This document shows positions 1 to 64,000 of a DNA stretch of 64,000 nucleotides, one piece after another. Source of the DNA: Telmatospirillum sp. (GTDB lineage: Bacteria > Pseudomonadota > Alphaproteobacteria > CACIAM-22H2); contig JADCGL010000003.1 of NCBI GenBank assembly GCA_020248985.1, positions 1 through 64,000 of the forward strand. The letters are read 5' to 3'. A model generated the notes under the pieces. That model did no database searches. It saw nothing but the letters and a program-made list of their open reading frames with translations, and had not been told where the DNA came from. How positions within the stretch are numbered: the first letter of the stretch is position 1; each line of letters opens with the position of its first letter. Made by a program: the position numbers and the translations under genes.

Positions 1-396
1 TCGACGCTCGAAGTCACGCGTGTGCGCGACATCATCGACCTGTGCGGCGACCGCATGACGGTGTTTGCGGGCATTCTCGGCTACGAATCGTTCTGGCTTG
101 GTGCGCAGGGCTGGGTTGCCGTGTGCTCGAACCTGCTGCCCCGCGATTCGGCTCGGCTGTTCGAACTCGTCGCCGACAAACGCGACCAGCCGGCGGCCTT
201 GGCGCTCTACAAGCGCATCCTGCCGATCGTGCGCTGGGTCGGCGGCCAACGTTATGTGGGCGCCACCAAAGCCGCTTTCGGCATGATGGGCCGCGCCGTT
301 GGCCCGCCGCGCCCGCCGCGCCTGCCGCTGCCGGCGGCCGATGCCGCCTTGTTGCGCAAAGACCTTGCCGCCTTGGGGCTTGTTGCCCCGGCGTAA
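1..396 (+). CDS. DapA/NanA-family lyase, C-terminal part (5' end outside window)
   Basis: The reading frame is open to the left edge, so only the last 131 residues are present. They match the C-terminal part of the dihydrodipicolinate synthase/N-acetylneuraminate lyase family, class I aldolases that make or split pyruvate adducts: a segment reading GYESFWLGAQGWVAVCSNL, followed by helices containing ALYKRILPIVRW. The Schiff-base lysine would lie upstream. An amino-acid ABC binding protein starts 62 bases downstream, so the enzyme probably acts on a small amino- or keto-acid in a catabolic operon. Substrate cannot be decided, and true DapA is only one of several options. Confidence 0.8.
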   Translation, partial: STLEVTRVRDIIDLCGDRMTVFAGILGYESFWLGAQGWVAVCSNLLPRDSARLFELVADKRDQPAALALYKRILPIVRWVGGQRYVGATKAAFGMMGRAVGPPRPPRLPLPAADAALLRKDLAALGLVAPA

Positions 397-458
397 GATT
401 TGGCGCCTGATTTGCATACAATTGGCCACGCGATTCCAGACCCCAGGGGAGACACGAC

Positions 459-1325
459 ATGACCGACAAATCCAAAACCCAGGCTATCCGGTTCGACCGC
501 CGCGCGCTGATCGCGACCGGCCTTGCCGCCGGTGCGGCCGCAGCCCTTCCCAAGCGTGCGCGCGCCCAAGCCCGCATCGCCCCGCCCAACATCATCAAGG
601 CCGGCACGCTGGTGATGTCCATCAACCCGACTCTGCCGCCGCTGCAGTTCGTCGATGATCGCGGCCAGCTGCAGGGCATGCGCGTCGAGCTCGGCAACGA
701 AGTTGCCAAGCGCCTCGGCCTCACGCCCGAATACATCCGCATCGAATTTTCGGCCATGGTGCCGGGCCTTGCGGCCAAGCGCTGGGACATGATCAATACC
801 GGCATCTTCTGGACCGAAGAGCGCTCGCGGCTCATGTACATGGTGCCCTACGAGCAGGCGGCCGTAAGCTTCCTTGCCGCGCGAGGCAACCCGCTCGGCA
901 TCTCGAAGATCCAGGACCTTGCCGGCCGGCGCGTGTCGGTCGAGCTCGGCGGCATCGAAGAACGCCGCACGCGCGAAGTCAGCGAGATTCTCGTGAAGGA
1001 AGGTCTGCGCCCGGTCGAAGTGCGCACCTTCAACAATTTCGCCGAAGCCTTCCAGGCGCTGCGCGCAGGCCAGTCCGACGCCGCCACGAGCATCGACGCG
1101 ACGGCCATGTTCATGCAGCAGCGCGGCGACTTCACGCGCGCGATCAGCGGCGTGTTCCCGCAGACCGCGACCTTCGCGTTCGCCAACAAGGCGCTGGCCG
1201 AAGCCGTGGTGGGCGTGCTCAACGACACCAAGCGCGACGGCTACTACGACCAGCTGTTCGACAAATACGGCGTGCTCAAAGTCTCCGAGCCGACCTTCTC
1301 GATCAACGGCCCCGGCCCGGCCTAA
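459..1325 (+). CDS. amino-acid ABC transporter substrate-binding protein (family 3)
   Basis: A 288-residue periplasmic solute-binding protein. Residues 10-37 form a twin-arginine-type signal (RFDRRALIATG, hydrophobic stretch, then a likely cut near ARA-Q). The mature part has the bilobed family 3 pattern: an N-terminal lobe around LPPLQFVDDRGQLQGMRVEL, then WDMINTGIFWTEERSRLMYM, then the second lobe with GRRVSVELGG and FQALRAGQSDAA. It delivers a polar amino acid or similar ligand to the permease that follows 61 bases later. No ATPase gene is seen here, so it is either upstream of the window or shared. Exact ligand unknown. Confidence 0.88.
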   Translation: MTDKSKTQAIRFDRRALIATGLAAGAAAALPKRARAQARIAPPNIIKAGTLVMSINPTLPPLQFVDDRGQLQGMRVELGNEVAKRLGLTPEYIRIEFSAMVPGLAAKRWDMINTGIFWTEERSRLMYMVPYEQAAVSFLAARGNPLGISKIQDLAGRRVSVELGGIEERRTREVSEILVKEGLRPVEVRTFNNFAEAFQALRAGQSDAATSIDATAMFMQQRGDFTRAISGVFPQTATFAFANKALAEAVVGVLNDTKRDGYYDQLFDKYGVLKVSEPTFSINGPGPA

Positions 1326-1386
1326 ACCGGCATTGGCGGATGCGGCAGCCGCCGCATCCGCCTCTCCCTTCCCAGGAAATCGCGCG

Positions 1387-2094
1387 ATGAAGGTTTGGAA
1401 CTGGGACGGGTTTTGGAGCTACTTCCTCAACCCCTATCTGCTCGAAGGCGCATTGTGGACGGTCGCCTTGACCGCCAACACGCTGTTTTTCGGATTCGTG
1501 CTCGGCTTGGTGCTTGCGGCCATGCGCATGTCGAATTCGAAATATCTCGACCGTGCGGCCCAAACCTATATCTGGGTGTTTCGCGGCACGCCGCTTCTGG
1601 TGCAGCTGATCATCATCTATACGGGCCTGCCGCAATTGGGCCTCGTGCGCTTGAGCGTTCTGCAATCGGCCTTGATCGGCTTGGCGCTCAACGAGGCGGC
1701 CTACCTCTCCGAAATCCTGCGCGGCGGCATTTTGTCGGTCGCCAAAGGCCAGACGGAAGCCGCCCGCTCGCTCGGCTTGCGCCCGCACCAGATTTTCCGC
1801 CTCGTCGTGTTTCCGCAAGCACTGCGCGTGATCATTCCGCCGCTCGGCAATTCGGTGAACGGGCTCCTGAAGGCGACGTCGATCGCCTCGGTCATTTCGA
1901 TGGAAGAGCTGTTGCGCCGCGGCCAGATCCTGATGCAGCAGCGCTTCGAAGTGCTCGAAATTTTCATGGTCGTGGCGATCATCTATCTGGCGATGACCAC
2001 CTGCTGGGACTTTGTGCAGCGCCGCATCGAAGCGCATTACGGCAAAGCCTACGGCGCCATGGAGCACAAACAGCTCGCCCGCGACGACCGGTAG
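1387..2094 (+). CDS. amino-acid ABC transporter permease (HisM/GlnP type)
   Basis: A 235-residue inner-membrane permease of the His/Glu/Gln/Arg/opine group. About five hydrophobic segments are visible. The cytoplasmic coupling loop reads EAARSLGLRPHQIFRLVVFP, the usual EAA motif that contacts the ATPase. The start at 1387 (MKVWNWDG) is chosen because AGGAAA lies 8 bases before it; an in-frame start at 1333 would have no such site. It should work with the binding protein just upstream. The last codons come within 10 bases of a convergent ion-channel gene, with no clear terminator between. Confidence 0.9.
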   Translation: MKVWNWDGFWSYFLNPYLLEGALWTVALTANTLFFGFVLGLVLAAMRMSNSKYLDRAAQTYIWVFRGTPLLVQLIIIYTGLPQLGLVRLSVLQSALIGLALNEAAYLSEILRGGILSVAKGQTEAARSLGLRPHQIFRLVVFPQALRVIIPPLGNSVNGLLKATSIASVISMEELLRRGQILMQQRFEVLEIFMVVAIIYLAMTTCWDFVQRRIEAHYGKAYGAMEHKQLARDDR

Positions 2095-2103
2095 ACTGGC
2101 CGA

Positions 2104-2925
2104 TCAGCTTTTGCCCGCCAGCTTTTCGCGCAAGGCGCGTACCTCGCCGGCCAGCGCTTCCACTTGCGCGACGAGTGCCGCCTGCGGATCGGGCTTGTCC
2201 GCCGCACTTTCGGCATGCAGGCGCGTCATCGAATCGACGATGAGCGCAATGAACAGATTCAGCACCACGAATGTCGAGATCAGAATGAACGGCAGGAAAT
2301 ACAGCATCGCCGCCGGATGGTCGGCGAGCGCGGGCTTGACGATTTCGCCCGACCAGCCGTCGAGCGTCATCAGCTGGAACAGCGTGAGGAACGTCGCCCC
2401 CAGCGTGCCGAACTGCTCGGGCTGGGTGTCGCCGAACAGTTTGGTGCCCATCACTGCGAAGACGTAGAACACCAGCAGCAGCAAGGCCACGATCGCCGAC
2501 ATGCCGGGCAGCGAGCGCAGCAGCGCTTCGACGATCGAGCGCATGGACGGCACGATCGAGATGAGCCGCAGCACGCGCAACACGCGCAGCGCCCGCAATA
2601 CCGACAAGGGCCCCGACGCCGGGACAAGGGCGATCGCAACCACAATCAGATCGAACCAGTTCCAGCCGCCGCGGAAAAACCGCAGCCCGTGTGCGACAAT
2701 GCGCAAGGCGATCTCGACCGTGAAGACCGCAAGAATGGCAACGTCGAGAACCGTCAGAAAGCCGCCGATCGCCGCCATGACGGCATCCGAGGTTTCGAGG
2801 CCCAGCGTGATCGCGTTGAGCACGATGAGCGCCATGATCGCGCGCTGAACGGGTTCGGATTCCACCCATTGGCGCAGACGGGCGCGAAATGTGCGGTCAG
2901 GGGTCGCAAGGGCCGTGTCGGTCAT
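2104..2925 (-). CDS. voltage-gated-type cation channel, one-domain (NaChBac/Nav family)
   Basis: A 273-residue six-helix ion channel subunit expected to form a homotetramer in the inner membrane. S4 carries arginines every third residue (R111, R114, R117, R120), so voltage sensing is likely. The pore helix and filter read FQLMTLDGWSG, with the filter at residues 187-193. S6 (about 207-230) is followed by a predicted coiled coil (about 247-271), as in bacterial sodium channels. The start at 2925 (MTDTALAT) has GGAG upstream; a longer frame to 3012 is open but lacks a site. The filter differs from the TLESW-type of NaChBac and NavAb: aspartate replaces glutamate and glycine follows. Ion selectivity is therefore open. 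Confidence 0.88.
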   Translation of the reverse strand: MTDTALATPDRTFRARLRQWVESEPVQRAIMALIVLNAITLGLETSDAVMAAIGGFLTVLDVAILAVFTVEIALRIVAHGLRFFRGGWNWFDLIVVAIALVPASGPLSVLRALRVLRVLRLISIVPSMRSIVEALLRSLPGMSAIVALLLLVFYVFAVMGTKLFGDTQPEQFGTLGATFLTLFQLMTLDGWSGEIVKPALADHPAAMLYFLPFILISTFVVLNLFIALIVDSMTRLHAESAADKPDPQAALVAQVEALAGEVRALREKLAGKS

Positions 2926-3087
2926 GGCAGCTCCGAGGGGGGGGCGGAACAGGGGGATACGAATCGCCGCGCAATATAAGACTGCCGTGAGTGGCCCCCA
3001 AGGGGCATTCAAGCCGCCGAATGGCCTAGGCGCCCCTGTACCGCTTCGTCTATAAAAGACCGGTCGAGAAACGCCTTAGGAATACGC

Positions 3088-3390
3088 ATGGATTCGCCCG
3101 CACCGATCGAACGGCTGCGTTTGCCCGCCACGTGCGACGCGGCGGCGGCCGACGCGCTCAAAACCGAGCTTGCCGCACGTCTCGATGCGGGCACGCCGGT
3201 GGTGCTGGACGCGAGCGACGTCGCCGAGCCTTCGGTCGCGGCGATCCAGCTGATCGAGTCGGCAAGCGAAGCATTCGCCGCCCGCGACTTGCGCTTCGGT
3301 CTTGCGGATCCTTCCGACGCTTTGTGTGCGGCGTACGAGGATATCGGCCTCTATTCCGCCCTCATGCAGCGCCTTGTGATGGACGCGTGA
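3088..3390 (+). CDS. STAS-domain protein heading the chemosensory operon
   Basis: A 100-residue single STAS domain. The central strand-turn-helix VVLDASDVAEPSVAAIQLI resembles the phosphorylation or contact loop of anti-sigma-factor antagonists, here with Ser223-equivalent position occupied by the EPS motif. AGGA lies six bases before the ATG, and TATAAA at 3051-3056 could be a -10 element. cheA begins 13 bases after its stop, so the two are co-transcribed. STAS proteins recur at the head of che clusters in alphaproteobacteria; the biochemical role here is inferred, not shown. Confidence 0.8.
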   Translation: MDSPAPIERLRLPATCDAAAADALKTELAARLDAGTPVVLDASDVAEPSVAAIQLIESASEAFAARDLRFGLADPSDALCAAYEDIGLYSALMQRLVMDA

Positions 3391-3403
3391 CGGGCCCCCG
3401 CAC

Positions 3404-5515
3404 ATGAGCAGCGAAGAAGAAGATCTTCAGCGCATCTTTTTCCTCGAATGCGAGGAGTTGCTGGCCAGCGCCGAGCAGTCGGTCGAAACGCTGAAGGATG
3501 CGGCCTCGGACGCCGCGATCAACGCGCTTTTCCGCGCCGTGCATTCGATCAAAGGCGGAGCCGGCGCATTCGGCATGGATCGGCTTGCCAAATTCGCACA
3601 CGCGTTCGAATCCTTCATGGATCTGCTGCGAAAAGGCAAAGCCGCCCTCGATCCGAAGGCCGTCGATCTGCTGTTCGACGGCGTCGATATGCTGCGTCTG
3701 CTGGTCGACGAATCGCAAAACGGCACGCCTGCTCCCGCCGAGCGCTACGCCGCCACCTTTGCGGCCCTGCGCGCCGCCGCCGGGCTCGAAGAAGCACCGG
3801 CCGCAGAAGCCGCTGCCGATTTCGATCCGATGGCGGCTTTTGCTGCGGCCACACCGGCCGCAGAAGCGCCCGCCGCCGCGGCAGCGACTTATCGCATTCG
3901 CTTTGCACCGGGCCCGAATTTCATCAAGGCCGGACTCGATCCGCTGCGCATCTTTGCCGCCCTCAAAGCCATGGGCAGTCTCAGCGCCGAAATCGACGCC
4001 AGTGCGGTGCCGGCCTTCGCCGAGCTCGATCCTGAAATTTGCTGTTATCGCTGGAATCTGACGCTCGAATCAGCCGCCCCCTTTGCCGATATCGACGAAG
4101 TGCGCGAGATGATCGACGATCTGGCGCAGTTCGAAATTGAAGCACCTGCCGCACCCGAGCCTGCACCGGATGCGCTCTCCTCCGAAGCATCGGCACCCGA
4201 GGCGCCAATGCCCGAATCGGCTGCGACGCAGGCTGCAGCCCCGCCGAAATCGGCAACGCAAGCAGCAACGCCTGCAGCCGCAGCTGCAGAAGCCAAGCGC
4301 GACAAACCGGTCGCGACCGTGCGCGTAGACGTGCCCAAGCTCGAACGGCTCGGCAACATGGTGGGCGAGCTCATCATCACGCAGGCGTTTCTGGCCCGCC
4401 AGGCCGCGTCGCTCGATGCCGAAACCTACCGGCCGCTGTTCCGCGCACTCGACGACATGTCGCAGCATATCCGCGACTTGGCCGATGCCGCGACCGCGAT
4501 CCGCGCGCAGCCGCTCAAGGTCGTCTTTTCGCGCTTCGGCGCCATCGTGCGCGATCTCGAAAAGAGCACGGGCAAACGCGTGCGGCTCGAGGTCGAAGGC
4601 GAAGCGACCGAGATCGACAAAACGGTGGTCGAACGGCTCAGCGAACCGCTCACGCACCTGATCCGCAATTCGATCGACCACGGCATCGAATCGCCCGAGA
4701 AGCGCGAGGCGGCCGGCAAGGATCCGGTCGGCCAACTGCGCTTGCGCGCCGAGCAGCGCGGCAGCCAAGTCGTGATCGAATTGGCGGACGACGGGGCCGG
4801 CGTCAATCGCGAACGCGTGCTCGCCAAGGCCATCGAACGCGGACTCGTCGCCCCCGGGGCTGCTTTGTCGGACGAAGAAATCGACGAGCTGATTTTCCTG
4901 CCCGGCTTCTCGACGGCCGATACGGTCACCTCCGTGTCGGGGCGCGGCGTGGGCATGGATGCCGTGCGCGCCACGATCGGCGAAATGAGCGGGCGCGTGG
5001 CGCTGTCCTCGCGGCCCGGCAAGGGCACGGTGTTTTCGCTGTATCTGCCGCTGTCGCTGGCCGTGCTCGACGCAATGGCGATGCTCGTCGGCCGCCAGAA
5101 CTATCTCGTGCCGATCGGCGACATCGTGGAAAGCCTGCGCCCGGCCGAGGCCGCCATCGTGCGCCTCGACCGCGGCCGCGCCATGCTCGCCTGGCGCGGC
5201 GCGATGCTGCGCATCTTGAGCCTCGGCGAAGAGTTCGGCGTGGCCGGCGCCATCGACGATCCCACGCGCTGCATCCTCGTGGTGGTGCGCGCGGCGCAAG
5301 GCGAAATGCTGGCCCTGCAGGTCGACGATCTGATCGGCCAGGAGCCGGTCGTCGTCAAAAGCCTCGAAAAGAATTTCCGCAAGGTGCCTGGCATTTCGGG
5401 CGCCACGATTCTGGGCGACGGCAGGCCCGCACTGATCCTCGATCCACCGTCGCTCGGCAGCGCAAGCGCGCGCCGTCGCCGCCTTGAAACCGCCGCCGAA
5501 CCGACAGAAGCCTGA
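3404..5515 (+). CDS. cheA: chemotaxis histidine kinase CheA
   Basis: A 703-residue CheA. The N-terminal Hpt domain has the phospho-accepting histidine H47 in AVHSIKGGAGAFG. A linker rich in Ala, Pro and Glu surrounds a second small domain (about 165-247). Then follow the dimerisation helices (about 305-360, RLGNMVGELIITQAF), the ATPase with HLIRNSIDHGIE and GRGVGMDAV, and a CheW-like C-terminus (about 540-690). It autophosphorylates under receptor control and passes phosphate to CheY and CheB encoded downstream. cheW starts 11 bases after the stop. All boxes needed for activity are visible. Confidence 0.97.
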   Translation: MSSEEEDLQRIFFLECEELLASAEQSVETLKDAASDAAINALFRAVHSIKGGAGAFGMDRLAKFAHAFESFMDLLRKGKAALDPKAVDLLFDGVDMLRLLVDESQNGTPAPAERYAATFAALRAAAGLEEAPAAEAAADFDPMAAFAAATPAAEAPAAAAATYRIRFAPGPNFIKAGLDPLRIFAALKAMGSLSAEIDASAVPAFAELDPEICCYRWNLTLESAAPFADIDEVREMIDDLAQFEIEAPAAPEPAPDALSSEASAPEAPMPESAATQAAAPPKSATQAATPAAAAAEAKRDKPVATVRVDVPKLERLGNMVGELIITQAFLARQAASLDAETYRPLFRALDDMSQHIRDLADAATAIRAQPLKVVFSRFGAIVRDLEKSTGKRVRLEVEGEATEIDKTVVERLSEPLTHLIRNSIDHGIESPEKREAAGKDPVGQLRLRAEQRGSQVVIELADDGAGVNRERVLAKAIERGLVAPGAALSDEEIDELIFLPGFSTADTVTSVSGRGVGMDAVRATIGEMSGRVALSSRPGKGTVFSLYLPLSLAVLDAMAMLVGRQNYLVPIGDIVESLRPAEAAIVRLDRGRAMLAWRGAMLRILSLGEEFGVAGAIDDPTRCILVVVRAAQGEMLALQVDDLIGQEPVVVKSLEKNFRKVPGISGATILGDGRPALILDPPSLGSASARRRRLETAAEPTEA

Positions 5516-5526
5516 GGGAGCCGCCG

Positions 5527-6048
5527 ATGGAGCAACCGCGCAAAACCGCCGTCGCCAGCGAAGCGCCCGAAACCCAGTTCGTGTCTTTCGAGGTCGGTGC
5601 CGACACGTTTCTGATCCCGATCGAAAAGGTCGTCGAGTTCCGCACCTGGTCGGAACCCACCGCCGTGCCGCACACGCCCGACTTCGTGCGCGGCATCGTC
5701 AATATCCGCGGCGAGATCGTGCCGATCTACGACGTGGCCGCACGCCTGGGGCGCGGACTGACGAACGCGGCCGCCCGCCATGTCGTGGTCATCGTGCGTT
5801 CGGAAGACGGCCGCTCGGTCGGCCTGCTCGTCGACTCGGTGACCGACATCGTCAATGCACGCACCGCCGACATGGCGCCGATTCCGCGCATCGAGGGCGG
5901 CGACGCAACGCCGTTCATGCGCGGCGTGGTGTTCGTCGAGGCGCGCATTCTCGGCGTGACCGACGTCGACAGGCTGGTGCAGGAAACGCTGCCCGACGGT
6001 GCCTTGCAGATGGGCGACGAATCGGCGGGAGCGTCCGCGCCGCAATGA
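5527..6048 (+). CDS. cheW: chemotaxis coupling protein CheW
   Basis: A 173-residue CheW, a scaffold joining receptors to CheA in the cytoplasm at the membrane array. The two-subdomain beta fold is recognisable from FVSFEVGADTFLIPIEKV, VRGIVNIRGEIVPIYD and GLLVDSVTDIV. There is a short N-terminal extension and a tail of about 20 polar residues. Its stop codon overlaps the cheR start (ATGA), showing tight operon organisation. Confidence 0.96.
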   Translation: MEQPRKTAVASEAPETQFVSFEVGADTFLIPIEKVVEFRTWSEPTAVPHTPDFVRGIVNIRGEIVPIYDVAARLGRGLTNAAARHVVVIVRSEDGRSVGLLVDSVTDIVNARTADMAPIPRIEGGDATPFMRGVVFVEARILGVTDVDRLVQETLPDGALQMGDESAGASAPQ

Positions 6049-6887
6049 ACGCGCTTTCCCCACTGCCAGCCGCACCGCTCGCAGCACCCGAATTCACGCC
6101 CGACGACATGGCGTTTTTCGCGGGCGAGTTGCGCGTGCGCACCGGCATCGTGCTGGCGGCGAGCAAAGCAGCCTTGGTCGTGCGACGCCTTGCGCCACGC
6201 ATGCGCGAACTGGGCTGCGCGCAATTCGCCGACTATCGGCGCCTGCTCGCCGATTCGGCGGCCGAAGAATGGAACCGCGTGGTCGAGCTTTTGACCACCA
6301 ACCATTCGCATTTCTTCCGCGAAGTGCACCATTTCAAACTCCTGTCGCGCCATGTGCGCGCCGGGCGGGCGGCGGGCCAAACGCGCTTTCGCTTCTGGTC
6401 GGCGGCGTGTGCGGCCGGCCAAGAGCCCTATTCGATGGCGATGCTGCTGCTGCATCTGGGCAACGGACAGGTGGCGGACGACACGCGCATCCTTGCGACC
6501 GACATCGACCGCAGCGTTCTTGCGGCCGCCGAAGCGGGCCTGTTCGGCGCCGAGGATGTGCGCCACCTGCCCGGCTTCGCCAAACCCTATCTGCAGGAAG
6601 CGGCCGACGGGCGCTTTGCCGTCGTCCCCGCCTTGCGCGATCTCGTGCGCTTCAAGCCGCACAATCTGATCGGCGCCGACTGGCCGATGAAAGGCCCGTT
6701 CGACGCGATTTTCTGCCGCAACATGCTGATCTATCTTGCCCCCGCCGACCAGGCCAAAGTCGTGGCAAGGCTTGCGGGTCTTTTGTCGGTCGGGGGGATA
6801 CTGTGTCTCGGCCATTCCGAAATCGCGCGCGACAACTCGTTGCCGCTAGCACGCCTCGAGGTTCCCAGCAGCTATGTCCGAGTCTGA
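6045..6887 (+). CDS. cheR: chemoreceptor methyltransferase CheR
   Basis: A 280-residue S-adenosylmethionine-dependent methyltransferase that adds methyl groups to receptor glutamates. Visible landmarks are the N-terminal helical domain, NHSHFFREVHHFKLL, the SAM loop RFWSAACAAGQEPYS, DIDRSVLAAAEAGLF and the family signature IFCRNMLIYL. The start at 6045 (MNALSPLP) overlaps the cheW stop. The last 14 bases overlap the start of cheB, so the adaptation enzymes are translationally coupled. Confidence 0.96.
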   Translation: MNALSPLPAAPLAAPEFTPDDMAFFAGELRVRTGIVLAASKAALVVRRLAPRMRELGCAQFADYRRLLADSAAEEWNRVVELLTTNHSHFFREVHHFKLLSRHVRAGRAAGQTRFRFWSAACAAGQEPYSMAMLLLHLGNGQVADDTRILATDIDRSVLAAAEAGLFGAEDVRHLPGFAKPYLQEAADGRFAVVPALRDLVRFKPHNLIGADWPMKGPFDAIFCRNMLIYLAPADQAKVVARLAGLLSVGGILCLGHSEIARDNSLPLARLEVPSSYVRV

Positions 6888-7965
6888 AGTATCGAAGCCC
6901 AAACGCGTGCGCGTGATGATCGTCGACGATTCGGCCCTCGTGCGCGAGATGCTGACCGGCATTCTCTCGGCCGATCCCGAAATCGAAGTGGTGGGGACAG
7001 CACCCGATCCGCTCGTGGCGCGCGAGAAGATCAAGGCGCTCAATCCCGACGTGATCACGCTCGACGTCGAAATGCCGCATATGAGCGGCATCGAGTTTCT
7101 CGAGAAGATCATGCGCCTTCGCCCGATGCCGGTCGTGATGATTTCGACATTGACGCAGGAAGGGGCCGACACCACTCTGCGCGCCCTCGAGCTCGGCGCG
7201 GTCGACTACGTCGCCAAGCCGACGCAGCGTTTGAGCGAATCCTTCGGCGCACTCAAAGAAGAGATTTGCAGCAAGGTCAAGATGGCAGCGACCGCGCGCG
7301 TGCGCGGGGCCGGCTCGGCGCGCCGCCCGGCGGCCGCAGCGGCGCAAGCGGCACCAGCGGCGGCAGGTGCCGAGAACCATCTCGACGCGATCGCCATCGG
7401 CGCATCGACGGGCGGGGTCGAAGCGCTCGGCGAATTGCTGTCGGCGGTCCCGCCCGGCTCGCCCGGAATCCTCGTCGTCCAGCACATGCCCGGAAATTTC
7501 ACGGGGCGTTTTGCGGCGCGCCTCGACGCCACCTTGCCGCTCAAAGTGACCGAAGCCCAGGACGGCGCGGCCATCCTACCCGGCTGCGTCTATATCGGCC
7601 CGGGCGGACGGCATTTGGCGCTGGCGCGCGAGGCGAACGGCAAGCTCGTGTGCCGCGTGACCGAGGGGCCCGCCGAAAGCGGCCACGTGCCGTCGGTCGA
7701 CCATCTGTTCCGCTCGATGGCCCAGCTCGGCAGGCGCACGGTCGGCGTGATCTTGACCGGCATGGGCCGCGACGGAGCGGCCGGCTTGAAGCTGATGCGC
7801 GAGGCCGGCGCGCATACAATCGCGCAAGACGCGGCCACTTCCGTCGTCTATGGTATGCCTAGAGTTGCGGTCGAACTCGACGCGGCGGCCTCCGTGCTGC
7901 CGCTGTCGCGCATCGCCGGCGCCATGCTGGCCGCCGGCGGTGCCACCAACGCAGGAGGACGCTAG
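6874..7965 (+). CDS. cheB: chemotaxis response regulator / methylesterase CheB
   Basis: A 363-residue protein with an N-terminal receiver (phospho-acceptor D64 in ITLDVEMPHMSG), a flexible Ala-rich linker (about 145-170) and a C-terminal methylesterase. The catalytic set is visible: Ser in AIGASTGG, His in VVQHMPGNFTGRF and Asp in GMGRDGAAG. It removes receptor methyl groups and balances CheR. It overlaps cheR by 14 bases. The Shine-Dalgarno of cheY (AGGAGG) sits inside its last codons. Confidence 0.96.
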   Translation: MSESEVSKPKRVRVMIVDDSALVREMLTGILSADPEIEVVGTAPDPLVAREKIKALNPDVITLDVEMPHMSGIEFLEKIMRLRPMPVVMISTLTQEGADTTLRALELGAVDYVAKPTQRLSESFGALKEEICSKVKMAATARVRGAGSARRPAAAAAQAAPAAAGAENHLDAIAIGASTGGVEALGELLSAVPPGSPGILVVQHMPGNFTGRFAARLDATLPLKVTEAQDGAAILPGCVYIGPGGRHLALAREANGKLVCRVTEGPAESGHVPSVDHLFRSMAQLGRRTVGVILTGMGRDGAAGLKLMREAGAHTIAQDAATSVVYGMPRVAVELDAAASVLPLSRIAGAMLAAGGATNAGGR

Positions 7966-7969
7966 AACG

Positions 7970-8362
7970 ATGCCCACCAATGCCCGCAGCCTGCGCGTGC
8001 TCGTGGTCGACGACCAAGCGAGCATGCGCGGCCTCATCCGCAGCTATCTGCGCAAGCTCGGCTTCGAAAGCATCGACGAGGCCGAAAGCGGCAGCCAGGC
8101 CGCCAAACTGCTCGGCACGAAGCCGTTCAATCTCGTGATCTCCGACTTCAACATGGACGGCGGCTCTGGTCTCGATCTTCTCAAGACCATGCGCGGGCAC
8201 CCGGTGCTCAAGCGCATCCCGGTCATCATGGTGACGGGGAACGCCGACAAGGAAACCGTGACCTCGGTCGTGCAGGCCGGCGTCAACGGCTACGTGGTGA
8301 AACCGGTGTCGCTCGAAGCGCTCAAGGCCCGCGTCGTGCACATTTTGGGTGAACTGGTCTGA
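7970..8362 (+). CDS. cheY: single-domain response regulator CheY
   Basis: A 130-residue receiver domain with no output domain. The acidic pair is in LVVDDQ, the phospho-acceptor is D59 in VISDFNMDG, followed by the switch residues VMVTGNAD and K-P in YVVKPVS. The start at 7970 follows AGGAGG at 7952-7957, and the longer frame into cheB is not needed. Lying between cheB and the receptor gene, it is the natural output of this CheA. Whether the target is the flagellar motor or another process cannot be told from the window. Confidence 0.93.
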
Positions 8363-8384
8363 CGCGGGAAGCGGGACGGCAGCG

Positions 8385-10472
8385 ATGAAGATTGCGACGA
8401 AACTCACCGGCCTCATTCTGGCCGCGGCGACGGTCTCGACGGTCCTGTTCGGCGTGCTGACATGGCAGTCGCACCAAGCGCTCGACGACGAGCGGCGCAT
8501 CCTGGCGGGCCTCGCCTATTCCTCGCCGATGCGGGAGATGGGCGAGGCCGTCTACCGGCACAAGCTCAACATGCTCAAGAACAGCGGCGTGGCGAATCCC
8601 GACAACGAGGGCCTCGCGCGCGCCAAAGACGCGGTGCGCACCGCCCTCGACCGGCTCGAAGCGCTCGACCGCAGCAGCCGCATCGCCTTCGGCATCGCGC
8701 CCGAATCGCCGGGCTTCCGACCGGCGGTCGAACGCATCCTCGCCTTGCGCCACGGCCCTTCGCAGACGGCCGCCAACATCATCGAATTCCACGAAGCCAC
8801 GTTTGCCCAGTACCGCGAACTCGCGTTCTCGGCCGCCGACGCCTTCAATATCCTGGGCGATCCGGACGTCGATTTCGTGCTGACCTTTACGAACCAATTC
8901 GAGGTCTATCCAAATGTGATGATGGCGCGCGCCTATCTGATCGGCCGCGCCTACGTGTTCGACGAAACGCTGGACGGGCGCGCTGGCACCAATCCCGAAG
9001 ACCTGCAGGTGCAGCTCGATAGACTGGTCGAACAACAGGGCGTGATCGCCGAGAATCTGCGGCGTCTCGTGCGCAACATTGCGCGCGCGACGCGCAGCGA
9101 GGCGGCGGGCCGCAGCTGGCGCGCCCGCATACCCGTGGTCGCCGCCCTGCAGGAGCGCGGACAGCGGCTGGAAGCCGCCTATCTTGCCGCGATGCGCAGC
9201 CCGCCCGTGGGCGCCGCCATGGTGGCCGAGGAAGAGGCCTTCCAAATTGCCCTGAGCGAGGCGTGGCGCAATCTCGGCACGCTGATCGATGCCAATCTCA
9301 ACATCCGCTACGCGCAAAACACGCGCGCCTTCTATCTGAACACGGCCCTCATGGCCCTCAGTCTGATCGTTCTGTTCGGCGCCATGGGTTGGGTCGTGCG
9401 CGGCGTGTCGCGCGACATCGTGGCGACCAATGCGCTCACGATGCGCATCGCCGAAGGCGATCTCGGCGTGACCGTCGCCGGCACCGAACGGGCCGACGAG
9501 ATCGGCGGCCTGTCGCGCTCGATCGAAGTTCTGCGCAAAAACTCGCAAGCCCAGCGCATCCTGCAGGAAAAGGAACGCGAAACGGCGCAGCATCTGGCGC
9601 AAACGGCCGTTCTCGTCGCCGAATCGGTCGATGCGATCCGGGCGGCGGCAAGCGAGATCTCGCAAGGAAGCAACGATCTTGCCTCGCGCACCGAGCGCCA
9701 GGCCTCCGCACTCCAGCAGACGGTTGCGACCATGGCCGAGATTTCGGCGACCGTTTCGACCAACGCGCAGAATTCCGACCAAGCGCGCGTGCTCGCCGCC
9801 GACGCGCTCGCGAAAGCCGAAGGCGGGGGCGGGGCCGTCACCAGCGTGGTGACCGCGATGTCCGGCATCGAAGCCTCGTCCGCGCGCATTGCCGCGATCA
9901 TCCAGGTCATGGAAGAGATTTCGTTCCAGACCAAACTTCTCGCCCTCAACGCCGCGGTCGAAGCCGCGCGCGCGGGCGAGTCGGGCAAGGGCTTCGCCGT
10001 GGTGGCGCAGGAAGTGCGCTCGCTGGCCGACCGCTCGCGCCAAGCATCGCAGCAGATCCGCGATCTGATCGCCGAAAGCACGCGCGAAGTGGGCCAAGGC
10101 GTGCAGCTCGCCGGGGCGGCGGGCGAAGCGCTCTCCAGCATCATCTCGATCGTGCGCAAGGTGGCCGAGATCGCGCCCGAGATCGCGGCCGGCAGCCGCG
10201 AGCAAGCGCGCAGCATTGCCGAGATCAACAAGGCGCTGACCGACCTCGACGCCGCCACGCAGCAGAACGCGGCGCTGGTCGAAGAGAGTTCGGCCTCGGC
10301 CGCGTCGCTGGCCGAACAGTCGACGCAGCTCGTCGACGTGGTGGCGAGCTTCCGCACCGACGGTGCCGCCCCCGAAACGCCCCAGCCGACCAAACCGGCC
10401 GCCCGTGCGCCCAAACAATCGGCCGCAAAACCCGCACCCAAACGCGACGCCGACTGGGACGAGGAGTTCTGA
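8385..10472 (+). CDS. methyl-accepting chemotaxis protein (transmembrane chemoreceptor)
   Basis: A 695-residue receptor. TM1 is near residues 7-27 and TM2 near 312-335, enclosing a long (about 280 residues) mainly helical periplasmic domain with no close relative that I recognise. A HAMP domain follows, then the signalling hairpin whose tip reads [19 protein letters not shown]. The C-terminus ends in DWDEEF, resembling the pentapeptide tether that recruits CheR and CheB. It is the only receptor gene in this operon. The ligand is unknown. Confidence 0.95.
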
Positions 10473-10596
10473 CGGCGATCGCTTGCGCAGCCTCGCCCGC
10501 CCGGCGTAGTGTTTGTCGTGTTCGGGGGATCCGCAGACCCCCCGTGAGACAAGACCGTCCAAGCTCTGCACAACTCGGTTCCCGAGGTGTGTCGCT

Positions 10597-11403
10597 ATGG
10601 ACCAAACGCTTCCGTCCCTTTCCGCCCAATCGCTCTACACCAAGCTCGGCTCGGCCGCGTGGCCGCTGCTGATCGATGTGCGCCGCCAAGCGCGGTTCGA
10701 GGCCGACGACGCGCTGATCGCCGGTGCCGTGCGCCGCGATCCCGAAGCCATCTCAGCTTGGCAGCACGAACTGCCGCACGGCCGACCCGTCGTCGTCTAT
10801 TGCGTGCACGGCCACGAGGTGAGCCAGAACGCCGCGGCTGCCTTGCGCGCCGCCGGGCGCGAGGCCGCCTATCTCGAAGGCGGCATTGCCGAATGGAGCG
10901 AACAGGGTCTGCCGACACGGCGCAGATCCGCACCCAATTCCGGCAAATGGATCACGCGTGCACGGCCCAAGATCGACCGCATCGCGTGCCCGTGGCTCGT
11001 GCGTCGCTTTGTCGATCCGACGGCGACGTTTCTGTACGTGCCGACCGAAGCCGTATTCGCGGTCGCCGCGAAAACCGATGCCATCGCATTCGACATTCCG
11101 GGGGCCGAGCCGTTTTCGCACGACGGCGATCTGTGCTCGTTCGACGCGTTCGTCAAAATCTTCGGCCTGCGCGATGCGGCTCTCGACCGGCTTGCGGCCA
11201 TCGTGCGCGGCGCCGATACAGGGCATCTCGAGCTTGCCCCGCAGAGCGCGGGGCTCCTTGCGGTCTCGCTCGGCCTGTCGGCGATCCATGCCGACGACGA
11301 CCATGCGATGCTCGAAGCCGGCATGCCGGTCTACGACGCGCTTTATGCCTGGTGCCGCAGCCTGCAGCACGAAACCCACAATTGGAAACCGGCGCCCGTG
11401 TGA
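10597..11403 (+). CDS. rhodanese domain fused to ChrB-type chromate-resistance domain
   Basis: A 268-residue two-domain protein. Residues 1-110 are a rhodanese fold with a candidate persulfide cysteine in VVVYCVHGHEVS. Residues about 125-265 match the C-terminal domain of ChrB proteins (KIDRIACPWLVRRFVDP, FDIPGAEPFSHDGDLCSFD), a family linked to chromate sensing or resistance. No chrA exporter gene lies nearby. The DMT-type exporter downstream is convergent and 7 bases away. Role in oxyanion or sulfur stress is inferred from the family only. Confidence 0.85.
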   Translation: MDQTLPSLSAQSLYTKLGSAAWPLLIDVRRQARFEADDALIAGAVRRDPEAISAWQHELPHGRPVVVYCVHGHEVSQNAAAALRAAGREAAYLEGGIAEWSEQGLPTRRRSAPNSGKWITRARPKIDRIACPWLVRRFVDPTATFLYVPTEAVFAVAAKTDAIAFDIPGAEPFSHDGDLCSFDAFVKIFGLRDAALDRLAAIVRGADTGHLELAPQSAGLLAVSLGLSAIHADDDHAMLEAGMPVYDALYAWCRSLQHETHNWKPAPV

Positions 11404-11410
11404 GGGGTGC

Positions 11411-12352
11411 TCAATCGGGGCGCGGATCGGGCGGAATCGGCGATTGGCGCACGGCGTTACGGTGCAGCGTGTAGAGGGCCGCACCGACGATGAGGGTCGA
11501 GCCGACGATCGTGGCAAGGCCCGGCGTTTCGTCGTAGAGCCAATAGCCGACGGCCGCCATCAGCAGCAGGCGCACATACTGCAAGGGCGCGATCGAAGAG
11601 GCTTTGCCGCTGCGAAACGCCGTCGTAAACAGCCATGTGCCGGCCGACAGCATCACGGCCATGATCGCGACGACGACAAGCGCTTTGGCCGAGGGCGGCA
11701 CCCAGAACCACCATGCGAGCGGGGTCAGAAACGCGATCAGCACGATGCTTTGGAAGAAGATCACCGTTTCGGCCGTGTCGTAGCGCGAGCCGAAACGCAG
11801 CGTGGCGACCGACACGGCACCCGCGGCCGAGCCCGCCAGGGCCAGCAGCGCGTAGAATTCGATCGGTCCCGAAAAAGGCTGCAGCATCACGCCCACGCCC
11901 GCAAAGCCGACGGCCGTCGCCGTCCAGCGCCGCCAGCCGACTTTTTCGCCGAGGAAAATCGCCGCAAGGGCGGTGATGAACAGCACCTCGGACATCTGGA
12001 TGGCCGTAACGTCGGCGAACGGGATGTAGACCACGGCCGTGTTGCCGCAGACCATCGCCACGATCGCCGCACAGCCGCGCAGCAGATGCAGGCGCAGACC
12101 CTGCGGGTGCAGGATGGCGCTGCGATGGCGCCAGAACAATGGTGCCAGAATCGCCATCGACATTATTTGGCGAATGAACAGGATCACGACGATCGGCAGC
12201 ATCTCGGCCGCCACGCGGACCATCACGCCCGTCGCGGTGAAGACGCACATCGCCGCCAGCATCAGCAGCGAGGCCGAAAGATCGGGCGGCAAAAGCCGGA
12301 AATCGCGCCGCAGCTTGGAAAGCAGCGCGGTCGGCAGAAGAGACAAGGGCAT
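11411..12352 (-). CDS. DMT-superfamily (EamA) transporter
   Basis: A roughly 313-residue inner-membrane protein with about ten hydrophobic helices in two EamA repeats (first around residues 25-150, second around 165-295). Family members export amino acids, nucleosides or other metabolites; the substrate is not predictable. ATG at 12352 gives MPLSLLPT, but its G-rich stretch is almost in contact with the start codon, so the start is uncertain. A TTG at 12415 is in frame. It is divergent from the giant kinase gene. Confidence 0.82.
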   Translation of the reverse strand: MPLSLLPTALLSKLRRDFRLLPPDLSASLLMLAAMCVFTATGVMVRVAAEMLPIVVILFIRQIMSMAILAPLFWRHRSAILHPQGLRLHLLRGCAAIVAMVCGNTAVVYIPFADVTAIQMSEVLFITALAAIFLGEKVGWRRWTATAVGFAGVGVMLQPFSGPIEFYALLALAGSAAGAVSVATLRFGSRYDTAETVIFFQSIVLIAFLTPLAWWFWVPPSAKALVVVAIMAVMLSAGTWLFTTAFRSGKASSIAPLQYVRLLLMAAVGYWLYDETPGLATIVGSTLIVGAALYTLHRNAVRQSPIPPDPRPD

Positions 12353-12451
12353 TCCCCCAGAGCGTTCGCGCCATGATGCGCTCAATGGCGGCCCTGCAAC
12401 AAGCCTTGTTCGCAAAAAATGCAGGATGGTGGTCTTAAAGCGGTTTGTCTT

Positions 12452-12481
12452 TTGACTTTATGTCCGCTGCCAAACTACTCT
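12452..12481 (+). promoter_or_regulatory. possible promoter of the giant hybrid kinase gene
   Basis: TTGACT at 12452-12457 and TACTCT at 12476-12481, 18 bases apart, lie 28 bases before the kinase start codon in an AT-richer divergent spacer. The match to the sigma-70 consensus is moderate, and no other support is visible. Confidence 0.3.
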
Positions 12482-12508
12482 TTTCGTTCAAAATTCGGTC
12501 CCAAACGC

Positions 12509-18403
<5,895 letters not shown>

Positions 18404-18426
18404 GCACAGGACACGCGAGGACGAGC

Positions 18427-19251
18427 ATGAGCGGCACTTTCGACCGGCCCTTGACCGGCTTGCGCGTCCTGGTGATCGACGACCAGAAATTCATCCGCGG
18501 CATGATCGCGCAGGGCCTCAAAGGCTTCGGCGCGCAGGTCGTCGAGGCCAGCGACGGGTTCGAGGGCCTGTCGATCCTCGGGCTCGGCGAGGAAATGGCC
18601 GGCGGCAGCGCGCTCGACGCGATGAAGCAGCAGCGCCCGGACATGTTCCAAAGCAGCGGCATGCACTCGCGCCAGAACATCGACTGCATCGTGACCGACA
18701 TCCGCATGCTGCCGATGAACGGGCTCGAAATGCTGAAGGCTATCCGGGCCGGTTTCACGGTCGCCAAGCGCGACATCCCGGTCGTGATCATGTCCGCGCA
18801 TTCGGACGAAGCGCTGATCGGGGCCGCGATCGCGCTCGACGCGCACGGCTTCGTCTCGAAGCCCGTAAGCCAGAAGGCGATCGCCGACCGGCTGATCCGC
18901 GCGCGCAAAGTCGCGATGCCGCTCAAACCCGCCGACGTCTATCGCATGCTGATCATCCCCGAACTCGATGCGGCAATGATCGAAACCGACGTCGGGCGGC
19001 TTGCCGAAAGCGTGGTCGCCGTCATCCGGGCGGGCGACGTTGCCGCCGCGACGGGCCAGCGCGCGATTTCGGTGCCGCTCGCCGAGTTGATGATCGGCGA
19101 TGCGCTGGCCGAGAATCTCACGACGGCGGCAGGGCGCTTGGTAGCCCCCTCGGGCACCAACGTGACCGAAGTGCTCATGTCGGCCTTGCGGGATCTGTCG
19201 GCGGTCATCGAGCTCAAGCCCGCCGTGCTGGTCCGCCGCAAAGTCGTGTGA
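18427..19251 (+). CDS. two-domain response regulator with receiver insertion
   Basis: A 274-residue protein. The receiver has LVIDDQ, phospho-acceptor D91 in IVTDIRMLPMNG, MSAHSD and the K-P pair in FVSKPVS. Between the second helix and third strand sits an insertion of about 30 residues (about 52-83, GEEMAGGSALDAMKQQ), which is unusual. The C-terminal part (about 195-270) contains VPLAELMIGDALAENLTTA and LVAPSGTNVT, a pattern I associate with the small beta domain that ends many HD-GYP regulators; no HD-GYP motif is present. It follows the giant kinase by 23 bases and is its probable target. Confidence 0.85.
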   Translation: MSGTFDRPLTGLRVLVIDDQKFIRGMIAQGLKGFGAQVVEASDGFEGLSILGLGEEMAGGSALDAMKQQRPDMFQSSGMHSRQNIDCIVTDIRMLPMNGLEMLKAIRAGFTVAKRDIPVVIMSAHSDEALIGAAIALDAHGFVSKPVSQKAIADRLIRARKVAMPLKPADVYRMLIIPELDAAMIETDVGRLAESVVAVIRAGDVAAATGQRAISVPLAELMIGDALAENLTTAAGRLVAPSGTNVTEVLMSALRDLSAVIELKPAVLVRRKVV

Positions 19252-19263
19252 CGCCGCCGCTGC

Positions 19264-20058
19264 TCAGGCGGCCGAAAGCCATTTGGCTTCGAGCGTTTTG
19301 AAGAAGCCGGTCGCCGCCTTGGCCTGCACCCAAGCGTTGACGTAGGCGCGCCACGCCGGCTCGTCGGGCGGCAGGCCGAACGCGCCCGGGCGGCGATCGC
19401 GCGGATCGCGCGCCGCATCTGTCAGCACGAGCTGGCGGTTGCGTTTGACCAGCATCGCGGCATCGACATTGCTGGTCAAAGTGAGATCGGCAAGCCCGTC
19501 CAGCACTTCGCGATAGCCGATCGACGGCGGCGCCAACACGCGCACGGTCGCGCGCGGGAAATGGCGCTTGGCGGCTTCCTCGAACGCCGTACCGGCAGTT
19601 ACGGCGACGCGCACGCCGGGCGCGTTCATGTCGTCCCAGCTTTTGAGGCGCAAGGCGGCGAGGCGCGAAACGACGGGCACGCTCGAAAACTCGAAGTACG
19701 GATCGGCGAAAGCGATCTGCGCCTCGCGCGCAGGCGTGACGCTTGCGCCCGAGAAAATGTCGAAACGATTGTCGCGCAGCGCCGCCACGAAGCGCCCCCA
19801 TTCTGTCGCGATCCATTCGATGCGCACGCCGAGATCGGCGCCGAACTGCGCCATCGCGTCGATGTCGAGGCCGCGATACTCGGCCGTGCCCGCGATGCGG
19901 AAACTCATCGGTTCGAAATCTCCGGTGGTGCCCACGCGCAACGTGCCGCGCGCGCGGATCGCCTGCAGGCGCGCCCCCGCTGCCTGGCCAAAGGCCGCCG
20001 ATGCACCAAACGCCAGCAAACCGGCGCTGCCGCCTGCAATGAATTTCCGCCGTTCCAT
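19264..20058 (-). CDS. family 3 periplasmic binding protein, PheC-like
   Basis: A 264-residue exported protein with a twin-arginine-type signal (ERRKFIAGGSAGLLAFG, cut near residue 24). The bilobed family 3 fold is clear: FDIFSGASVTPAREAQIAFA and YREVLDGLADLTLTSNVDAA. The C-terminal stretch AWRAYVNAWVQAKAATGFF resembles periplasmic cyclohexadienyl dehydratase (PheC), an enzyme built on this fold. No permease or ATPase is adjacent. It could therefore be a PheC-like dehydratase making phenylalanine precursors in the periplasm, or an orphan binding protein. I cannot assign catalytic residues by eye. Confidence 0.8.
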   Translation of the reverse strand: MERRKFIAGGSAGLLAFGASAAFGQAAGARLQAIRARGTLRVGTTGDFEPMSFRIAGTAEYRGLDIDAMAQFGADLGVRIEWIATEWGRFVAALRDNRFDIFSGASVTPAREAQIAFADPYFEFSSVPVVSRLAALRLKSWDDMNAPGVRVAVTAGTAFEEAAKRHFPRATVRVLAPPSIGYREVLDGLADLTLTSNVDAAMLVKRNRQLVLTDAARDPRDRRPGAFGLPPDEPAWRAYVNAWVQAKAATGFFKTLEAKWLSAA

Positions 20059-20176
20059 GCCTGCCCCGCCCTTTCGTCGCATCCGGGGATAACGCAGCGG
20101 CACGCGGCGCACAAGGCTCGCGCAATTGCGGCTGGCCTGCGGCTGCACTAGTTTCGCCGTCAGCAGGAGAGCAGCC

Positions 20177-21007
20177 GTGACGAACCCCAACCAATCGCAA
20201 ATCGATCTCTGGGACGGGCGTGTGGGCGCCAAATGGGCGGCAATGCACGAAAAGCTCGACGCAATGTTCGCCCCCGCCGCCGCGATTCTAGCCCAGCATG
20301 CCGCACCGGTTGCGGGCATGCGTGTGCTCGATATCGGCTGCGGCAACGGCGATCTGTGCGCGCGACTGCTTGCACTTGGGGCGGACGTGACCGGCATCGA
20401 CGTGTCGCACGCCATGCTGGCGGTCGCAGCATCGCGTACGCAAGGCAAAGCGGCGCTGGTGCGAGCCGACATCGCGGATTGGCGCGCAGTCGCCCGGTTC
20501 GATCTTGCGGTGTCGCAATTCGGGCTCATGTTTTTCGCCGACCCGGTTGCAGCCTTTGCCGCGATCGCGGCAAATCTGCGCCCGCGCGCACGGCTGGTTT
20601 TCACCTGCTGGCGCGGCATGGCCGAAAACGACTGGGCCGCCGTACCGATGAAGGCGATCGCGGATCTGCTGCCGCCTGCAGCCCCGGCTGATCTACAGGC
20701 ACCGGGGCCGTTTTCACTTGCCGACCCGACCCGCGTCGAAAAAATACTAGCGGCAGCAGGCTTTGCCAAAGTCTCGATAGCGCCGTTCGATTTCGAGGTT
20801 TGTTTTTCCGCATCGGGCGGTGTCGCCGCCGCCGTCGATTTGGCGATGCAGATCGGCCCCGCAAGTTCGGCGCTGGCAGGCACCGACAAATCGGTGCGTG
20901 CGGCGGCGGCGGAACGGCTGCGCGCCGCCCTGGGCCCCCGCGAAAAAGGCGGCGCCGTGGCGCTCGGCGGCGCGATCTGGGTCGTCGAAGCGCGCCGCTT
21001 GGCTTGA
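20177..21007 (+). CDS. class I SAM-dependent methyltransferase
   Basis: A 276-residue cytoplasmic methyltransferase. Motif I reads VLDIGCGNGDLCARLL, motif II VTGIDVS and motif post-II LVRADIADWRA, all typical of the UbiE/methyltransf_11/25 group. The GTG at 20177 is preferred because AGGAGA lies 7 bases upstream. Substrate is unknown. It is divergent from the PheC-like gene and followed by an ABC operon after 54 bases, with no evident functional link. Confidence 0.85.
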   Translation: MTNPNQSQIDLWDGRVGAKWAAMHEKLDAMFAPAAAILAQHAAPVAGMRVLDIGCGNGDLCARLLALGADVTGIDVSHAMLAVAASRTQGKAALVRADIADWRAVARFDLAVSQFGLMFFADPVAAFAAIAANLRPRARLVFTCWRGMAENDWAAVPMKAIADLLPPAAPADLQAPGPFSLADPTRVEKILAAAGFAKVSIAPFDFEVCFSASGGVAAAVDLAMQIGPASSALAGTDKSVRAAAAERLRAALGPREKGGAVALGGAIWVVEARRLA

Positions 21008-21061
21008 CATGCGGGCCCTCGCGGCGCGACGCTTGTTTCCTCATCAAACCGGAGGGTTGGC

Positions 21062-22132
21062 ATGACCGAATTCGGCCGTCGGACTGTTCTTGCAGGGTTG
21101 CTCGCGGCACCCGCGCTGCGTCGCGCAAGCGCACAAGCGAACATTCAAGGCACCATCAATCTCGTGGCCTATGCCGGCATCTTCCAGGACAACTACACGC
21201 GCACGGTCGTCGAGCCGTTCAAACGGCGTTTCCCGGGCGTACAGGTCAACTACGTGCCCGGCGGCACGTCGGCGCAGATGCTCGGCACGGTGCGCGCGCA
21301 GGCGCGCGATCCGCAGGTCGATGTGGTGCTGATGGACGTGACGACCTCGCATATCGCCAATCTCGAAGGGCTGTTCGACGAGATCACGCCGGCCGAAGCG
21401 CCGTCGCTGGCCGAGCTCGATCCGGCCGCGCGCGCCGTCGGGCTCGACAAGTTCGGCCCCGCCGTCACCTACGACCATCTCGTGCTCGTCTACGATGCGC
21501 GCGATCTGCGCCCGCCGCTGGCGACGCTTGCCGATCTGTGGCGCCCCGATCTGCGCGGCCTGCTCGCCATCTCCGCACCGCCGAACATCCAGGGCCTCGC
21601 CTTGACCGCGATGGTCGAAAAGATGGAAGGCGGGGACTATACGCGCTCGGTCGACAAAGCGATCGCCAAGCTGCGCACGCTCGCACCCTCGGTGCAGACA
21701 TTCGAGCCCAATCCCGACGGCTATTCGCTGATTTTGAACGGCGTGGTGCGCGTTGCCACCGGCTGGAACGCGCGCGCCCAGCTCTATTCCGACGAAACCA
21801 ACGGCCGACTCGGCGTGCTGCTGCCGCCCGAAGGCTCGGTCTTCCAGATCAACACGATCAATCTCGTGAAGGGATCGAAGAACCGCCCGGCAGCACTTGC
21901 GTTCCTGAACTACGCGCTGTCGCAGGAAGCCCAGAAAGCCTTCACCGAACGCATGTTCTACGCGCCCACCAACGCGGCGGTGCGCATCGAGCCTGCGGCC
22001 CTGGCGCGCACGGCAGCAACGCCGGCAAACCGCGCGCGCATGATCCCGGTCGATTGGGTCGGCATCGCCGGAATCCGCGACCAATGGAACAATCGCTGGC
22101 GGCGCGAGATCATTGCGGCCAGCGGCCGCTGA
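21062..22132 (+). CDS. polyamine-type ABC transporter substrate-binding protein
   Basis: A 356-residue periplasmic binding protein of the PotD/PotF group (family 1). A Tat-like signal is present (FGRRTVLAGLLAAPALRR, cut near residue 24). The mature protein has INLVAYAGIFQDNYTRTVVE near the N-terminus, PQVDVVLMD in the hinge region and FLNYALSQEAQKAF near the end. It is the first gene of a five-gene operon with its ATPase and two permeases. Similar systems import putrescine, spermidine or unrelated small organic acids, so the ligand is open. Confidence 0.88.
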   Translation: MTEFGRRTVLAGLLAAPALRRASAQANIQGTINLVAYAGIFQDNYTRTVVEPFKRRFPGVQVNYVPGGTSAQMLGTVRAQARDPQVDVVLMDVTTSHIANLEGLFDEITPAEAPSLAELDPAARAVGLDKFGPAVTYDHLVLVYDARDLRPPLATLADLWRPDLRGLLAISAPPNIQGLALTAMVEKMEGGDYTRSVDKAIAKLRTLAPSVQTFEPNPDGYSLILNGVVRVATGWNARAQLYSDETNGRLGVLLPPEGSVFQINTINLVKGSKNRPAALAFLNYALSQEAQKAFTERMFYAPTNAAVRIEPAALARTAATPANRARMIPVDWVGIAGIRDQWNNRWRREIIAASGR

Positions 22133-22152
22133 AGCAGCCGTCGCTCGCCCTC

Positions 22153-23202
22153 ATGGCGCATCTGGTTCTGACGGGCCTCACCAAACGCTACGGCCAAACG
22201 GTCGCCGTCGCTTCGCTCGATCTTGCGGTCGAACGCGGCGAATCCGTGGCGTTGCTGGGCCCGTCGGGCTGCGGCAAGACGACGACCTTGCGCATGCTGG
22301 CGGGCCTCATCGCCCCCGATGCGGGCCGCGTGACGGTGGCGGACCAAGACCTCACGCAGGTGCCCACGCACAAGCGCGACATGGGCTACGTGTTCCAGTC
22401 CTACGCGCTGTTCCCGCATCTCGACGTTGCGGCGAATGTCGCGTTCGGCTTGGCTGAGCGCGGCATTGCGCGCAGCGAACGCGACCGCCGCGCGCGCGAA
22501 GCGCTCGCCCTCGTGCGGCTCGCGGGCTTCGAGGGGCGCCGCCCGCGCGAATTGTCCGGCGGCCAGCAGCAGCGTGTGGCACTGGCGCGTGCGCTTGTCC
22601 TGCGCCCGCAAGTGCTGCTGCTCGACGAATCCTTGTCCAATCTCGATGCGCGTTTGCGCGAATCGATGCGCCACGAGATCCGCGAAATCCAGCGCAATCT
22701 CGCAATCACTACGCTGTTCGTCACGCACGACCAGACCGAAGCGCTGACCATGTGCGACCGCATCGCGGTCATGAATCGCGGCCGCATCGAGCAGATCGGC
22801 ACGGCGCGCGAAATCTACGACACGCCCGCCACGCGTTTCGTGGCCGGGTTCGTGGGCCGCATCAACACGATCCCGCTCGCGCGCGACGCGACGGGCCTCA
22901 ATGCCGGCGGCATTGCGATCCGCGCGCATGGCGTGCCCGACGGGCCGGTCGATCTGTTCTTGCGCCCGCAATTGGTGGCCCTTGCCGCGCGCAGCGAACC
23001 CGCCGGCGACGCCAATCGCCTGGAAGGCGTTGCCGCCCGCACCGTCTTCGTCGGCGACCGTTCGGAGGTGCTGGTCGATACGGCGGCCGGCCGCCTTGTC
23101 GTCGAATTGGCGCCGGGTGCGCCTGCCCCTGCCGATGGGGCCGAAATAGCGCTTCTGTGGGCGCCGGAAACCGGGCGCGTGTTCGCGCGCGAAGACGCGT
23201 GA
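22153..23202 (+). CDS. ABC transporter ATP-binding protein (PotA type)
   Basis: A 349-residue ATPase. Walker A is GPSGCGKTTT, the Q-loop is in YVFQSYALFPH, the signature is LSGGQQQRVALARAL, and the H-loop is in FVTHDQTEA. Walker B reads LLLDESLSNLDA: the usual proline after DE is serine (S160), while the catalytic glutamate E159 is kept. A TOBE-type beta domain occupies about 280-345. It powers import through the two permeases downstream; its stop overlaps the first permease start. Confidence 0.93.
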   Translation: MAHLVLTGLTKRYGQTVAVASLDLAVERGESVALLGPSGCGKTTTLRMLAGLIAPDAGRVTVADQDLTQVPTHKRDMGYVFQSYALFPHLDVAANVAFGLAERGIARSERDRRAREALALVRLAGFEGRRPRELSGGQQQRVALARALVLRPQVLLLDESLSNLDARLRESMRHEIREIQRNLAITTLFVTHDQTEALTMCDRIAVMNRGRIEQIGTAREIYDTPATRFVAGFVGRINTIPLARDATGLNAGGIAIRAHGVPDGPVDLFLRPQLVALAARSEPAGDANRLEGVAARTVFVGDRSEVLVDTAAGRLVVELAPGAPAPADGAEIALLWAPETGRVFAREDA

Positions 23203-24038
23203 AGGCGCCGGCGCGCATCGCATGGCTTGCCCTGCCCGCCGGGGCCGTTCTCGCCTTCGTTTACGTCTATCCGATGCTCGATCTCGGGCGCATGTCCTTC
23301 AATCGCACCGGGCCTACGGGTGCCATGGTGCCGGATTGGTCGCTTGCCATCTGGCGCGAATTGCTGGCCGATCCCTTCACGCTCGAACTGACCTGGAACT
23401 CGATCGTGCTGTCGGCCGTCGCGACGACGGGGGCGTTGCTGCTCGCCTATCCGCTGGCGCTGTTCTTGTTCCGCACCGACTCGCGCTGGCGCGGCCTCAT
23501 CGCGGCGATCGCGATCACGCCGATGCTCGTCAACGGCGTTGCGCGCGTGTTCGGCTGGCTTGCGATCTTGGGCGATCGCGGCCTCGTCAATTCGATCCTG
23601 CTGTCGGCGGGTCTCGTCGATCAGCCGGTGCGGCTCGTCTACAATTGGACGGGTGTCGCGATCGGCCTCACCGAATCGCTGATGCCCTACATGATCCTCG
23701 CCTTGATGGCGGGTTTCGGGCGGCTCGACCGCACGCTCGAAGAAGCGGCGGCGAGCCTCGGCGCCCCGCCCTGGCGGCGCTTTATGCGCGTGACCTTGCC
23801 GCTGAGCCTGCCCGCGATCGTGCTCGGCTGGCTGCTGTGCTTCGTGCTCGCCATGTCGGCCTACATCACGCCCAAGCTGCTGGGCGGCGGGCGCGTGTTC
23901 CTGCTCGCGACCGAGATTTTCGAACTCGCCGTTACCAACGTGAACTGGCCGATGGCGGCAGCCTTGGCGCTCTACACGCTTATCCTGCTGCTGCTGTTCC
24001 TCGCGGCATACGGCGCGCTTGCAAGGCGGGCCGCATGA
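23199..24038 (+). CDS. ABC transporter permease (PotB type)
   Basis: A 279-residue inner-membrane permease with six predicted helices. The coupling loop reads EEAAASLGAPPWRRFMRVTL. The start is the GTG at 23199, which overlaps the ATPase stop codon by four bases. It pairs with the next gene to form the translocation channel for the ligand bound by the protein encoded at 21062. Confidence 0.92.
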   Translation: MKAPARIAWLALPAGAVLAFVYVYPMLDLGRMSFNRTGPTGAMVPDWSLAIWRELLADPFTLELTWNSIVLSAVATTGALLLAYPLALFLFRTDSRWRGLIAAIAITPMLVNGVARVFGWLAILGDRGLVNSILLSAGLVDQPVRLVYNWTGVAIGLTESLMPYMILALMAGFGRLDRTLEEAAASLGAPPWRRFMRVTLPLSLPAIVLGWLLCFVLAMSAYITPKLLGGGRVFLLATEIFELAVTNVNWPMAAALALYTLILLLLFLAAYGALARRAA

Positions 24039-24832
24039 ATACCGGCGCCGGTGCCAGCCGATCTTTGGCCTTTGCCGCCGCCGGCGTAATCGGCTTGCTG
24101 CTGGCGCCGGTCGTCGTCGTCGTCGTGATTTCGTTTTCGGCCGATTCGTTCATCGTGTTCCCGCCGAGCGGCTGGTCGCTGCGCTGGTACGAGCGGCTTT
24201 TGTCGCATCGCCCGTTGATGGCGGGGCTGCAGCTCAGCGCCACGGTCGCGGCCTTCGTCGCGGTGCTGTCGCTGATCCTAGGCCTGCCGGCAGCACTCGC
24301 ACTCGCGCGCGGGAATTTCCCCGGCCGCGAAGCGCTGCGGGCATTTTTCCTCGCGCCCTTGCTGCTGCCCACGCTGGTGCTGGGGCTCGCCTTGCTGCTT
24401 GCCTTCCAGCCCTTTGGTTTGATCGCGACCTTGCCGGGCCTGGTGCTGGCACATCTCACCGTCACGCTGCCGTTTGTGGTGCGCATGATGGCGACGAATT
24501 TTGCGACGTTGCCCGACGATCTCGAGGCCGCCGCCGCGACATTGGGCGCGCCGCCGCTACGCGTGTTTTTCCGCGTAACCTTGCCGCTGGCAGCCCCCGG
24601 GCTCGCGGCTTCGGGTGCGTTGGCGTTTTTGCTGTCGTTCGACGAAACGGTGATCTCGCTGTTCGTGTCGGGCCCGCGCGCTTCGACCTTGCCGGTCGAA
24701 ATGGTGCGCTACGTGGAAGGGCGCACCGATCCGATGATCGCCGCGCTTTCGACTGTTCTGGTTTGCGGAACGCTGGCCGTCGCCGTGGCGGTCGAGCGCA
24801 TGATCGGGCTGACGCGCGCCGTCGGCCGCTAG
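24035..24832 (+). CDS. ABC transporter permease (PotC type)
   Basis: A 265-residue second permease subunit with six predicted helices, a long valine-rich first helix (APVVVVVVISF) and the coupling loop LEAAAATLGAPPLRVFFRV. Its ATG at 24035 overlaps the preceding stop. The FDETVISLF stretch near residue 205 is typical of PotC/PotI-type permeases. Confidence 0.92.
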   Translation: MNTGAGASRSLAFAAAGVIGLLLAPVVVVVVISFSADSFIVFPPSGWSLRWYERLLSHRPLMAGLQLSATVAAFVAVLSLILGLPAALALARGNFPGREALRAFFLAPLLLPTLVLGLALLLAFQPFGLIATLPGLVLAHLTVTLPFVVRMMATNFATLPDDLEAAAATLGAPPLRVFFRVTLPLAAPGLAASGALAFLLSFDETVISLFVSGPRASTLPVEMVRYVEGRTDPMIAALSTVLVCGTLAVAVAVERMIGLTRAVGR

Positions 24833-24846
24833 AAGGAGACATATCG

Positions 24847-25527
24847 ATGCCCGACTATCTGATCGAAGCGATGCCGACGCGCGTTTCGCAAGAAGTGCTT
24901 GCGTTGCTCAGCGGCGTCGAGACCGCGACGGTCGGCCATTGGCGCCATTGGGGCTTCGTCGATCGCGCGGTGCGCCCCGTCTTGCCGGGCCGCCGCGTGG
25001 TCGGCACGGCCGTGACCTTGGCAATCCCAGGGCCGGATTCGACGCTGCTGCATCATGCGCTTGGATTGCTGCGGCCCGGCGACATTCTGGTCGTCGATCG
25101 CTTGGGCGACGATCGCCATGCCTGCTGGGGCGGGGGCGTGACGATTGCGGCCAAAGCTGCGGGTGCGGTCGCCGGCGTGGTCGACGGGCCGTGCACGGAT
25201 CGCGAGGAGATCGAAGCCTCCGACTTTCCGATGTGGTCGCGGGGCTTGGCCCCCATCACCACGCGGCTCTACGATCTGGGCGGCATGCTCAACCGGCCGA
25301 TTTGCTGCGGCGGCGCCGTGGTGATGCCGGGCGACGCGATCCTGGCCGACGATTCGGGCGTGCTGGTGCTGCCCGTGTCCGAAGCGGAAGCGGTGGCACG
25401 CGCCGCCCTCGCACGCCAGGAGCGCGGCAAGGGCAACGAACAGAAAATCGCAAACGGCGCCAAACTGGGCGAACTCTCGGGTGCCAGCGCCAAGGTCGCC
25501 GCTGCCCTGGCTGCCGCGAAGTCCTAA
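24847..25527 (+). CDS. RraA-like / HMG-aldolase family protein
   Basis: A 226-residue member of the RraA/4-hydroxy-4-methyl-2-oxoglutarate aldolase family (once annotated as dimethylmenaquinone methyltransferase). Family landmarks are VVGTAVTLAIPG, LRPGDILVVD, AVAGVVDGPCTDREEI and VVMPGDAILADDSGVLVLP. An AAGGAG stands 9 bases before the ATG. Being the last gene of an ABC import operon, it more likely acts on the imported keto-acid-type compound than on RNase E. Its last bases overlap the convergent dehydrogenase gene. Confidence 0.85.
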   Translation: MPDYLIEAMPTRVSQEVLALLSGVETATVGHWRHWGFVDRAVRPVLPGRRVVGTAVTLAIPGPDSTLLHHALGLLRPGDILVVDRLGDDRHACWGGGVTIAAKAAGAVAGVVDGPCTDREEIEASDFPMWSRGLAPITTRLYDLGGMLNRPICCGGAVVMPGDAILADDSGVLVLPVSEAEAVARAALARQERGKGNEQKIANGAKLGELSGASAKVAAALAAAKS

Positions 25528-26489
25528 ACCACGACGTCGCCGGGCGGCAAAGGCTCGCCGCGCGACACGGCTTGGATATTCGCGAACATGCGCTTGACGG
25601 TGGGCGCAAAACTGTCGGCCGTCATCGCCGCGATATGCGGCGTGATCACGAGATTGTCGAGCCCGTAGAGAATGCTGTCGGCCGGCAGCGGCTCGACCGA
25701 AAACACGTCCATGCCCGCTGCATGGATGACACCCTCGCGCAGCGCACGCACAAGATCGGCTTCGACCACCACGCCGCCGCGCGCGACATTGATCAGGATC
25801 GCCGTGCGCTTCATCGTCGCTAGGGCCGCAAAGTCGATCATGTTTTCCGTCTGCGGCGTGAGCGGACAGTGCAGGCACACGACGTCGCTGGTGCCGAGCA
25901 GCTCCGGCAGGGCGACGAACCGCCCGCCGGTTGCGGCTTCGATTTCGGTGCTCGCGCGATTGCGCTGCGTATAAAGGATCGTGCAGCCGAAACCGGCGAG
26001 CAACTTCGCCACCGTTTGGCCGATGGCGCCGAAGCCGACAAGCCCAACGGTCTTTTTCGACAGCATGAAATTGTCGCGCGGCAGACGCCCGCCGCGCCAT
26101 TCGCCGCGCTGCAGATGCAGATGCCCGAAAGCGATATGGCGCAACGTCGCAAGAATCAGCCCGAGCGTGAACTCCGCGACCGAGACGGCGTTCGAGCCCG
26201 TCGTGCGCGCGACTTTGATGCCGAGTTCGCGCGCGGCTTCGATGTCGAGATTGTCGACGCCCACGCCCCATTTGTGCAGGAGCTTGAGTTTATTGGCCAC
26301 GCGCAGCACATCGCCCGTCACGCCAAGCTGGCCCGAGATCGCATAGTCGGCGTCGGCCAGAATCTCCTTGAGATGGTCGTCGCCGCGCTTCGTTCCGTGC
26401 GTCAGCACGAACCCTTCGGGCAGCAAGGCGCGCAAACGGGCGGCACTGGTTTCGCTGAGCATGTCGACGACGACGATTTTTTCGGCCAT
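25524..26489 (-). CDS. D-isomer-specific 2-hydroxyacid dehydrogenase (PGDH-like)
   Basis: A 321-residue NAD-dependent dehydrogenase. The nucleotide fold is marked by VGLVGFGAIGQTVAKLLAGF. The family signature after it reads INVARGGVVVEADLVRAL, and the catalytic His lies in VITPHIAAMT. The length suits the short, ACT-less form, so assignment as true SerA is not justified. It is 3 bases downstream of the gamma-glutamyltransferase gene and surely co-transcribed, suggesting that the two process the same class of substrate. Confidence 0.88.
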   Translation of the reverse strand: MAEKIVVVDMLSETSAARLRALLPEGFVLTHGTKRGDDHLKEILADADYAISGQLGVTGDVLRVANKLKLLHKWGVGVDNLDIEAARELGIKVARTTGSNAVSVAEFTLGLILATLRHIAFGHLHLQRGEWRGGRLPRDNFMLSKKTVGLVGFGAIGQTVAKLLAGFGCTILYTQRNRASTEIEAATGGRFVALPELLGTSDVVCLHCPLTPQTENMIDFAALATMKRTAILINVARGGVVVEADLVRALREGVIHAAGMDVFSVEPLPADSILYGLDNLVITPHIAAMTADSFAPTVKRMFANIQAVSRGEPLPPGDVVV

Positions 26490-26492
26490 TTC

Positions 26493-28145
26493 CTACACCG
26501 TAAAACGCACGCCCGGACGCGCAAGACCGCCCGAGACGGCCACCGGCGTGCCGTCCGCGCGCCAGCACGCCGCCCCTGTCAGCATGCCGTCTTGTTCGAA
26601 GCGCACGCAACCCATTCCGCCCGCAATGCGCTTGACGCGTTGGATGCGATGGCCGCGACGCGCAAGTTCTTCGGCGACGGTCTCGGCGATGCCCGGCTCG
26701 AGTTCGAGCACGCCGCCCTCGGTCCAGATGCGCGGCGCCTCGACGGCTTCCTGCGCGCTCATGCCGTGGTCGATCAGATTGACGATCGCCTGCATTGCCG
26801 ACGGGAAGATGCGCAAGCCGCCCGGCAGGCCCAACGCAAACACGGGCTTGCCGTCGCGCTTGACGATCGTCGGCGCCATCGAGGTGTAGACGCGCTTGCC
26901 CGGCGCGATCGACAGCGCATTGCCCGGATGCGGATCGAAATTGTGCATGTAGTCGTTGGCGGCGAGCCCTGTGCCCGGGACCGCCACGCAAGCGCCGAAC
27001 ACGCCGTTCAGCGTCTGCGTGCTCGCAACGATGTTGCCGAACGCGTCGGCGACCGTCACATGCGTGGTGTTGGCGGATTCGCCGGCCGCGAGCCCTGGGC
27101 CCCATTCTTGCGTGCGGTCGAGCTTGAGATCGCGGCCGCGCGTCGCCGCATAGTCCTTCGAGATGATGCGCGCGACCGGCACATCGACAAACGCCGGATC
27201 GGCGGTGGCGACCGCACGGTCGGCAAAGGCGATGCGCATCACTTCGGCCAGCAGATGCGTCGCGTCGGCCGAGCCGAAGCCCATTTTTGCGAGATCGTAG
27301 GGCTCGAGCAGATTGAGCATCTGCGTCACATGCACGCCGGCCGACGACGGCGGCGGCGGGCCGACGATCTCGTAGCCGCGATACGTCCCCACGACCGGGG
27401 CGCGCTCGATCGGCCGGTACGTGGCCAAATCCTGCGCGTCGATCAAGCCGCCATTGGCTTCCATGTAGGCCACAAGCGCGTGGCCGAGCGGCCCGTCATA
27501 GAGGGCCGCAGGCCCTTGCTCGGCGATCAAGCGCAGGCTTGCCGCCATGTCGGCGCGCACCACGCGCGTTCCGGCCGCCAAGGGCGCGCCGCCCGGCAGG
27601 AAGATCGCCGCATAGGTCGGATCGTTGGCGAGATGCGGCGCCATGTCGGAAACGCAGTCGGCCAGATACGACGTGGCGCGAAAACCGGTTGCGGCATAAC
27701 GAATGGCGGGAGCGACGGCCTCTGCAAGCGGCATCGTGCCGTATTTGTCGAGCGCCAGGCACCAGCCCGCCAAAGCGCCGGGGACGGCGACGGCGAGCGG
27801 CCCGAACTCGTTGGCGCGGCCCTTGGTGTCGCGCCTTTTTGCAAGCTCGGTCGAGACGGGCTCGTACATGTCCGGCCGCGCTTTGCGCGGGGCCGTGCCC
27901 AACGTGTCGATGACGCGGTGGCTGCCGTCGGCGAGCCTGATATGGGCAAGGCCGCCGCCGAGTGGGCCCACCATCATCGGCTCGACGACGCTCAACGCAA
28001 ACAGGGCCGTGACGGCCGCATCGATCGCATTGCCGCCGGCAAGCAGGCATTCGGCCGCGGCCGCCGAAGCCAGCGGATGGTTCGTTACGACCATGCCGCG
28101 CGAACCCATGGCTGGGCGCTTTTCGCAGACAAAATCCACGCCCAT
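26493..28145 (-). CDS. gamma-glutamyltransferase family Ntn-hydrolase
   Basis: A 550-residue member of the gamma-glutamyltranspeptidase family, made as one chain and self-cleaved before a threonine. That residue is T360 in NTTHVTVADAFGNIV. N-terminal family motifs are present (AAAAECLLAGGNAIDAAVTA and EPMMVGPLGGG, the latter altered from the common GIGGGGF form). No signal peptide is visible, unlike periplasmic GGT, so a cytoplasmic hydrolase or acylase role is possible. The start at 28145 is chosen over an upstream frame because it begins at the conserved region. It heads a two-gene unit with the dehydrogenase. Confidence 0.88.
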   Translation of the reverse strand: MGVDFVCEKRPAMGSRGMVVTNHPLASAAAAECLLAGGNAIDAAVTALFALSVVEPMMVGPLGGGLAHIRLADGSHRVIDTLGTAPRKARPDMYEPVSTELAKRRDTKGRANEFGPLAVAVPGALAGWCLALDKYGTMPLAEAVAPAIRYAATGFRATSYLADCVSDMAPHLANDPTYAAIFLPGGAPLAAGTRVVRADMAASLRLIAEQGPAALYDGPLGHALVAYMEANGGLIDAQDLATYRPIERAPVVGTYRGYEIVGPPPPSSAGVHVTQMLNLLEPYDLAKMGFGSADATHLLAEVMRIAFADRAVATADPAFVDVPVARIISKDYAATRGRDLKLDRTQEWGPGLAAGESANTTHVTVADAFGNIVASTQTLNGVFGACVAVPGTGLAANDYMHNFDPHPGNALSIAPGKRVYTSMAPTIVKRDGKPVFALGLPGGLRIFPSAMQAIVNLIDHGMSAQEAVEAPRIWTEGGVLELEPGIAETVAEELARRGHRIQRVKRIAGGMGCVRFEQDGMLTGAACWRADGTPVAVSGGLARPGVRFTV

Positions 28146-28237
28146 GCCGCAAACCCCCGCGTTTGACTTCCCCGCCGATCGCCCGCAGCTTAGGCGCAAG
28201 CGACCGCACGGTCAAAACCCGGGAGAGACGAGCCCCT

Positions 28238-29422
28238 ATGTCTGCCGTACACGCCTCGACTGCGCTCCAACGCTTCACTGTGCTCGATCTCACGCGCGTG
28301 CGCGCAGGCCCTGCCTGCGTGCGCCAGCTCGCAGATTGGGGTGCGAATGTCGTGAAGATCGAGCTGCCGTTGCACATGGAAGACGGCGACCCGATGGGTT
28401 CGGCGCGCGACGGGGCGGATTTCATGAATCTGCACCGCAACAAGCGCAGCCTCACGCTCGATCTCAAAGCGCCGGCGGGCGGGGCGCTGTTCCGCCGCCT
28501 CGTCGCCAAGGCCGATGTCGTCGTCGAGAATTTCCGACCCGACGTCAAACACCGGCTCGGCATCGCCTACGAAGATCTCAAAGCAATCAATCCGCGTATC
28601 GTCTATGGCAGCATTTCGGGCTTCGGCCAGGACGGGCCTTACGCGACGCGGCCCGGCTTCGACCAGATTGCGCAAGGCATGGGCGGGCTCATGTCGGTAA
28701 CGGGGATGCCGGGCCAAGGCCCGTTGCGCACCGGGATTCCGCTGGCCGACCTCACGGCGGGCCTGTTCTGCGCGCTTGGAATTCTGACGGCCCTGCTCGA
28801 ACGCGAGGTGTCCGGCCAAGGCCAATGGGTGCAGACCTCCCTCTTGCAGGCGCAGGCCTTCATGCTCGATTTCCAGGCCGCACGCTATCTCGTGTCGGGC
28901 GAAGTGGCGGGCCAGGCCGGCAACAACCACCCGACCATCATCCCGACCGGCGTGTTCCAGACACGCGACGGCTATCTCAATCTCGCCACGACGGGCCAGG
29001 CGATTTGGGAGCGTTGCGCGCAGGCGATGGATCTCGGCGGCTTGATCGCCGAGCCCGCCTACGCCACGCCCGAGCTGCGCTCGGCCAATCGCGACGCGCT
29101 CAACGCCGCCCTGCAAGCACGCTTCCGCGATTTCGATACCGCGCAATGGATCGCCAAGCTCAATGCGGCGGGCGTGCCGTGCGGGCCCATCTACCGAATC
29201 GACGAGATGTTCGCCGATCCGCAGATTCGGCATCTGGGCGTGGCCCAGAAAGTCGCCGGCAGCGATCTCCAGCTCATGGGCCAGCCTGTGGGCTTGAGCC
29301 GCAGCCCGAGCCGCCTGGCAAGCGCGCCGCCGCCGCGCGGCGGCCACAGCGACGAGATCTTGGCCGAGTTCGGCCTCGACGCCGCCGAGATTGCGGCCCT
29401 CAAAGAAGCCGGTACGATCTGA
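28238..29422 (+). CDS. CaiB/BaiF family CoA-transferase
   Basis: A 394-residue class III CoA-transferase that moves CoA between carboxylic acids. Family features: VLDLTRVRAGPACVRQLADW, VVKIE, NLHRNKRSLTLDLK, VVVENFRPDV and SGFGQDGPYA. GGGAGA lies 12 bases before the ATG. An enoyl-CoA hydratase follows after 14 bases, so the pair probably activates and hydrates an imported acid. It is divergent from the gamma-glutamyltransferase gene. Confidence 0.9.
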   Translation: MSAVHASTALQRFTVLDLTRVRAGPACVRQLADWGANVVKIELPLHMEDGDPMGSARDGADFMNLHRNKRSLTLDLKAPAGGALFRRLVAKADVVVENFRPDVKHRLGIAYEDLKAINPRIVYGSISGFGQDGPYATRPGFDQIAQGMGGLMSVTGMPGQGPLRTGIPLADLTAGLFCALGILTALLEREVSGQGQWVQTSLLQAQAFMLDFQAARYLVSGEVAGQAGNNHPTIIPTGVFQTRDGYLNLATTGQAIWERCAQAMDLGGLIAEPAYATPELRSANRDALNAALQARFRDFDTAQWIAKLNAAGVPCGPIYRIDEMFADPQIRHLGVAQKVAGSDLQLMGQPVGLSRSPSRLASAPPPRGGHSDEILAEFGLDAAEIAALKEAGTI

Positions 29423-29436
29423 AGAACGGAAAAGAA

Positions 29437-30222
29437 ATGACCGACAGAATTCTGGCGCACAAAGACGGCCGCATTGGGATTGTGACGTTCAATAATCCCG
29501 AGAAACACAACGCTCTCTCGCTCGAGATGTGGCAGCGCACGGGCGAAATTCTCGACGCGTTTGCGGCCGACGCCGAGGTGCGCGTCGTGGTTCTGACGGG
29601 GGCAGGCGACAAAGCATTCGCATCGGGTGCGGACATCTCGAAGTTCGCCAGCGAGCGCGCAACAGCCGAAGCAGCCGCGATCTACAACGACGTCGTCGAC
29701 CGCGTATCCGAACGACTCTACGCGTTTCCCAAACCGACAATCGCGAAGATCAACGGCTACTGCATGGGCGGCGGGCTTGCGCTCGCGGTTTCTTGCGACA
29801 TGCGCGTGGCGAGCACGAACGCGGTTTTTGCACTGCCGGCGGCGAAGCTCGGCCTCGGCTACGGCTACGAGGGCTTGCGCCGCTGCATGGAGACGATTGG
29901 CCCTACCGCCACAAAGGAAATCTTTTTCACCGCCCGCCGCTTCGGCTGCGACGAAGCGGTTCGGTGGGGCCTGCTCAACCGCGCGGTCGCACCCGAAGCG
30001 CTTGCCGCGACGGTCATGGAGATCGCAACCGCCATTGCCGACAACGCGCCGCTGACGGTCGCGGCGGTCAAGCGCATAACGGTCGAAATCCTGAAGGATC
30101 CCGACGCGCGCGATATGGCAGCCTGCGACGAGATGGTCGCCGCGTGTTTTGCGAGCGACGACTACAAAGAGGGCCGTGCGGCCTTTCTCGAAAAGCGCAA
30201 ACCGCGCTTCGGCGGCCGATAG
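29437..30222 (+). CDS. enoyl-CoA hydratase/isomerase family protein
   Basis: A 261-residue crotonase-fold enzyme. The CoA and oxyanion-hole motifs are clear (NPEKHNALS, AFASGADISKF, GYCMGGGLALAVSCD). The position that carries the first catalytic glutamate in classical hydratases reads PAAKLGLGYGYEG here, so the reaction may be isomerisation, hydrolysis or another crotonase chemistry. It is coupled to the CoA-transferase upstream and ends one base before a convergent receiver gene. Confidence 0.87.
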   Translation: MTDRILAHKDGRIGIVTFNNPEKHNALSLEMWQRTGEILDAFAADAEVRVVVLTGAGDKAFASGADISKFASERATAEAAAIYNDVVDRVSERLYAFPKPTIAKINGYCMGGGLALAVSCDMRVASTNAVFALPAAKLGLGYGYEGLRRCMETIGPTATKEIFFTARRFGCDEAVRWGLLNRAVAPEALAATVMEIATAIADNAPLTVAAVKRITVEILKDPDARDMAACDEMVAACFASDDYKEGRAAFLEKRKPRFGGR

Positions 30223-30223
30223 C

Positions 30224-30670
30224 CTAGGCAGCGGGCAAGAGACCGGCGGCCGTCGCGAGCTTGCGTACCGCCTGCACGAGTTCGCTCGGCAGGAAAGGTT
30301 TCGAGATTGCGGCGCTGGCGCCAAGTCGCACCGACATGCCCAGGAAATCCGAGCGCTGGCCGGCAATGCCGCCGGACACGACGAGGATCGGCATGAAGGC
30401 GAAGCGGTCGCGCAGGCTGCGGATCGTTTCCATGCCTTCTTTTTCCGGCATGAAAAGGTCGGTCACGACGATATCGATCTTATGCGCCAGTGCGATTTTG
30501 AGGCCGACCAGCCCGTTTTCGGCCGCCTGCGTTTGGAAGCCGGCGCGTTCGAGCGCTTCAACCATCACGTCGCGGAAGAAAGGGTCGTCTTCGATCACGA
30601 GCACGACGAGGGGCTTGGGCTTGCCCGCAGCGAGTGGGGTCTCAGCGTTGTGCGGTTCCACGTTTGTCAT
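30224..30670 (-). CDS. single-domain response regulator
   Basis: A 148-residue receiver with an N-terminal tail of about 20 residues. The acidic pocket is in LVIEDDP, the phospho-acceptor is D71 in VVTDLFMPEKEG, and the K-P switch is in AAISKPFLP. It has no output domain. Its ATG overlaps the stop of the hybrid kinase (ATGA), so kinase and receiver are made together and the Hpt domain of the kinase is the natural phosphate donor. Confidence 0.93.
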   Translation of the reverse strand: MTNVEPHNAETPLAAGKPKPLVVLVIEDDPFFRDVMVEALERAGFQTQAAENGLVGLKIALAHKIDIVVTDLFMPEKEGMETIRSLRDRFAFMPILVVSGGIAGQRSDFLGMSVRLGASAAISKPFLPSELVQAVRKLATAAGLLPAA

Positions 30671-33600
30671 CCTTCGGCTTTCGTATCGATAGACTGGGCC
30701 GCAAAGCTGCGAAAATGCTGTGCGCGCAGGCTGAATGCGGCGATCGCGTCGCGCAGGGCTTCGGGCGAAGCGTCGAACGCGATGCGCTCGAGCGTCTCGG
30801 CGGCCTCGCCGAGCCCCGCCGCACCGACCATGCGCGACGAGCTTTTGAGGGCGTGACCGATCGCCGCGACCTTGGCGACGTCGCCGGCCGCAAATGCTTG
30901 ATCGAGCGACCGCACTTCGAGTTCGAGAGTTGCCGCAAAGCGCCCGATAAGGGTTGCCGCGAACCCCGGTCCGCCGTCGATCTCGAGCGTGCCGATGCGC
31001 GCGCGGTCGATCCACAAGGCGGGGTCTCCTGCAGGCGCCGCAGCCTGCGGCGGCGTGCGGACGGCGCGCATACGCGCCGAATCCCCCAGGGCTTGGGCAA
31101 GATCGGCGGCGCCGACAGGCTTCGTCAAGAATCGATCCATCCCGACCCGCAGACAGTCGCTACGGTCCTCGGTGAATGCATTGGCGGTCAACGCGACGAT
31201 CAGCGTGCCCTTGTTCGGGCCGCTGCCGGCGCGGATTTCGCGCGTTGCCTCGAGCCCGTCGATGCCCGGCATCTGGACGTCCATAAGAATCGCGTCGTAG
31301 CGGCGCCGCGAGGCTGCCGCGACCGCTTCCGCACCGTCGCGAACCGCATCGACCTTGGCGCCCATCTTTTCGAGAATGCGCACGATGCCGTAGCGGTTCA
31401 CCTCATTGTCTTCGGCCAGCAGCAGCCAAGTCCCGTCGAGCCTTGCCGGCGGTGCCGCCGGATCGGCAAGATTACCCGTCGGCCCGACAAACTGCGGCAA
31501 TGGCAGAACAAGGCGGAAGGTGGCGCCGCGCCCGACGTCGCTTTCGACCGTAAGCGCGCCGGCCATGGCGACCGCAAGCCGGCGGCTGATCGCAAGACCC
31601 AAGCCGGCACCCTCATGGCGGCGTGCGCTCGACGAATCGACCTGGGCGAAATCCTCGAACAGAAGCGCCTGCTCGTCGCGCGCGATTCCAGGACCGGTAT
31701 CCGTCACCGCGAAGGTGACGAAATCGCCCGCTGCCGAAACCTCGACCGACACGCGGCCGACCATCGTGAATTTGATCGCGTTGCCGACGAGGTTGGTCAG
31801 TATCTGGCGGATGCGCACCGCGTCGCCCACGCGCACGCCGCGCGCCGAATCCGCGACCGCGATTTCGAGGGCGAGGCCCTTTTTCTGCGCCGTGGCGCCG
31901 AGCGGATGGACCGAATCGTTCGTGAGCAGGGCAAGGTCGAACGGGTGGCGGTTCAGGTCGATGTCGGAGATCTCGAGCTTCGAAAGATCGAGGATATTGC
32001 CGACCACGCTGATCAGATGCTTGGCCGATCCGCGCGCATACGAAACCTGCCGCCGCCCCTCTTCGTCGAGAGCCGCTTCGTCGAGCAGGCCCAGCATCGA
32101 GACGATGCCTGCGAGCGGCGTGCGCAGCTCATGGCTCATATTGGCAAGAAAGCGGGTCTTGGCTTCGCTGGCGGCTTCGGCTGCGCGGCGGGCCTCTTCG
32201 AGCTCGGCCTGGTAGGCTTTCTGCTCGGTCACGTCGCGCACGATGCCGATCGACCCGCCGGCGGCGACGGGAATACGCGTCACGTGCAGCACACGGCCCT
32301 CGACCGCAAGTTCGAACGTCCGTCCGTCGCCGTCGACAAAAGATTGGTGGCGTTCGGCGATCGCCGCCTCGATTTCTTCGGGCGTGCGATCTCCGTCGGC
32401 GCGTTCGAGTGCCGCGCGCGGAATGCTGGCGTAGGCGATACCCGGCGCCAGGATGCCATCCAGCCAAGGGCAGATCTCGAGCACCCGCTCGTTCCACGAG
32501 ACGAGGCGCTCCGACGCGTCGTAAATGAGAATGCCCTCGCGCATCGCATTGATGGCGCTTGCCAGCGTTTCGCGGTCCAATTCGGCCGCGCGGCGCAACG
32601 TTTCGAGATCGGTGTAGTCGAGCACGGTACCCAGCGCCAGAATTCCGCTCGTGCCGCTCTCGCGCATGATCAGGCGCTGGGAGCGGACATACCGCACGCT
32701 CCCGTCGGCATGCACCACGCGATAGTTGCGCACGTGGCGACCGTCTGCGAGATCGAACGAGTCGTCGATCGCGTCCCGGTCCTCCGGATGCAGACGCTGG
32801 CGCCATGCTGCAACGCTCGGCGGCACGTCGGGTTCGATTCCCCAGATTTCGCGCGCACGCGCACTCCAATAGTCGTGCCCGTCGATTGTGCGCTCCCACC
32901 AGCCGAGATTGGCTGTTTCGAGCGCCAGCGCAAGGCGTACCTCGGACGCGTGCAGCACCTCGTTGGCGCGGCGCAGCTGTTCGGTCGCGCGCCGTTCGTC
33001 GGTCACGTCGCGATAGACGTATATGATGCCGCCGTCCGGCAGCGGCGTGCGGCGGATGTCGACCGCGCGGCCACAAACCGACAACTCCTCCTCGCGCGCC
33101 TGCGGCAAGCGATGGACCGCAATGCGCGCGGCTGCCTTGGCAGCGCGGGCCGCGGGCGAAAGCGCCGGCTCGCGGATTTCGAGCGCGCGCAGCGTGAGCG
33201 CCATGAGGCTCATGCCTTCGCGCACAAACCCCTCCGGCAAGCCGAGTATGGCCACGAACTGCGCATTGAATTTTAGGATGCGGTCGTCGGCATCGAACAG
33301 AACCAGGCCTTCGCGCATTGCGTCCATAGCGTTGCGGAGCTGGTTGTGCGCGACGGTGGCCACGGCGAGATTGCGCTCGGCCTCGGACTTCGCCGCGGCC
33401 AAACTTGCCAACTGCTCGCGCTCGCGCGTCACGTCCGTCTGGACGGCGATGAAATGCGTTAGGTCGCCCAGGCTGTCGCGTACCGGCGACAGCCGCACGC
33501 GCTGCCAGTAGGGCTGGCCGGCCTTGTTGTAGTTCAGGATTTCGACGTCGCAGCTGCGCTGGACGGCGATCGCATGGCGCAGCGCTTCGACTGCGGCAGG

Positions 33601-34707
33601 ATCCGTGCCCGGCCCCTGCAGTAGAGTCCCCGGCTGCTTGCCGATCAGCTCCGCGGCTTTGTAGCCGGTTTGCCGCTCGAACGCCGCGTTGACCCACAGC
33701 GCGCGGCCTTCGATATCCGAAATGACGATCGACTCCCCGGTGTTTTCGACGACGGCAGCCTGCAAGGCAAGCCGGTCCATCAGATGCCCGCGCAGTTTTT
33801 CGGCACGGTGCGCAAGGGCTGCAAACGCCAGAATGAGGGCCGTAAACGCGGTAGCGGCGGCAACAATTCGGCTGCGCTCGGCGCGCCAGGTGGCCAGCCC
33901 CGCATCGATATCGAGCGTTGCGACCAGCACCAATGCACGATTGTGCATCGCATGCACGGCGACGGCATTTTGGCGCCCGTTGCCGCGCAACGTGCCGACA
34001 AGCGGCAGGCCGTCGGGTTCGAGCAGCGATGCCGGCAGTTTCTGCCGCACGCGCCCCATGGCGATTTCGTCGTGCGGCGAGGCCGCGATCAAATGGCCGT
34101 CGCGCAGTTCGATCGTCAAGCGCCGTTCGAGCGGTGCGCGATCGGCGATCATTTCCGAAAACGCGCGAATCTCGACTTCGCCGACCGCGAGCGCCGCGCC
34201 GGCACCCGGAATGTCGATCGTTCGGCCGATCAGCGTCACCCATTCGCCGGTGGTGCGACTTCGCCGCGGCAATGCAATGGCGGCCGTTTCGCCCGCACCG
34301 CGGTAGAAAGTGCCGAGCAGATCAGCCAACGTCTCCGGCGGCAGGCGGGCAGCGGCAGGCAAAGCCGACGCAAGCAGACGGCCATCAGGTGCAACGACGA
34401 GAATGTCGCGCAGCAACGACGACTGGTCGGCAAACAGCCGCAATTCGCCGCTGACGACGGGTTGCTGTGACGCGCCGTCGATCGATCCCAGGATCAGCGG
34501 CACGCGGGCAAGCAGCGTTTCCGTTTGCAGAAGCTCGCGATCGATGCGGGCCCCTGTATTGGCGGCGATGCTGGCGACCGAATCGAGCAGGACGGAAACC
34601 GCAGCCGTCCGGCTCCGCACGAGCACGAAGGCGGTCGCGGCAACCACGACCGCACACAGCCCCAGGCCGACGCCGAATGCCAATGCGCTGTGGCGATTTC
34701 TAGCCAT
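30667..34707 (-). CDS. hybrid sensor histidine kinase with four PAS domains (1,346 aa)
   Basis: N-terminal TM (about 9-30), a periplasmic cache-like domain (to about 285), a second TM (about 286-309), four PAS regions (about 315-440, 460-580, 600-715, 720-835), HisKA with H859 in ANMSHELRTPLAG, ATPase, a receiver with D1143 in AILMDVQMPGIDG and an Hpt domain with H1285 in IGHALKSSSRMVG. All phosphorelay residues are intact. It lies 24 bases downstream of a TRAP-type binding-protein gene and overlaps the receiver gene. The arrangement suggests that the periplasmic protein presents a ligand to this kinase. Confidence 0.94.
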   Translation of the reverse strand: MARNRHSALAFGVGLGLCAVVVAATAFVLVRSRTAAVSVLLDSVASIAANTGARIDRELLQTETLLARVPLILGSIDGASQQPVVSGELRLFADQSSLLRDILVVAPDGRLLASALPAAARLPPETLADLLGTFYRGAGETAAIALPRRSRTTGEWVTLIGRTIDIPGAGAALAVGEVEIRAFSEMIADRAPLERRLTIELRDGHLIAASPHDEIAMGRVRQKLPASLLEPDGLPLVGTLRGNGRQNAVAVHAMHNRALVLVATLDIDAGLATWRAERSRIVAAATAFTALILAFAALAHRAEKLRGHLMDRLALQAAVVENTGESIVISDIEGRALWVNAAFERQTGYKAAELIGKQPGTLLQGPGTDPAAVEALRHAIAVQRSCDVEILNYNKAGQPYWQRVRLSPVRDSLGDLTHFIAVQTDVTREREQLASLAAAKSEAERNLAVATVAHNQLRNAMDAMREGLVLFDADDRILKFNAQFVAILGLPEGFVREGMSLMALTLRALEIREPALSPAARAAKAAARIAVHRLPQAREEELSVCGRAVDIRRTPLPDGGIIYVYRDVTDERRATEQLRRANEVLHASEVRLALALETANLGWWERTIDGHDYWSARAREIWGIEPDVPPSVAAWRQRLHPEDRDAIDDSFDLADGRHVRNYRVVHADGSVRYVRSQRLIMRESGTSGILALGTVLDYTDLETLRRAAELDRETLASAINAMREGILIYDASERLVSWNERVLEICPWLDGILAPGIAYASIPRAALERADGDRTPEEIEAAIAERHQSFVDGDGRTFELAVEGRVLHVTRIPVAAGGSIGIVRDVTEQKAYQAELEEARRAAEAASEAKTRFLANMSHELRTPLAGIVSMLGLLDEAALDEEGRRQVSYARGSAKHLISVVGNILDLSKLEISDIDLNRHPFDLALLTNDSVHPLGATAQKKGLALEIAVADSARGVRVGDAVRIRQILTNLVGNAIKFTMVGRVSVEVSAAGDFVTFAVTDTGPGIARDEQALLFEDFAQVDSSSARRHEGAGLGLAISRRLAVAMAGALTVESDVGRGATFRLVLPLPQFVGPTGNLADPAAPPARLDGTWLLLAEDNEVNRYGIVRILEKMGAKVDAVRDGAEAVAAASRRRYDAILMDVQMPGIDGLEATREIRAGSGPNKGTLIVALTANAFTEDRSDCLRVGMDRFLTKPVGAADLAQALGDSARMRAVRTPPQAAAPAGDPALWIDRARIGTLEIDGGPGFAATLIGRFAATLELEVRSLDQAFAAGDVAKVAAIGHALKSSSRMVGAAGLGEAAETLERIAFDASPEALRDAIAAFSLRAQHFRSFAAQSIDTKAEG

Positions 34708-34731
34708 GCCGAACTCGGGCGGTTGAGGCGT

Positions 34732-35781
34732 TCATGGGATCGACATATGCAGTTCGACGCCAAGGGTTTCGTTCCAAGCGCTGCGGCACGGCTCGCCGCA
34801 GCGCGCAATCCAATCGGGCAAGATGACGTCGCGCAGAATGTCCTGCATGCGCCTTTCGTCGGTTGCCGAAGCGGACACAAGCTTCATGGTGCCGCGATCG
34901 CCGGCAACGCAGCTTCGTTGGCCGATATTGCAGGCAAGACCGTCGCGCGTGTCGTGCTCGGATTGATCCCAGATTTCGGCTTCCAGCTTGGTGAGTTCGG
35001 CGCGCACGATGTCCTGCAGGTCCTTGGGCAGCTTGCGCCATGCCGTGCCGTTGGCCACAAACGCCATTGGGCCGAACGTGAATGCGATCGGGCTGATATG
35101 CGTGGTCACGCGATGCAGTCCCAGAATATTGCCCGACATCGCGCCTGTGACGACGCAGTCGACGACGCGCCTCCGCACGGAGTCGACGATATGGGCAAAG
35201 GGAACGCGGACGGGTAGCGCGCCCAGCGCTTCGACCATGTGCGACATCGCGGCGCTCGAGGCGCGGATTCGGCGGCCCGCGAGCTGCGACAGGTCCGCAA
35301 ATGGTTCGGCGCAAAACATGACTTGGGCAGGATAGGTGTAGACCGCCAGCAATTCGATGTCGTACTGCGTGCGCAGACGCGTTTCGATCGTCGCGCGAAA
35401 TGCCGCCGCACGCGCGCGCAACGAGGCAAAATCCGGATTGAGGCCTGGCAGGTCGTAGCCCAGCAGCATCGGCTCGAACAGAGAAACCGATGCGAATTGG
35501 ACCGTGCCGAACGGCATTGCCCCGAGATGAATGAGCTTCATCATCTCTTCCGGGCGAATGCCGCTTCGGTCGAACGCGCTGATCTCCCCTTTGAGACGAC
35601 CGCCGGTCGCCGCCACGATGCGCGACTGCCAGAAGGGCGCTTCTTTGGCCGTGTAGACCGGCTGCCCTGCCAGCCCGCCAACGATCCGCAACGTGATCTC
35701 GGGCTCGGCCGTATGCCCCGGCATATACCAAGCGAGCCCAGTCGACAAAAACGCGATTGCGGCGATCAGCAGGCGACGCAT
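34732..35781 (-). CDS. TRAP-type (DctP family) periplasmic binding protein, probable co-sensor
   Basis: A 349-residue exported protein with a signal peptide (MRRLLIAAIAFLSTGLAW, cut near HTA). The DctP core is recognisable: LAGRRIRASSAAMSHMVEAL and PFAHIVDSVRRRVVDCVVTG, the region that holds the carboxylate-binding arginine in this family. No DctQ or DctM permease genes are near; instead a sensor kinase follows at once. I infer a sensory rather than transport role. Three cysteine-containing segments near the C-terminus are unusual for the family. The start at 35781 is preferred over a longer frame because the signal peptide begins there. Confidence 0.82.
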   Translation of the reverse strand: MRRLLIAAIAFLSTGLAWYMPGHTAEPEITLRIVGGLAGQPVYTAKEAPFWQSRIVAATGGRLKGEISAFDRSGIRPEEMMKLIHLGAMPFGTVQFASVSLFEPMLLGYDLPGLNPDFASLRARAAAFRATIETRLRTQYDIELLAVYTYPAQVMFCAEPFADLSQLAGRRIRASSAAMSHMVEALGALPVRVPFAHIVDSVRRRVVDCVVTGAMSGNILGLHRVTTHISPIAFTFGPMAFVANGTAWRKLPKDLQDIVRAELTKLEAEIWDQSEHDTRDGLACNIGQRSCVAGDRGTMKLVSASATDERRMQDILRDVILPDWIARCGEPCRSAWNETLGVELHMSIP

Positions 35782-36198
35782 GGTTTTGGCTCTCTCATGC
35801 CTGCAGCTTAAATCGGAACCGGTCACCGCACCAGATCCGCGCCGCCGCCAACATTAAGCAGCGCGCCCGTCGGCCAGGAAGCTTCCTGCCGAACTCTTGA
35901 GCGTGGTCGCCTGCTGGCCGAGCGTGCCGACCAAACGCCGCAGATTTTCCGCGCTGTCGCAGTGCCCTTCTCTTCGTCCGCCGAAGCGATACCGGTACCG
36001 CCCGCGATGAACGGCATGTTGAGATCAGCGGCGACGAGTACCAGAATACGCATGCCGACATAGTGCCAATTTCAGGCTCGCGTCGAGCGATGTTTGACCG
36101 TCTGCAGCGGTGGCGGGGTAGGCGTTGGCGCGTTTGCAAGCACGCCGCATTTAAGGCAGGCTTTGCGGACAGCTAAGATCGCAAGGAATGCGGCCCGT
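35782..36198. other. 417-base spacer with possible gene remnants
   Basis: No intact gene is convincing here. The right side is the 5' region of the PAS_5 gene. On the minus strand there are short open stretches in shifting frames, one of which reads like the end of a chemoreceptor (listed separately). Confidence 0.5.
35854..35958 (-). pseudogene. possible remnant of a chemoreceptor C-terminus
   Basis: One minus-strand frame reads NLRRLVGTLGQQATTLKSS, then a short FLADGRAA end and a stop at 35854. This is the usual form of the last helix of alphaproteobacterial chemoreceptors. Upstream the frame does not continue with receptor-like sequence. The match is short and could be chance. Confidence 0.3.
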
Positions 36199-36687
36199 AT
36201 GCAGGACCCAGCTTCGTCGATCTACCGGAAGCTTCCGGCCGACGCGGACAGCGTCAAGGCCGAGCGCAATCGTCGGCTTTTCGAATGGTGGCGGGATCGG
36301 GCGCGCGGGCGGGCAATGCCGCAGCGCGGCGATCTGGAGCCGACCGAGCTCGGCTGGGCGCTCGGACATTTTTCGCTGATCGAGATCGGCACGGACGGGC
36401 AGTTCACATACCGCGTCGACGGAACCCATATTGCGGCATTGACCGGCGTCGACATGACCGGCAAGCGCGTCGATCTCTATCCGCGCGCGCGCAGCCGGCA
36501 GCTGATCCTCGATTCGTACCGCGAGCTTGCGGCAACCGGCCGGCCGCTCTGCATCTACATGGACACCGAACTCGACGGGCGCTGGGTGAATCTCGAGATT
36601 CTGCTGCTGCCCTTCGCCGATTCCGACGGGCGCGTGTCCCATCTGATGTCGGCAATGGCCGCGAAGGCCGATCTGCCGCGTCGCTAG
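36199..36687 (+). CDS. PAS_5-type PAS domain protein
   Basis: A 162-residue cytoplasmic protein whose body resembles the PAS_5 family common in Rhodospirillales: LFEWWRDRARGRAMPQRGDL, then LIEIGTDGQFTYRVDGTHIA and LILDSYRELAATGRPLC. No output domain is attached. Such proteins are thought to be sensory, but targets are not established. The start at 36199 is the Met before the conserved helix; upstream codons in frame look non-coding. Confidence 0.75.
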   Translation: MQDPASSIYRKLPADADSVKAERNRRLFEWWRDRARGRAMPQRGDLEPTELGWALGHFSLIEIGTDGQFTYRVDGTHIAALTGVDMTGKRVDLYPRARSRQLILDSYRELAATGRPLCIYMDTELDGRWVNLEILLLPFADSDGRVSHLMSAMAAKADLPRR

Positions 36688-36691
36688 TTCG

Positions 36692-37303
36692 CTACGGAAA
36701 ATGCGCGGCGGCAAGGGCGCGCATTGCGGCCTCGTCGCGGCCCGGCCCGCTTGCCACCGCCCACAGATCGTAAGCCGGGTGCGGGCGGCGCACGGTGGCG
36801 AGCAGCGGGAAGCCCCCATGCGCCAGCGTGTGCATCAGCACCTTTTCGGTGAAGCCGCAGCGATGCGCCATGTAGAGATTGCCGTTTTTCAGCGACGGGC
36901 GATGGCCGTAGAGAATGTCGATGGCCGCGATGGGGCCGGCCGGGCTCATATAGGCGGGCTCGGTGAGCTTGCCTTCGGCGACCAGCGCGCAGACCGACTG
37001 CAGATCGGGGCAGGTCACGACCACAAACCCGTCGGGTTTGACGATGCGCCGGAATTCGGCCAAGGCCAGCGGCACTTCGTGCGGATAGAGATGCTCGAGA
37101 TTGTGGCTCGAGAAGATCGCATCGACGCTGCCCGTGGGTACCGCCGACATGTCGGTCATCGTGCCGACAAGATCGGGCTTGGCGTTGGGGTCGATGTCGA
37201 AGCGCAGCTCGCGCCACGCATCGGTGGCGAAAGTGCGCGTGGTCTGCTGCTTGCTGTTCTGGCCGCAGCCGACATGCACGAAGGTTTTTAGCGCGCGCTG
37301 CAT
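36692..37303 (-). CDS. class I SAM-dependent methyltransferase
   Basis: A 203-residue protein. The SAM loop reads FVHVGCGQNSK, followed by RFDIDPNAKPDLVG and FSSHNLEHLYPHEV, a methyltransf_11-type pattern often seen in enzymes acting on glycans or lipids. It starts 5 bases after the CitE-like gene, so the two are co-transcribed. Substrate is unknown. Confidence 0.78.
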   Translation of the reverse strand: MQRALKTFVHVGCGQNSKQQTTRTFATDAWRELRFDIDPNAKPDLVGTMTDMSAVPTGSVDAIFSSHNLEHLYPHEVPLALAEFRRIVKPDGFVVVTCPDLQSVCALVAEGKLTEPAYMSPAGPIAAIDILYGHRPSLKNGNLYMAHRCGFTEKVLMHTLAHGGFPLLATVRRPHPAYDLWAVASGPGRDEAAMRALAAAHFP

Positions 37304-37308
37304 GGGCC

Positions 37309-38187
37309 TCAAGCCGCCGCGCGCTTGGCGATCGCGTCGGCCAGCGCCACCGTGCGGCGGGCGCTTTCGACATGCAGATGCTCGACGAGCTTGCCGTCGA
37401 CGACGATCACGCCCTCGTGGTTGGCGGCCGCCGCTTCGAAGGCCGCGATCACCTTGCGCGACCATTCGATGTCGGCCGCCGACGGCCCGAAGGCCGCGTT
37501 GCAGGCTGCTATCGTTTTGGGATGGATCAGCGTCTTGCCGTCGAAGCCCATGTCGGCCCCTTGGCGGCAGGCGGCGGCAAAGCCGGCATCGTCGTTGAGA
37601 TCGAGATGCACGCCGTCGAGGATCGGCAGCCCGGCCGCACGCGCGGCGAGCAGACACAGGCCCAGCGACGGCATGATCGCAAGCCGGTCTTCCGAATGGC
37701 GCGCGCGCAGATCCTTGACGAGATCGGACGTGCCCATCACGAGGCACGCCAGATGCGGGCTCGACAAGGCGATTTCCTGCGCGCGCAAAACGCCGAGCGG
37801 CGTTTCGATCATCGCCCACAGCACGACGTTCTCGGGTGCGCCGGCGGCGGCCAGGCGCAAGGCCGCATCGCGCACTTCCTTGGCGCTCTCGACCTTGGGC
37901 AGCAGCACCGCATGGCAGCCCGAGCGGGCCGCGGCTTTGATGTCGGCCGCGCCCAGTTTGTCGCTGAGCGGATTTATGCGCACGACCGTTTCGGCGCGGT
38001 AGCCGCCTTTGCGCAGGGCCGCCAGAACTTGGTCGCGCGCGAGATCCTTGCGGTCGGGATGGACGGCGTCTTCGAGATCGAAAATCAGAACGTCGGCGTC
38101 GACGTCGCGCGCTTTTTCGAGCGCCCTTTGGTTGGCGCCGGGTACATAAAGTGCGGAACGGCGCGCGACGGTGCGAAAATCGGCCAT
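37309..38187 (-). CDS. HpcH/HpaI aldolase family, CitE-like CoA lyase
   Basis: A 292-residue TIM-barrel lyase of the citrate-lyase-beta/malyl-CoA lyase group. Landmarks: RSALYVPGANQRALEKA, IFDLEDAVHPDRK, the metal ligands in LLPKVESAKE and the loop MGTSDLVKDL. It cleaves or forms a C-C bond in an acyl-CoA such as malyl-CoA. No citD or citF genes are near, so it is not part of citrate lyase. It is the first gene of a two-gene unit. Confidence 0.87.
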   Translation of the reverse strand: MADFRTVARRSALYVPGANQRALEKARDVDADVLIFDLEDAVHPDRKDLARDQVLAALRKGGYRAETVVRINPLSDKLGAADIKAAARSGCHAVLLPKVESAKEVRDAALRLAAAGAPENVVLWAMIETPLGVLRAQEIALSSPHLACLVMGTSDLVKDLRARHSEDRLAIMPSLGLCLLAARAAGLPILDGVHLDLNDDAGFAAACRQGADMGFDGKTLIHPKTIAACNAAFGPSAADIEWSRKVIAAFEAAAANHEGVIVVDGKLVEHLHVESARRTVALADAIAKRAAA

Positions 38188-38333
38188 GTCTGTCGGAGTC
38201 CTCCCCTAAACGGGCTCCATCCTGTCAGCCTGCCCGATGCTTTGCAAAGGAGTTTGCGATGGGGGGACGTCGTCGCGCCGCCAGCGACGCTGCCATGGTG
38301 CGGTCGCCGCGAATTCGGCTATGAAGGTCGGGC

Positions 38334-39167
38334 ATGCAGATTCTGTCTCTCCAATCTTCCGTCGCGACCGGCGCCGTCGGCAATTCGGCGGCGGTGTTTT
38401 GCCTGCAGCGCCTGGGCTACGACGTGGCGCGCATCGACACGGTGCGCTTCTCGAACCATCCCGGCCATGGCGGCTTTGCGGGCGGCCCGGCCGATGCCGG
38501 CGAGATGGCCGCCCTCGTTGCCGGGATCGATGCGCGCGGCCTGTTCGACGGGTGCCGCTGCGTGCTGTCGGGCTATCTCGGCAGCGGTGCCCAAGGCGCC
38601 GTGGTTGCCGACGCGGTCGCGCGCGCCAAACGCGCCAATCCTGCCGCGTTTTTCGCACTCGACCCGGTGATGGGCGATCGCGGCCGCGTGTTCGTGAAGC
38701 CCGACACGGTCGATGCCGTGCGCGCGCTCGAACCGTTGGCCGATTTGCTGTTTCCCAACGCGTTCGAACTCGGCCTCCTGACCGGCGACACGGTCGCGAC
38801 CGCGGCCGACGCCGTGGCGGCTGCACAAAAACTGCGCAACAGCCGACCGGCCCGCATCGTCGTGGCGACCTCGGTGCCGCTGGCGGACGGGATCGGCACG
38901 CTGGCGGTCGGCCCCGCCGGCGCCTATCTCGCGCGATCGCCTGCAATCGACCATCCGGCCTACGGTGCGGGCGATGCGTTTGCCGCCCTTTTCCTCGCGC
39001 ATTATCTGGCCGGCGAAACGCTTGCCGACTGCCTTCAAAAAGCCGTGGCTGCCGTCCACGCTGTTTTGACCGCAACGGCCAAGGCAGGTGCGCTCGACCT
39101 GCTTTTGGTGGCTTGCCAGCGGGACTTGGCGCATCCGCCCGTGCTTTTCCCGGTCGCCGAACTTTAG
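38334..39167 (+). CDS. pdxY: pyridoxal kinase
   Basis: A 277-residue ribokinase-fold enzyme of the PdxY/PdxK group that phosphorylates pyridoxal in the vitamin B6 salvage pathway. Typical features are MQILSLQSSVATGAVGNSAA at the N-terminus, FSNHPGHGG, ALDPVMGD and the catalytic aspartate in YGAGDAFAA. Length fits the family. It is followed after 40 bases by a LysE-type exporter gene. Confidence 0.92.
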   Translation: MQILSLQSSVATGAVGNSAAVFCLQRLGYDVARIDTVRFSNHPGHGGFAGGPADAGEMAALVAGIDARGLFDGCRCVLSGYLGSGAQGAVVADAVARAKRANPAAFFALDPVMGDRGRVFVKPDTVDAVRALEPLADLLFPNAFELGLLTGDTVATAADAVAAAQKLRNSRPARIVVATSVPLADGIGTLAVGPAGAYLARSPAIDHPAYGAGDAFAALFLAHYLAGETLADCLQKAVAAVHAVLTATAKAGALDLLLVACQRDLAHPPVLFPVAEL

Positions 39168-39207
39168 TATAGGAACACGACGCACTTTTTCTGGCACAGC
39201 AGGCCGA

Positions 39208-39843
39208 ATGCTCGAGTGGATCTTCGTCAAAGGTGTGTTGGTTGGCTTGCTGATCGCCGCACCGGTGGGCCCGGTGAACGTTCTCGTGATCCGGCGCACG
39301 CTGGTGAACGGGCGCTTGGCCGGCCTGTTTTCGGGGCTCGGCTCGGCCCTTGCCGACACCGCCTTCGGCGCCATTGCGGCCTTCGGCATTTCGATGCTGC
39401 AGACCTTCCTCGAACGCGAGCGCGACGTGGTCTCGCTCGTGGGGGCGGCCATCCTGTGCGTGATGGGCTTCAAGCTTCTCTATCGCCCGCTGCCCTCGAT
39501 CGCCGGCGACAAAGACCCCGCCGGGCTGGTCGGCGATCTTACGTCGGCGTTTTTCCTGACCATCACCAACCCGATCACGGTGCTGTCGTTCTTGGCGATC
39601 TTCGCGGCCTTCGGCGTCAAATCCGACGGCACCGTGCTGGCCGACGATTGGCTGCTGATCGCCGGCGTGCTTGCGGGTGCCGCGTTCTGGTGGGCGATGG
39701 TCGTGGAGGCCGTGTGCCTGTTCCGCGACCGCTTCACGACCACGGGCCTTGCCTGGGCCAACCGGATCGCCGCCTACATCATCCTCGCCTTTGCGGTCGG
39801 CGTCGCCGGCGAAGTGGCGTTGCGCTTTTGGGGCTATCTCTAA
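39208..39843 (+). CDS. LysE/RhtB family exporter
   Basis: A 211-residue inner-membrane protein with six predicted helices. The family start VGLLIAAPVGPVNVLVIRRT is clear, as is FFLTITNPITVLSFLAIFAA. These proteins export amino acids or derivatives; the substrate is unknown. It is the last gene before the AT-rich insertion. Confidence 0.9.
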   Translation: MLEWIFVKGVLVGLLIAAPVGPVNVLVIRRTLVNGRLAGLFSGLGSALADTAFGAIAAFGISMLQTFLERERDVVSLVGAAILCVMGFKLLYRPLPSIAGDKDPAGLVGDLTSAFFLTITNPITVLSFLAIFAAFGVKSDGTVLADDWLLIAGVLAGAAFWWAMVVEAVCLFRDRFTTTGLAWANRIAAYIILAFAVGVAGEVALRFWGYL

Positions 39844-40197
39844 AAAGAATAGGTTACCAAACGCGACAAAAGGCAACGGTCGCCTGTTTAGCGCGTTGAA
39901 TTTCCACGCATGTAACCGCCGCGACGATTTCGGTTACGCGTTTCCGACGCTGCAAATCTCGCTGTTTTCCGTCCATATTCACTTTTCAAACAGCACACGC
40001 CAACGAGCAACCATAAGCGCTACTGCAGTTTAACAAAAGACGCCGGGTTCCGAAAGCATGCCTGACGAATAGTGAATTTCTATCGATATCCAAAAGTAGA
40101 CGAACCTCATGCCGAACACGGCCCTACGAAATTCAATCAATCTCTAATCTAAGATAGAATTAACAAGAGTATCCCCAGAAATTTAGAATTATGGAAA
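39844..40197. other. AT-richer non-coding stretch at left edge of the insertion
   Basis: 354 bases with no credible gene on either strand and base composition unlike the flanking core. It holds a 7-base inverted repeat (GTAACCG at 39912-39918, CGGTTAC at 39931-39937) with no T-run, which could be a weak terminator of the exporter gene or a protein site. Confidence 0.5.
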
Positions 40198-40809
40198 TTA
40201 TAGGTGCCCCGCTACGACACCGAATGCAGCATCGACCATACGGCTCCCAATTTTTTCCACTATAGATTTGACTTTGTGCTTATTCAGCTCAAGCCTGAAC
40301 TGCTGTAAAACTCGGTCTGTATCGTTTGAGTTTATTGGCAAATAAGGATCAATGCCGAGGCCGCTAGTTGCGCGTAAAATGCATTCATGGGTAACTTCAA
40401 ACCTTTTTATATAGTGTTTGTGATCCGCAATTTTTTTACCATCGAACGGAATGACAACCGATTGCCTTCCAAATTGAGCGCTAGTCGGATCAAAAAAGAC
40501 TGCACACAAATCTGGTAAGTTAATTCCTACTTCCTTCATCACAGTCCGAACTCTCTCGATGTGTTGATGAAGAAAATGACTTTCAGTCCACAGGACCTTT
40601 CCTTCTGGACGCCATTCCGATTTGGCATAGACAGCCAAATGCCAAGTCTCCCTAACTACGTTGTTAAAGATATCCACATAGCGTTCCGCAAAATCAACAC
40701 TCTGGCGGGGAGACGCTGCGACCAGGATGCTCCAAAGGCCCCTATGTACAATCTTGCCGTCTCTGCGATAAGTGTTCGCATATTCTTCAATCGATCCAGC
40801 TGGAAACAT
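40198..40809 (-). CDS. hypothetical protein, AT-rich accessory gene
   Basis: I do not recognise this 203-residue protein. It is soluble, without signal or membrane segments. Notable stretches are SILVAASPRQSVDFAERYVD, ESHFLHQHIERVRTVMKEVG and AVFFDPTSAQFGRQSVVIPF. Codon use is AT-richer than all core neighbours, indicating transfer. ATG at 40809 is chosen because GAGGA lies 6 bases before it. A good promoter is visible upstream. It stands alone beside a decayed IS1595-type element; a defence or mobile-element role is possible but unsupported. Confidence 0.7.
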   Translation of the reverse strand: MFPAGSIEEYANTYRRDGKIVHRGLWSILVAASPRQSVDFAERYVDIFNNVVRETWHLAVYAKSEWRPEGKVLWTESHFLHQHIERVRTVMKEVGINLPDLCAVFFDPTSAQFGRQSVVIPFDGKKIADHKHYIKRFEVTHECILRATSGLGIDPYLPINSNDTDRVLQQFRLELNKHKVKSIVEKIGSRMVDAAFGVVAGHL

Positions 40810-40841
40810 CGTTTTCCTCAAAAGTGGATTCGTATCATCTA

Positions 40842-40870
40842 ACTTTACGTCGTACTCTGTCTGTTATCAA
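40842..40870 (-). promoter_or_regulatory. probable promoter of the accessory gene at 40198-40809
   Basis: On the minus strand TTGATA (40870-40865) and TAAAGT (40847-40842) are separated by exactly 17 bases and lie 32 bases before the start codon. Both hexamers match the sigma-70 consensus in at least four positions. Confidence 0.45.
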
Positions 40871-40943
40871 GATTTGACGGTGATATACTTGACGTACCCT
40901 CTGACTAGAGGTCGAATTTAAGCGTTTTAAAAACGAAGGTGGC

Positions 40944-41678
40944 ATGTGCGTTTTTTCCGCCACCTACTTTCACGAAGAACCCGCTGCTTACGCCTACCTT
41001 GAAAGCATAATCTGGCCCAATGGCTCGGTTTGCCCTCATTATGGAAACTGCGAGGTTGAGCGGATTGGAGTTTTGAAGGGCAAAAGCACCGGCATTGGCG
41101 TTCGAAAGTGCTACGCCTGCCGCAAGCAGTTTACGGTTAAGGTGGGAACGGTGATTGAGTCCTAGGACATCCCGCTACACAAGATATTGCAGGCGGTCTA
41201 CTTGCTCACGTCGAGCAAGAAGGGCTTTAGCGTGCACCAACCGCACCACGTCTTAGAGATTACCTACAAGTCCGCTTGGTTTTTGGCTCACTGCATTCAC
41301 GAGGCCATGCGTACCGGCGGACTGGCACCGAAGGGCGGCAATGGCGGTATCTTCGAGATCGACGAAACCTACATCGGTAACTAGACGGTCACGCCCAAGC
41401 ATCGTGGTTTTGGTCACAATCATGCGGTCCTGACCCTCGTTAGCCGCGAGGGTGAGGCCCGCTCGTTCGCGGTAGAGAACGCCAAGATAACTGCCGTCTG
41501 GCCGGCGGCCCTCGAAAATGTCGCCCGCGAAGCTCGCGCTATGACTGACGAGCCCCGCCAGTACCAGAATGTCTGGCGTGGCCTTTGCCGATCATGGCGC
41601 CGTACATCACGCAGGTGGCGACGGATAATCGTGGGCATTGTTGGAAAACGACTCAAATATCAACACCCTAGTATCTAA
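40944..41678 (+). pseudogene. decayed IS1595-family transposase
   Basis: One frame from ATG 40944 to TAA 41678 carries transposase sequence, interrupted by two in-frame stops (TAG at 41163-41165 and TAG at 41382-41384). Recognisable parts are the zinc ribbon (one cysteine changed: CPHYGN; second pair in VRKCYACRKQFTV), LLTSSKKGFS, the first catalytic Asp in FEIDETYIG, and the ending GKRLKYQH. Around 41580 the +1 frame reads FADHGAVHHA, which continues the family pattern, so a frameshift and a deletion of the later catalytic residues have also occurred. The element cannot be autonomous. Confidence 0.85.
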
Positions 41679-41712
41679 GAAGTTCAGGATTTGACGCGAA
41701 TCGACGATTGAT

Positions 41713-41820
41713 TCATAGTCGCGTTGCGGTGACACGGTGAATCTCCTGGCCGTACTGGTGCCGTTTGATGGCTTGGCGGCCCTTGGCTAGGCGAGAAACT
41801 AGATTAGGAGTCTCGCCCAT
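41713..41820 (-). CDS. possible small ORF, 35 residues
   Basis: A minus-strand frame from ATG 41820 to TGA 41713 encodes a basic peptide beginning MGETPNLVSRLAKGRQAIKR and containing HQYGQEIHRVTATRL. The composition looks protein-like and could be the tail of a larger lost gene. No ribosome site is visible, and a strong hairpin lies just upstream. I do not recognise it. Confidence 0.25.
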   Translation of the reverse strand: MGETPNLVSRLAKGRQAIKRHQYGQEIHRVTATRL

Positions 41821-41829
41821 CGCAAAACA

Positions 41830-41863
41830 CGGCGCTCGGCCATCACCGAGCGCCGACTTTTTT
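41830..41863. terminator. strong intrinsic terminator, probably bidirectional
   Basis: A perfect 10-base stem (CGGCGCTCGG at 41830-41839 with CCGAGCGCCG at 41846-41855), loop of 6, then a T-run at 41858-41863 on the plus strand. On the minus strand it begins six bases after the stop codon of the gene at 41862-42293 and is followed by TGTTTTG, so it likely ends that transcript too. A second 7-base inverted repeat stands at 41790-41817. Confidence 0.8.
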
Positions 41864-42293
41864 AACGGATTCTCTTTCCGCGTCTCGTAAGGCGATCAAG
41901 GTCTTTTTCGTCTATTTTGTGATAAGTCCTCACCCAAAGCTCATTTGTCTGCACTATCCCTCTTACAACCAGCTTAAATCCACTGCCAAAAACTGCGTCT
42001 TCGAAATGGGCAAAAACAAGATCGCCCCGTTCGTGAAGCACAACACCGCGAGATATGCAGTCTGGTATTACGGCATAATGTATTGGCAAAAGGCGGTGCT
42101 TTTCCCGCATCTTTTCAGCGCAATACTGGCCAAGTCTTACCGAGGTTGCCGTTATACCCAGAATCGCAGAGTATTCCGGCGGAAGAACGCCAACTTGAAC
42201 TGAGGTTGTTCCGCTTCCATTTATGAAACGGATTATTTGTCGAAAGGTCGCGGTCACGCTGAGAGATTGGATGCCCGGAAACCCTGTAGGCAA
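41862..42293 (-). CDS. hypothetical protein, possible PBECR/RelE-like nuclease fold
   Basis: About 143 residues in AT-richer DNA. The second half has alternating strands and a basic end: GDLVFAHFEDAVFGSGFKLV, ELWVRTYHKI and DRLTRRGKRIR. This pattern reminds me of the phage-associated Barnase/EndoU/ColicinE5/RelE-like (PBECR) domains, small RNases or toxins, but the match is by eye only. The start is doubtful: TTG at 42293 has no ribosome site. Only one internal Met occurs, at about residue 61. No antitoxin-like partner overlaps it. Confidence 0.5.
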   Translation of the reverse strand: MPTGFPGIQSLSVTATFRQIIRFINGSGTTSVQVGVLPPEYSAILGITATSVRLGQYCAEKMREKHRLLPIHYAVIPDCISRGVVLHERGDLVFAHFEDAVFGSGFKLVVRGIVQTNELWVRTYHKIDEKDLDRLTRRGKRIR

Positions 42294-42401
42294 GAAAAAA
42301 TCTCAAGCGGAAGTTTTTTCAGAGGTCGCCCGCACTGCCGAGTGCGACGAAAAATCAGCACTTTGAGCATCGCATGAAACGGGAAATAGAATCCACTTCT
42401 G

Positions 42402-42437
42402 GAAAAGAAACAAAGCAGCCCGCCAAATAAGCGGGCT
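42402..42437 (-). terminator. intrinsic terminator of the small gene at 42495-42749
   Basis: Read on the minus strand: a 7-base stem AGCCCGC/GCGGGCT (42437-42431 with 42423-42417, loop of 7) followed by a T-rich stretch, GCTTTGTTTCTTTT. It lies 58 bases beyond the stop codon. Confidence 0.6.
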
Positions 42438-42494
42438 TCGACGTTATCGAGCCCTTTGCCGGCAATGCGAACCTCGCGAGGCTGATGCTAGCAC

Positions 42495-42749
42495 TTAATT
42501 CAACCCGCCACGCACTATGCGAAGATCTGGGGGTTGAGGCCCATCAAGTGTCTTCAGAATTGACCTTAGTATCTGATAGTCCAGCCGATCAGACTGGGCT
42601 CCAGGAAAGTCGATAGTTCCCTTTATGGCGTCCTCAAATTGCCCGGGCAGTAATGCCCCCGTTTTTTGAAGACACTTGGCAAGAAGCGCGATGGCAACAA
42701 CGGCCCCATTTGATAGCGCGGCAATGCGCTCAATGTCTCGTTCGTCCAT
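42495..42749 (-). CDS. small hypothetical protein, 84 residues
   Basis: A soluble, mostly helical protein (DERDIERIAALSNGAVVAIA; LLAKCLQKTGALLPGQFEDA) that I do not recognise. GGAGG touches a first ATG at 42755 but stands six bases before the second at 42749, so the second is the likelier start. TATACT about 40 bases upstream could be a -10 element, overlapped by the inverted repeat GTATAT/ATATAC. It has its own terminator, so it is an independent unit within the AT-rich insertion. Confidence 0.6.
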   Translation of the reverse strand: MDERDIERIAALSNGAVVAIALLAKCLQKTGALLPGQFEDAIKGTIDFPGAQSDRLDYQILRSILKTLDGPQPPDLRIVRGGLN

Positions 42750-43051
42750 ATTCATCCTCCAATGGTTAAAGGTTTGCGCAGTCTACCATTAGTATATAGG
42801 TACGCCAAATATACAAACGCCCAAGATTTAACCCAGATTATTTCAGCATTTTTGACTTAATGTGATTTATCCGTCGCAGAATAAATGCGACTACGAAAAT
42901 CCACTATCAGCTGGCATACAATACAATCCGGCTAGTTCAGTTCGAGACCGGAACGCGGACGCCGTGCATTGTGCAATGTGGCGGGCAACTCGAGCGCACC
43001 AGAGCCACAATCGAGAAGCAAAATTGGCACGATCGGCCGCCGATAGTCGCG
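42750..43051. other. right edge of the AT-rich insertion, no gene seen
   Basis: The left half is AT-rich and contains the promoter region of the small gene at 42495-42749. From about 42940 the composition returns to the GC-rich core pattern. No coding frame is credible on either strand. Confidence 0.5.
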
Positions 43052-43801
43052 TCAGCTGGCGGGCACCAGCTGATCGAGCAACGCCGGGAAGCGGGCGCGC
43101 ACCTGGGCCTGGCGCGCGTGCCAGCGTTCGGGCGACAGATATTGCGGCCGGTAGGTCGGGCCCGGCTCGATATCGACCGTGCGCGTGAGCATGCCCGGGC
43201 GCAGCGGCTGTTCGCGCGCGACCGTGCCCGGCGTTTCGAGCTGGCGGGCAATTTCGCGCGGGCCCGCCATGCAGATTTCGTCGTCCTGCGGGCGGCGGGC
43301 GGCAAGGCTCTGTTCGAGGGCGCGCGCTTCCGAGCGCAAACGCACGCGCCGCTCCTGCGGCAGATTGCGTGCGTAGTGCAGCAGGGCCGCGCGCGCGGCG
43401 AGGATCTGGCGCACGCGCATGTCGGGCGCTTCGGTGTCGGCGCATTTTGCACCGTCCACCGCGACGGCCAAGATCGTCGAGATCAGCACCAGCACGGCTT
43501 CGGCGCGCAAGGGTTCGTTGCGCTGGCCCTCGCCGATCTGCCACAGCAGATCGCCATAGGCGACGCCGATCAGATGCGGGGCCCCCGCCTGCAATCGCGC
43601 CTGCGCCCAGCCGAGCACGGCGCGCGCCTGCGCTTCGTCGCGCGGGGCGAACATCGCCTGCGCCGTCGCTTTGTATTGGCGCGCGGCGTAAAGCCGGTCG
43701 AGCTCGGCAAGATTGGGCGGCGGTGCAGCGGCAGGCGCCTGGGCGAGCGCCTGCAGCGGCACCAAAAGCAGCAGCAGAAAAGCCGCCGCCAACCGCTTCA
43801 T
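43052..43801 (-). CDS. secreted hypothetical protein coupled to asd
   Basis: A 249-residue protein with a clear Sec signal peptide (residues 1-21, AAAFLLLLLVPLQALAQ). The mature part is Ala/Arg-rich and largely helical (LAELDRLYAARQYKATAQAM; RNLPQERRVRLRSEARALEQ) with two isolated cysteines. No domain is recognised. Its ATG overlaps the asd stop codon (ATGA), so it is translated with asd, although no functional link is evident. Confidence 0.72.
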   Translation of the reverse strand: MKRLAAAFLLLLLVPLQALAQAPAAAPPPNLAELDRLYAARQYKATAQAMFAPRDEAQARAVLGWAQARLQAGAPHLIGVAYGDLLWQIGEGQRNEPLRAEAVLVLISTILAVAVDGAKCADTEAPDMRVRQILAARAALLHYARNLPQERRVRLRSEARALEQSLAARRPQDDEICMAGPREIARQLETPGTVAREQPLRPGMLTRTVDIEPGPTYRPQYLSPERWHARQAQVRARFPALLDQLVPAS

Positions 43802-44811
43802 TCGTGTTCGGCCAAAGCCAAGGCGACCGTCACGATCGGCAACGACAACGCCGCGCGCAGATTGTCGGCCGCAAGCCAGAAGGCAAGGCCGTTGGCGACC
43901 GAGGGATCGTCGCGCAGGCGGCTGATGAAAATCTTGGTTTCGCCTTGCGTCTCGAGCGGGGTGACGAACCCTTCGGCCGCGCGATGGTCGACGAGGCCGA
44001 TATCGTCGTCGCGGATCAAGAGACTGCGCGCCTGCGCCACCCCCATCGGCTCGGTGAATTCGACCGCGACCGAGATGCCGTGCCCGACAAAGGCGGGGAC
44101 CCGCACGCAGGTCGCCACGATATTGAGATCGCCGCCGAGGATCTTGCGCGGTTCGAGGGCGAGCGCTTTTTCTTCCGAGGTGCGGCCGTCGGTTTCGAAA
44201 GCGCCGCAATGCGGGATCGTGTTGAACGCGATCTGCTTGGCGAAATGCTGGCGCTCGAGCGTCTGGTTCACATAGACCGAGCGCGTCTGGTTGAAGAGCT
44301 CGTCCATGGCAGGCCGGCCGGCTTCCGACACGGCCTGGTAGGTGGACAGCACCGCGCGCTTGGCTTTGGCCTTGTCGTGCATCGGATGCAGCGCGCGCGT
44401 GAACATGCTCACGCATGCGCCGGGTACGGCCACGATGCGGCGCTTGGCGCGCGCGAACGTCGCGGCCGTGTCGTTCACCCCCGCCACGACGAGCGGCACG
44501 TCGGCTTCCATGCGGAAATGCGCCGAGGTATCGACGACCCAGGCCCCGGCCTTGGCGGCTTTGGGCACGGCGGCGGCCGACACGGCAGCGGCCGTGCAGA
44601 AGATCGCGACCTTGGCCGTCGAAAAATCGAATTGGGCAAGATCTTGGGTCGTGAGGTCGGTTTCTTCGCCGTAGGAGAGTGTCGCCCCGATCGAGCGTTC
44701 GGAGGCAAGCGCCACCACATTGTGCGGATCGATCCCGCGCTGCGCCAATTCCTGCAGAACTTCGCGCCCGATCGTGCCCGTCGCCCCGACAACTGCTATT
44801 TTATTTGCCAT
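43798..44811 (-). CDS. asd: aspartate-semialdehyde dehydrogenase
   Basis: A 337-residue enzyme that reduces aspartyl phosphate to the semialdehyde, the branch point to lysine, threonine and methionine. NADP-loop KIAVVGATGTIGREVL, STYQAVSEAG and the C-terminal FWLAADNLR are family-typical. The catalytic cysteine region reads IVAVPGACVSM instead of the usual Asn-Pro-x-Cys, and the stretch after ADNLR diverges, so this is an atypical member. AGAGG stands five bases before the ATG. dapF, the later lysine-pathway gene, is about 9 kb away. Confidence 0.88.
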   Translation of the reverse strand: MANKIAVVGATGTIGREVLQELAQRGIDPHNVVALASERSIGATLSYGEETDLTTQDLAQFDFSTAKVAIFCTAAAVSAAAVPKAAKAGAWVVDTSAHFRMEADVPLVVAGVNDTAATFARAKRRIVAVPGACVSMFTRALHPMHDKAKAKRAVLSTYQAVSEAGRPAMDELFNQTRSVYVNQTLERQHFAKQIAFNTIPHCGAFETDGRTSEEKALALEPRKILGGDLNIVATCVRVPAFVGHGISVAVEFTEPMGVAQARSLLIRDDDIGLVDHRAAEGFVTPLETQGETKIFISRLRDDPSVANGLAFWLAADNLRAALSLPIVTVALALAEHE

Positions 44812-44944
44812 TCCAACCTCTTACCCGAGCCTTGCCGGATTGCCTCAATAATTTCATATTGGCCTGCGAGAAGCCTCGCCGAAGCACTGCCGCACCCGAG
44901 GATCGATAGACCTTCCTCGCGCCCTTGGAAAGCCCGTTGTCATC

Positions 44945-45517
44945 ATGAAAAAAGATACGCTCGAAAGCCTGCTGTTCTTCAAACGCTGGCTTGCGAACCC
45001 GATGAAGGTGGGTGCCGTCATTCCGTCGTCGGCCAATCTGGCGCGGCTGATCGCCAAGCAGGTGCATCTGAAGGCCGACCAATGCGTGGTCGAACTCGGG
45101 CCCGGCACGGGACCGGTGACCAAGGCACTGCTCGCCTCGGGCATTCCGGTCGAGCGCCTGTTCCTGATCGAAATCGACGGCGACATGGCGGCCTATCTGC
45201 GCCGCGAGTTCCCGAACGTCAACGTGATCCACGGCGATGCGACGAAACTCAAAGACCTCTTGCCGCCGCAATGGGTCGGCAAGGTCGCGACCGTGATTTC
45301 CGGCATCCCGATGCTGCCGCTGCCGATCGAACTGCAGCGCGGCCTGATCGACGCCGCCTTCGAGGTGATGGCGCCGGGCGGCGAGATCCTGCAATACACC
45401 TATTCGCTGGCTTCGCCGATCAAGGAAAAGCCGCTCGGCCTCAAGGGCCGCCGCAAAGGCATTTCGATGCTGAACGTGCCACCCGCCTGGGTGTGGAGCT
45501 ACGCCCCCGCGGTATAA
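44945..45517 (+). CDS. pmtA: phospholipid N-methyltransferase PmtA-like
   Basis: A 190-residue SAM-dependent methyltransferase of the Rhodobacter/Rhizobium PmtA type, which methylates phosphatidylethanolamine towards phosphatidylcholine at the inner membrane. Landmarks: FFKRWLANPMKVGAVIPSS, the SAM loop VVELGPGTGPVTKALL, LIEIDGDMAAYLRREFP and SGIPMLPLP. It is divergent from asd and convergent with leuB. The product is probably phosphatidylcholine or a methylated intermediate. Confidence 0.87.
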   Translation: MKKDTLESLLFFKRWLANPMKVGAVIPSSANLARLIAKQVHLKADQCVVELGPGTGPVTKALLASGIPVERLFLIEIDGDMAAYLRREFPNVNVIHGDATKLKDLLPPQWVGKVATVISGIPMLPLPIELQRGLIDAAFEVMAPGGEILQYTYSLASPIKEKPLGLKGRRKGISMLNVPPAWVWSYAPAV

Positions 45518-45526
45518 AGCTTGGCG

Positions 45527-45553
45527 GCGTAAAGCCCGCTGGCCGCTTTACGC
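45527..45553. terminator. inverted repeat between pmtA and leuB, probable bidirectional terminator
   Basis: GCGTAAAGC (45527-45535) and GCTTTACGC (45545-45553) form a perfect 9-base stem with a 9-base loop. It overlaps the leuB stop codon and starts 10 bases after the pmtA stop. There is no long T-run. Confidence 0.5.
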
Positions 45554-46660
45554 GGCCAGCTTGTCGAGTTCGGCCAACAGCGCATTGCCCATTTGGGTGG
45601 TCGAGACCGGCGTTTCGCCGGGCATGGCGATGTCGCGCGTGCGGATGCCCTTGGCGAGCACGTTCTTGGCCGCCTGTTCGACGAGATCGGCATCCGCCGG
45701 CAGATCGAACGAGTAGCGCAGCATCATCGCGAAGGACAGCAGCGTCGCCATCGGGTTCGCCATGTCCTTGCCGGCAATGTCGGGGGCCGAGCCGTGCACG
45801 GGCTCGTAGAGCGCTTTGCGCCGGCCGGTCGCGTCGGGCGCACCCAGCGAGGCCGAGGGCAGCATCCCGAGCGAGCCGGTGAGCATCGCCGCACAGTCCG
45901 ACAGCATGTCGCCGAACAGATTGTCGGTCACGATCACGTCGAATTGCTTGGGATTGCGCACGAGCTGCATGTTGCAATTGTCGGCCAGCATGTGCTCGAG
46001 CTTCACGTCGGCGAATTCGGCCTTGTGGGTTGCGGTCACGACTTCGCGCCACAGCACGCCCGTGTGCATGACGTTCGATTTTTCGACCGAGTGCACCTTG
46101 TTGCCGCGTTTGCGCGCGAGCTCGAACGCCACGCGCGCGATGCGCTGGATTTCCGAGGTCGTGTAGACTTGCGTGTCGACCGCTTTCTTCTGGCCGTCGG
46201 GCAGCGTGGTCACGCCGCGCGGTTCGCCGAAATAGACCCCACCCGTGAGCTCGCGCAGGATCAGAATATCGAGGCCCGCCACGAGCTCGCGCTTGAGGCT
46301 GGAGGCGTCGGCAAGCGCGTCGAACACCAAGGCCGGGCGCAGATTGGCGAACAGGTCCATGTCCTTGCGCAGGCGCAACAGGCCGCGCTCGGGCTTCTTC
46401 TCGAACGGCAGGCCGTCCCATTTGGGGCCGCCGACGGCGCCGAACAGCGTGGCGTCCGAATTCATCGCGACGTCCATCGTGGCGTCGTCGATCGGCCAGC
46501 CATGCTTGTCGATCGCAGCCCCGCCCACGAGACCTTCCTTGACGTCGAACGACACGGTCCGGCGCTTGTCGAACCAATCGACCACGCGATGCACCTGGCG
46601 CATCACTTCGACGCCGATCCCGTCGCCGGGCAGAACAAGCAGTTTGCGGTTGGAAGCCAT
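45548..46660 (-). CDS. leuB: 3-isopropylmalate dehydrogenase
   Basis: A 370-residue NAD-dependent enzyme, third step of leucine synthesis. Features: [14 protein letters not shown] at the N-terminus, [30 protein letters not shown] with metal-binding aspartates, and [20 protein letters not shown]. Length is normal. It is the last gene of the leuC-rdd-leuD-leuB unit, 15 bases after leuD. Confidence 0.97.
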
Positions 46661-46675
46661 GGGTTGCGTCTCCGT

Positions 46676-47293
46676 TCAGCGTGCGGCGAAGAGCCAGGGC
46701 TGGCTCTGGCGCAGTTTGTTTTCGTAAGAATCGATGTGCTCTGCCTTCTGCATCGTGAGGCCGATATCGTCGAGCCCGTTCAGCAGGCAGTGCTTGCGGA
46801 ATTCGTCGATGTCGAATTTGACGCTGCCGCCGTCGGGGCCTTTAATCTCCTGCTTTTCGAGATCGACGGTGAGCGTGGCGTTCGAGCCGCGCTGCGCATC
46901 GTCCATCAGCTTGGCGAGATCTTCCTTCGACACGCGGATCGGCAGGATGCCGTTCTTGAAGCAGTTGTTGTAGAAAATGTCGGCGAACGACGTGCTGATC
47001 ACGCAGCGAATGCCGAAATCGAGCAGCGCCCAGGGGGCGTGTTCGCGCGACGAGCCGCAGCCGAAATTGTCGCCCGCGACCAGGATCTGCGCCTTGCGGT
47101 AGGCGGGCTTGTTCAGCACGAAGTCGGGCTTTTCCTTGCCGTCGGGCGTGAAGCGCATCTCTTCGAAAAGCGCCGAGCCGAGGCCGGTGCGCTTGATCGT
47201 CTTCAGATGCTGCTTGGGGATGATCATGTCGGTGTCGACATTGATCATCGGCAGCGGTGCGGCCACACCGGTCAGAACCGTGAACTTGTCCAT
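46676..47293 (-). CDS. leuD: 3-isopropylmalate dehydratase small subunit
   Basis: A 205-residue swivel-domain subunit that pairs with LeuC to isomerise isopropylmalate. [20 protein letters not shown] and [19 protein letters not shown] are diagnostic. It lies between the RDD membrane-protein gene and leuB. Confidence 0.97.
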
Positions 47294-47313
47294 GGCTTTC
47301 CTGTCGCTCCCCT

Positions 47314-48000
47314 TCAGATGTCGTCGCGCGCGACCACGCGCGTGCCGGCGAGAATGTCGTGCAAGGCCTGGCCCGAGCCGGTGAGACCGGCCAGCAGATA
47401 GCCCATGCCCGTCGATGCGATGTCGCAGATTTTGAGCAGCTGGCGGGCGGCCGCGCGCAGCGGCGAAAGACGGCGCCCGGCAAGATCGACGACCTTGAGG
47501 CGCATCCAGCGCTTGCCGGGCGTGGCCTGGCGCGTACCCGCTTCGAAGAATGCAAAATACGCAAACGGCAGCAGCACGATCGCGACCTGGGCTGCGACCA
47601 GCTGCAGCACGGCGCGCACATTGCGGCCGACAAGCGTTTCGCTGCGCACCGGTTCGACACGCCCGTCGTCGGTGCGGATGACGCCTTCGACGACCGAATA
47701 GATCAGCACCGTGCCGTCGGCATAGCGGCGCGTTTCGGCGACGAAATCGACCGTGCGCTGGCCGCTATTGTCGTACATGCGCTCGTCTTCGCGCTGCACG
47801 ACCTGGCGTTCGACCCCAACCAAGCGCGCCTCGTTCCACGGCATCGTCCACAGATCGCCCGCTCCCAGGACCGACTTGGCGGCCGATGCCAGCGCCCACA
47901 GGACGAGAAGCAGAATCGCCGCATCAATCGCCAACGCCAATACGCGCCGCCCGAACGGGGCAGCGTGCGTGGCGGTGCCGATCGACATGGCGACGCTCAT
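47314..48000 (-). CDS. RDD-family membrane protein embedded in the leu operon
   Basis: A 228-residue inner-membrane protein. RDD features are visible: [19 protein letters not shown] with the conserved Arg and Asp, and [11 protein letters not shown] with [12 protein letters not shown] near the end. A soluble loop of about 80 residues separates the first two helices. Its ATG overlaps the leuC stop codon and leuD follows after 20 bases. RDD proteins are poorly characterised; some are linked to ion exchange. Nothing ties it to leucine synthesis apart from position. Confidence 0.85.
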
Positions 48001-49403
48001 TTCAGCGCGCGCACGTCGGCCAAATGACCGGCGACGGCCGCGGCCGCGGCCATGCCCGGCGACACGAGATGCGTGCGCCCGCCGCGGCCCTGCCGGCCTT
48101 CGAAATTGCGGTTCGAGGTCGACGCACAACGTTCGCCCGGCTGCAGCTTGTCGGCGTTCATCGCCAAGCACATCGAGCAGCCCGGCTCGCGCCATTCGAA
48201 GCCGGCTTCGAGGAAGATCTTGTCGAGACCTTCGCTCTCGGCCTGTTCCTTGACGAGGCCCGAACCCGGCACCACGAGCGCTTGCACGTGCGACGCGACC
48301 TTGCGGCCCTTGGCGATGGCCGCGACCGCGCGCAGGTCTTCGATGCGGCCGTTGGTGCAGCTGCCGATGAAGACTTTGTCGATGCGCACTTCGGACAATT
48401 TCTGCCCCGGCGTCAGCGCCATGTATTCGAGCGAACGAATCGTGGCGTTGCGCTTGCCTTCGTCGGCGATCTTGGCGGGATCGGGGACGACCGCGTCGAT
48501 CGGCAGCACGTCTTCGGGCGACGTGCCCCACGTGACCATCGGCGGGATATCGGCCGCGGCGAGCACCACTTCCTTGTCGTAGAACGCACCCTCGTCCGAG
48601 GGCAGCGTCTTCCAGTAGTTCACGGCCGCTTCCCACTGCGCACCCTTGGGCGCGTAAGGCCGGCCTTTTAGATAGGCGAAGGTTTTTTCGTCGGGCGCGA
48701 TGAGGCCCGCGCGCGCGCCGCCCTCGATCGTCATGTTGCAGACGGTCATGCGGCCTTCCATCGACAGGTCGCGAATGACCGAGCCCGCGAACTCGACGAC
48801 GTAGCCCGTACCGCCGGCCGTGCCGATCTTGCCGATGATCGCCAGGATCACGTCTTTGGCGGTCACGCCGGGTGCCAAGCGCCCATCGACCGTGACGCGC
48901 ATATTCTTGGCCGGTCGCTGCAGCAGCGTTTGCGTGGCCAGCACATGCTCGACCTCGGACGTACCGATGCCGAATGCGAGTGCGCCGAACGCACCGTGCG
49001 TGGCCGTGTGGCTGTCGCCGCACACGATCGTCGTTCCCGGCTGGGTCAGGCCCTGCTCGGGCCCGATGATGTGCACGATGCCCTGGCGCACATCGTCCAT
49101 GCCGAAATGCGTGATGCCGAATTCCTTGGCGTTGGCTTCCAGCGTTTCGACCTGGATGCGGCTCTCGGGATCGGCGATGCCCTTGGAGCGGTCGGTCGTC
49201 GGCACGTTGTGGTCGGCGACCGCGATCGTCGCGTCGGCGCGGCGCACCTTGCGGCCGGTGAGGCGCAGACCTTCGAAAGCCTGCGGGCTCGTGACTTCGT
49301 GCACGAGGTGGCGGTCGATATAGAGCACGCAAGTGCCGTCGTCCTGGCGGTGGACGACATGGCTGTCCCATATCTTGTCGAACAAGGTGCGCGGCTTCGT
49401 CAT
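47997..49403 (-). CDS. leuC: 3-isopropylmalate dehydratase large subunit
   Basis: A 468-residue aconitase-fold subunit. The [4Fe-4S] ligands lie in [13 protein letters not shown] and GCSMCLAMN. The N-terminus [17 protein letters not shown] is standard, and GGAGG precedes the start at 49403. It follows rplS after 85 bases that contain two hairpins, so it may be read partly from the ribosomal transcript. Confidence 0.97.
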
Positions 49404-49431
49404 CGATGCTCCTCCCTTACACGTGGCCATA

Positions 49432-49486
49432 CCGGTTCCCGCCCCCTCGTTCGGCGACGGGTGCGGGAACCGGATATGTCCGGTCT
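49432..49486. terminator. two hairpins between rplS and leuC
   Basis: An 11-base perfect inverted repeat (CCGGTTCCCGC at 49432-49442, GCGGGAACCGG at 49463-49473) and, overlapping its end, ACCGGA/TCCGGT (49469-49484 region) followed by CTTTTT on the plus strand. On the minus strand, the direction of both flanking genes, there is no T-run after the stems. They may be a weak terminator, a processing site, or a leader structure for leuC. Confidence 0.45.
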
Positions 49487-49488
49487 TT

Positions 49489-49920
49489 TTACTTCGTCTC
49501 GTTGGCCGCCGCTTCGAGATCGGCTGCCGACAGGTCGGCGGCCGTCGCCGGCGCGTTGGTGCCCGACTTCTCGAGAATGCGGGCGGCCTTGCCCGTGCGG
49601 CCGCGCAGATAATAGAGCTTGGCGCGGCGCACGTCGCCGCGACGCACGACTTCGATGCCGCCGATGCGCGGCGAGTAGAGCGGGAACACGCGCTCGACGC
49701 CCTCGCCGAACGACATCTTGCGCACGGTGAAGTTCGAGGCGATGCCCGAATTCTTGCGCGCGATGCACACGCCTTCGAAGGTCTGCAGACGCTCGCGCGT
49801 CCCTTCCAGCACCTTCACCTGGACGCGCAGCGTGTCGCCGGGGCCGAAGTCCGGCACTTTGCGCGCCGCGACGAGCTTGGCGATCTGCTCTTTTTCGAGC
49901 TGCTCGATAATGAACGACAT
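49489..49920 (-). CDS. rplS: 50S ribosomal protein L19
   Basis: A 143-residue ribosomal protein. [39 protein letters not shown] and [20 protein letters not shown] are diagnostic. The C-terminal tail of about 25 residues ([20 protein letters not shown]) extends beyond the E. coli length, as in many alphaproteobacteria. AAGGAG stands 8 bases before the start. It closes the rpsP-rimM-trmD-rplS unit. Confidence 0.97.
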
Positions 49921-49942
49921 GGTCTTTCTCCTTTTCGATCTC

Positions 49943-50704
49943 TCAGTGTTGCGTGCGCGCCGGGTGCTTGGCCCACAGATCGGGGCGTCGCTCGGCGGTC
50001 AGGCGCAAGGCCTGTTCCCGCCGCCAGGCGCGAATGTTGGCGTGGTTGCCGGAGGTCAGAACCGCCGGCACGGCGCGGTCCTGCCAGATGGCGGGCCGCG
50101 TGTAGTGGGGATATTCCAGAAGACCGTCTTCGAAGCTTTCTTCGCCGAGCGATTCGGCCGCACCCAAAACGCCGGGCAGCAGCCGCACGCACGCGTCGAT
50201 CACGCACATCGCCGCAGGCTCGCCGCCCGACAAAACGAAGTCGCCGATCGAAATCTCGCGCAACGCCCGCGCTTCGATCACGCGCGCATCGATCCCTTCG
50301 AAGCGCCCGCACAGCAGCACGATGCCCGGTGCCGCCGCAAACTCGCGCGCGAGGCTCTGGTCGAAGGGCTGGCCCGACGGCGACAGGCAGATCGCGATGG
50401 CCCCTTCGGGGGCGCGCGCGATCGCCACGGCCAAGGCCGCATCGACCACGTCGGGCTTCATCACGAGGCCAGGACCCCCGCCGAACGGCAGATCGTCCAC
50501 CGTGCGGTGCTTGTCGGACGCGAAGTCGCGGATGTCGATCGTATCGAGCGCAAAGGCACCGTCTTGCACGGCACGGCCGACGATGCCGGCACCGAGCGGC
50601 CCCGGGAACATGCCCGGATAGAGCGTGAGCACGAGCGCATGCCACGGCGCTTGCGCGCCGCTGCCGCTCGTTGCTTGGCTCTGCTGTTCGCCGCCGACAC
50701 TCAT
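49943..50704 (-). CDS. trmD: tRNA (guanine-37-N1)-methyltransferase
   Basis: A 253-residue SPOUT methyltransferase that makes m1G37 and prevents frameshifting. Knot motifs: [26 protein letters not shown] and [17 protein letters not shown]. An N-terminal stretch of about 20 Gln/Ser-rich residues precedes the conserved [12 protein letters not shown]. Its ATG overlaps the rimM stop. Confidence 0.97.
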
Positions 50705-51258
50705 TCGTCGCTTCCATCTTCCTTCGCTTCGACTTCCACGGGCGGGTCGATCACGACCCGTCCGTTTGCGATATCCACTTCGGGCACCGTGCGCTTGGTG
50801 AAAGCGAACAGCTGGGTGTCGCCCGTCGGCGTCGTCACCTCGAGAATGTCGCCGGCCCCGTAGTTGGCGACATTCTTGACCGTTCCGAGTGCGGCCCCTT
50901 GCGTATCGACCGCCGCCAACCCGACCAGGTCGGCGACAAACCAACGGTCCGTACCCTTGGGTGCGCGCTTCGGCTTCTTGCCGAGGGCGGCACGCGGCAC
51001 GTAGAGCCGCAGACCCTTCAGCGCCTCGGCCGCGTTGCGATCGGCAACCCCGTCGAGGGAAGCGATCACGAGCCCCTTGGCTTCGCCCCGGATCTTGATC
51101 GCAAAGCGGCGGGTGCCGCTTTCGTCTTCGACCGGGCCGTAGGCGGCAACGTCGCGCACCTGTTCGGTGAAACTCTTGATCTTGACCTCGCCGCGCACGC
51201 CATGTGCGCCCGCGACCGCCCCGACAAGAATCCGCCGCTCCGATGCGTCAGCCGCCAC
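50701..51258 (-). CDS. rimM: 16S rRNA processing factor RimM
   Basis: A 185-residue ribosome maturation factor that binds S19 in the 30S head. ILVGAVAGAHGVRGEVKIKS and the PRC-barrel region FVADLVGLAAVDTQGAALGT are typical. It stands between rpsP and trmD in the canonical order and overlaps trmD by four bases. Confidence 0.96.
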   Translation of the reverse strand: MAADASERRILVGAVAGAHGVRGEVKIKSFTEQVRDVAAYGPVEDESGTRRFAIKIRGEAKGLVIASLDGVADRNAAEALKGLRLYVPRAALGKKPKRAPKGTDRWFVADLVGLAAVDTQGAALGTVKNVANYGAGDILEVTTPTGDTQLFAFTKRTVPEVDIANGRVVIDPPVEVEAKEDGSDE

Positions 51259-51267
51259 GAATCAACC

Positions 51268-51636
51268 TCAGGCGGCCGGTGCGGCTTCGGCCGCCTTGGC
51301 AGCGGCTTCGGCGGCAGCAGCCAGACGCTCTTGCGCCTTCTTCTTCGGCGCCGACTTCTTGGGCTGCGGGCGGATCACCGGCTTCGGCACCAGCGACAGC
51401 GCGTGCAGGAACAAGGCAACGCGGTCGGACGGCTGCGCGCCCTGGCCGAGCCAATGCTTGGCGCGCTCGACATCGATCACCACGCGCTGCGGATCTTCCT
51501 TGGCGCGCATCGGATCGTAGTAGCCGATCTTTTCGATGAAGCGGCCGTCGCGCGCCATGCGGCTGTCGGCGACGACGATCTTGTAGTGCGGGCGGTTCTT
51601 GGCACCGCCGCGGCTCATGCGGATTTTGACGGACAT
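51268..51636 (-). CDS. rpsP: 30S ribosomal protein S16
   Basis: A 122-residue ribosomal protein; [20 protein letters not shown] and [11 protein letters not shown] are diagnostic. The C-terminal third is an Ala/Lys/Pro-rich extension ([20 protein letters not shown]) absent from the E. coli protein and common in alphaproteobacteria. AAAGGA lies upstream of the start. Confidence 0.96.
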
Positions 51637-51686
51637 TGTCGGATCGATCCTTTCGGTTGGATGTAGGTTGTTCGGTTGTGACGGTT

Positions 51687-53036
51687 CTAGCGGCGGAACA
51701 GGTTTCCGATCCCGGTCCGCATCATTCCTTTTTGGCCGAGCTTGCCCATCTGCTTCATGACGCGGCTCATTTCCATGAACTGCTTCACGAGGCGATTGAC
51801 CTCCTCGACCGACGTGCCCGAGCCCGCCGCGATGCGGCGCTTGCGGCTGCCGTTCAGCAGCTTCGAATCGCGGCGTTCTTTCTTGGTCATGGCGCGGATG
51901 ATGGCGGTCTGCCGGCCCACGACTTTTTCGTCGATATTGGCGTTGGCCATCTGCGCCTTCATCTTCTGCACGCCCGGCAGCATGTTCATGACGCCGCCGA
52001 GGCCGCCCATCTTCTTGAGCTGCTCGAGCTGCGAGAGCATGTCGTTGAAGTCGAAATCGCCGGATTTGAGCTTGCGCGCGAGCTTCTCGGCGTCTTCGGC
52101 GGCGACGTTTTCCTGCGCCTTCTCGACGAGGCCGACAATGTCGCCCATGCCGAGAATGCGGCCGGCGATACGGTCGGGATAGAAGACGTCGAGCGCGTCC
52201 ATCTTTTCGCCGAGGCCGACGAACTTGATGGGCTTGCCGGTGACCGCGCGCATCGACAGGGCCGCACCGCCGCGCTGGTCGCCATCGACGCGCGTCATCA
52301 CGATGCCGGTCACGCCCAGGCGCGTGTTGAACTGGGTCGCCGTATTGACGGCGTCTTGGCCCGTGAGGGCGTCGACGACGAGCAGCGATTCGGTGGGGCC
52401 GACGGCATCGCGCACGGCGGCTGCTTCGGCCATCAATTCGTCGTCGATCGAAAGACGACCCGCCGTGTCGAGGATGACGATGTCGTAGCCTTCGTTGCGG
52501 CCGACATCCATCGCGCGCTTGGCGATCGCGACCGGATCTTGGCCCGCCACGATAGGCAGCGTTTCGACCTCGACCTGGCGGCCGAGCACGGCGAGCTGTT
52601 CTTGGGCGGCCGGGCGGCGCACGTCGAGCGAGGCCAGCAGAACTTTCTTGCGGTCTTTTTGCGCGAGACGCTTGGCGAGTTTCGCCGACGTCGTGGTTTT
52701 GCCCGAGCCCTGCAGGCCCAGCATCAGGATCGCGACGGGCGGCGTTGCGCGCAGATTGAGCTCGACGGCGGTCGAGCCCAGCGTCTCGACGAGCTTGTCG
52801 TTGACGATCTTGACGACCATCTGGCCCGGCGTGACCGAGCGCACGACCTGCTGGCCGATCGCTTCGAGCTTCACGCCGGCGACGAAGTCTTTGACCACCT
52901 GCAGGGCGACGTCGGCTTCGAGCAGCGCCACGCGCACCTCGCGCAAAGCCGCATCGACATCGGCTTCCGAGAGCGCACCGCGCCCGCGCAGCTTGTCGAA
53001 GACCGACCCCAGCTTGGTTGAAAGCGACTCGAACAT
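51687..53036 (-). CDS. ffh: signal recognition particle protein Ffh
   Basis: A 449-residue SRP54 GTPase. The N domain is followed by the G domain with [30 protein letters not shown] and [13 protein letters not shown], and a Met-rich M domain (about 300-440, [31 protein letters not shown]) that binds signal sequences and 4.5S RNA. The start at 53036 follows AAGGG. Its receptor FtsY is encoded about 2.3 kb away on the other strand. rpsP follows after 50 bases. Confidence 0.97.
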
Positions 53037-53288
53037 AAAACCCTTTGCCCAAAACGAAGCGACCGCCGTGCGCGACACTCGCGGACGGCGGGAGACCCGT
53101 AGGCCCAGAGGCGCAGAATTCCCCTGAACGGGCGCGGTTCTACGTCTTTGCCGCCCAAGCGTCAAGCGACCGACAGGGCCGGCCGCCATGCACATATATA
53201 GTGTCGCCGATCTTTGCGCATTTGTTCGCTTTATGTTCGAAAACTGGGGCAATAGACAAGCGACCAAGTCCGGCCCTATATCCCGGCC

Positions 53289-54128
53289 ATGGACGCGCTG
53301 CCGTTTTTGAAAATGCACGGGCTGGGCAACGATTTTGTCGTGGTCGATGCGCGCGAAAAGCCGCTCGATCTCGACACGGCGCGCGTGCGCGCCATCGCCG
53401 ACCGCCACAAGGGCGTGGGCTTCGATCAGATGATCGTGCTCGAAACGCCGCCCGATCCGGCGGCCGACGTGTTTTTCCGGTTTCTGAATTCCGACGGCAG
53501 CGAGGCAGGTGCGTGCGGCAACGGCACACGCTGCGTGGCCGACCTCGTCATGCGCGAGAAGAGCCGCGGCGACTTGCGCATCCAGACGATCGCAGGAGCC
53601 CTTGCCGCCACGCGCGACAAAAACGGCCGCGTGGCCGTCGATATGGGCCCCGCCCGGCTCGAGTGGCGGGAGATTCCGCTTTCCCACGCGGTCGACACGC
53701 TGCATGTGCCGCTCGCATCGGGCCCGCTTGCCGATCCGGTCGCGACGAGCATGGGCAATCCGCACGCGACGTTTTTCGTTTCCGATATTGCCGCGATCGA
53801 CCTCGCCGCACTCGGGCCCGGCCTCGAACATCATGCGATCTTCCCGCAGCGCGCCAATATCGGTGTCGCGCAGATCCTCGACGGCGCGACGATGCGGCTG
53901 CGCGTGTGGGAGCGCGGAGCCGGCATCACGCTCGCCTGCGGCTCGGGTGCGTGTGCGGCGACAGTTGCGGCCGTGCGCCGCGGACTGTTGTCGGCCCGCA
54001 AGGCACGCATCATTGTCGACGGCAGCGAGAGTGCCGACGACGCGCTCGACATCGAATGGCTCGCCAACGGCCATGTGCTGATGGCGGGGCCAGTCGCGCT
54101 CTCCTTCACCGGTGCATGGGCGCGATGA
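53289..54128 (+). CDS. dapF: diaminopimelate epimerase
   Basis: A 279-residue enzyme that converts LL- to meso-diaminopimelate for lysine and peptidoglycan. The two catalytic cysteines lie in EAGACGNGTRC and LACGSGACAATVA; FLKMHGLGNDFVVVDAR starts the fold. No good ribosome site is visible before the ATG. Its stop overlaps the start of the next gene. Confidence 0.96.
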   Translation: MDALPFLKMHGLGNDFVVVDAREKPLDLDTARVRAIADRHKGVGFDQMIVLETPPDPAADVFFRFLNSDGSEAGACGNGTRCVADLVMREKSRGDLRIQTIAGALAATRDKNGRVAVDMGPARLEWREIPLSHAVDTLHVPLASGPLADPVATSMGNPHATFFVSDIAAIDLAALGPGLEHHAIFPQRANIGVAQILDGATMRLRVWERGAGITLACGSGACAATVAAVRRGLLSARKARIIVDGSESADDALDIEWLANGHVLMAGPVALSFTGAWAR

Positions 54129-55375
54129 GCGCCCCCCGTGTCGTTAACTTTGGCTGCCGGCTCAACGCGGCCGAAGCGGCCGGCATCGAAGCGATGTTGG
54201 CCCACGCGGGCGACGACGAGACCATCGTGGTCAACAGCTGTGCGGTCACGCAGGAGGCCGAGCGCGACGCGTTTGCCGCCATCCGCCGCTTGAAGCGCGA
54301 ACACCCCACGCACCGCATCGTCGTGACGGGCTGTGCGGCGCAGATCGATCCCGCGCGCTTTTCGGCGATGGCGGAAGTTGCGGCCGTCGTCGGCAATCGC
54401 GACAAGCTCGCCCCCGAAACCTGGGCCACGCGGGCGGCGGGCGTTTCCGACATCATGGTGCGACAGGATTTTGTCGAAAGCGACGCAGCGATCGCGCCGG
54501 GCCGCACGCGTGCTTTCGTCGAGATCCAGCAAGGCTGCGACCATCGCTGCACGTTCTGCGTGATCCCCTATGGGCGCGGCCCGTCGCGCTCGCTGCCGCA
54601 GGCGCGCGCGATCGCGCGCGTGGCCGCTGCCGTCGCGAGCGGGCGGCGCGAAGTGGTGCTGACCGGCGTGGATCTAACCGCCTGGGGCAGCGACCTGCCG
54701 AGCACGCCGCGGCTCGGCGATCTGTGCGCGGCCATTCTTGCGGCCGTACCCGATCTCGCCCGGCTGCGCCTGTCGTCCGTCGATCCGGCCGAACTCGATG
54801 CGCGCATTTTCGATTTGCTGGCGCACGAAAGGCGTTTTGCGCCGTTCCTGCATCTGTCGGCGCAGGCCGGCGACGATCTCATCTTGAAGCGAATGAAGCG
54901 CCGCCACAGCCGCCAGCAGATTCTCGACGTTGTGGCAAAAGCGCGCGCCGCGCGCGCCGACATCGCGATCAGCGCCGATCTGATCGCGGGCTTCCCGACC
55001 GAAAGCGATGCGGCGTTTGCGCAGAGCCTTTCGCTGGTCGAAGCAACGGGCATGGCGAACGCGCATGTCTTTGCCTATTCGCCGCGCCCGGGCACACCCG
55101 CTTCCCGCATGCGCGCGATTGCGCCCGAGATCGTCTCGCGCCGGTCGAAACTGCTGCGCGAGGCCGTCGCCGCCGCCCGCAAGCGCTATCTCGATTCGCG
55201 CATCGGCACGTTTGCCGACGTGCTTGTCGAAAAATCCGGACGCGATGGCCTCGATGCACAGGGTGTGCGCGTGAAACTGGCGCAGGCAGCCGCACAAGGC
55301 ACGCTACTGCGCGCGCGCATCGTCGGCCATGACGGTGTGGCGGCCGATGGGGTGGGCGAAGGTGTCGCCGCATGA
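54125..55375 (+). CDS. mtaB: tRNA threonylcarbamoyladenosine methylthiotransferase (MtaB family)
   Basis: A 416-residue radical-SAM methylthiotransferase. The N-terminal cluster cysteines lie in NFGCRLN, VNSCAVT and VTGCAAQ; the radical-SAM cluster is in QQGCDHRCTFCVIPYG. The C-terminal TRAM-like part ends the protein. The absence of MiaB-specific extensions and the NFGCRLN start favour MtaB, which makes ms2t6A37. It overlaps dapF by four bases and ftsY by four bases, so the three are translationally coupled. Confidence 0.9.
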   Translation: MSAPRVVNFGCRLNAAEAAGIEAMLAHAGDDETIVVNSCAVTQEAERDAFAAIRRLKREHPTHRIVVTGCAAQIDPARFSAMAEVAAVVGNRDKLAPETWATRAAGVSDIMVRQDFVESDAAIAPGRTRAFVEIQQGCDHRCTFCVIPYGRGPSRSLPQARAIARVAAAVASGRREVVLTGVDLTAWGSDLPSTPRLGDLCAAILAAVPDLARLRLSSVDPAELDARIFDLLAHERRFAPFLHLSAQAGDDLILKRMKRRHSRQQILDVVAKARAARADIAISADLIAGFPTESDAAFAQSLSLVEATGMANAHVFAYSPRPGTPASRMRAIAPEIVSRRSKLLREAVAAARKRYLDSRIGTFADVLVEKSGRDGLDAQGVRVKLAQAAAQGTLLRARIVGHDGVAADGVGEGVAA

Positions 55376-56298
55376 GCTGGCTCAAAAAACTTAAAGACGG
55401 TCTTCGCAAATCTTCCGACAAGCTCGTCGAAGGCATTGGCCGCGCGCTCAATCTCGGGCGACTCGACGCCGAATCGCTCGAAGCGCTCGAAGAAGCCTTG
55501 ATCGCGGCCGATCTCGGCCCCGCCGTTGCGGCAAAACTCGTCGAAGGCATTCGCGCGCGCAAATTTCCGGCGGGCACGCCTGCGATCGAGGTGCGGCGCG
55601 CGCTTGCCGCCGACATTGCCGCGATCCTCGCACCCGTTGCGCAAACATGGGCGCCCACTCCGACGAATCGGCCGCATGTGGTGCTCGTGGTCGGCGTCAA
55701 TGGCAGCGGCAAGACCACGACGATCGGAAAAATTGCGGCGACGCTGAAAGCCCAAGGCAAATCGGTGATGCTGGCGGCGGGCGATACGTTCCGTGCGGCG
55801 GCCGTCCATCAGCTTGAGATTTGGGGTGCGCGCAGCGGCGTGGCCGTCGTCTCGGGCAAAGAAGGGGCGGATCCTGCTGCGCTTGCCTATGAAGCGCTCG
55901 AAAAAGCGCGGGCTGACAATATCGATGTCTTGCTGATCGATACGGCCGGCCGTTTGCACAACAAAGCCGACCTCATGGACGAGTTGAAGAAGGTCGTGCG
56001 CGTGATCAAGAAGCTCGAACCTTCCGCACCGCACGACACGATGCTCGTCCTCGATGCGACGATCGGACAAAACGCGCTGCAGCAAGTCGAGACCTTCAAG
56101 AGCATCGTTGCGGTCGACAAGTTGGTCGTGACGAAGCTCGACGGCAGTGCGAAAGGCGGCGTGTTGGTCGCGATCGCGAATCGATTCGCGACTCCGACGG
56201 TGCTTATCGGTGTCGGCGAGGGAATCGACGACCTAAAATCCTTCGATGCGCAAAATTTTTCTGCGAGCCTTTTGGACCTCGTCGACAGCGAAAAGTAG
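55372..56298 (+). CDS. ftsY: signal recognition particle receptor FtsY
   Basis: A 308-residue SRP receptor GTPase with NG domains only: VVGVNGSGKTTTIGKIAAT, AGDTFRAAAVHQL, LLIDTAGRLHNKADLM and TKLDGSAKGG. It lacks the long acidic A domain of E. coli FtsY, as in other alphaproteobacteria, so membrane binding relies on the N-terminal amphipathic stretch (WLKKLKDGLRKSSDKLVE). It docks the Ffh-ribosome complex at the translocon. Confidence 0.97.
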   Translation: MSWLKKLKDGLRKSSDKLVEGIGRALNLGRLDAESLEALEEALIAADLGPAVAAKLVEGIRARKFPAGTPAIEVRRALAADIAAILAPVAQTWAPTPTNRPHVVLVVGVNGSGKTTTIGKIAATLKAQGKSVMLAAGDTFRAAAVHQLEIWGARSGVAVVSGKEGADPAALAYEALEKARADNIDVLLIDTAGRLHNKADLMDELKKVVRVIKKLEPSAPHDTMLVLDATIGQNALQQVETFKSIVAVDKLVVTKLDGSAKGGVLVAIANRFATPTVLIGVGEGIDDLKSFDAQNFSASLLDLVDSEK

Positions 56299-56477
56299 CG
56301 ACGAATTTCATCCGCATCATGCGGACCATAGACCTTCACTTTGTTTCGATTTTATGCGGGTTTCTTGCATGCGCTTTACTAAATCTAGCGTCGTGTTTTT
56401 TCCTTTCCGCTAGACTCGGCAGATGCCGCTACGCGTAGTGGGAAGCGCGATGTCAACCCCCCTCATATTGTTTTTCC

Positions 56478-56506
56478 TTGACATGCCCTTGTTCAAAATG
56501 ATGTTC
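56478..56506 (+). promoter_or_regulatory. possible promoter of the peptide gene
   Basis: A perfect TTGACA at 56478-56483 in an AT-richer patch, with a weak -10 candidate ATGTTC at 56501-56506 after 17 bases. It would give a leader of roughly 130 bases. Confidence 0.35.
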
Positions 56507-56630
56507 TGTCCATGGTCGGATCGTGTTCAGGGAGGGCTCCAACTCCGTTAGTGGTCGAAAGTGCAGGGATAAACACCCAGCTCCGCTCCGTCCGCTAACG
56601 TGCCTTTCCGGGTCCGACTCCATCGGAAAC

Positions 56631-56636
56631 AAGGAG
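56631..56636 (+). promoter_or_regulatory. strong Shine-Dalgarno of the 16-residue peptide
   Basis: AAGGAG, 7 bases before ATG 56644. It is among the best-placed ribosome sites in the window and is the main reason to accept so short a gene. Confidence 0.75.
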
Positions 56637-56643
56637 TCACATC

Positions 56644-56694
56644 ATGGCTGCGAAGAAAAAGGCGAAGAAGAAGGCCGCTAAGAAGAAGAAGTAA
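56644..56694 (+). CDS. 16-residue Lys/Ala peptide
   Basis: ATG to TAA encodes MAAKKKAKKKAAKKKK: one Met, five Ala and ten Lys. The composition recalls the tails of histone H1-like and Lys-rich nucleoid proteins. An AAGGAG site lies 7 bases upstream, and a GC-rich hairpin followed by a T-rich stretch begins 24 bases after the stop, so it looks like a self-contained gene. Possible roles are a DNA- or RNA-binding peptide, a leader whose lysine codons report on lysyl-tRNA supply, or a translated regulatory RNA. Function is unknown to me. Confidence 0.6.
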   Translation: MAAKKKAKKKAAKKKK

Positions 56695-56717
56695 GCGGCT
56701 TCTGCTCGGTGCATTTG

Positions 56718-56757
56718 GGGGCGTGGAGGGTTCTTCTCTCCGCGCCCCTTCCGTTTT
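56718..56757 (+). terminator. intrinsic terminator of the peptide gene
   Basis: An 11-base stem GGGGCGTGGAG (56718-56728) with CTCCGCGCCCC (56738-56748), one G-T wobble, 9-base loop, followed by TTCCGTTTTC. Confidence 0.7.
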
Positions 56758-56819
56758 CAGGCATACGAATTCGGCTTCGGCCTTGTGCGGCCGCAATTGA
56801 GCGCTAGTTTGAAAACCGC

Positions 56820-57611
56820 ATGGAAAACGAAGCGTCACTTCGGCTCGCGGTTTTTTTCGGTCTGCTGATCGGCATGGCATTGTGGGAAGTGGCCGCCCCG
56901 CGCCGGCCTGCCACGTTGGGGCGCAAGGGCCGCTGGCCTGCCAATCTCGGCGTTGCGATTCTCGATTCGGTCGTCGTGCGCATTCTGCTGCCGGGCGGGG
57001 CCGTCGCGTTTGCCGCCGCCTACGCATCGTCGGGCTACGGCTTGCTGCCGATGCTGGGTTTGCCCGATTGGCTTGCCTTTGTCGCCGCCGTCGCAGCCCT
57101 CGACCTCGCGATCTATTTCCAGCACCGCCTGTTCCATGCCGTGCCCGTTTTGTGGCGCCTCCATCGCATGCACCACAGCGACGTCGATCTCGACGTGACC
57201 AGCGGCGCGCGCTTCCATCCGGTCGAAATTCTGCTGTCGATCGCGATCAAGCTCGGCGTCATTGCCGTCTTGGGCGCGCCGGCGGCGGCCGTGCTGGCTT
57301 TCGAGGTTGTCCTCAATGCCTGTTCGATGTTCAACCACGCGAACGTGGCGATGCCCGCCCCCCTCGAGCGCGCCTTGCGCTTGCTGTTGGTGACGCCCGA
57401 CCTGCACCGCATCCACCATTCGCGCGACCGCAGCGAAACCGACAGCAATTTCGGCTTCTCGGTGCCGTGGTGGGACCGGCTGTTCGGCACCTATCGCGCT
57501 GAGCCCGCACAAGGCCAGCTCGGCATGACGATCGGGCTCGATGTTTTCAACACAGCACAAGACCAGAAGCTCGCAGCCCTGCTGGTGCAGCCGCTGCGCA
57601 AAACCTCTTAG
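56820..57611 (+). CDS. sterol desaturase / fatty-acid hydroxylase family protein
   Basis: A 263-residue integral membrane di-iron oxygenase. About four hydrophobic helices are seen, and the histidine clusters that bind iron are present: QHRLFH, HRMHHSD and HRIHHSRD, plus FNHAN. The substrate could be a sterol, hopanoid, carotenoid or fatty acid. It ends overlapping the convergent NUDIX gene by four bases. Confidence 0.88.
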   Translation: MENEASLRLAVFFGLLIGMALWEVAAPRRPATLGRKGRWPANLGVAILDSVVVRILLPGGAVAFAAAYASSGYGLLPMLGLPDWLAFVAAVAALDLAIYFQHRLFHAVPVLWRLHRMHHSDVDLDVTSGARFHPVEILLSIAIKLGVIAVLGAPAAAVLAFEVVLNACSMFNHANVAMPAPLERALRLLLVTPDLHRIHHSRDRSETDSNFGFSVPWWDRLFGTYRAEPAQGQLGMTIGLDVFNTAQDQKLAALLVQPLRKTS

Positions 57612-58132
57612 TCGGCGGGATTGAATTCGGGCGCGAAGACCGGTGCATCGCCGATGCGCCGCCAGGCGGCAAGCGCCCATGCGACGGTCGGGAATGCAAG
57701 TTCGTCCCACGGGATCGCATCCCAGTCGAACAAAGCGACTTCGAGGCTCTCGGGGCTCGGTCCGAATTCGGGCGCCTTCAGCGCCGCGCGATAGATAAGC
57801 TGCACCTGGCTGATGCGCGGCACGGAATAGACCGCCAGCAGCGCATCGACGGCGATTTCGGCGCAGGCTTCTTCCTGCGCTTCGCGCACCGCACCCTCAA
57901 GGGGCGTTTCGCCGAGCTCGAGATAGCCGGCCGGCAGCGTCCAATAGCCGATGCGCGGTTCGATGGCACGCTTGCACAAAAGCACGCGGCCCTGCCATTG
58001 CACGACTGCACCGACAACGATTTTGGGATTGTCGTACTGCACAAAGCCGCAATCGGCGCACACGAGGCGCTCGCGATTGTCGCCTGCGGGCACCGTGCGA
58101 AGAGTTGGGCCGACTTGTTTTTCTGCTGCCAT
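57608..58132 (-). CDS. NUDIX hydrolase with N-terminal zinc-knuckle-like motif
   Basis: A 174-residue hydrolase of nucleoside-diphosphate derivatives. Residues 20-35 hold one CxxC pair (LVCADCGFVQYDNPK), half of the zinc ribbon of NudC-type enzymes. The NUDIX box runs from GYLELGETPLEG to VREAQEEACA; the glycine normally found after the EE pair is replaced (EEACA). Substrate may be ADP-ribose, NADH or similar. Confidence 0.88.
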   Translation of the reverse strand: MAAEKQVGPTLRTVPAGDNRERLVCADCGFVQYDNPKIVVGAVVQWQGRVLLCKRAIEPRIGYWTLPAGYLELGETPLEGAVREAQEEACAEIAVDALLAVYSVPRISQVQLIYRAALKAPEFGPSPESLEVALFDWDAIPWDELAFPTVAWALAAWRRIGDAPVFAPEFNPAD

Positions 58133-58176
58133 ACGCGACGCGAAGTGTCGGCCGCGCGCGGGCTGCTGCGCAAGCT

Positions 58177-58434
58177 TTAGATGACGAGATCCACGAGCGA
58201 GCCACGCGGCAAGGTGCGCGCGGGCTTCGTTTCGTCCGAAAAATTCGCGGCGATTGCGAGGCGCACTTCGGCCAAGGCCGAGCCGCGCGCCGGAATTGGC
58301 AAGTTCTGCACAAACTCGGCCGAAACCGTTGCTGCCGTGCGGGTTTGGCCGCCGCTGCGGCCGTTTCCGACCCGCGCAGAATCCGGCCGAATGCCACCAT
58401 TGCCGATCGCAGTTGTTGCGGTTTGTATGTTCAT
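58177..58434 (-). CDS. small hypothetical protein, 85 residues
   Basis: A Thr/Ala/Gly-rich protein ending in PRGSLVDLVI, a short C-terminal motif that I believe recurs in small Rhodospirillales proteins without known function. No signal peptide or membrane segment. ATG at 58434 is preferred over a TTG at 58452, although neither has a good ribosome site. It is divergent from the DUF2336 gene and 44 bases from the NUDIX gene. Confidence 0.5.
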   Translation of the reverse strand: MNIQTATTAIGNGGIRPDSARVGNGRSGGQTRTAATVSAEFVQNLPIPARGSALAEVRLAIAANFSDETKPARTLPRGSLVDLVI

Positions 58435-58694
58435 AGATTCGATTATTGGCAAAATTAGATAAATTTTTCGTTAATCCAGGGAGAAGCGGTAAATTTTGCG
58501 TGTTTGCCGCCCCAAAACCGACACCGGCATTGCAAATTGCAATGCCGGATGCTCCGCGGCCACGACGCTTTGCAAAAACACAACAGACGAACAGGGCGAT
58601 GCTGGCGTGACCGCCGAGCTGAGCGTTAGACTAGGTAATAATCGCGCTGGGGAACTCGGACCAGGAGATGCGCGCTACAGGACCGACATTGAGC

Positions 58695-59921
58695 ATGACC
58701 ACGCCGTTCGACAGCACACAATTGCAAGGCTTGCTGCTTCTTGCCCAAGACAAGCGTCCGGATGCCCGCGCCCATTTGGCGACGCGCATGGGCGATATGA
58801 TTCTAGGCACCGATTTGGGCGCCATGTCGGCGCGCGAGCGCGAACTTGCGGAAGAAATTCTGCAGCGTCTGCTGCATCAGCTTGAAATGCCGATCCGGCG
58901 CAGCCTCGCCGAGCGTTTGGCCCAGGAAGACGTGGCGCCGCGCAATCTGATCGTGCAGTTGGCCAACGACCGCATCGAAGTTGCGTGGCCGGTTCTGCTG
59001 CATTCCGAACTGCTCGACGACAACGAATTGCTGAGCGTCATCCGCTCGCGAACGATGCAGCATCGCCTGGCCATCGCCCGGCGCCAAAAAATCTCCGAGC
59101 CGATTAGCGACGCGCTCGTGCGCCCCGGCGAGCAAGATGTGGTGCGCGCGGTGCTCGAAAATCGCGGTGCCGCGATCGCGGTCGGCACATTCGAAACGCT
59201 GGTCGAAAATTCGCAGGCCGACGGCGACCTGCAGGAAATCCTTCTGAAGCGCGAAGATCTCGATCCGCGCCTCGCCGGGCGCATGTATGGCTGGGTCTCG
59301 GCCGCATTGCGCCACTACATCGTCGAGAATTTCGAAATCGACCATTTCGTGCTCGACAAAGCGATCAGCGAAGCCTTGGCAGACGTCGTCGCCGACCAGC
59401 GACGCGCCGCGGCCATCAACGGCACGTTGCAGCGCATCCGCTTTGCGGTCGACCGCAACGAGGTGCAGGATCTGAAGATGCTGCTGCCGCTGATCCGAGC
59501 GGGCGAGCGGTCGCTGTTCGAAGCGCTGTTCGCCAAACTCACCGGGATCTCGGTCGCAACCGCCCGCCGATGCCTCTACGAAACCGGCGGCCGCGCCCTC
59601 GCCGTCGCCTGCCGCGGCTGCCAGATCGACAAGGCGCTGTTCACCGAATTTTTCATCGCGTTGCGCCAGCTCGGCGAAGAATCCGGCACCAAAGTCGATC
59701 CAGGCGAGCTCTTCGAAACGCTGTCGTTCTTCGACGTGGTCGACCAGGCGACGGCCGAAGCGCGCGTGGCGGCTTGGCGGCGCGGCGAAACGCGCGGCGC
59801 ACTTGTCGATGAACTTCCCGTTGCCGAGACGACGCCGCGCCCGAGCCCGGCCGAAGGGCCGACGCGCAAAATGTACGCGGCACCGGAACGTCGCAAAACG
59901 CCGTTCGGCCGCTTGAACTGA
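58695..59921 (+). CDS. DUF2336 domain protein
   Basis: A soluble, almost wholly helical protein of about 408 residues that matches DUF2336, a family frequent in Rhodospirillales and of unknown function. Typical stretches are ERELAEEILQRLLHQLEMPI, VAPRNLIVQLANDRIEVAWP and LLIRAG-type helices near 270. The repeats resemble HEAT-like helical pairs. The start is uncertain: ATG 58668 has AGGAG in contact with it, while ATG 58695 has AGGA 13 bases upstream. Confidence 0.8.
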   Translation: MTTPFDSTQLQGLLLLAQDKRPDARAHLATRMGDMILGTDLGAMSARERELAEEILQRLLHQLEMPIRRSLAERLAQEDVAPRNLIVQLANDRIEVAWPVLLHSELLDDNELLSVIRSRTMQHRLAIARRQKISEPISDALVRPGEQDVVRAVLENRGAAIAVGTFETLVENSQADGDLQEILLKREDLDPRLAGRMYGWVSAALRHYIVENFEIDHFVLDKAISEALADVVADQRRAAAINGTLQRIRFAVDRNEVQDLKMLLPLIRAGERSLFEALFAKLTGISVATARRCLYETGGRALAVACRGCQIDKALFTEFFIALRQLGEESGTKVDPGELFETLSFFDVVDQATAEARVAAWRRGETRGALVDELPVAETTPRPSPAEGPTRKMYAAPERRKTPFGRLN

Positions 59922-59950
59922 GCCTGGCCGCGCCGTCGGTACGGGCTCAG
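59918..59950. terminator. inverted repeat formed by two facing stop codons
   Basis: CTGAGCC (59918-59924) and GGCTCAG (59944-59950) are perfect complements and contain the TGA stops of the DUF2336 gene and of pgk. A bidirectional terminator is likely, though no T-run follows. Confidence 0.4.
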
Positions 59951-61146
59951 GCGCTGCGCACGTAAAGAGCGGCCACCCCCGGCAATTCTTTGCCTTCGAG
60001 CCATTCGAGAAAAGCGCCGCCCGCGGCCGACACATAGTCGAACCGGTCGACCACGCCGGCATGGGCGAGGGCCGCAACCGTATCGCCGCCGCCGGCAACG
60101 GCCATGAGCTTGCCCGCCGTGCACAGATCGGCCGCCCCGCGCGCGAGCGCCGTCGTTCCCTTGTCGAAGGGCTGGAATTCGAAGGCGCCGACCGGGCCGT
60201 TCCACACCAGCGTTTTGACGCCCGAAAGCACACGCAGCGTTTCGGCGACCGACAGCGGGCCGATATCGAGGATCATCTTGTCGTCGGGGACGGCGCCGAT
60301 CGCGACGGTCTGCGCATCGGCTCCGTCGGTGAGGGCGGATGCCACGACCGCATCGACCGGCAGCACGATCTGTTTGCCGCCCGATTGCGCGTCGGCAAGG
60401 ATGCGCCGCGCGGTCTCGGCCATGTTGGCCTCGCACAGCGAACGGCCGATGCCAATACCTTTGGCGTGCAGAAACGTATTCGCCATGCCGCCGCCGATCA
60501 CCAGAATATCGACGCGCGCGAGCAGATGGCCGAGCAGATCGAGCTTGGTCGAAACCTTCGAGCCGCCGACGATGGCCGCCACGGGCCGCTTGGGCCGGTC
60601 GAGGGCGGCCGACAGCGCATCGAGCTCGGCCTGCATCGCGCGTCCGGCCGCACAGGGGAGCAGATGCGCAATGCCCTCGGTCGAGGCGTGGGCCCGGTGC
60701 GCGCACGAGAACGCATCGTTGACATAGATGTCGCCGAATTCGGCGAGCGCTTTGGCGAAGCTCGGCGCGTTTTTCTCTTCGCCCTTGTGGAAGCGCAGAT
60801 TCTCGAGCAGCAGAACGTCGCCGTCTTTCATTGCCGCGACCGAAGCTGCGGCGGGTTCGCCGATGCAGTCGGTCGCGAACGCCACGGGCTTGCCGAATTC
60901 CGCCGCCAAAGAAGCTGCGATCGGGGCCAGCGACTGCGTCATGTCGCGTCCCTGCGGCCGTCCGAAATGCGACATCACGATCGTGCGCGCCCCCTTGGCG
61001 ACCAGTTCGCGCACCGTGGGCGCAAAACGTTCGATGCGCGTGGCGTCGCTGACCGCGCCGTCCAGCATCGGCACGTTGAGGTCGGCGCGCACGAGCACGC
61101 GCTTGCCGGCAAAATCGAAATCGTCGAGGGTCTTGAAACGGTTCAT
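59947..61146 (-). CDS. pgk: phosphoglycerate kinase
   Basis: A 399-residue glycolytic/gluconeogenic enzyme. [14 protein letters not shown], the substrate histidine region [41 protein letters not shown] and [11 protein letters not shown] are all standard. It is monocistronic as far as the window shows, divergent from pyrF. Confidence 0.98.
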
Positions 61147-61230
61147 GGCACTGGCAATCCTGAAGGCAACGAGCGTATACCCTAGCCGCAGCGAGGGCCG
61201 CTTCTATCGCCCAACGGGGAGTGATTTTCA

Positions 61231-61932
61231 ATGGCCGAGACGTTGCCGTCCGTGTTCGTGGCGATCGACCGGGCCGACCCGCGCGAGGCCGCTGGCGATC
61301 TGGCAGCCTTGGGCCAAGACGGCTTTGCGCTGAAGCTGGGGCTCGAATTTTTCGTCGCCAACGGGCCTGCGGGCGTGCGCGCCGTGGCCGGCACGCGGCC
61401 GCTGTTCCTCGATTTGAAGCTCCACGACATCCCCAATACGGTCGCGGGCGGCGTGCGCGCGGCAAGTGCGTGCGCGCCGGTTTTTCTGACCATCCACGCA
61501 AGCGGCGGCCCGGCCATGATCGCGGCCGCCCGCAAAGCCGCCGACCAAAACGGGGCGGCGCGTATGCAGATTCTAGCCATTACGGTGCTGACCAGCCTCG
61601 ACGACGGCGACCTCGACGCGGTCGGCCAGATCGGGCCCTCGGGCGACCAGGCGCTGCGCCTGGCATTGGTGGCAAAAATGGCCGGGGCGGACGGCGTGGT
61701 GTGCTCGGCCCACGAAATCGCGCGCTTGCGGGCCGCCTGCGGGCCCGATTTCAAACTTGTCGTCCCCGGCATTCGGCCCGCCTGGGCCGCGACGGGCGAC
61801 CAGAAACGCGTGATGACGCCGCGCGAGGCCATGGATTTGGGGGCCGACCATCTTGTGATCGGCCGGCCGATCACGCAGGCGGCCGATCCCCGCGCCGCCC
61901 TCAACCGCATTCTGGCCGAGATCGCCGCGTGA
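61231..61932 (+). CDS. pyrF: orotidine 5'-phosphate decarboxylase
   Basis: A 233-residue enzyme for the last step of UMP synthesis. VFVAIDRADPREA starts the barrel, DLKLHDIPNTV holds the catalytic Lys-Asp set, and VVPGIRPAWAATGDQKRV is the phosphate-gripping loop. The trpF GTG overlaps its stop codon, tying pyrimidine and tryptophan genes in one transcript, as in several other alphaproteobacteria. Confidence 0.97.
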   Translation: MAETLPSVFVAIDRADPREAAGDLAALGQDGFALKLGLEFFVANGPAGVRAVAGTRPLFLDLKLHDIPNTVAGGVRAASACAPVFLTIHASGGPAMIAAARKAADQNGAARMQILAITVLTSLDDGDLDAVGQIGPSGDQALRLALVAKMAGADGVVCSAHEIARLRAACGPDFKLVVPGIRPAWAATGDQKRVMTPREAMDLGADHLVIGRPITQAADPRAALNRILAEIAA

Positions 61933-62567
61933 GCGTGGCCGTCAAAATCTGCGGCCTCAATGCGCCGGCCGCAATCGAAGCGGCAGCCGGTGCGGCCTTT
62001 GCGGGCTTCGTGTTTTTCGCGCGCAGCCCGCGCCATGTGAATCCTGCGACCGCCGCCCATTTGGCGCGCGGCCTGCCGCCACTGGCGATCCGCGTGGCCC
62101 TTGCGGTCGACCCCAGCGACGCCGATCTCGATGCGATTCTAGCCGGCTTCCGGCCCGATTTGTGGCAGCTGCATGGCGCCGAAACGCCCGCGCGCGTTGC
62201 CGAAATCAAAGCGCGCACGGGCCTGCCGGCCATGAAAGCGCTCGGCATTTCGCAAGCCGAGGATTTGGCGCAAGCCGAACCCTATCTCGAGGTCGCCGAC
62301 CGGCTGCTGTTCGACGCCAAACCGCCCAAACGGCCCGACGCTTTGCCGGGCGGCAATGCCGTCAGCTTCGATTGGAAGATCTTGGCCGGTACGGAGTGGC
62401 CGCTGCCGTGGATGCTGTCGGGCGGGCTCAACGCCGCCAATGTGGCGGCGGCTGCCCGCGTGTCGGGGGCTTTGTGCGTGGACGTATCCTCGGGCGTGGA
62501 AGACCGGCCCGGGCACAAATCGCCGCGCCTGATCCGGCGCTTTTTGAGCGCCGCCGCCGAGGCTTAA
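61929..62567 (+). CDS. trpF: phosphoribosylanthranilate isomerase
   Basis: A 212-residue TIM-barrel enzyme of tryptophan synthesis. The catalytic cysteine is in VKICGLN, the catalytic aspartate in CVDVSSGVED, with LHGAETP and SGGLNAANV between. It starts with GTG at 61929 overlapping pyrF by four bases. trpB follows after 57 bases. Confidence 0.96.
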   Translation: MSVAVKICGLNAPAAIEAAAGAAFAGFVFFARSPRHVNPATAAHLARGLPPLAIRVALAVDPSDADLDAILAGFRPDLWQLHGAETPARVAEIKARTGLPAMKALGISQAEDLAQAEPYLEVADRLLFDAKPPKRPDALPGGNAVSFDWKILAGTEWPLPWMLSGGLNAANVAAAARVSGALCVDVSSGVEDRPGHKSPRLIRRFLSAAAEA

Positions 62568-62624
62568 GTTGGGGCATGAGGCGGGCTTGGCCGTGCGTGC
62601 GTGCTCGGCTATAACCCTGCGGCC

Positions 62625-63836
62625 ATGAACCAGATCAACTCCTTCCGCGCCGGCCCCGACGAGAACGGCCATTTCGGCCTGTTCGGCGGCCGCTATGTGT
62701 CCGAAACCCTGATGCCGCTGATCCTCGAGGTCGAGCGCGCCTATATGGCCGCCCGCAAGGATCCGACATTCCAGAAAGAGCTCGACTATTATCTGGCCCA
62801 TTATGTCGGCCGGCCGTCGCCTTTGTGGTTCGCCGAGCGCCTGACCAAAACATTGGGCGGCGCGAAGATCTATCTGAAGCGCGACGAGCTCAACCACACG
62901 GGTGCGCACAAGATCAACAGCTGCATGGGCCAGATCCTGCTGGCCCAGCGCATGGGCAAGCGCCGCATCATCGCCGAGACCGGGGCGGGCCAGCATGGCG
63001 TGGCGACCGCCACCGTGTGCGCGCTGTTCGGCTTGCCCTGCACCGTCTATATGGGGGCGACCGACATTGCGCGCCAGGCGCCCAACGTGTTCCGCATGAA
63101 ACTGCTGGGAGCGGAAGTGAAACCCGTCACGTCGGGCACGGCCACGCTCAAAGACGCGATGAACGAAGCGCTGCGCGACTGGGTCGCCAATGTCGAAGAC
63201 ACCTACTACATCATCGGTACGGTCGCGGGTCCGCATCCCTATCCGATGATGGTGCGCGATTTCCAAAGCGTGATCGGCAAGGAAGCGCGCGAGCAGTTTC
63301 TGGCGGCCGAAGGCAAATTGCCGGACAAGCTCGTGGCCTGCATCGGCGGCGGCTCGAACGCGATGGGGCTGTTCCATCCGTTCCTCGACGACCGCGACGT
63401 GTCGATGGATGCGGTCGAAGCGGCCGGCCTCGGGCTCGATTCGGGCAAGCATGCGGCCTCGCTGCAAGGCGGGCGGCCCGGCGTGCTGCACGGCAACCGC
63501 ACCTTCCTGCTGATGGACGAAGACGGCCAGATCGACGAAGCCCATTCGATTTCGGCCGGTCTCGACTATCCCGGCATCGGGCCCGAACATTCGTGGCTGC
63601 ACGACATCAAGCGCGTGAAGTACGTCGCCGCAACCGACGACGAAGCCATCGAAGGCTTCAAGCTTCTGTCGCGCACCGAAGGCATTCTGCCGGCTCTTGA
63701 GCCCGCCCATGCCGTCGCGCATGTGGCGCGCATCGCACCCAGCCTGCCCAAGGACTACACGATCATCATGAATCTGTGCGGCCGCGGCGACAAAGACATC
63801 TTCACGATCGGCGAACGCCTCGGGGTGAAATTGTGA
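62625..63836 (+). CDS. trpB: tryptophan synthase beta chain
   Basis: A 403-residue PLP enzyme. The PLP lysine lies in [13 protein letters not shown], the phosphate loop is [13 protein letters not shown], and [14 protein letters not shown] opens the protein. It condenses indole with serine in the alpha-beta complex. Its stop overlaps the trpA GTG. Confidence 0.98.
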
Positions 63837-64000
63837 GCCGCATCGCCGCACGCTTCGCCGCCCTCGCCGCCGAAGGGCGCGCAGGCCTCGTCACCTACGT
63901 GATGGCGGGCGATCCGGATGCCACATCTGCGCAGAAGATTCTCGACGGGCTGCCCGCCGCCGGGGCCGACATCATCGAGCTTGGTTTGCCCTTCTCCGAT
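63833..64000 (+). CDS. trpA: tryptophan synthase alpha chain, N-terminal part (3' end outside window)
   Basis: 56 codons are present, starting with GTG 63833 ([20 protein letters not shown]). TYVMAGDPD and the catalytic region [10 protein letters not shown] are visible, with the glutamate and aspartate of the active site in place. The reading frame runs off the right edge. Confidence 0.96.

Follow-up and report, generated by a model that had tools for sequence, protein, structure and literature searches.

The AT-rich stretch between a LysE-type exporter gene and the gene preceding asd in the Telmatospirillum sp. genome studied here (G000) is made up of two adjoining things, an older copy of a dispersed repeat and a younger foreign insertion. 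Most probably (about 0.85) they represent two layers of different age, the repeat being followed by a G000-specific insertion of mobile-element debris. In the window, the 64,000-nucleotide stretch of DNA analysed, the two flanking genes are convergent and GC is 0.60–0.71 on both sides as against 0.42–0.58 across about 39.8–43.1 kb; for 40011–43031 it is 0.491, compared with 0.649 for the whole window. Codon use drops as well: the codon adaptation index (CAI) of genes A, B and C against the neighbouring genes is 0.26, while five neighbours themselves reach 0.68–0.76. The first-pass annotation had recognised the AT-rich insertion of about 3 kb, had named GC and codon bias as the check and had seen no tRNA at its edges; no tRNA gene was detected anywhere in the window. 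The limits it gave to a single insertion (39844–42940) need revision, as the right end lies at about 43025 and the leftmost 214 bp (39846–40059) are a separate and older element, a multicopy repeat bearing a boxA of rRNA type, which had been overlooked.

Table 1 Features of the AT-rich stretch and its flanks (window coordinates)
Feature	Position	Strand	Basis
LysE-type exporter, conserved left flank	39208–39843	+	orthologue adjoins the same right neighbour in 10/10 congeners
Dispersed-repeat copy (element of ~228 bp), predates insertion	39846–40059	− (boxA reading direction)	nhmmer 154.5 bits
boxA-like GCTGTTTGAAAAGTGAA	39978–39994	−	one position different from this genome's rRNA leader
Species-specific insertion, ends approximate	40060–43025		absent from 10/10 congeners; junction comparison
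Gene A, 203 aa, orphan	40198–40809	−	GAGG before ATG at 40809; CAI 0.26
IS1595-type transposase fossil, end approximate	40944–41680	+	zinc ribbon above Pfam cut-off
Strong hairpin, terminator-like on both strands	41830–41855		11 pairs, 9 G-C
Gene B, 143 codons from TTG, relative of the MuF-C/PBECR RNase domain	41862–42293	−	sequence matches, profile comparison
Gene C, 84 aa, orphan	42495–42749	−	GGAGG before ATG at 42749; CAI 0.26
Gene before asd, conserved right flank	43052–43801	−	orthologue in 10/10 congeners

The comparison with related species, also proposed in the first-pass annotation, revealed a clean empty site. The island is carried by G000 only and by none of ten congeners, so that the same genes with normal codon use throughout the genus, the finding that would have spoken against an insertion, were not encountered. 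In the two closest species the points flanking the island are separated by just 72 bp (G002, corresponding to 40011–43033) and 79 bp (G003, 40002–43031), and both carry the repeat at the same site after lysE with 89–91 % identity. The eight further congeners possess neither island nor repeat, and lysE and its right neighbour nearly abut. The order of events would thus begin in the common ancestor of G000, G002 and G003, where a clade-specific repeat copy of about 230 bp would have arrived after lysE; later, and solely in G000, AT-rich foreign DNA of about 3.0 kb would have entered next to the repeat, just past its outer end. This foreign piece is the debris of mobile elements, namely a dead IS1595 element, a solo relative of the MuF-type RNases and two orphan genes. 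No target duplication could be demonstrated at the insertion, whose ends are blurred. Searches of the genome, its relatives, plasmids, phages and further collections turned up neither a donor of the island nor another copy, and its derivation from a phage or plasmid is therefore what we infer.

The dead IS1595-type transposase named in the first-pass annotation is borne out by its zinc ribbon (Zn_ribbon_IS1595), which scores 39.6 bits against a Pfam cut-off of 25.4. Over parts of its length the fossil is about 70 % identical at the DNA level to annotated IS1595 transposases on plasmids. It differs from IS1595 family insertion sequences in two TAG stops and in its truncation: the reading frame is lost past about 41545 and has no readable end, and neither an intact transposase nor terminal repeats were found. 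Two direct copies of a 13-nt sequence, at 40867 and 41684, might be connected with the fossil.

Both unknown genes of the first-pass annotation exist as intact frames with Shine-Dalgarno sites and foreign codon use. For gene A, whose GC by codon position is 0.54/0.37/0.44, nothing credible was obtained from Pfam, PADLOC, PHROGs, NCBIfam, PDB sequences, plasmids and phages, nor from IMG/VR, assembled genome contigs, 96 relatives and 385 genomes of the class. The best match among the class genomes (35 % over 69 residues) sits inside a frame of 1391 codons, and the next one (L149) was rejected because stops interrupt its frame; two weaker matches to A were seen at L150 and L151. Gene C had no relative in Pfam, PADLOC and further family and genome searches. 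Because A and C are without relatives, it is their start sites and their composition that speak for them as genes; both are presumably translated. The length of an open frame by itself is poor support for coding: among 1000 dinucleotide-preserving shuffles of the stretch, 1.8 % contained a frame of at least 221 codons and 34 % one of at least 146 codons. Promoters and terminators had been taken as signs of likely expression. Several terminator-like sites are indeed present (eight), yet shuffled sequences contain 4.1 (sd 2.2), and the six promoter-like sites compare with 3.2 (sd 1.8); both counts are mildly above chance and do not bear out separate promoters or expression of the genes.

Gene B had been described as possibly PBECR-like, and this was right in kind. 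By sequence comparison, B is a relative of the RNase domain with BECR fold that is found at the end of the MuF head protein of phages. Full-length matches were found in G399 (E 1.3e-6), G281 (5.2e-5) and G385 (0.0037), and a profile of B has matches in 18 of 385 class genomes. Half of the ten relatives scanned carry Phage_Mu_F at the N-terminus and are thus MuF fusions, and hhalign aligned the 16-row B family to seven PBECR3 members with a probability of 94.6 %. The searches with the three proteins, as had been suggested, related B to the MuF-C/PBECR group and left A and C without relatives. The likeness to PBECR/MuF-C (PF18810, PF18812, PF18819) extends to the active site, for which a histidine and an S/T are named (PMC5512222): the histidine (H66 of B) is present in all 16 alignment rows, and the column of the C-terminal T123 is S or T in 14 of the 15 other rows. 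In contrast to these families, B is a solo gene in a chromosomal island and lies under all Pfam cut-offs. Even with E values of up to 1 allowed, no Pfam family matches it, and its relatives score 14.7–19.2 bits, below the curated cut-offs of 27–30. Its start is not clear, there being no ribosome-binding site ahead of the TTG, and it has G and R at two positions that are invariant in its 15 relatives (S55G, K111R). An inactivation of B by these two exchanges was considered and withdrawn, since the histidine and the S/T of the site described in PMC5512222 are retained. B may formerly have been an RNase effector that is now drifting. The single-sequence models were too poor for use (pLDDT 49.9 and 40.4); that of B shows the order of the BECR fold, a helix and then four or five strands, but at pLDDT 49.9, and Foldseek found no fold match for it among viral and pdb structures. 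Searches of IMG/VR and phages with B or its relatives gave no match, and its profile nothing sure among PDB sequences.

These features could also belong to a selected, working toxin-antitoxin or anti-phage module of B and C, with A optional, B acting as RNase and C as antidote. The two genes share a strand, C being placed shortly before B and having a good ribosome-binding site, and B keeps the histidine and S/T of the PBECR active site (PMC5512222). However, no relatives of C occur near the B relatives examined, for which reason the pair was rejected as a toxin-antitoxin candidate; the two genes are about 200 bp apart, neither matches PADLOC, and B lacks a clear start and departs from its 15 relatives at two invariant positions, which makes such a module improbable. 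Far less credible still is an assembly error joining a foreign contig sequence into the genome. The island is known from G000 alone and the genome is in 44 contigs, but it lies inside a contig of 214 kb with both flanks syntenic with ten congeners, and its parts differ in age. An ancestral origin of the stretch, with loss in the relatives, has nothing beyond logical possibility in its favour; it requires losses in ten congeners, in eight of which the flanking genes nearly abut, leaves the foreign codon use unexplained, and is the least probable of all. The island is ordinary acquired debris; with it, a further solo relative of the phage MuF RNase domains is known from a host chromosome, at a site that is empty in near relatives.

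The more interesting part is the repeat, possibly a family of orphan boxA transcription units. The window copy covers positions 2–223 of the 228-position nhmmer profile; a repeat model, R1, matches 39830–40029 on the minus strand with an E value of 7.4e-49, the window copy having belonged to its training set. The model finds 26 copies in this genome and matches in 7 of 75 relatives, all from one clade of one genus; plasmids gave no match. A search of Rfam gave nothing for 38500–43500 with an E value of 1 or below; its two hits with E values of 3.4 and 3.8 lie elsewhere. The repeat carries the boxA of its host's own rRNA leader. GCTGTTTGAAAAGTGAA is the sole match in the window with at most two mismatches (0.04 expected), and GCTGTTTGA(A/C)A(N)GTGAA is found in the repeats as well as about 225 nt before a 16S gene (L200). 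In rrn antitermination leaders a stem is reported to stand ahead of boxA (PMC10250234), and the repeat may often have one directly before its boxA. boxA sites are described upstream of suhB and of CRISPR arrays (PMC5725501; PMC7862264). Unlike such sites and the rrn leader, the repeat occurs in many dispersed copies with a conserved body of about 200 bp and no rRNA behind it. None of 55 element-bearing loci scanned had an rRNA gene nearby and one had a tRNA-Thr, and an rRNA or tRNA locus was thus rejected.

Tentatively, and at less than even odds, the repeat may be read as a putative multicopy family of small non-coding transcription units that number about 25 in each genome and start in the manner of an rRNA operon, with promoter, boxB-like stem and boxA. 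Their RNAs of about 200 nt would load the Nus complex outside rRNA and might pass Rho or act as a sponge for NusB/S10. At about even odds it is instead a DNA element, either mobile (small and non-autonomous) or an array of protein-binding sites, that contains a piece of rRNA leader by chance and is no transcription unit. The conserved ends with the palindromes GTAACC/GGTTAC and GGCGAC/GTCGCC point to a DNA element, as does the presence of the repeat at one site varying between species, with both flanks shared with G004 copies in 4 of the 22 G000 copies compared. Folding on the strand opposite boxA gave nothing; the aligned fold on the boxA strand (−0.41 kcal/mol) shows little covariation, 3 of 14 pairs being changed on both sides. 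The region upstream of the leader is rich in A and T and shows a TAnnnT peak at −36, and sigma-70 scores are barely above shuffles (at least nine matches in 12 versus 8 of 69 copies). A chance piece of leader sits badly, however, with the boxA core, which ranks among the top two 9-mers for conservation across 54 copies not selected for boxA, with a stem before boxA that beats shuffles (p up to 0.05) in 20 of 69 copies (3.5 expected; p 0.63 for the window copy), and with copies such as L163 and L196, in which the leader is joined to a different body.

No multicopy orphan boxA family was found described in the literature searched, most subscription papers being outside its scope; a survey of boxA upstream of genes leaves non-coding RNAs aside by its own statement (PMC5725501). 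A genome with about two dozen orphan boxA units would open a direct approach to the questions whether the Nus complex has many non-rRNA targets and whether the units and rRNA compete for this complex. If the repeat is a transcription unit, the copy that has the 3-kb insertion at its upstream edge would offer a natural test. Of the 44 copies with a right-hand gene called, 35 have this gene oriented towards the element, and the left-hand gene has mixed orientation (54 copies, rough gene caller).

The interval that separates lysE from the gene preceding asd, located in contig C23 of the source genome G000 (4.30 Mb, 44 contigs), has a GC content of 0.49 compared with 0.649 for the window, in line with the AT-rich shift reported in the first-pass annotation. 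Codon adaptation to the neighbouring genes, a check proposed there, is 0.26 for its genes A, B and C and 0.68–0.76 for five neighbours themselves. An empty site, also proposed for comparison, was found in ten of ten congeners. In G002 alignment of the flanks stops at 40010 and resumes at 43034, with 72 bp between, and in G003 it stops at 40001 and resumes at 43032, with 79 bp between. In the other eight, tblastn alignments leave 2–30 nt between the ends of lysE and the right neighbour, with neither repeat nor island between the two genes. The island is lacking in all ten and the insertion is thus specific to G000 within that sample. It extends from about 40060 to 43025, give or take some tens of bases at either end, as the spacer of the relatives has diverged. 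As acquired DNA in decay the island is clear-cut yet ordinary, and one of its genes is informative.

Features of the lysE–asd interval
Feature	Position	Strand	Description
Repeat copy	39846-40059	minus (boxA reading direction)	~228-bp repeat family
Gene A	40809-40198	minus	203-aa frame, GAGG before ATG
Transposase fossil	from 40944, unreadable past about 41545	plus	IS1595-type, IS1595 zinc ribbon
Gene B	42293-41862	minus	third frame
Gene C	42749-42495	minus	84-aa frame, GGAGG before ATG

The transposase was rightly called dead, its frame being interrupted by two TAG stops before it is lost. Over parts of about 170–220 bp its DNA shares ~70 % identity with plasmid sequences that carry the annotation IS1595 transposase; 35 plasmid records matched, each over less than 80 % of the query, and nine of the ten matches listed bear this name. 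The 203- and 84-residue frames are likewise present, each with Shine-Dalgarno-like bases before its ATG. In 1000 shuffles of the stretch, frames of at least 221 codons occurred in 1.8 % and of at least 146 codons in 34 %, and frame length alone is weak evidence for genes. Promoter-like and terminator-like matches do exist as claimed, but are just mildly above shuffles. No relative of gene A was found in Pfam, PADLOC, PHROGs, NCBIfam, PDB sequences, plasmids, phages, IMG/VR, genome_contigs, 96 relatives or 385 class genomes; the searches with gene C likewise gave none. The single-sequence structure model of A (pLDDT 40.4) is too poor for use. A 15-nt inverted repeat (42545-42559 and 42664-42678, 93 % complementary) has both arms within gene C.

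Gene B alone gave three matches with E <0.005 in the 385 class genomes, covering nearly all of B (G399 1.3e-6, G281 5.2e-5, G385 0.0037); a fourth relative, in G223 (E 0.015), was included on grounds of sequence fit. A profile of these five sequences found 18 of 385 genomes at E ≤0.01, the five source genomes counted in. Phage_Mu_F lies at the N-terminus in five of ten scanned new relatives (E 5e-13 to 5e-24). PBECR3 is touched by L102 (E 0.0014), L114 (E 0.0032) and the G223 relative (E 0.0012), every PBECR score being below the curated cut-offs. The suspected PBECR-like character is supported by hhalign, with 94.6 % probability for the 16-row family alignment against seven PBECR3 members. 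H66 is found in 16/16 rows; all 15 other rows have S55 and K111, where gene B has G and R. Gene B retains the His and, as Thr, the S/T that PMC5512222 assigns to the PBECR active site, so that loss of activity would not follow from these two changes. Its first possible start has neither ATG nor ribosome-binding site. At L078 (G281:C1) the relative adjoins a frame (2008-2700) which we take to resemble a Mu-type virion morphogenesis protein; other, non-phage genes are also present.

A search of G000 with the stretch gave 15 further places, every one matching just its first part, the repeat. In G002 and G003 the repeat sits at the corresponding position behind lysE (89–91 % identity) and is thus older than the insertion. 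It is without match to any family in the libraries used. A model of 32 copies matched in 7 of 75 relatives, all of the window's own genus, with 26 places in G000, 25 in G002, 27 in G003, 26 in G004, 14 in G006, 9 in G007 and 12 in G008 (training copies included, some places partial or weak, 32 candidates scored per genome). At least 12 of 22 G000 copies compared, including that of the window, share both flanks with a G003 copy and at least four with a G004 copy, part of the copies in either genome having been compared. The 55 element-bearing loci scanned contained no rRNA and one tRNA, a tRNA-Thr ~230 bp from the boxA-bearing copy L162 (G000:C17:109524), the sole RNA gene near them.

On the minus strand the conserved right part reads G(C/T)GCTGTTTGA(A/C)A(N)GTGAA. 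A 19-base pattern taken from it has 18 occurrences in G000, 19 in G002, 15 each in G003 and G004, 4 in G006, 5 in G007 and 4 in G008, and none in G001, G005, G009 and G010; reversed, it is absent from all 11 genomes (G000–G010). In L200, the sole 16S leader found in G000, GCTGTTTGACAAGTGAA stands about 225 nt upstream of the 16S gene; a close variant lies downstream of the 16S gene in the G001 rRNA locus. We read the signal as a putative boxA from this place in the rRNA leader and from its presumed likeness to boxA of other bacteria. The core TCAAACAGC, among the two best conserved 9-mer blocks, is present in 46 of 54 copies chosen by repeat profile and not by boxA.

The repeat family may consist of orphan boxA transcription units; alternatively, it may be a DNA element that captured a piece of an rRNA leader. 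PMC10250234 gives boxB-boxA-boxC as the order after the rrn promoter. A stem just upstream of boxA beats shuffles at p ≤0.05 in 20 of 69 distinct boxA-bearing stretches, L200 included (3.5 expected), with p 0.63 for the window copy. Upstream of the stem the DNA is rich in AT (GC 0.38) and shows a TAnnnT peak at −36; sigma-70 scores there are hardly above shuffles. Folding 32 aligned copies gives 14 pairs, three of them with both partners changed; the covariation term is small.

Two boxA leader copies, L163 (G000:C23:164000) and L196 (G003:C1:1551017), have a body unlike that of the main repeat, with an upstream palindrome resembling TCCTATATAGGA; they suggest that the leader may be a module combined with several bodies. 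In the G006 and G008 copies L117, L131, L133, L138 and L140 the body can be read as one long stem (GTCGC..TTTCAA..TTGAAA..GCGAC); by eye, its arms seem to co-vary between copies.
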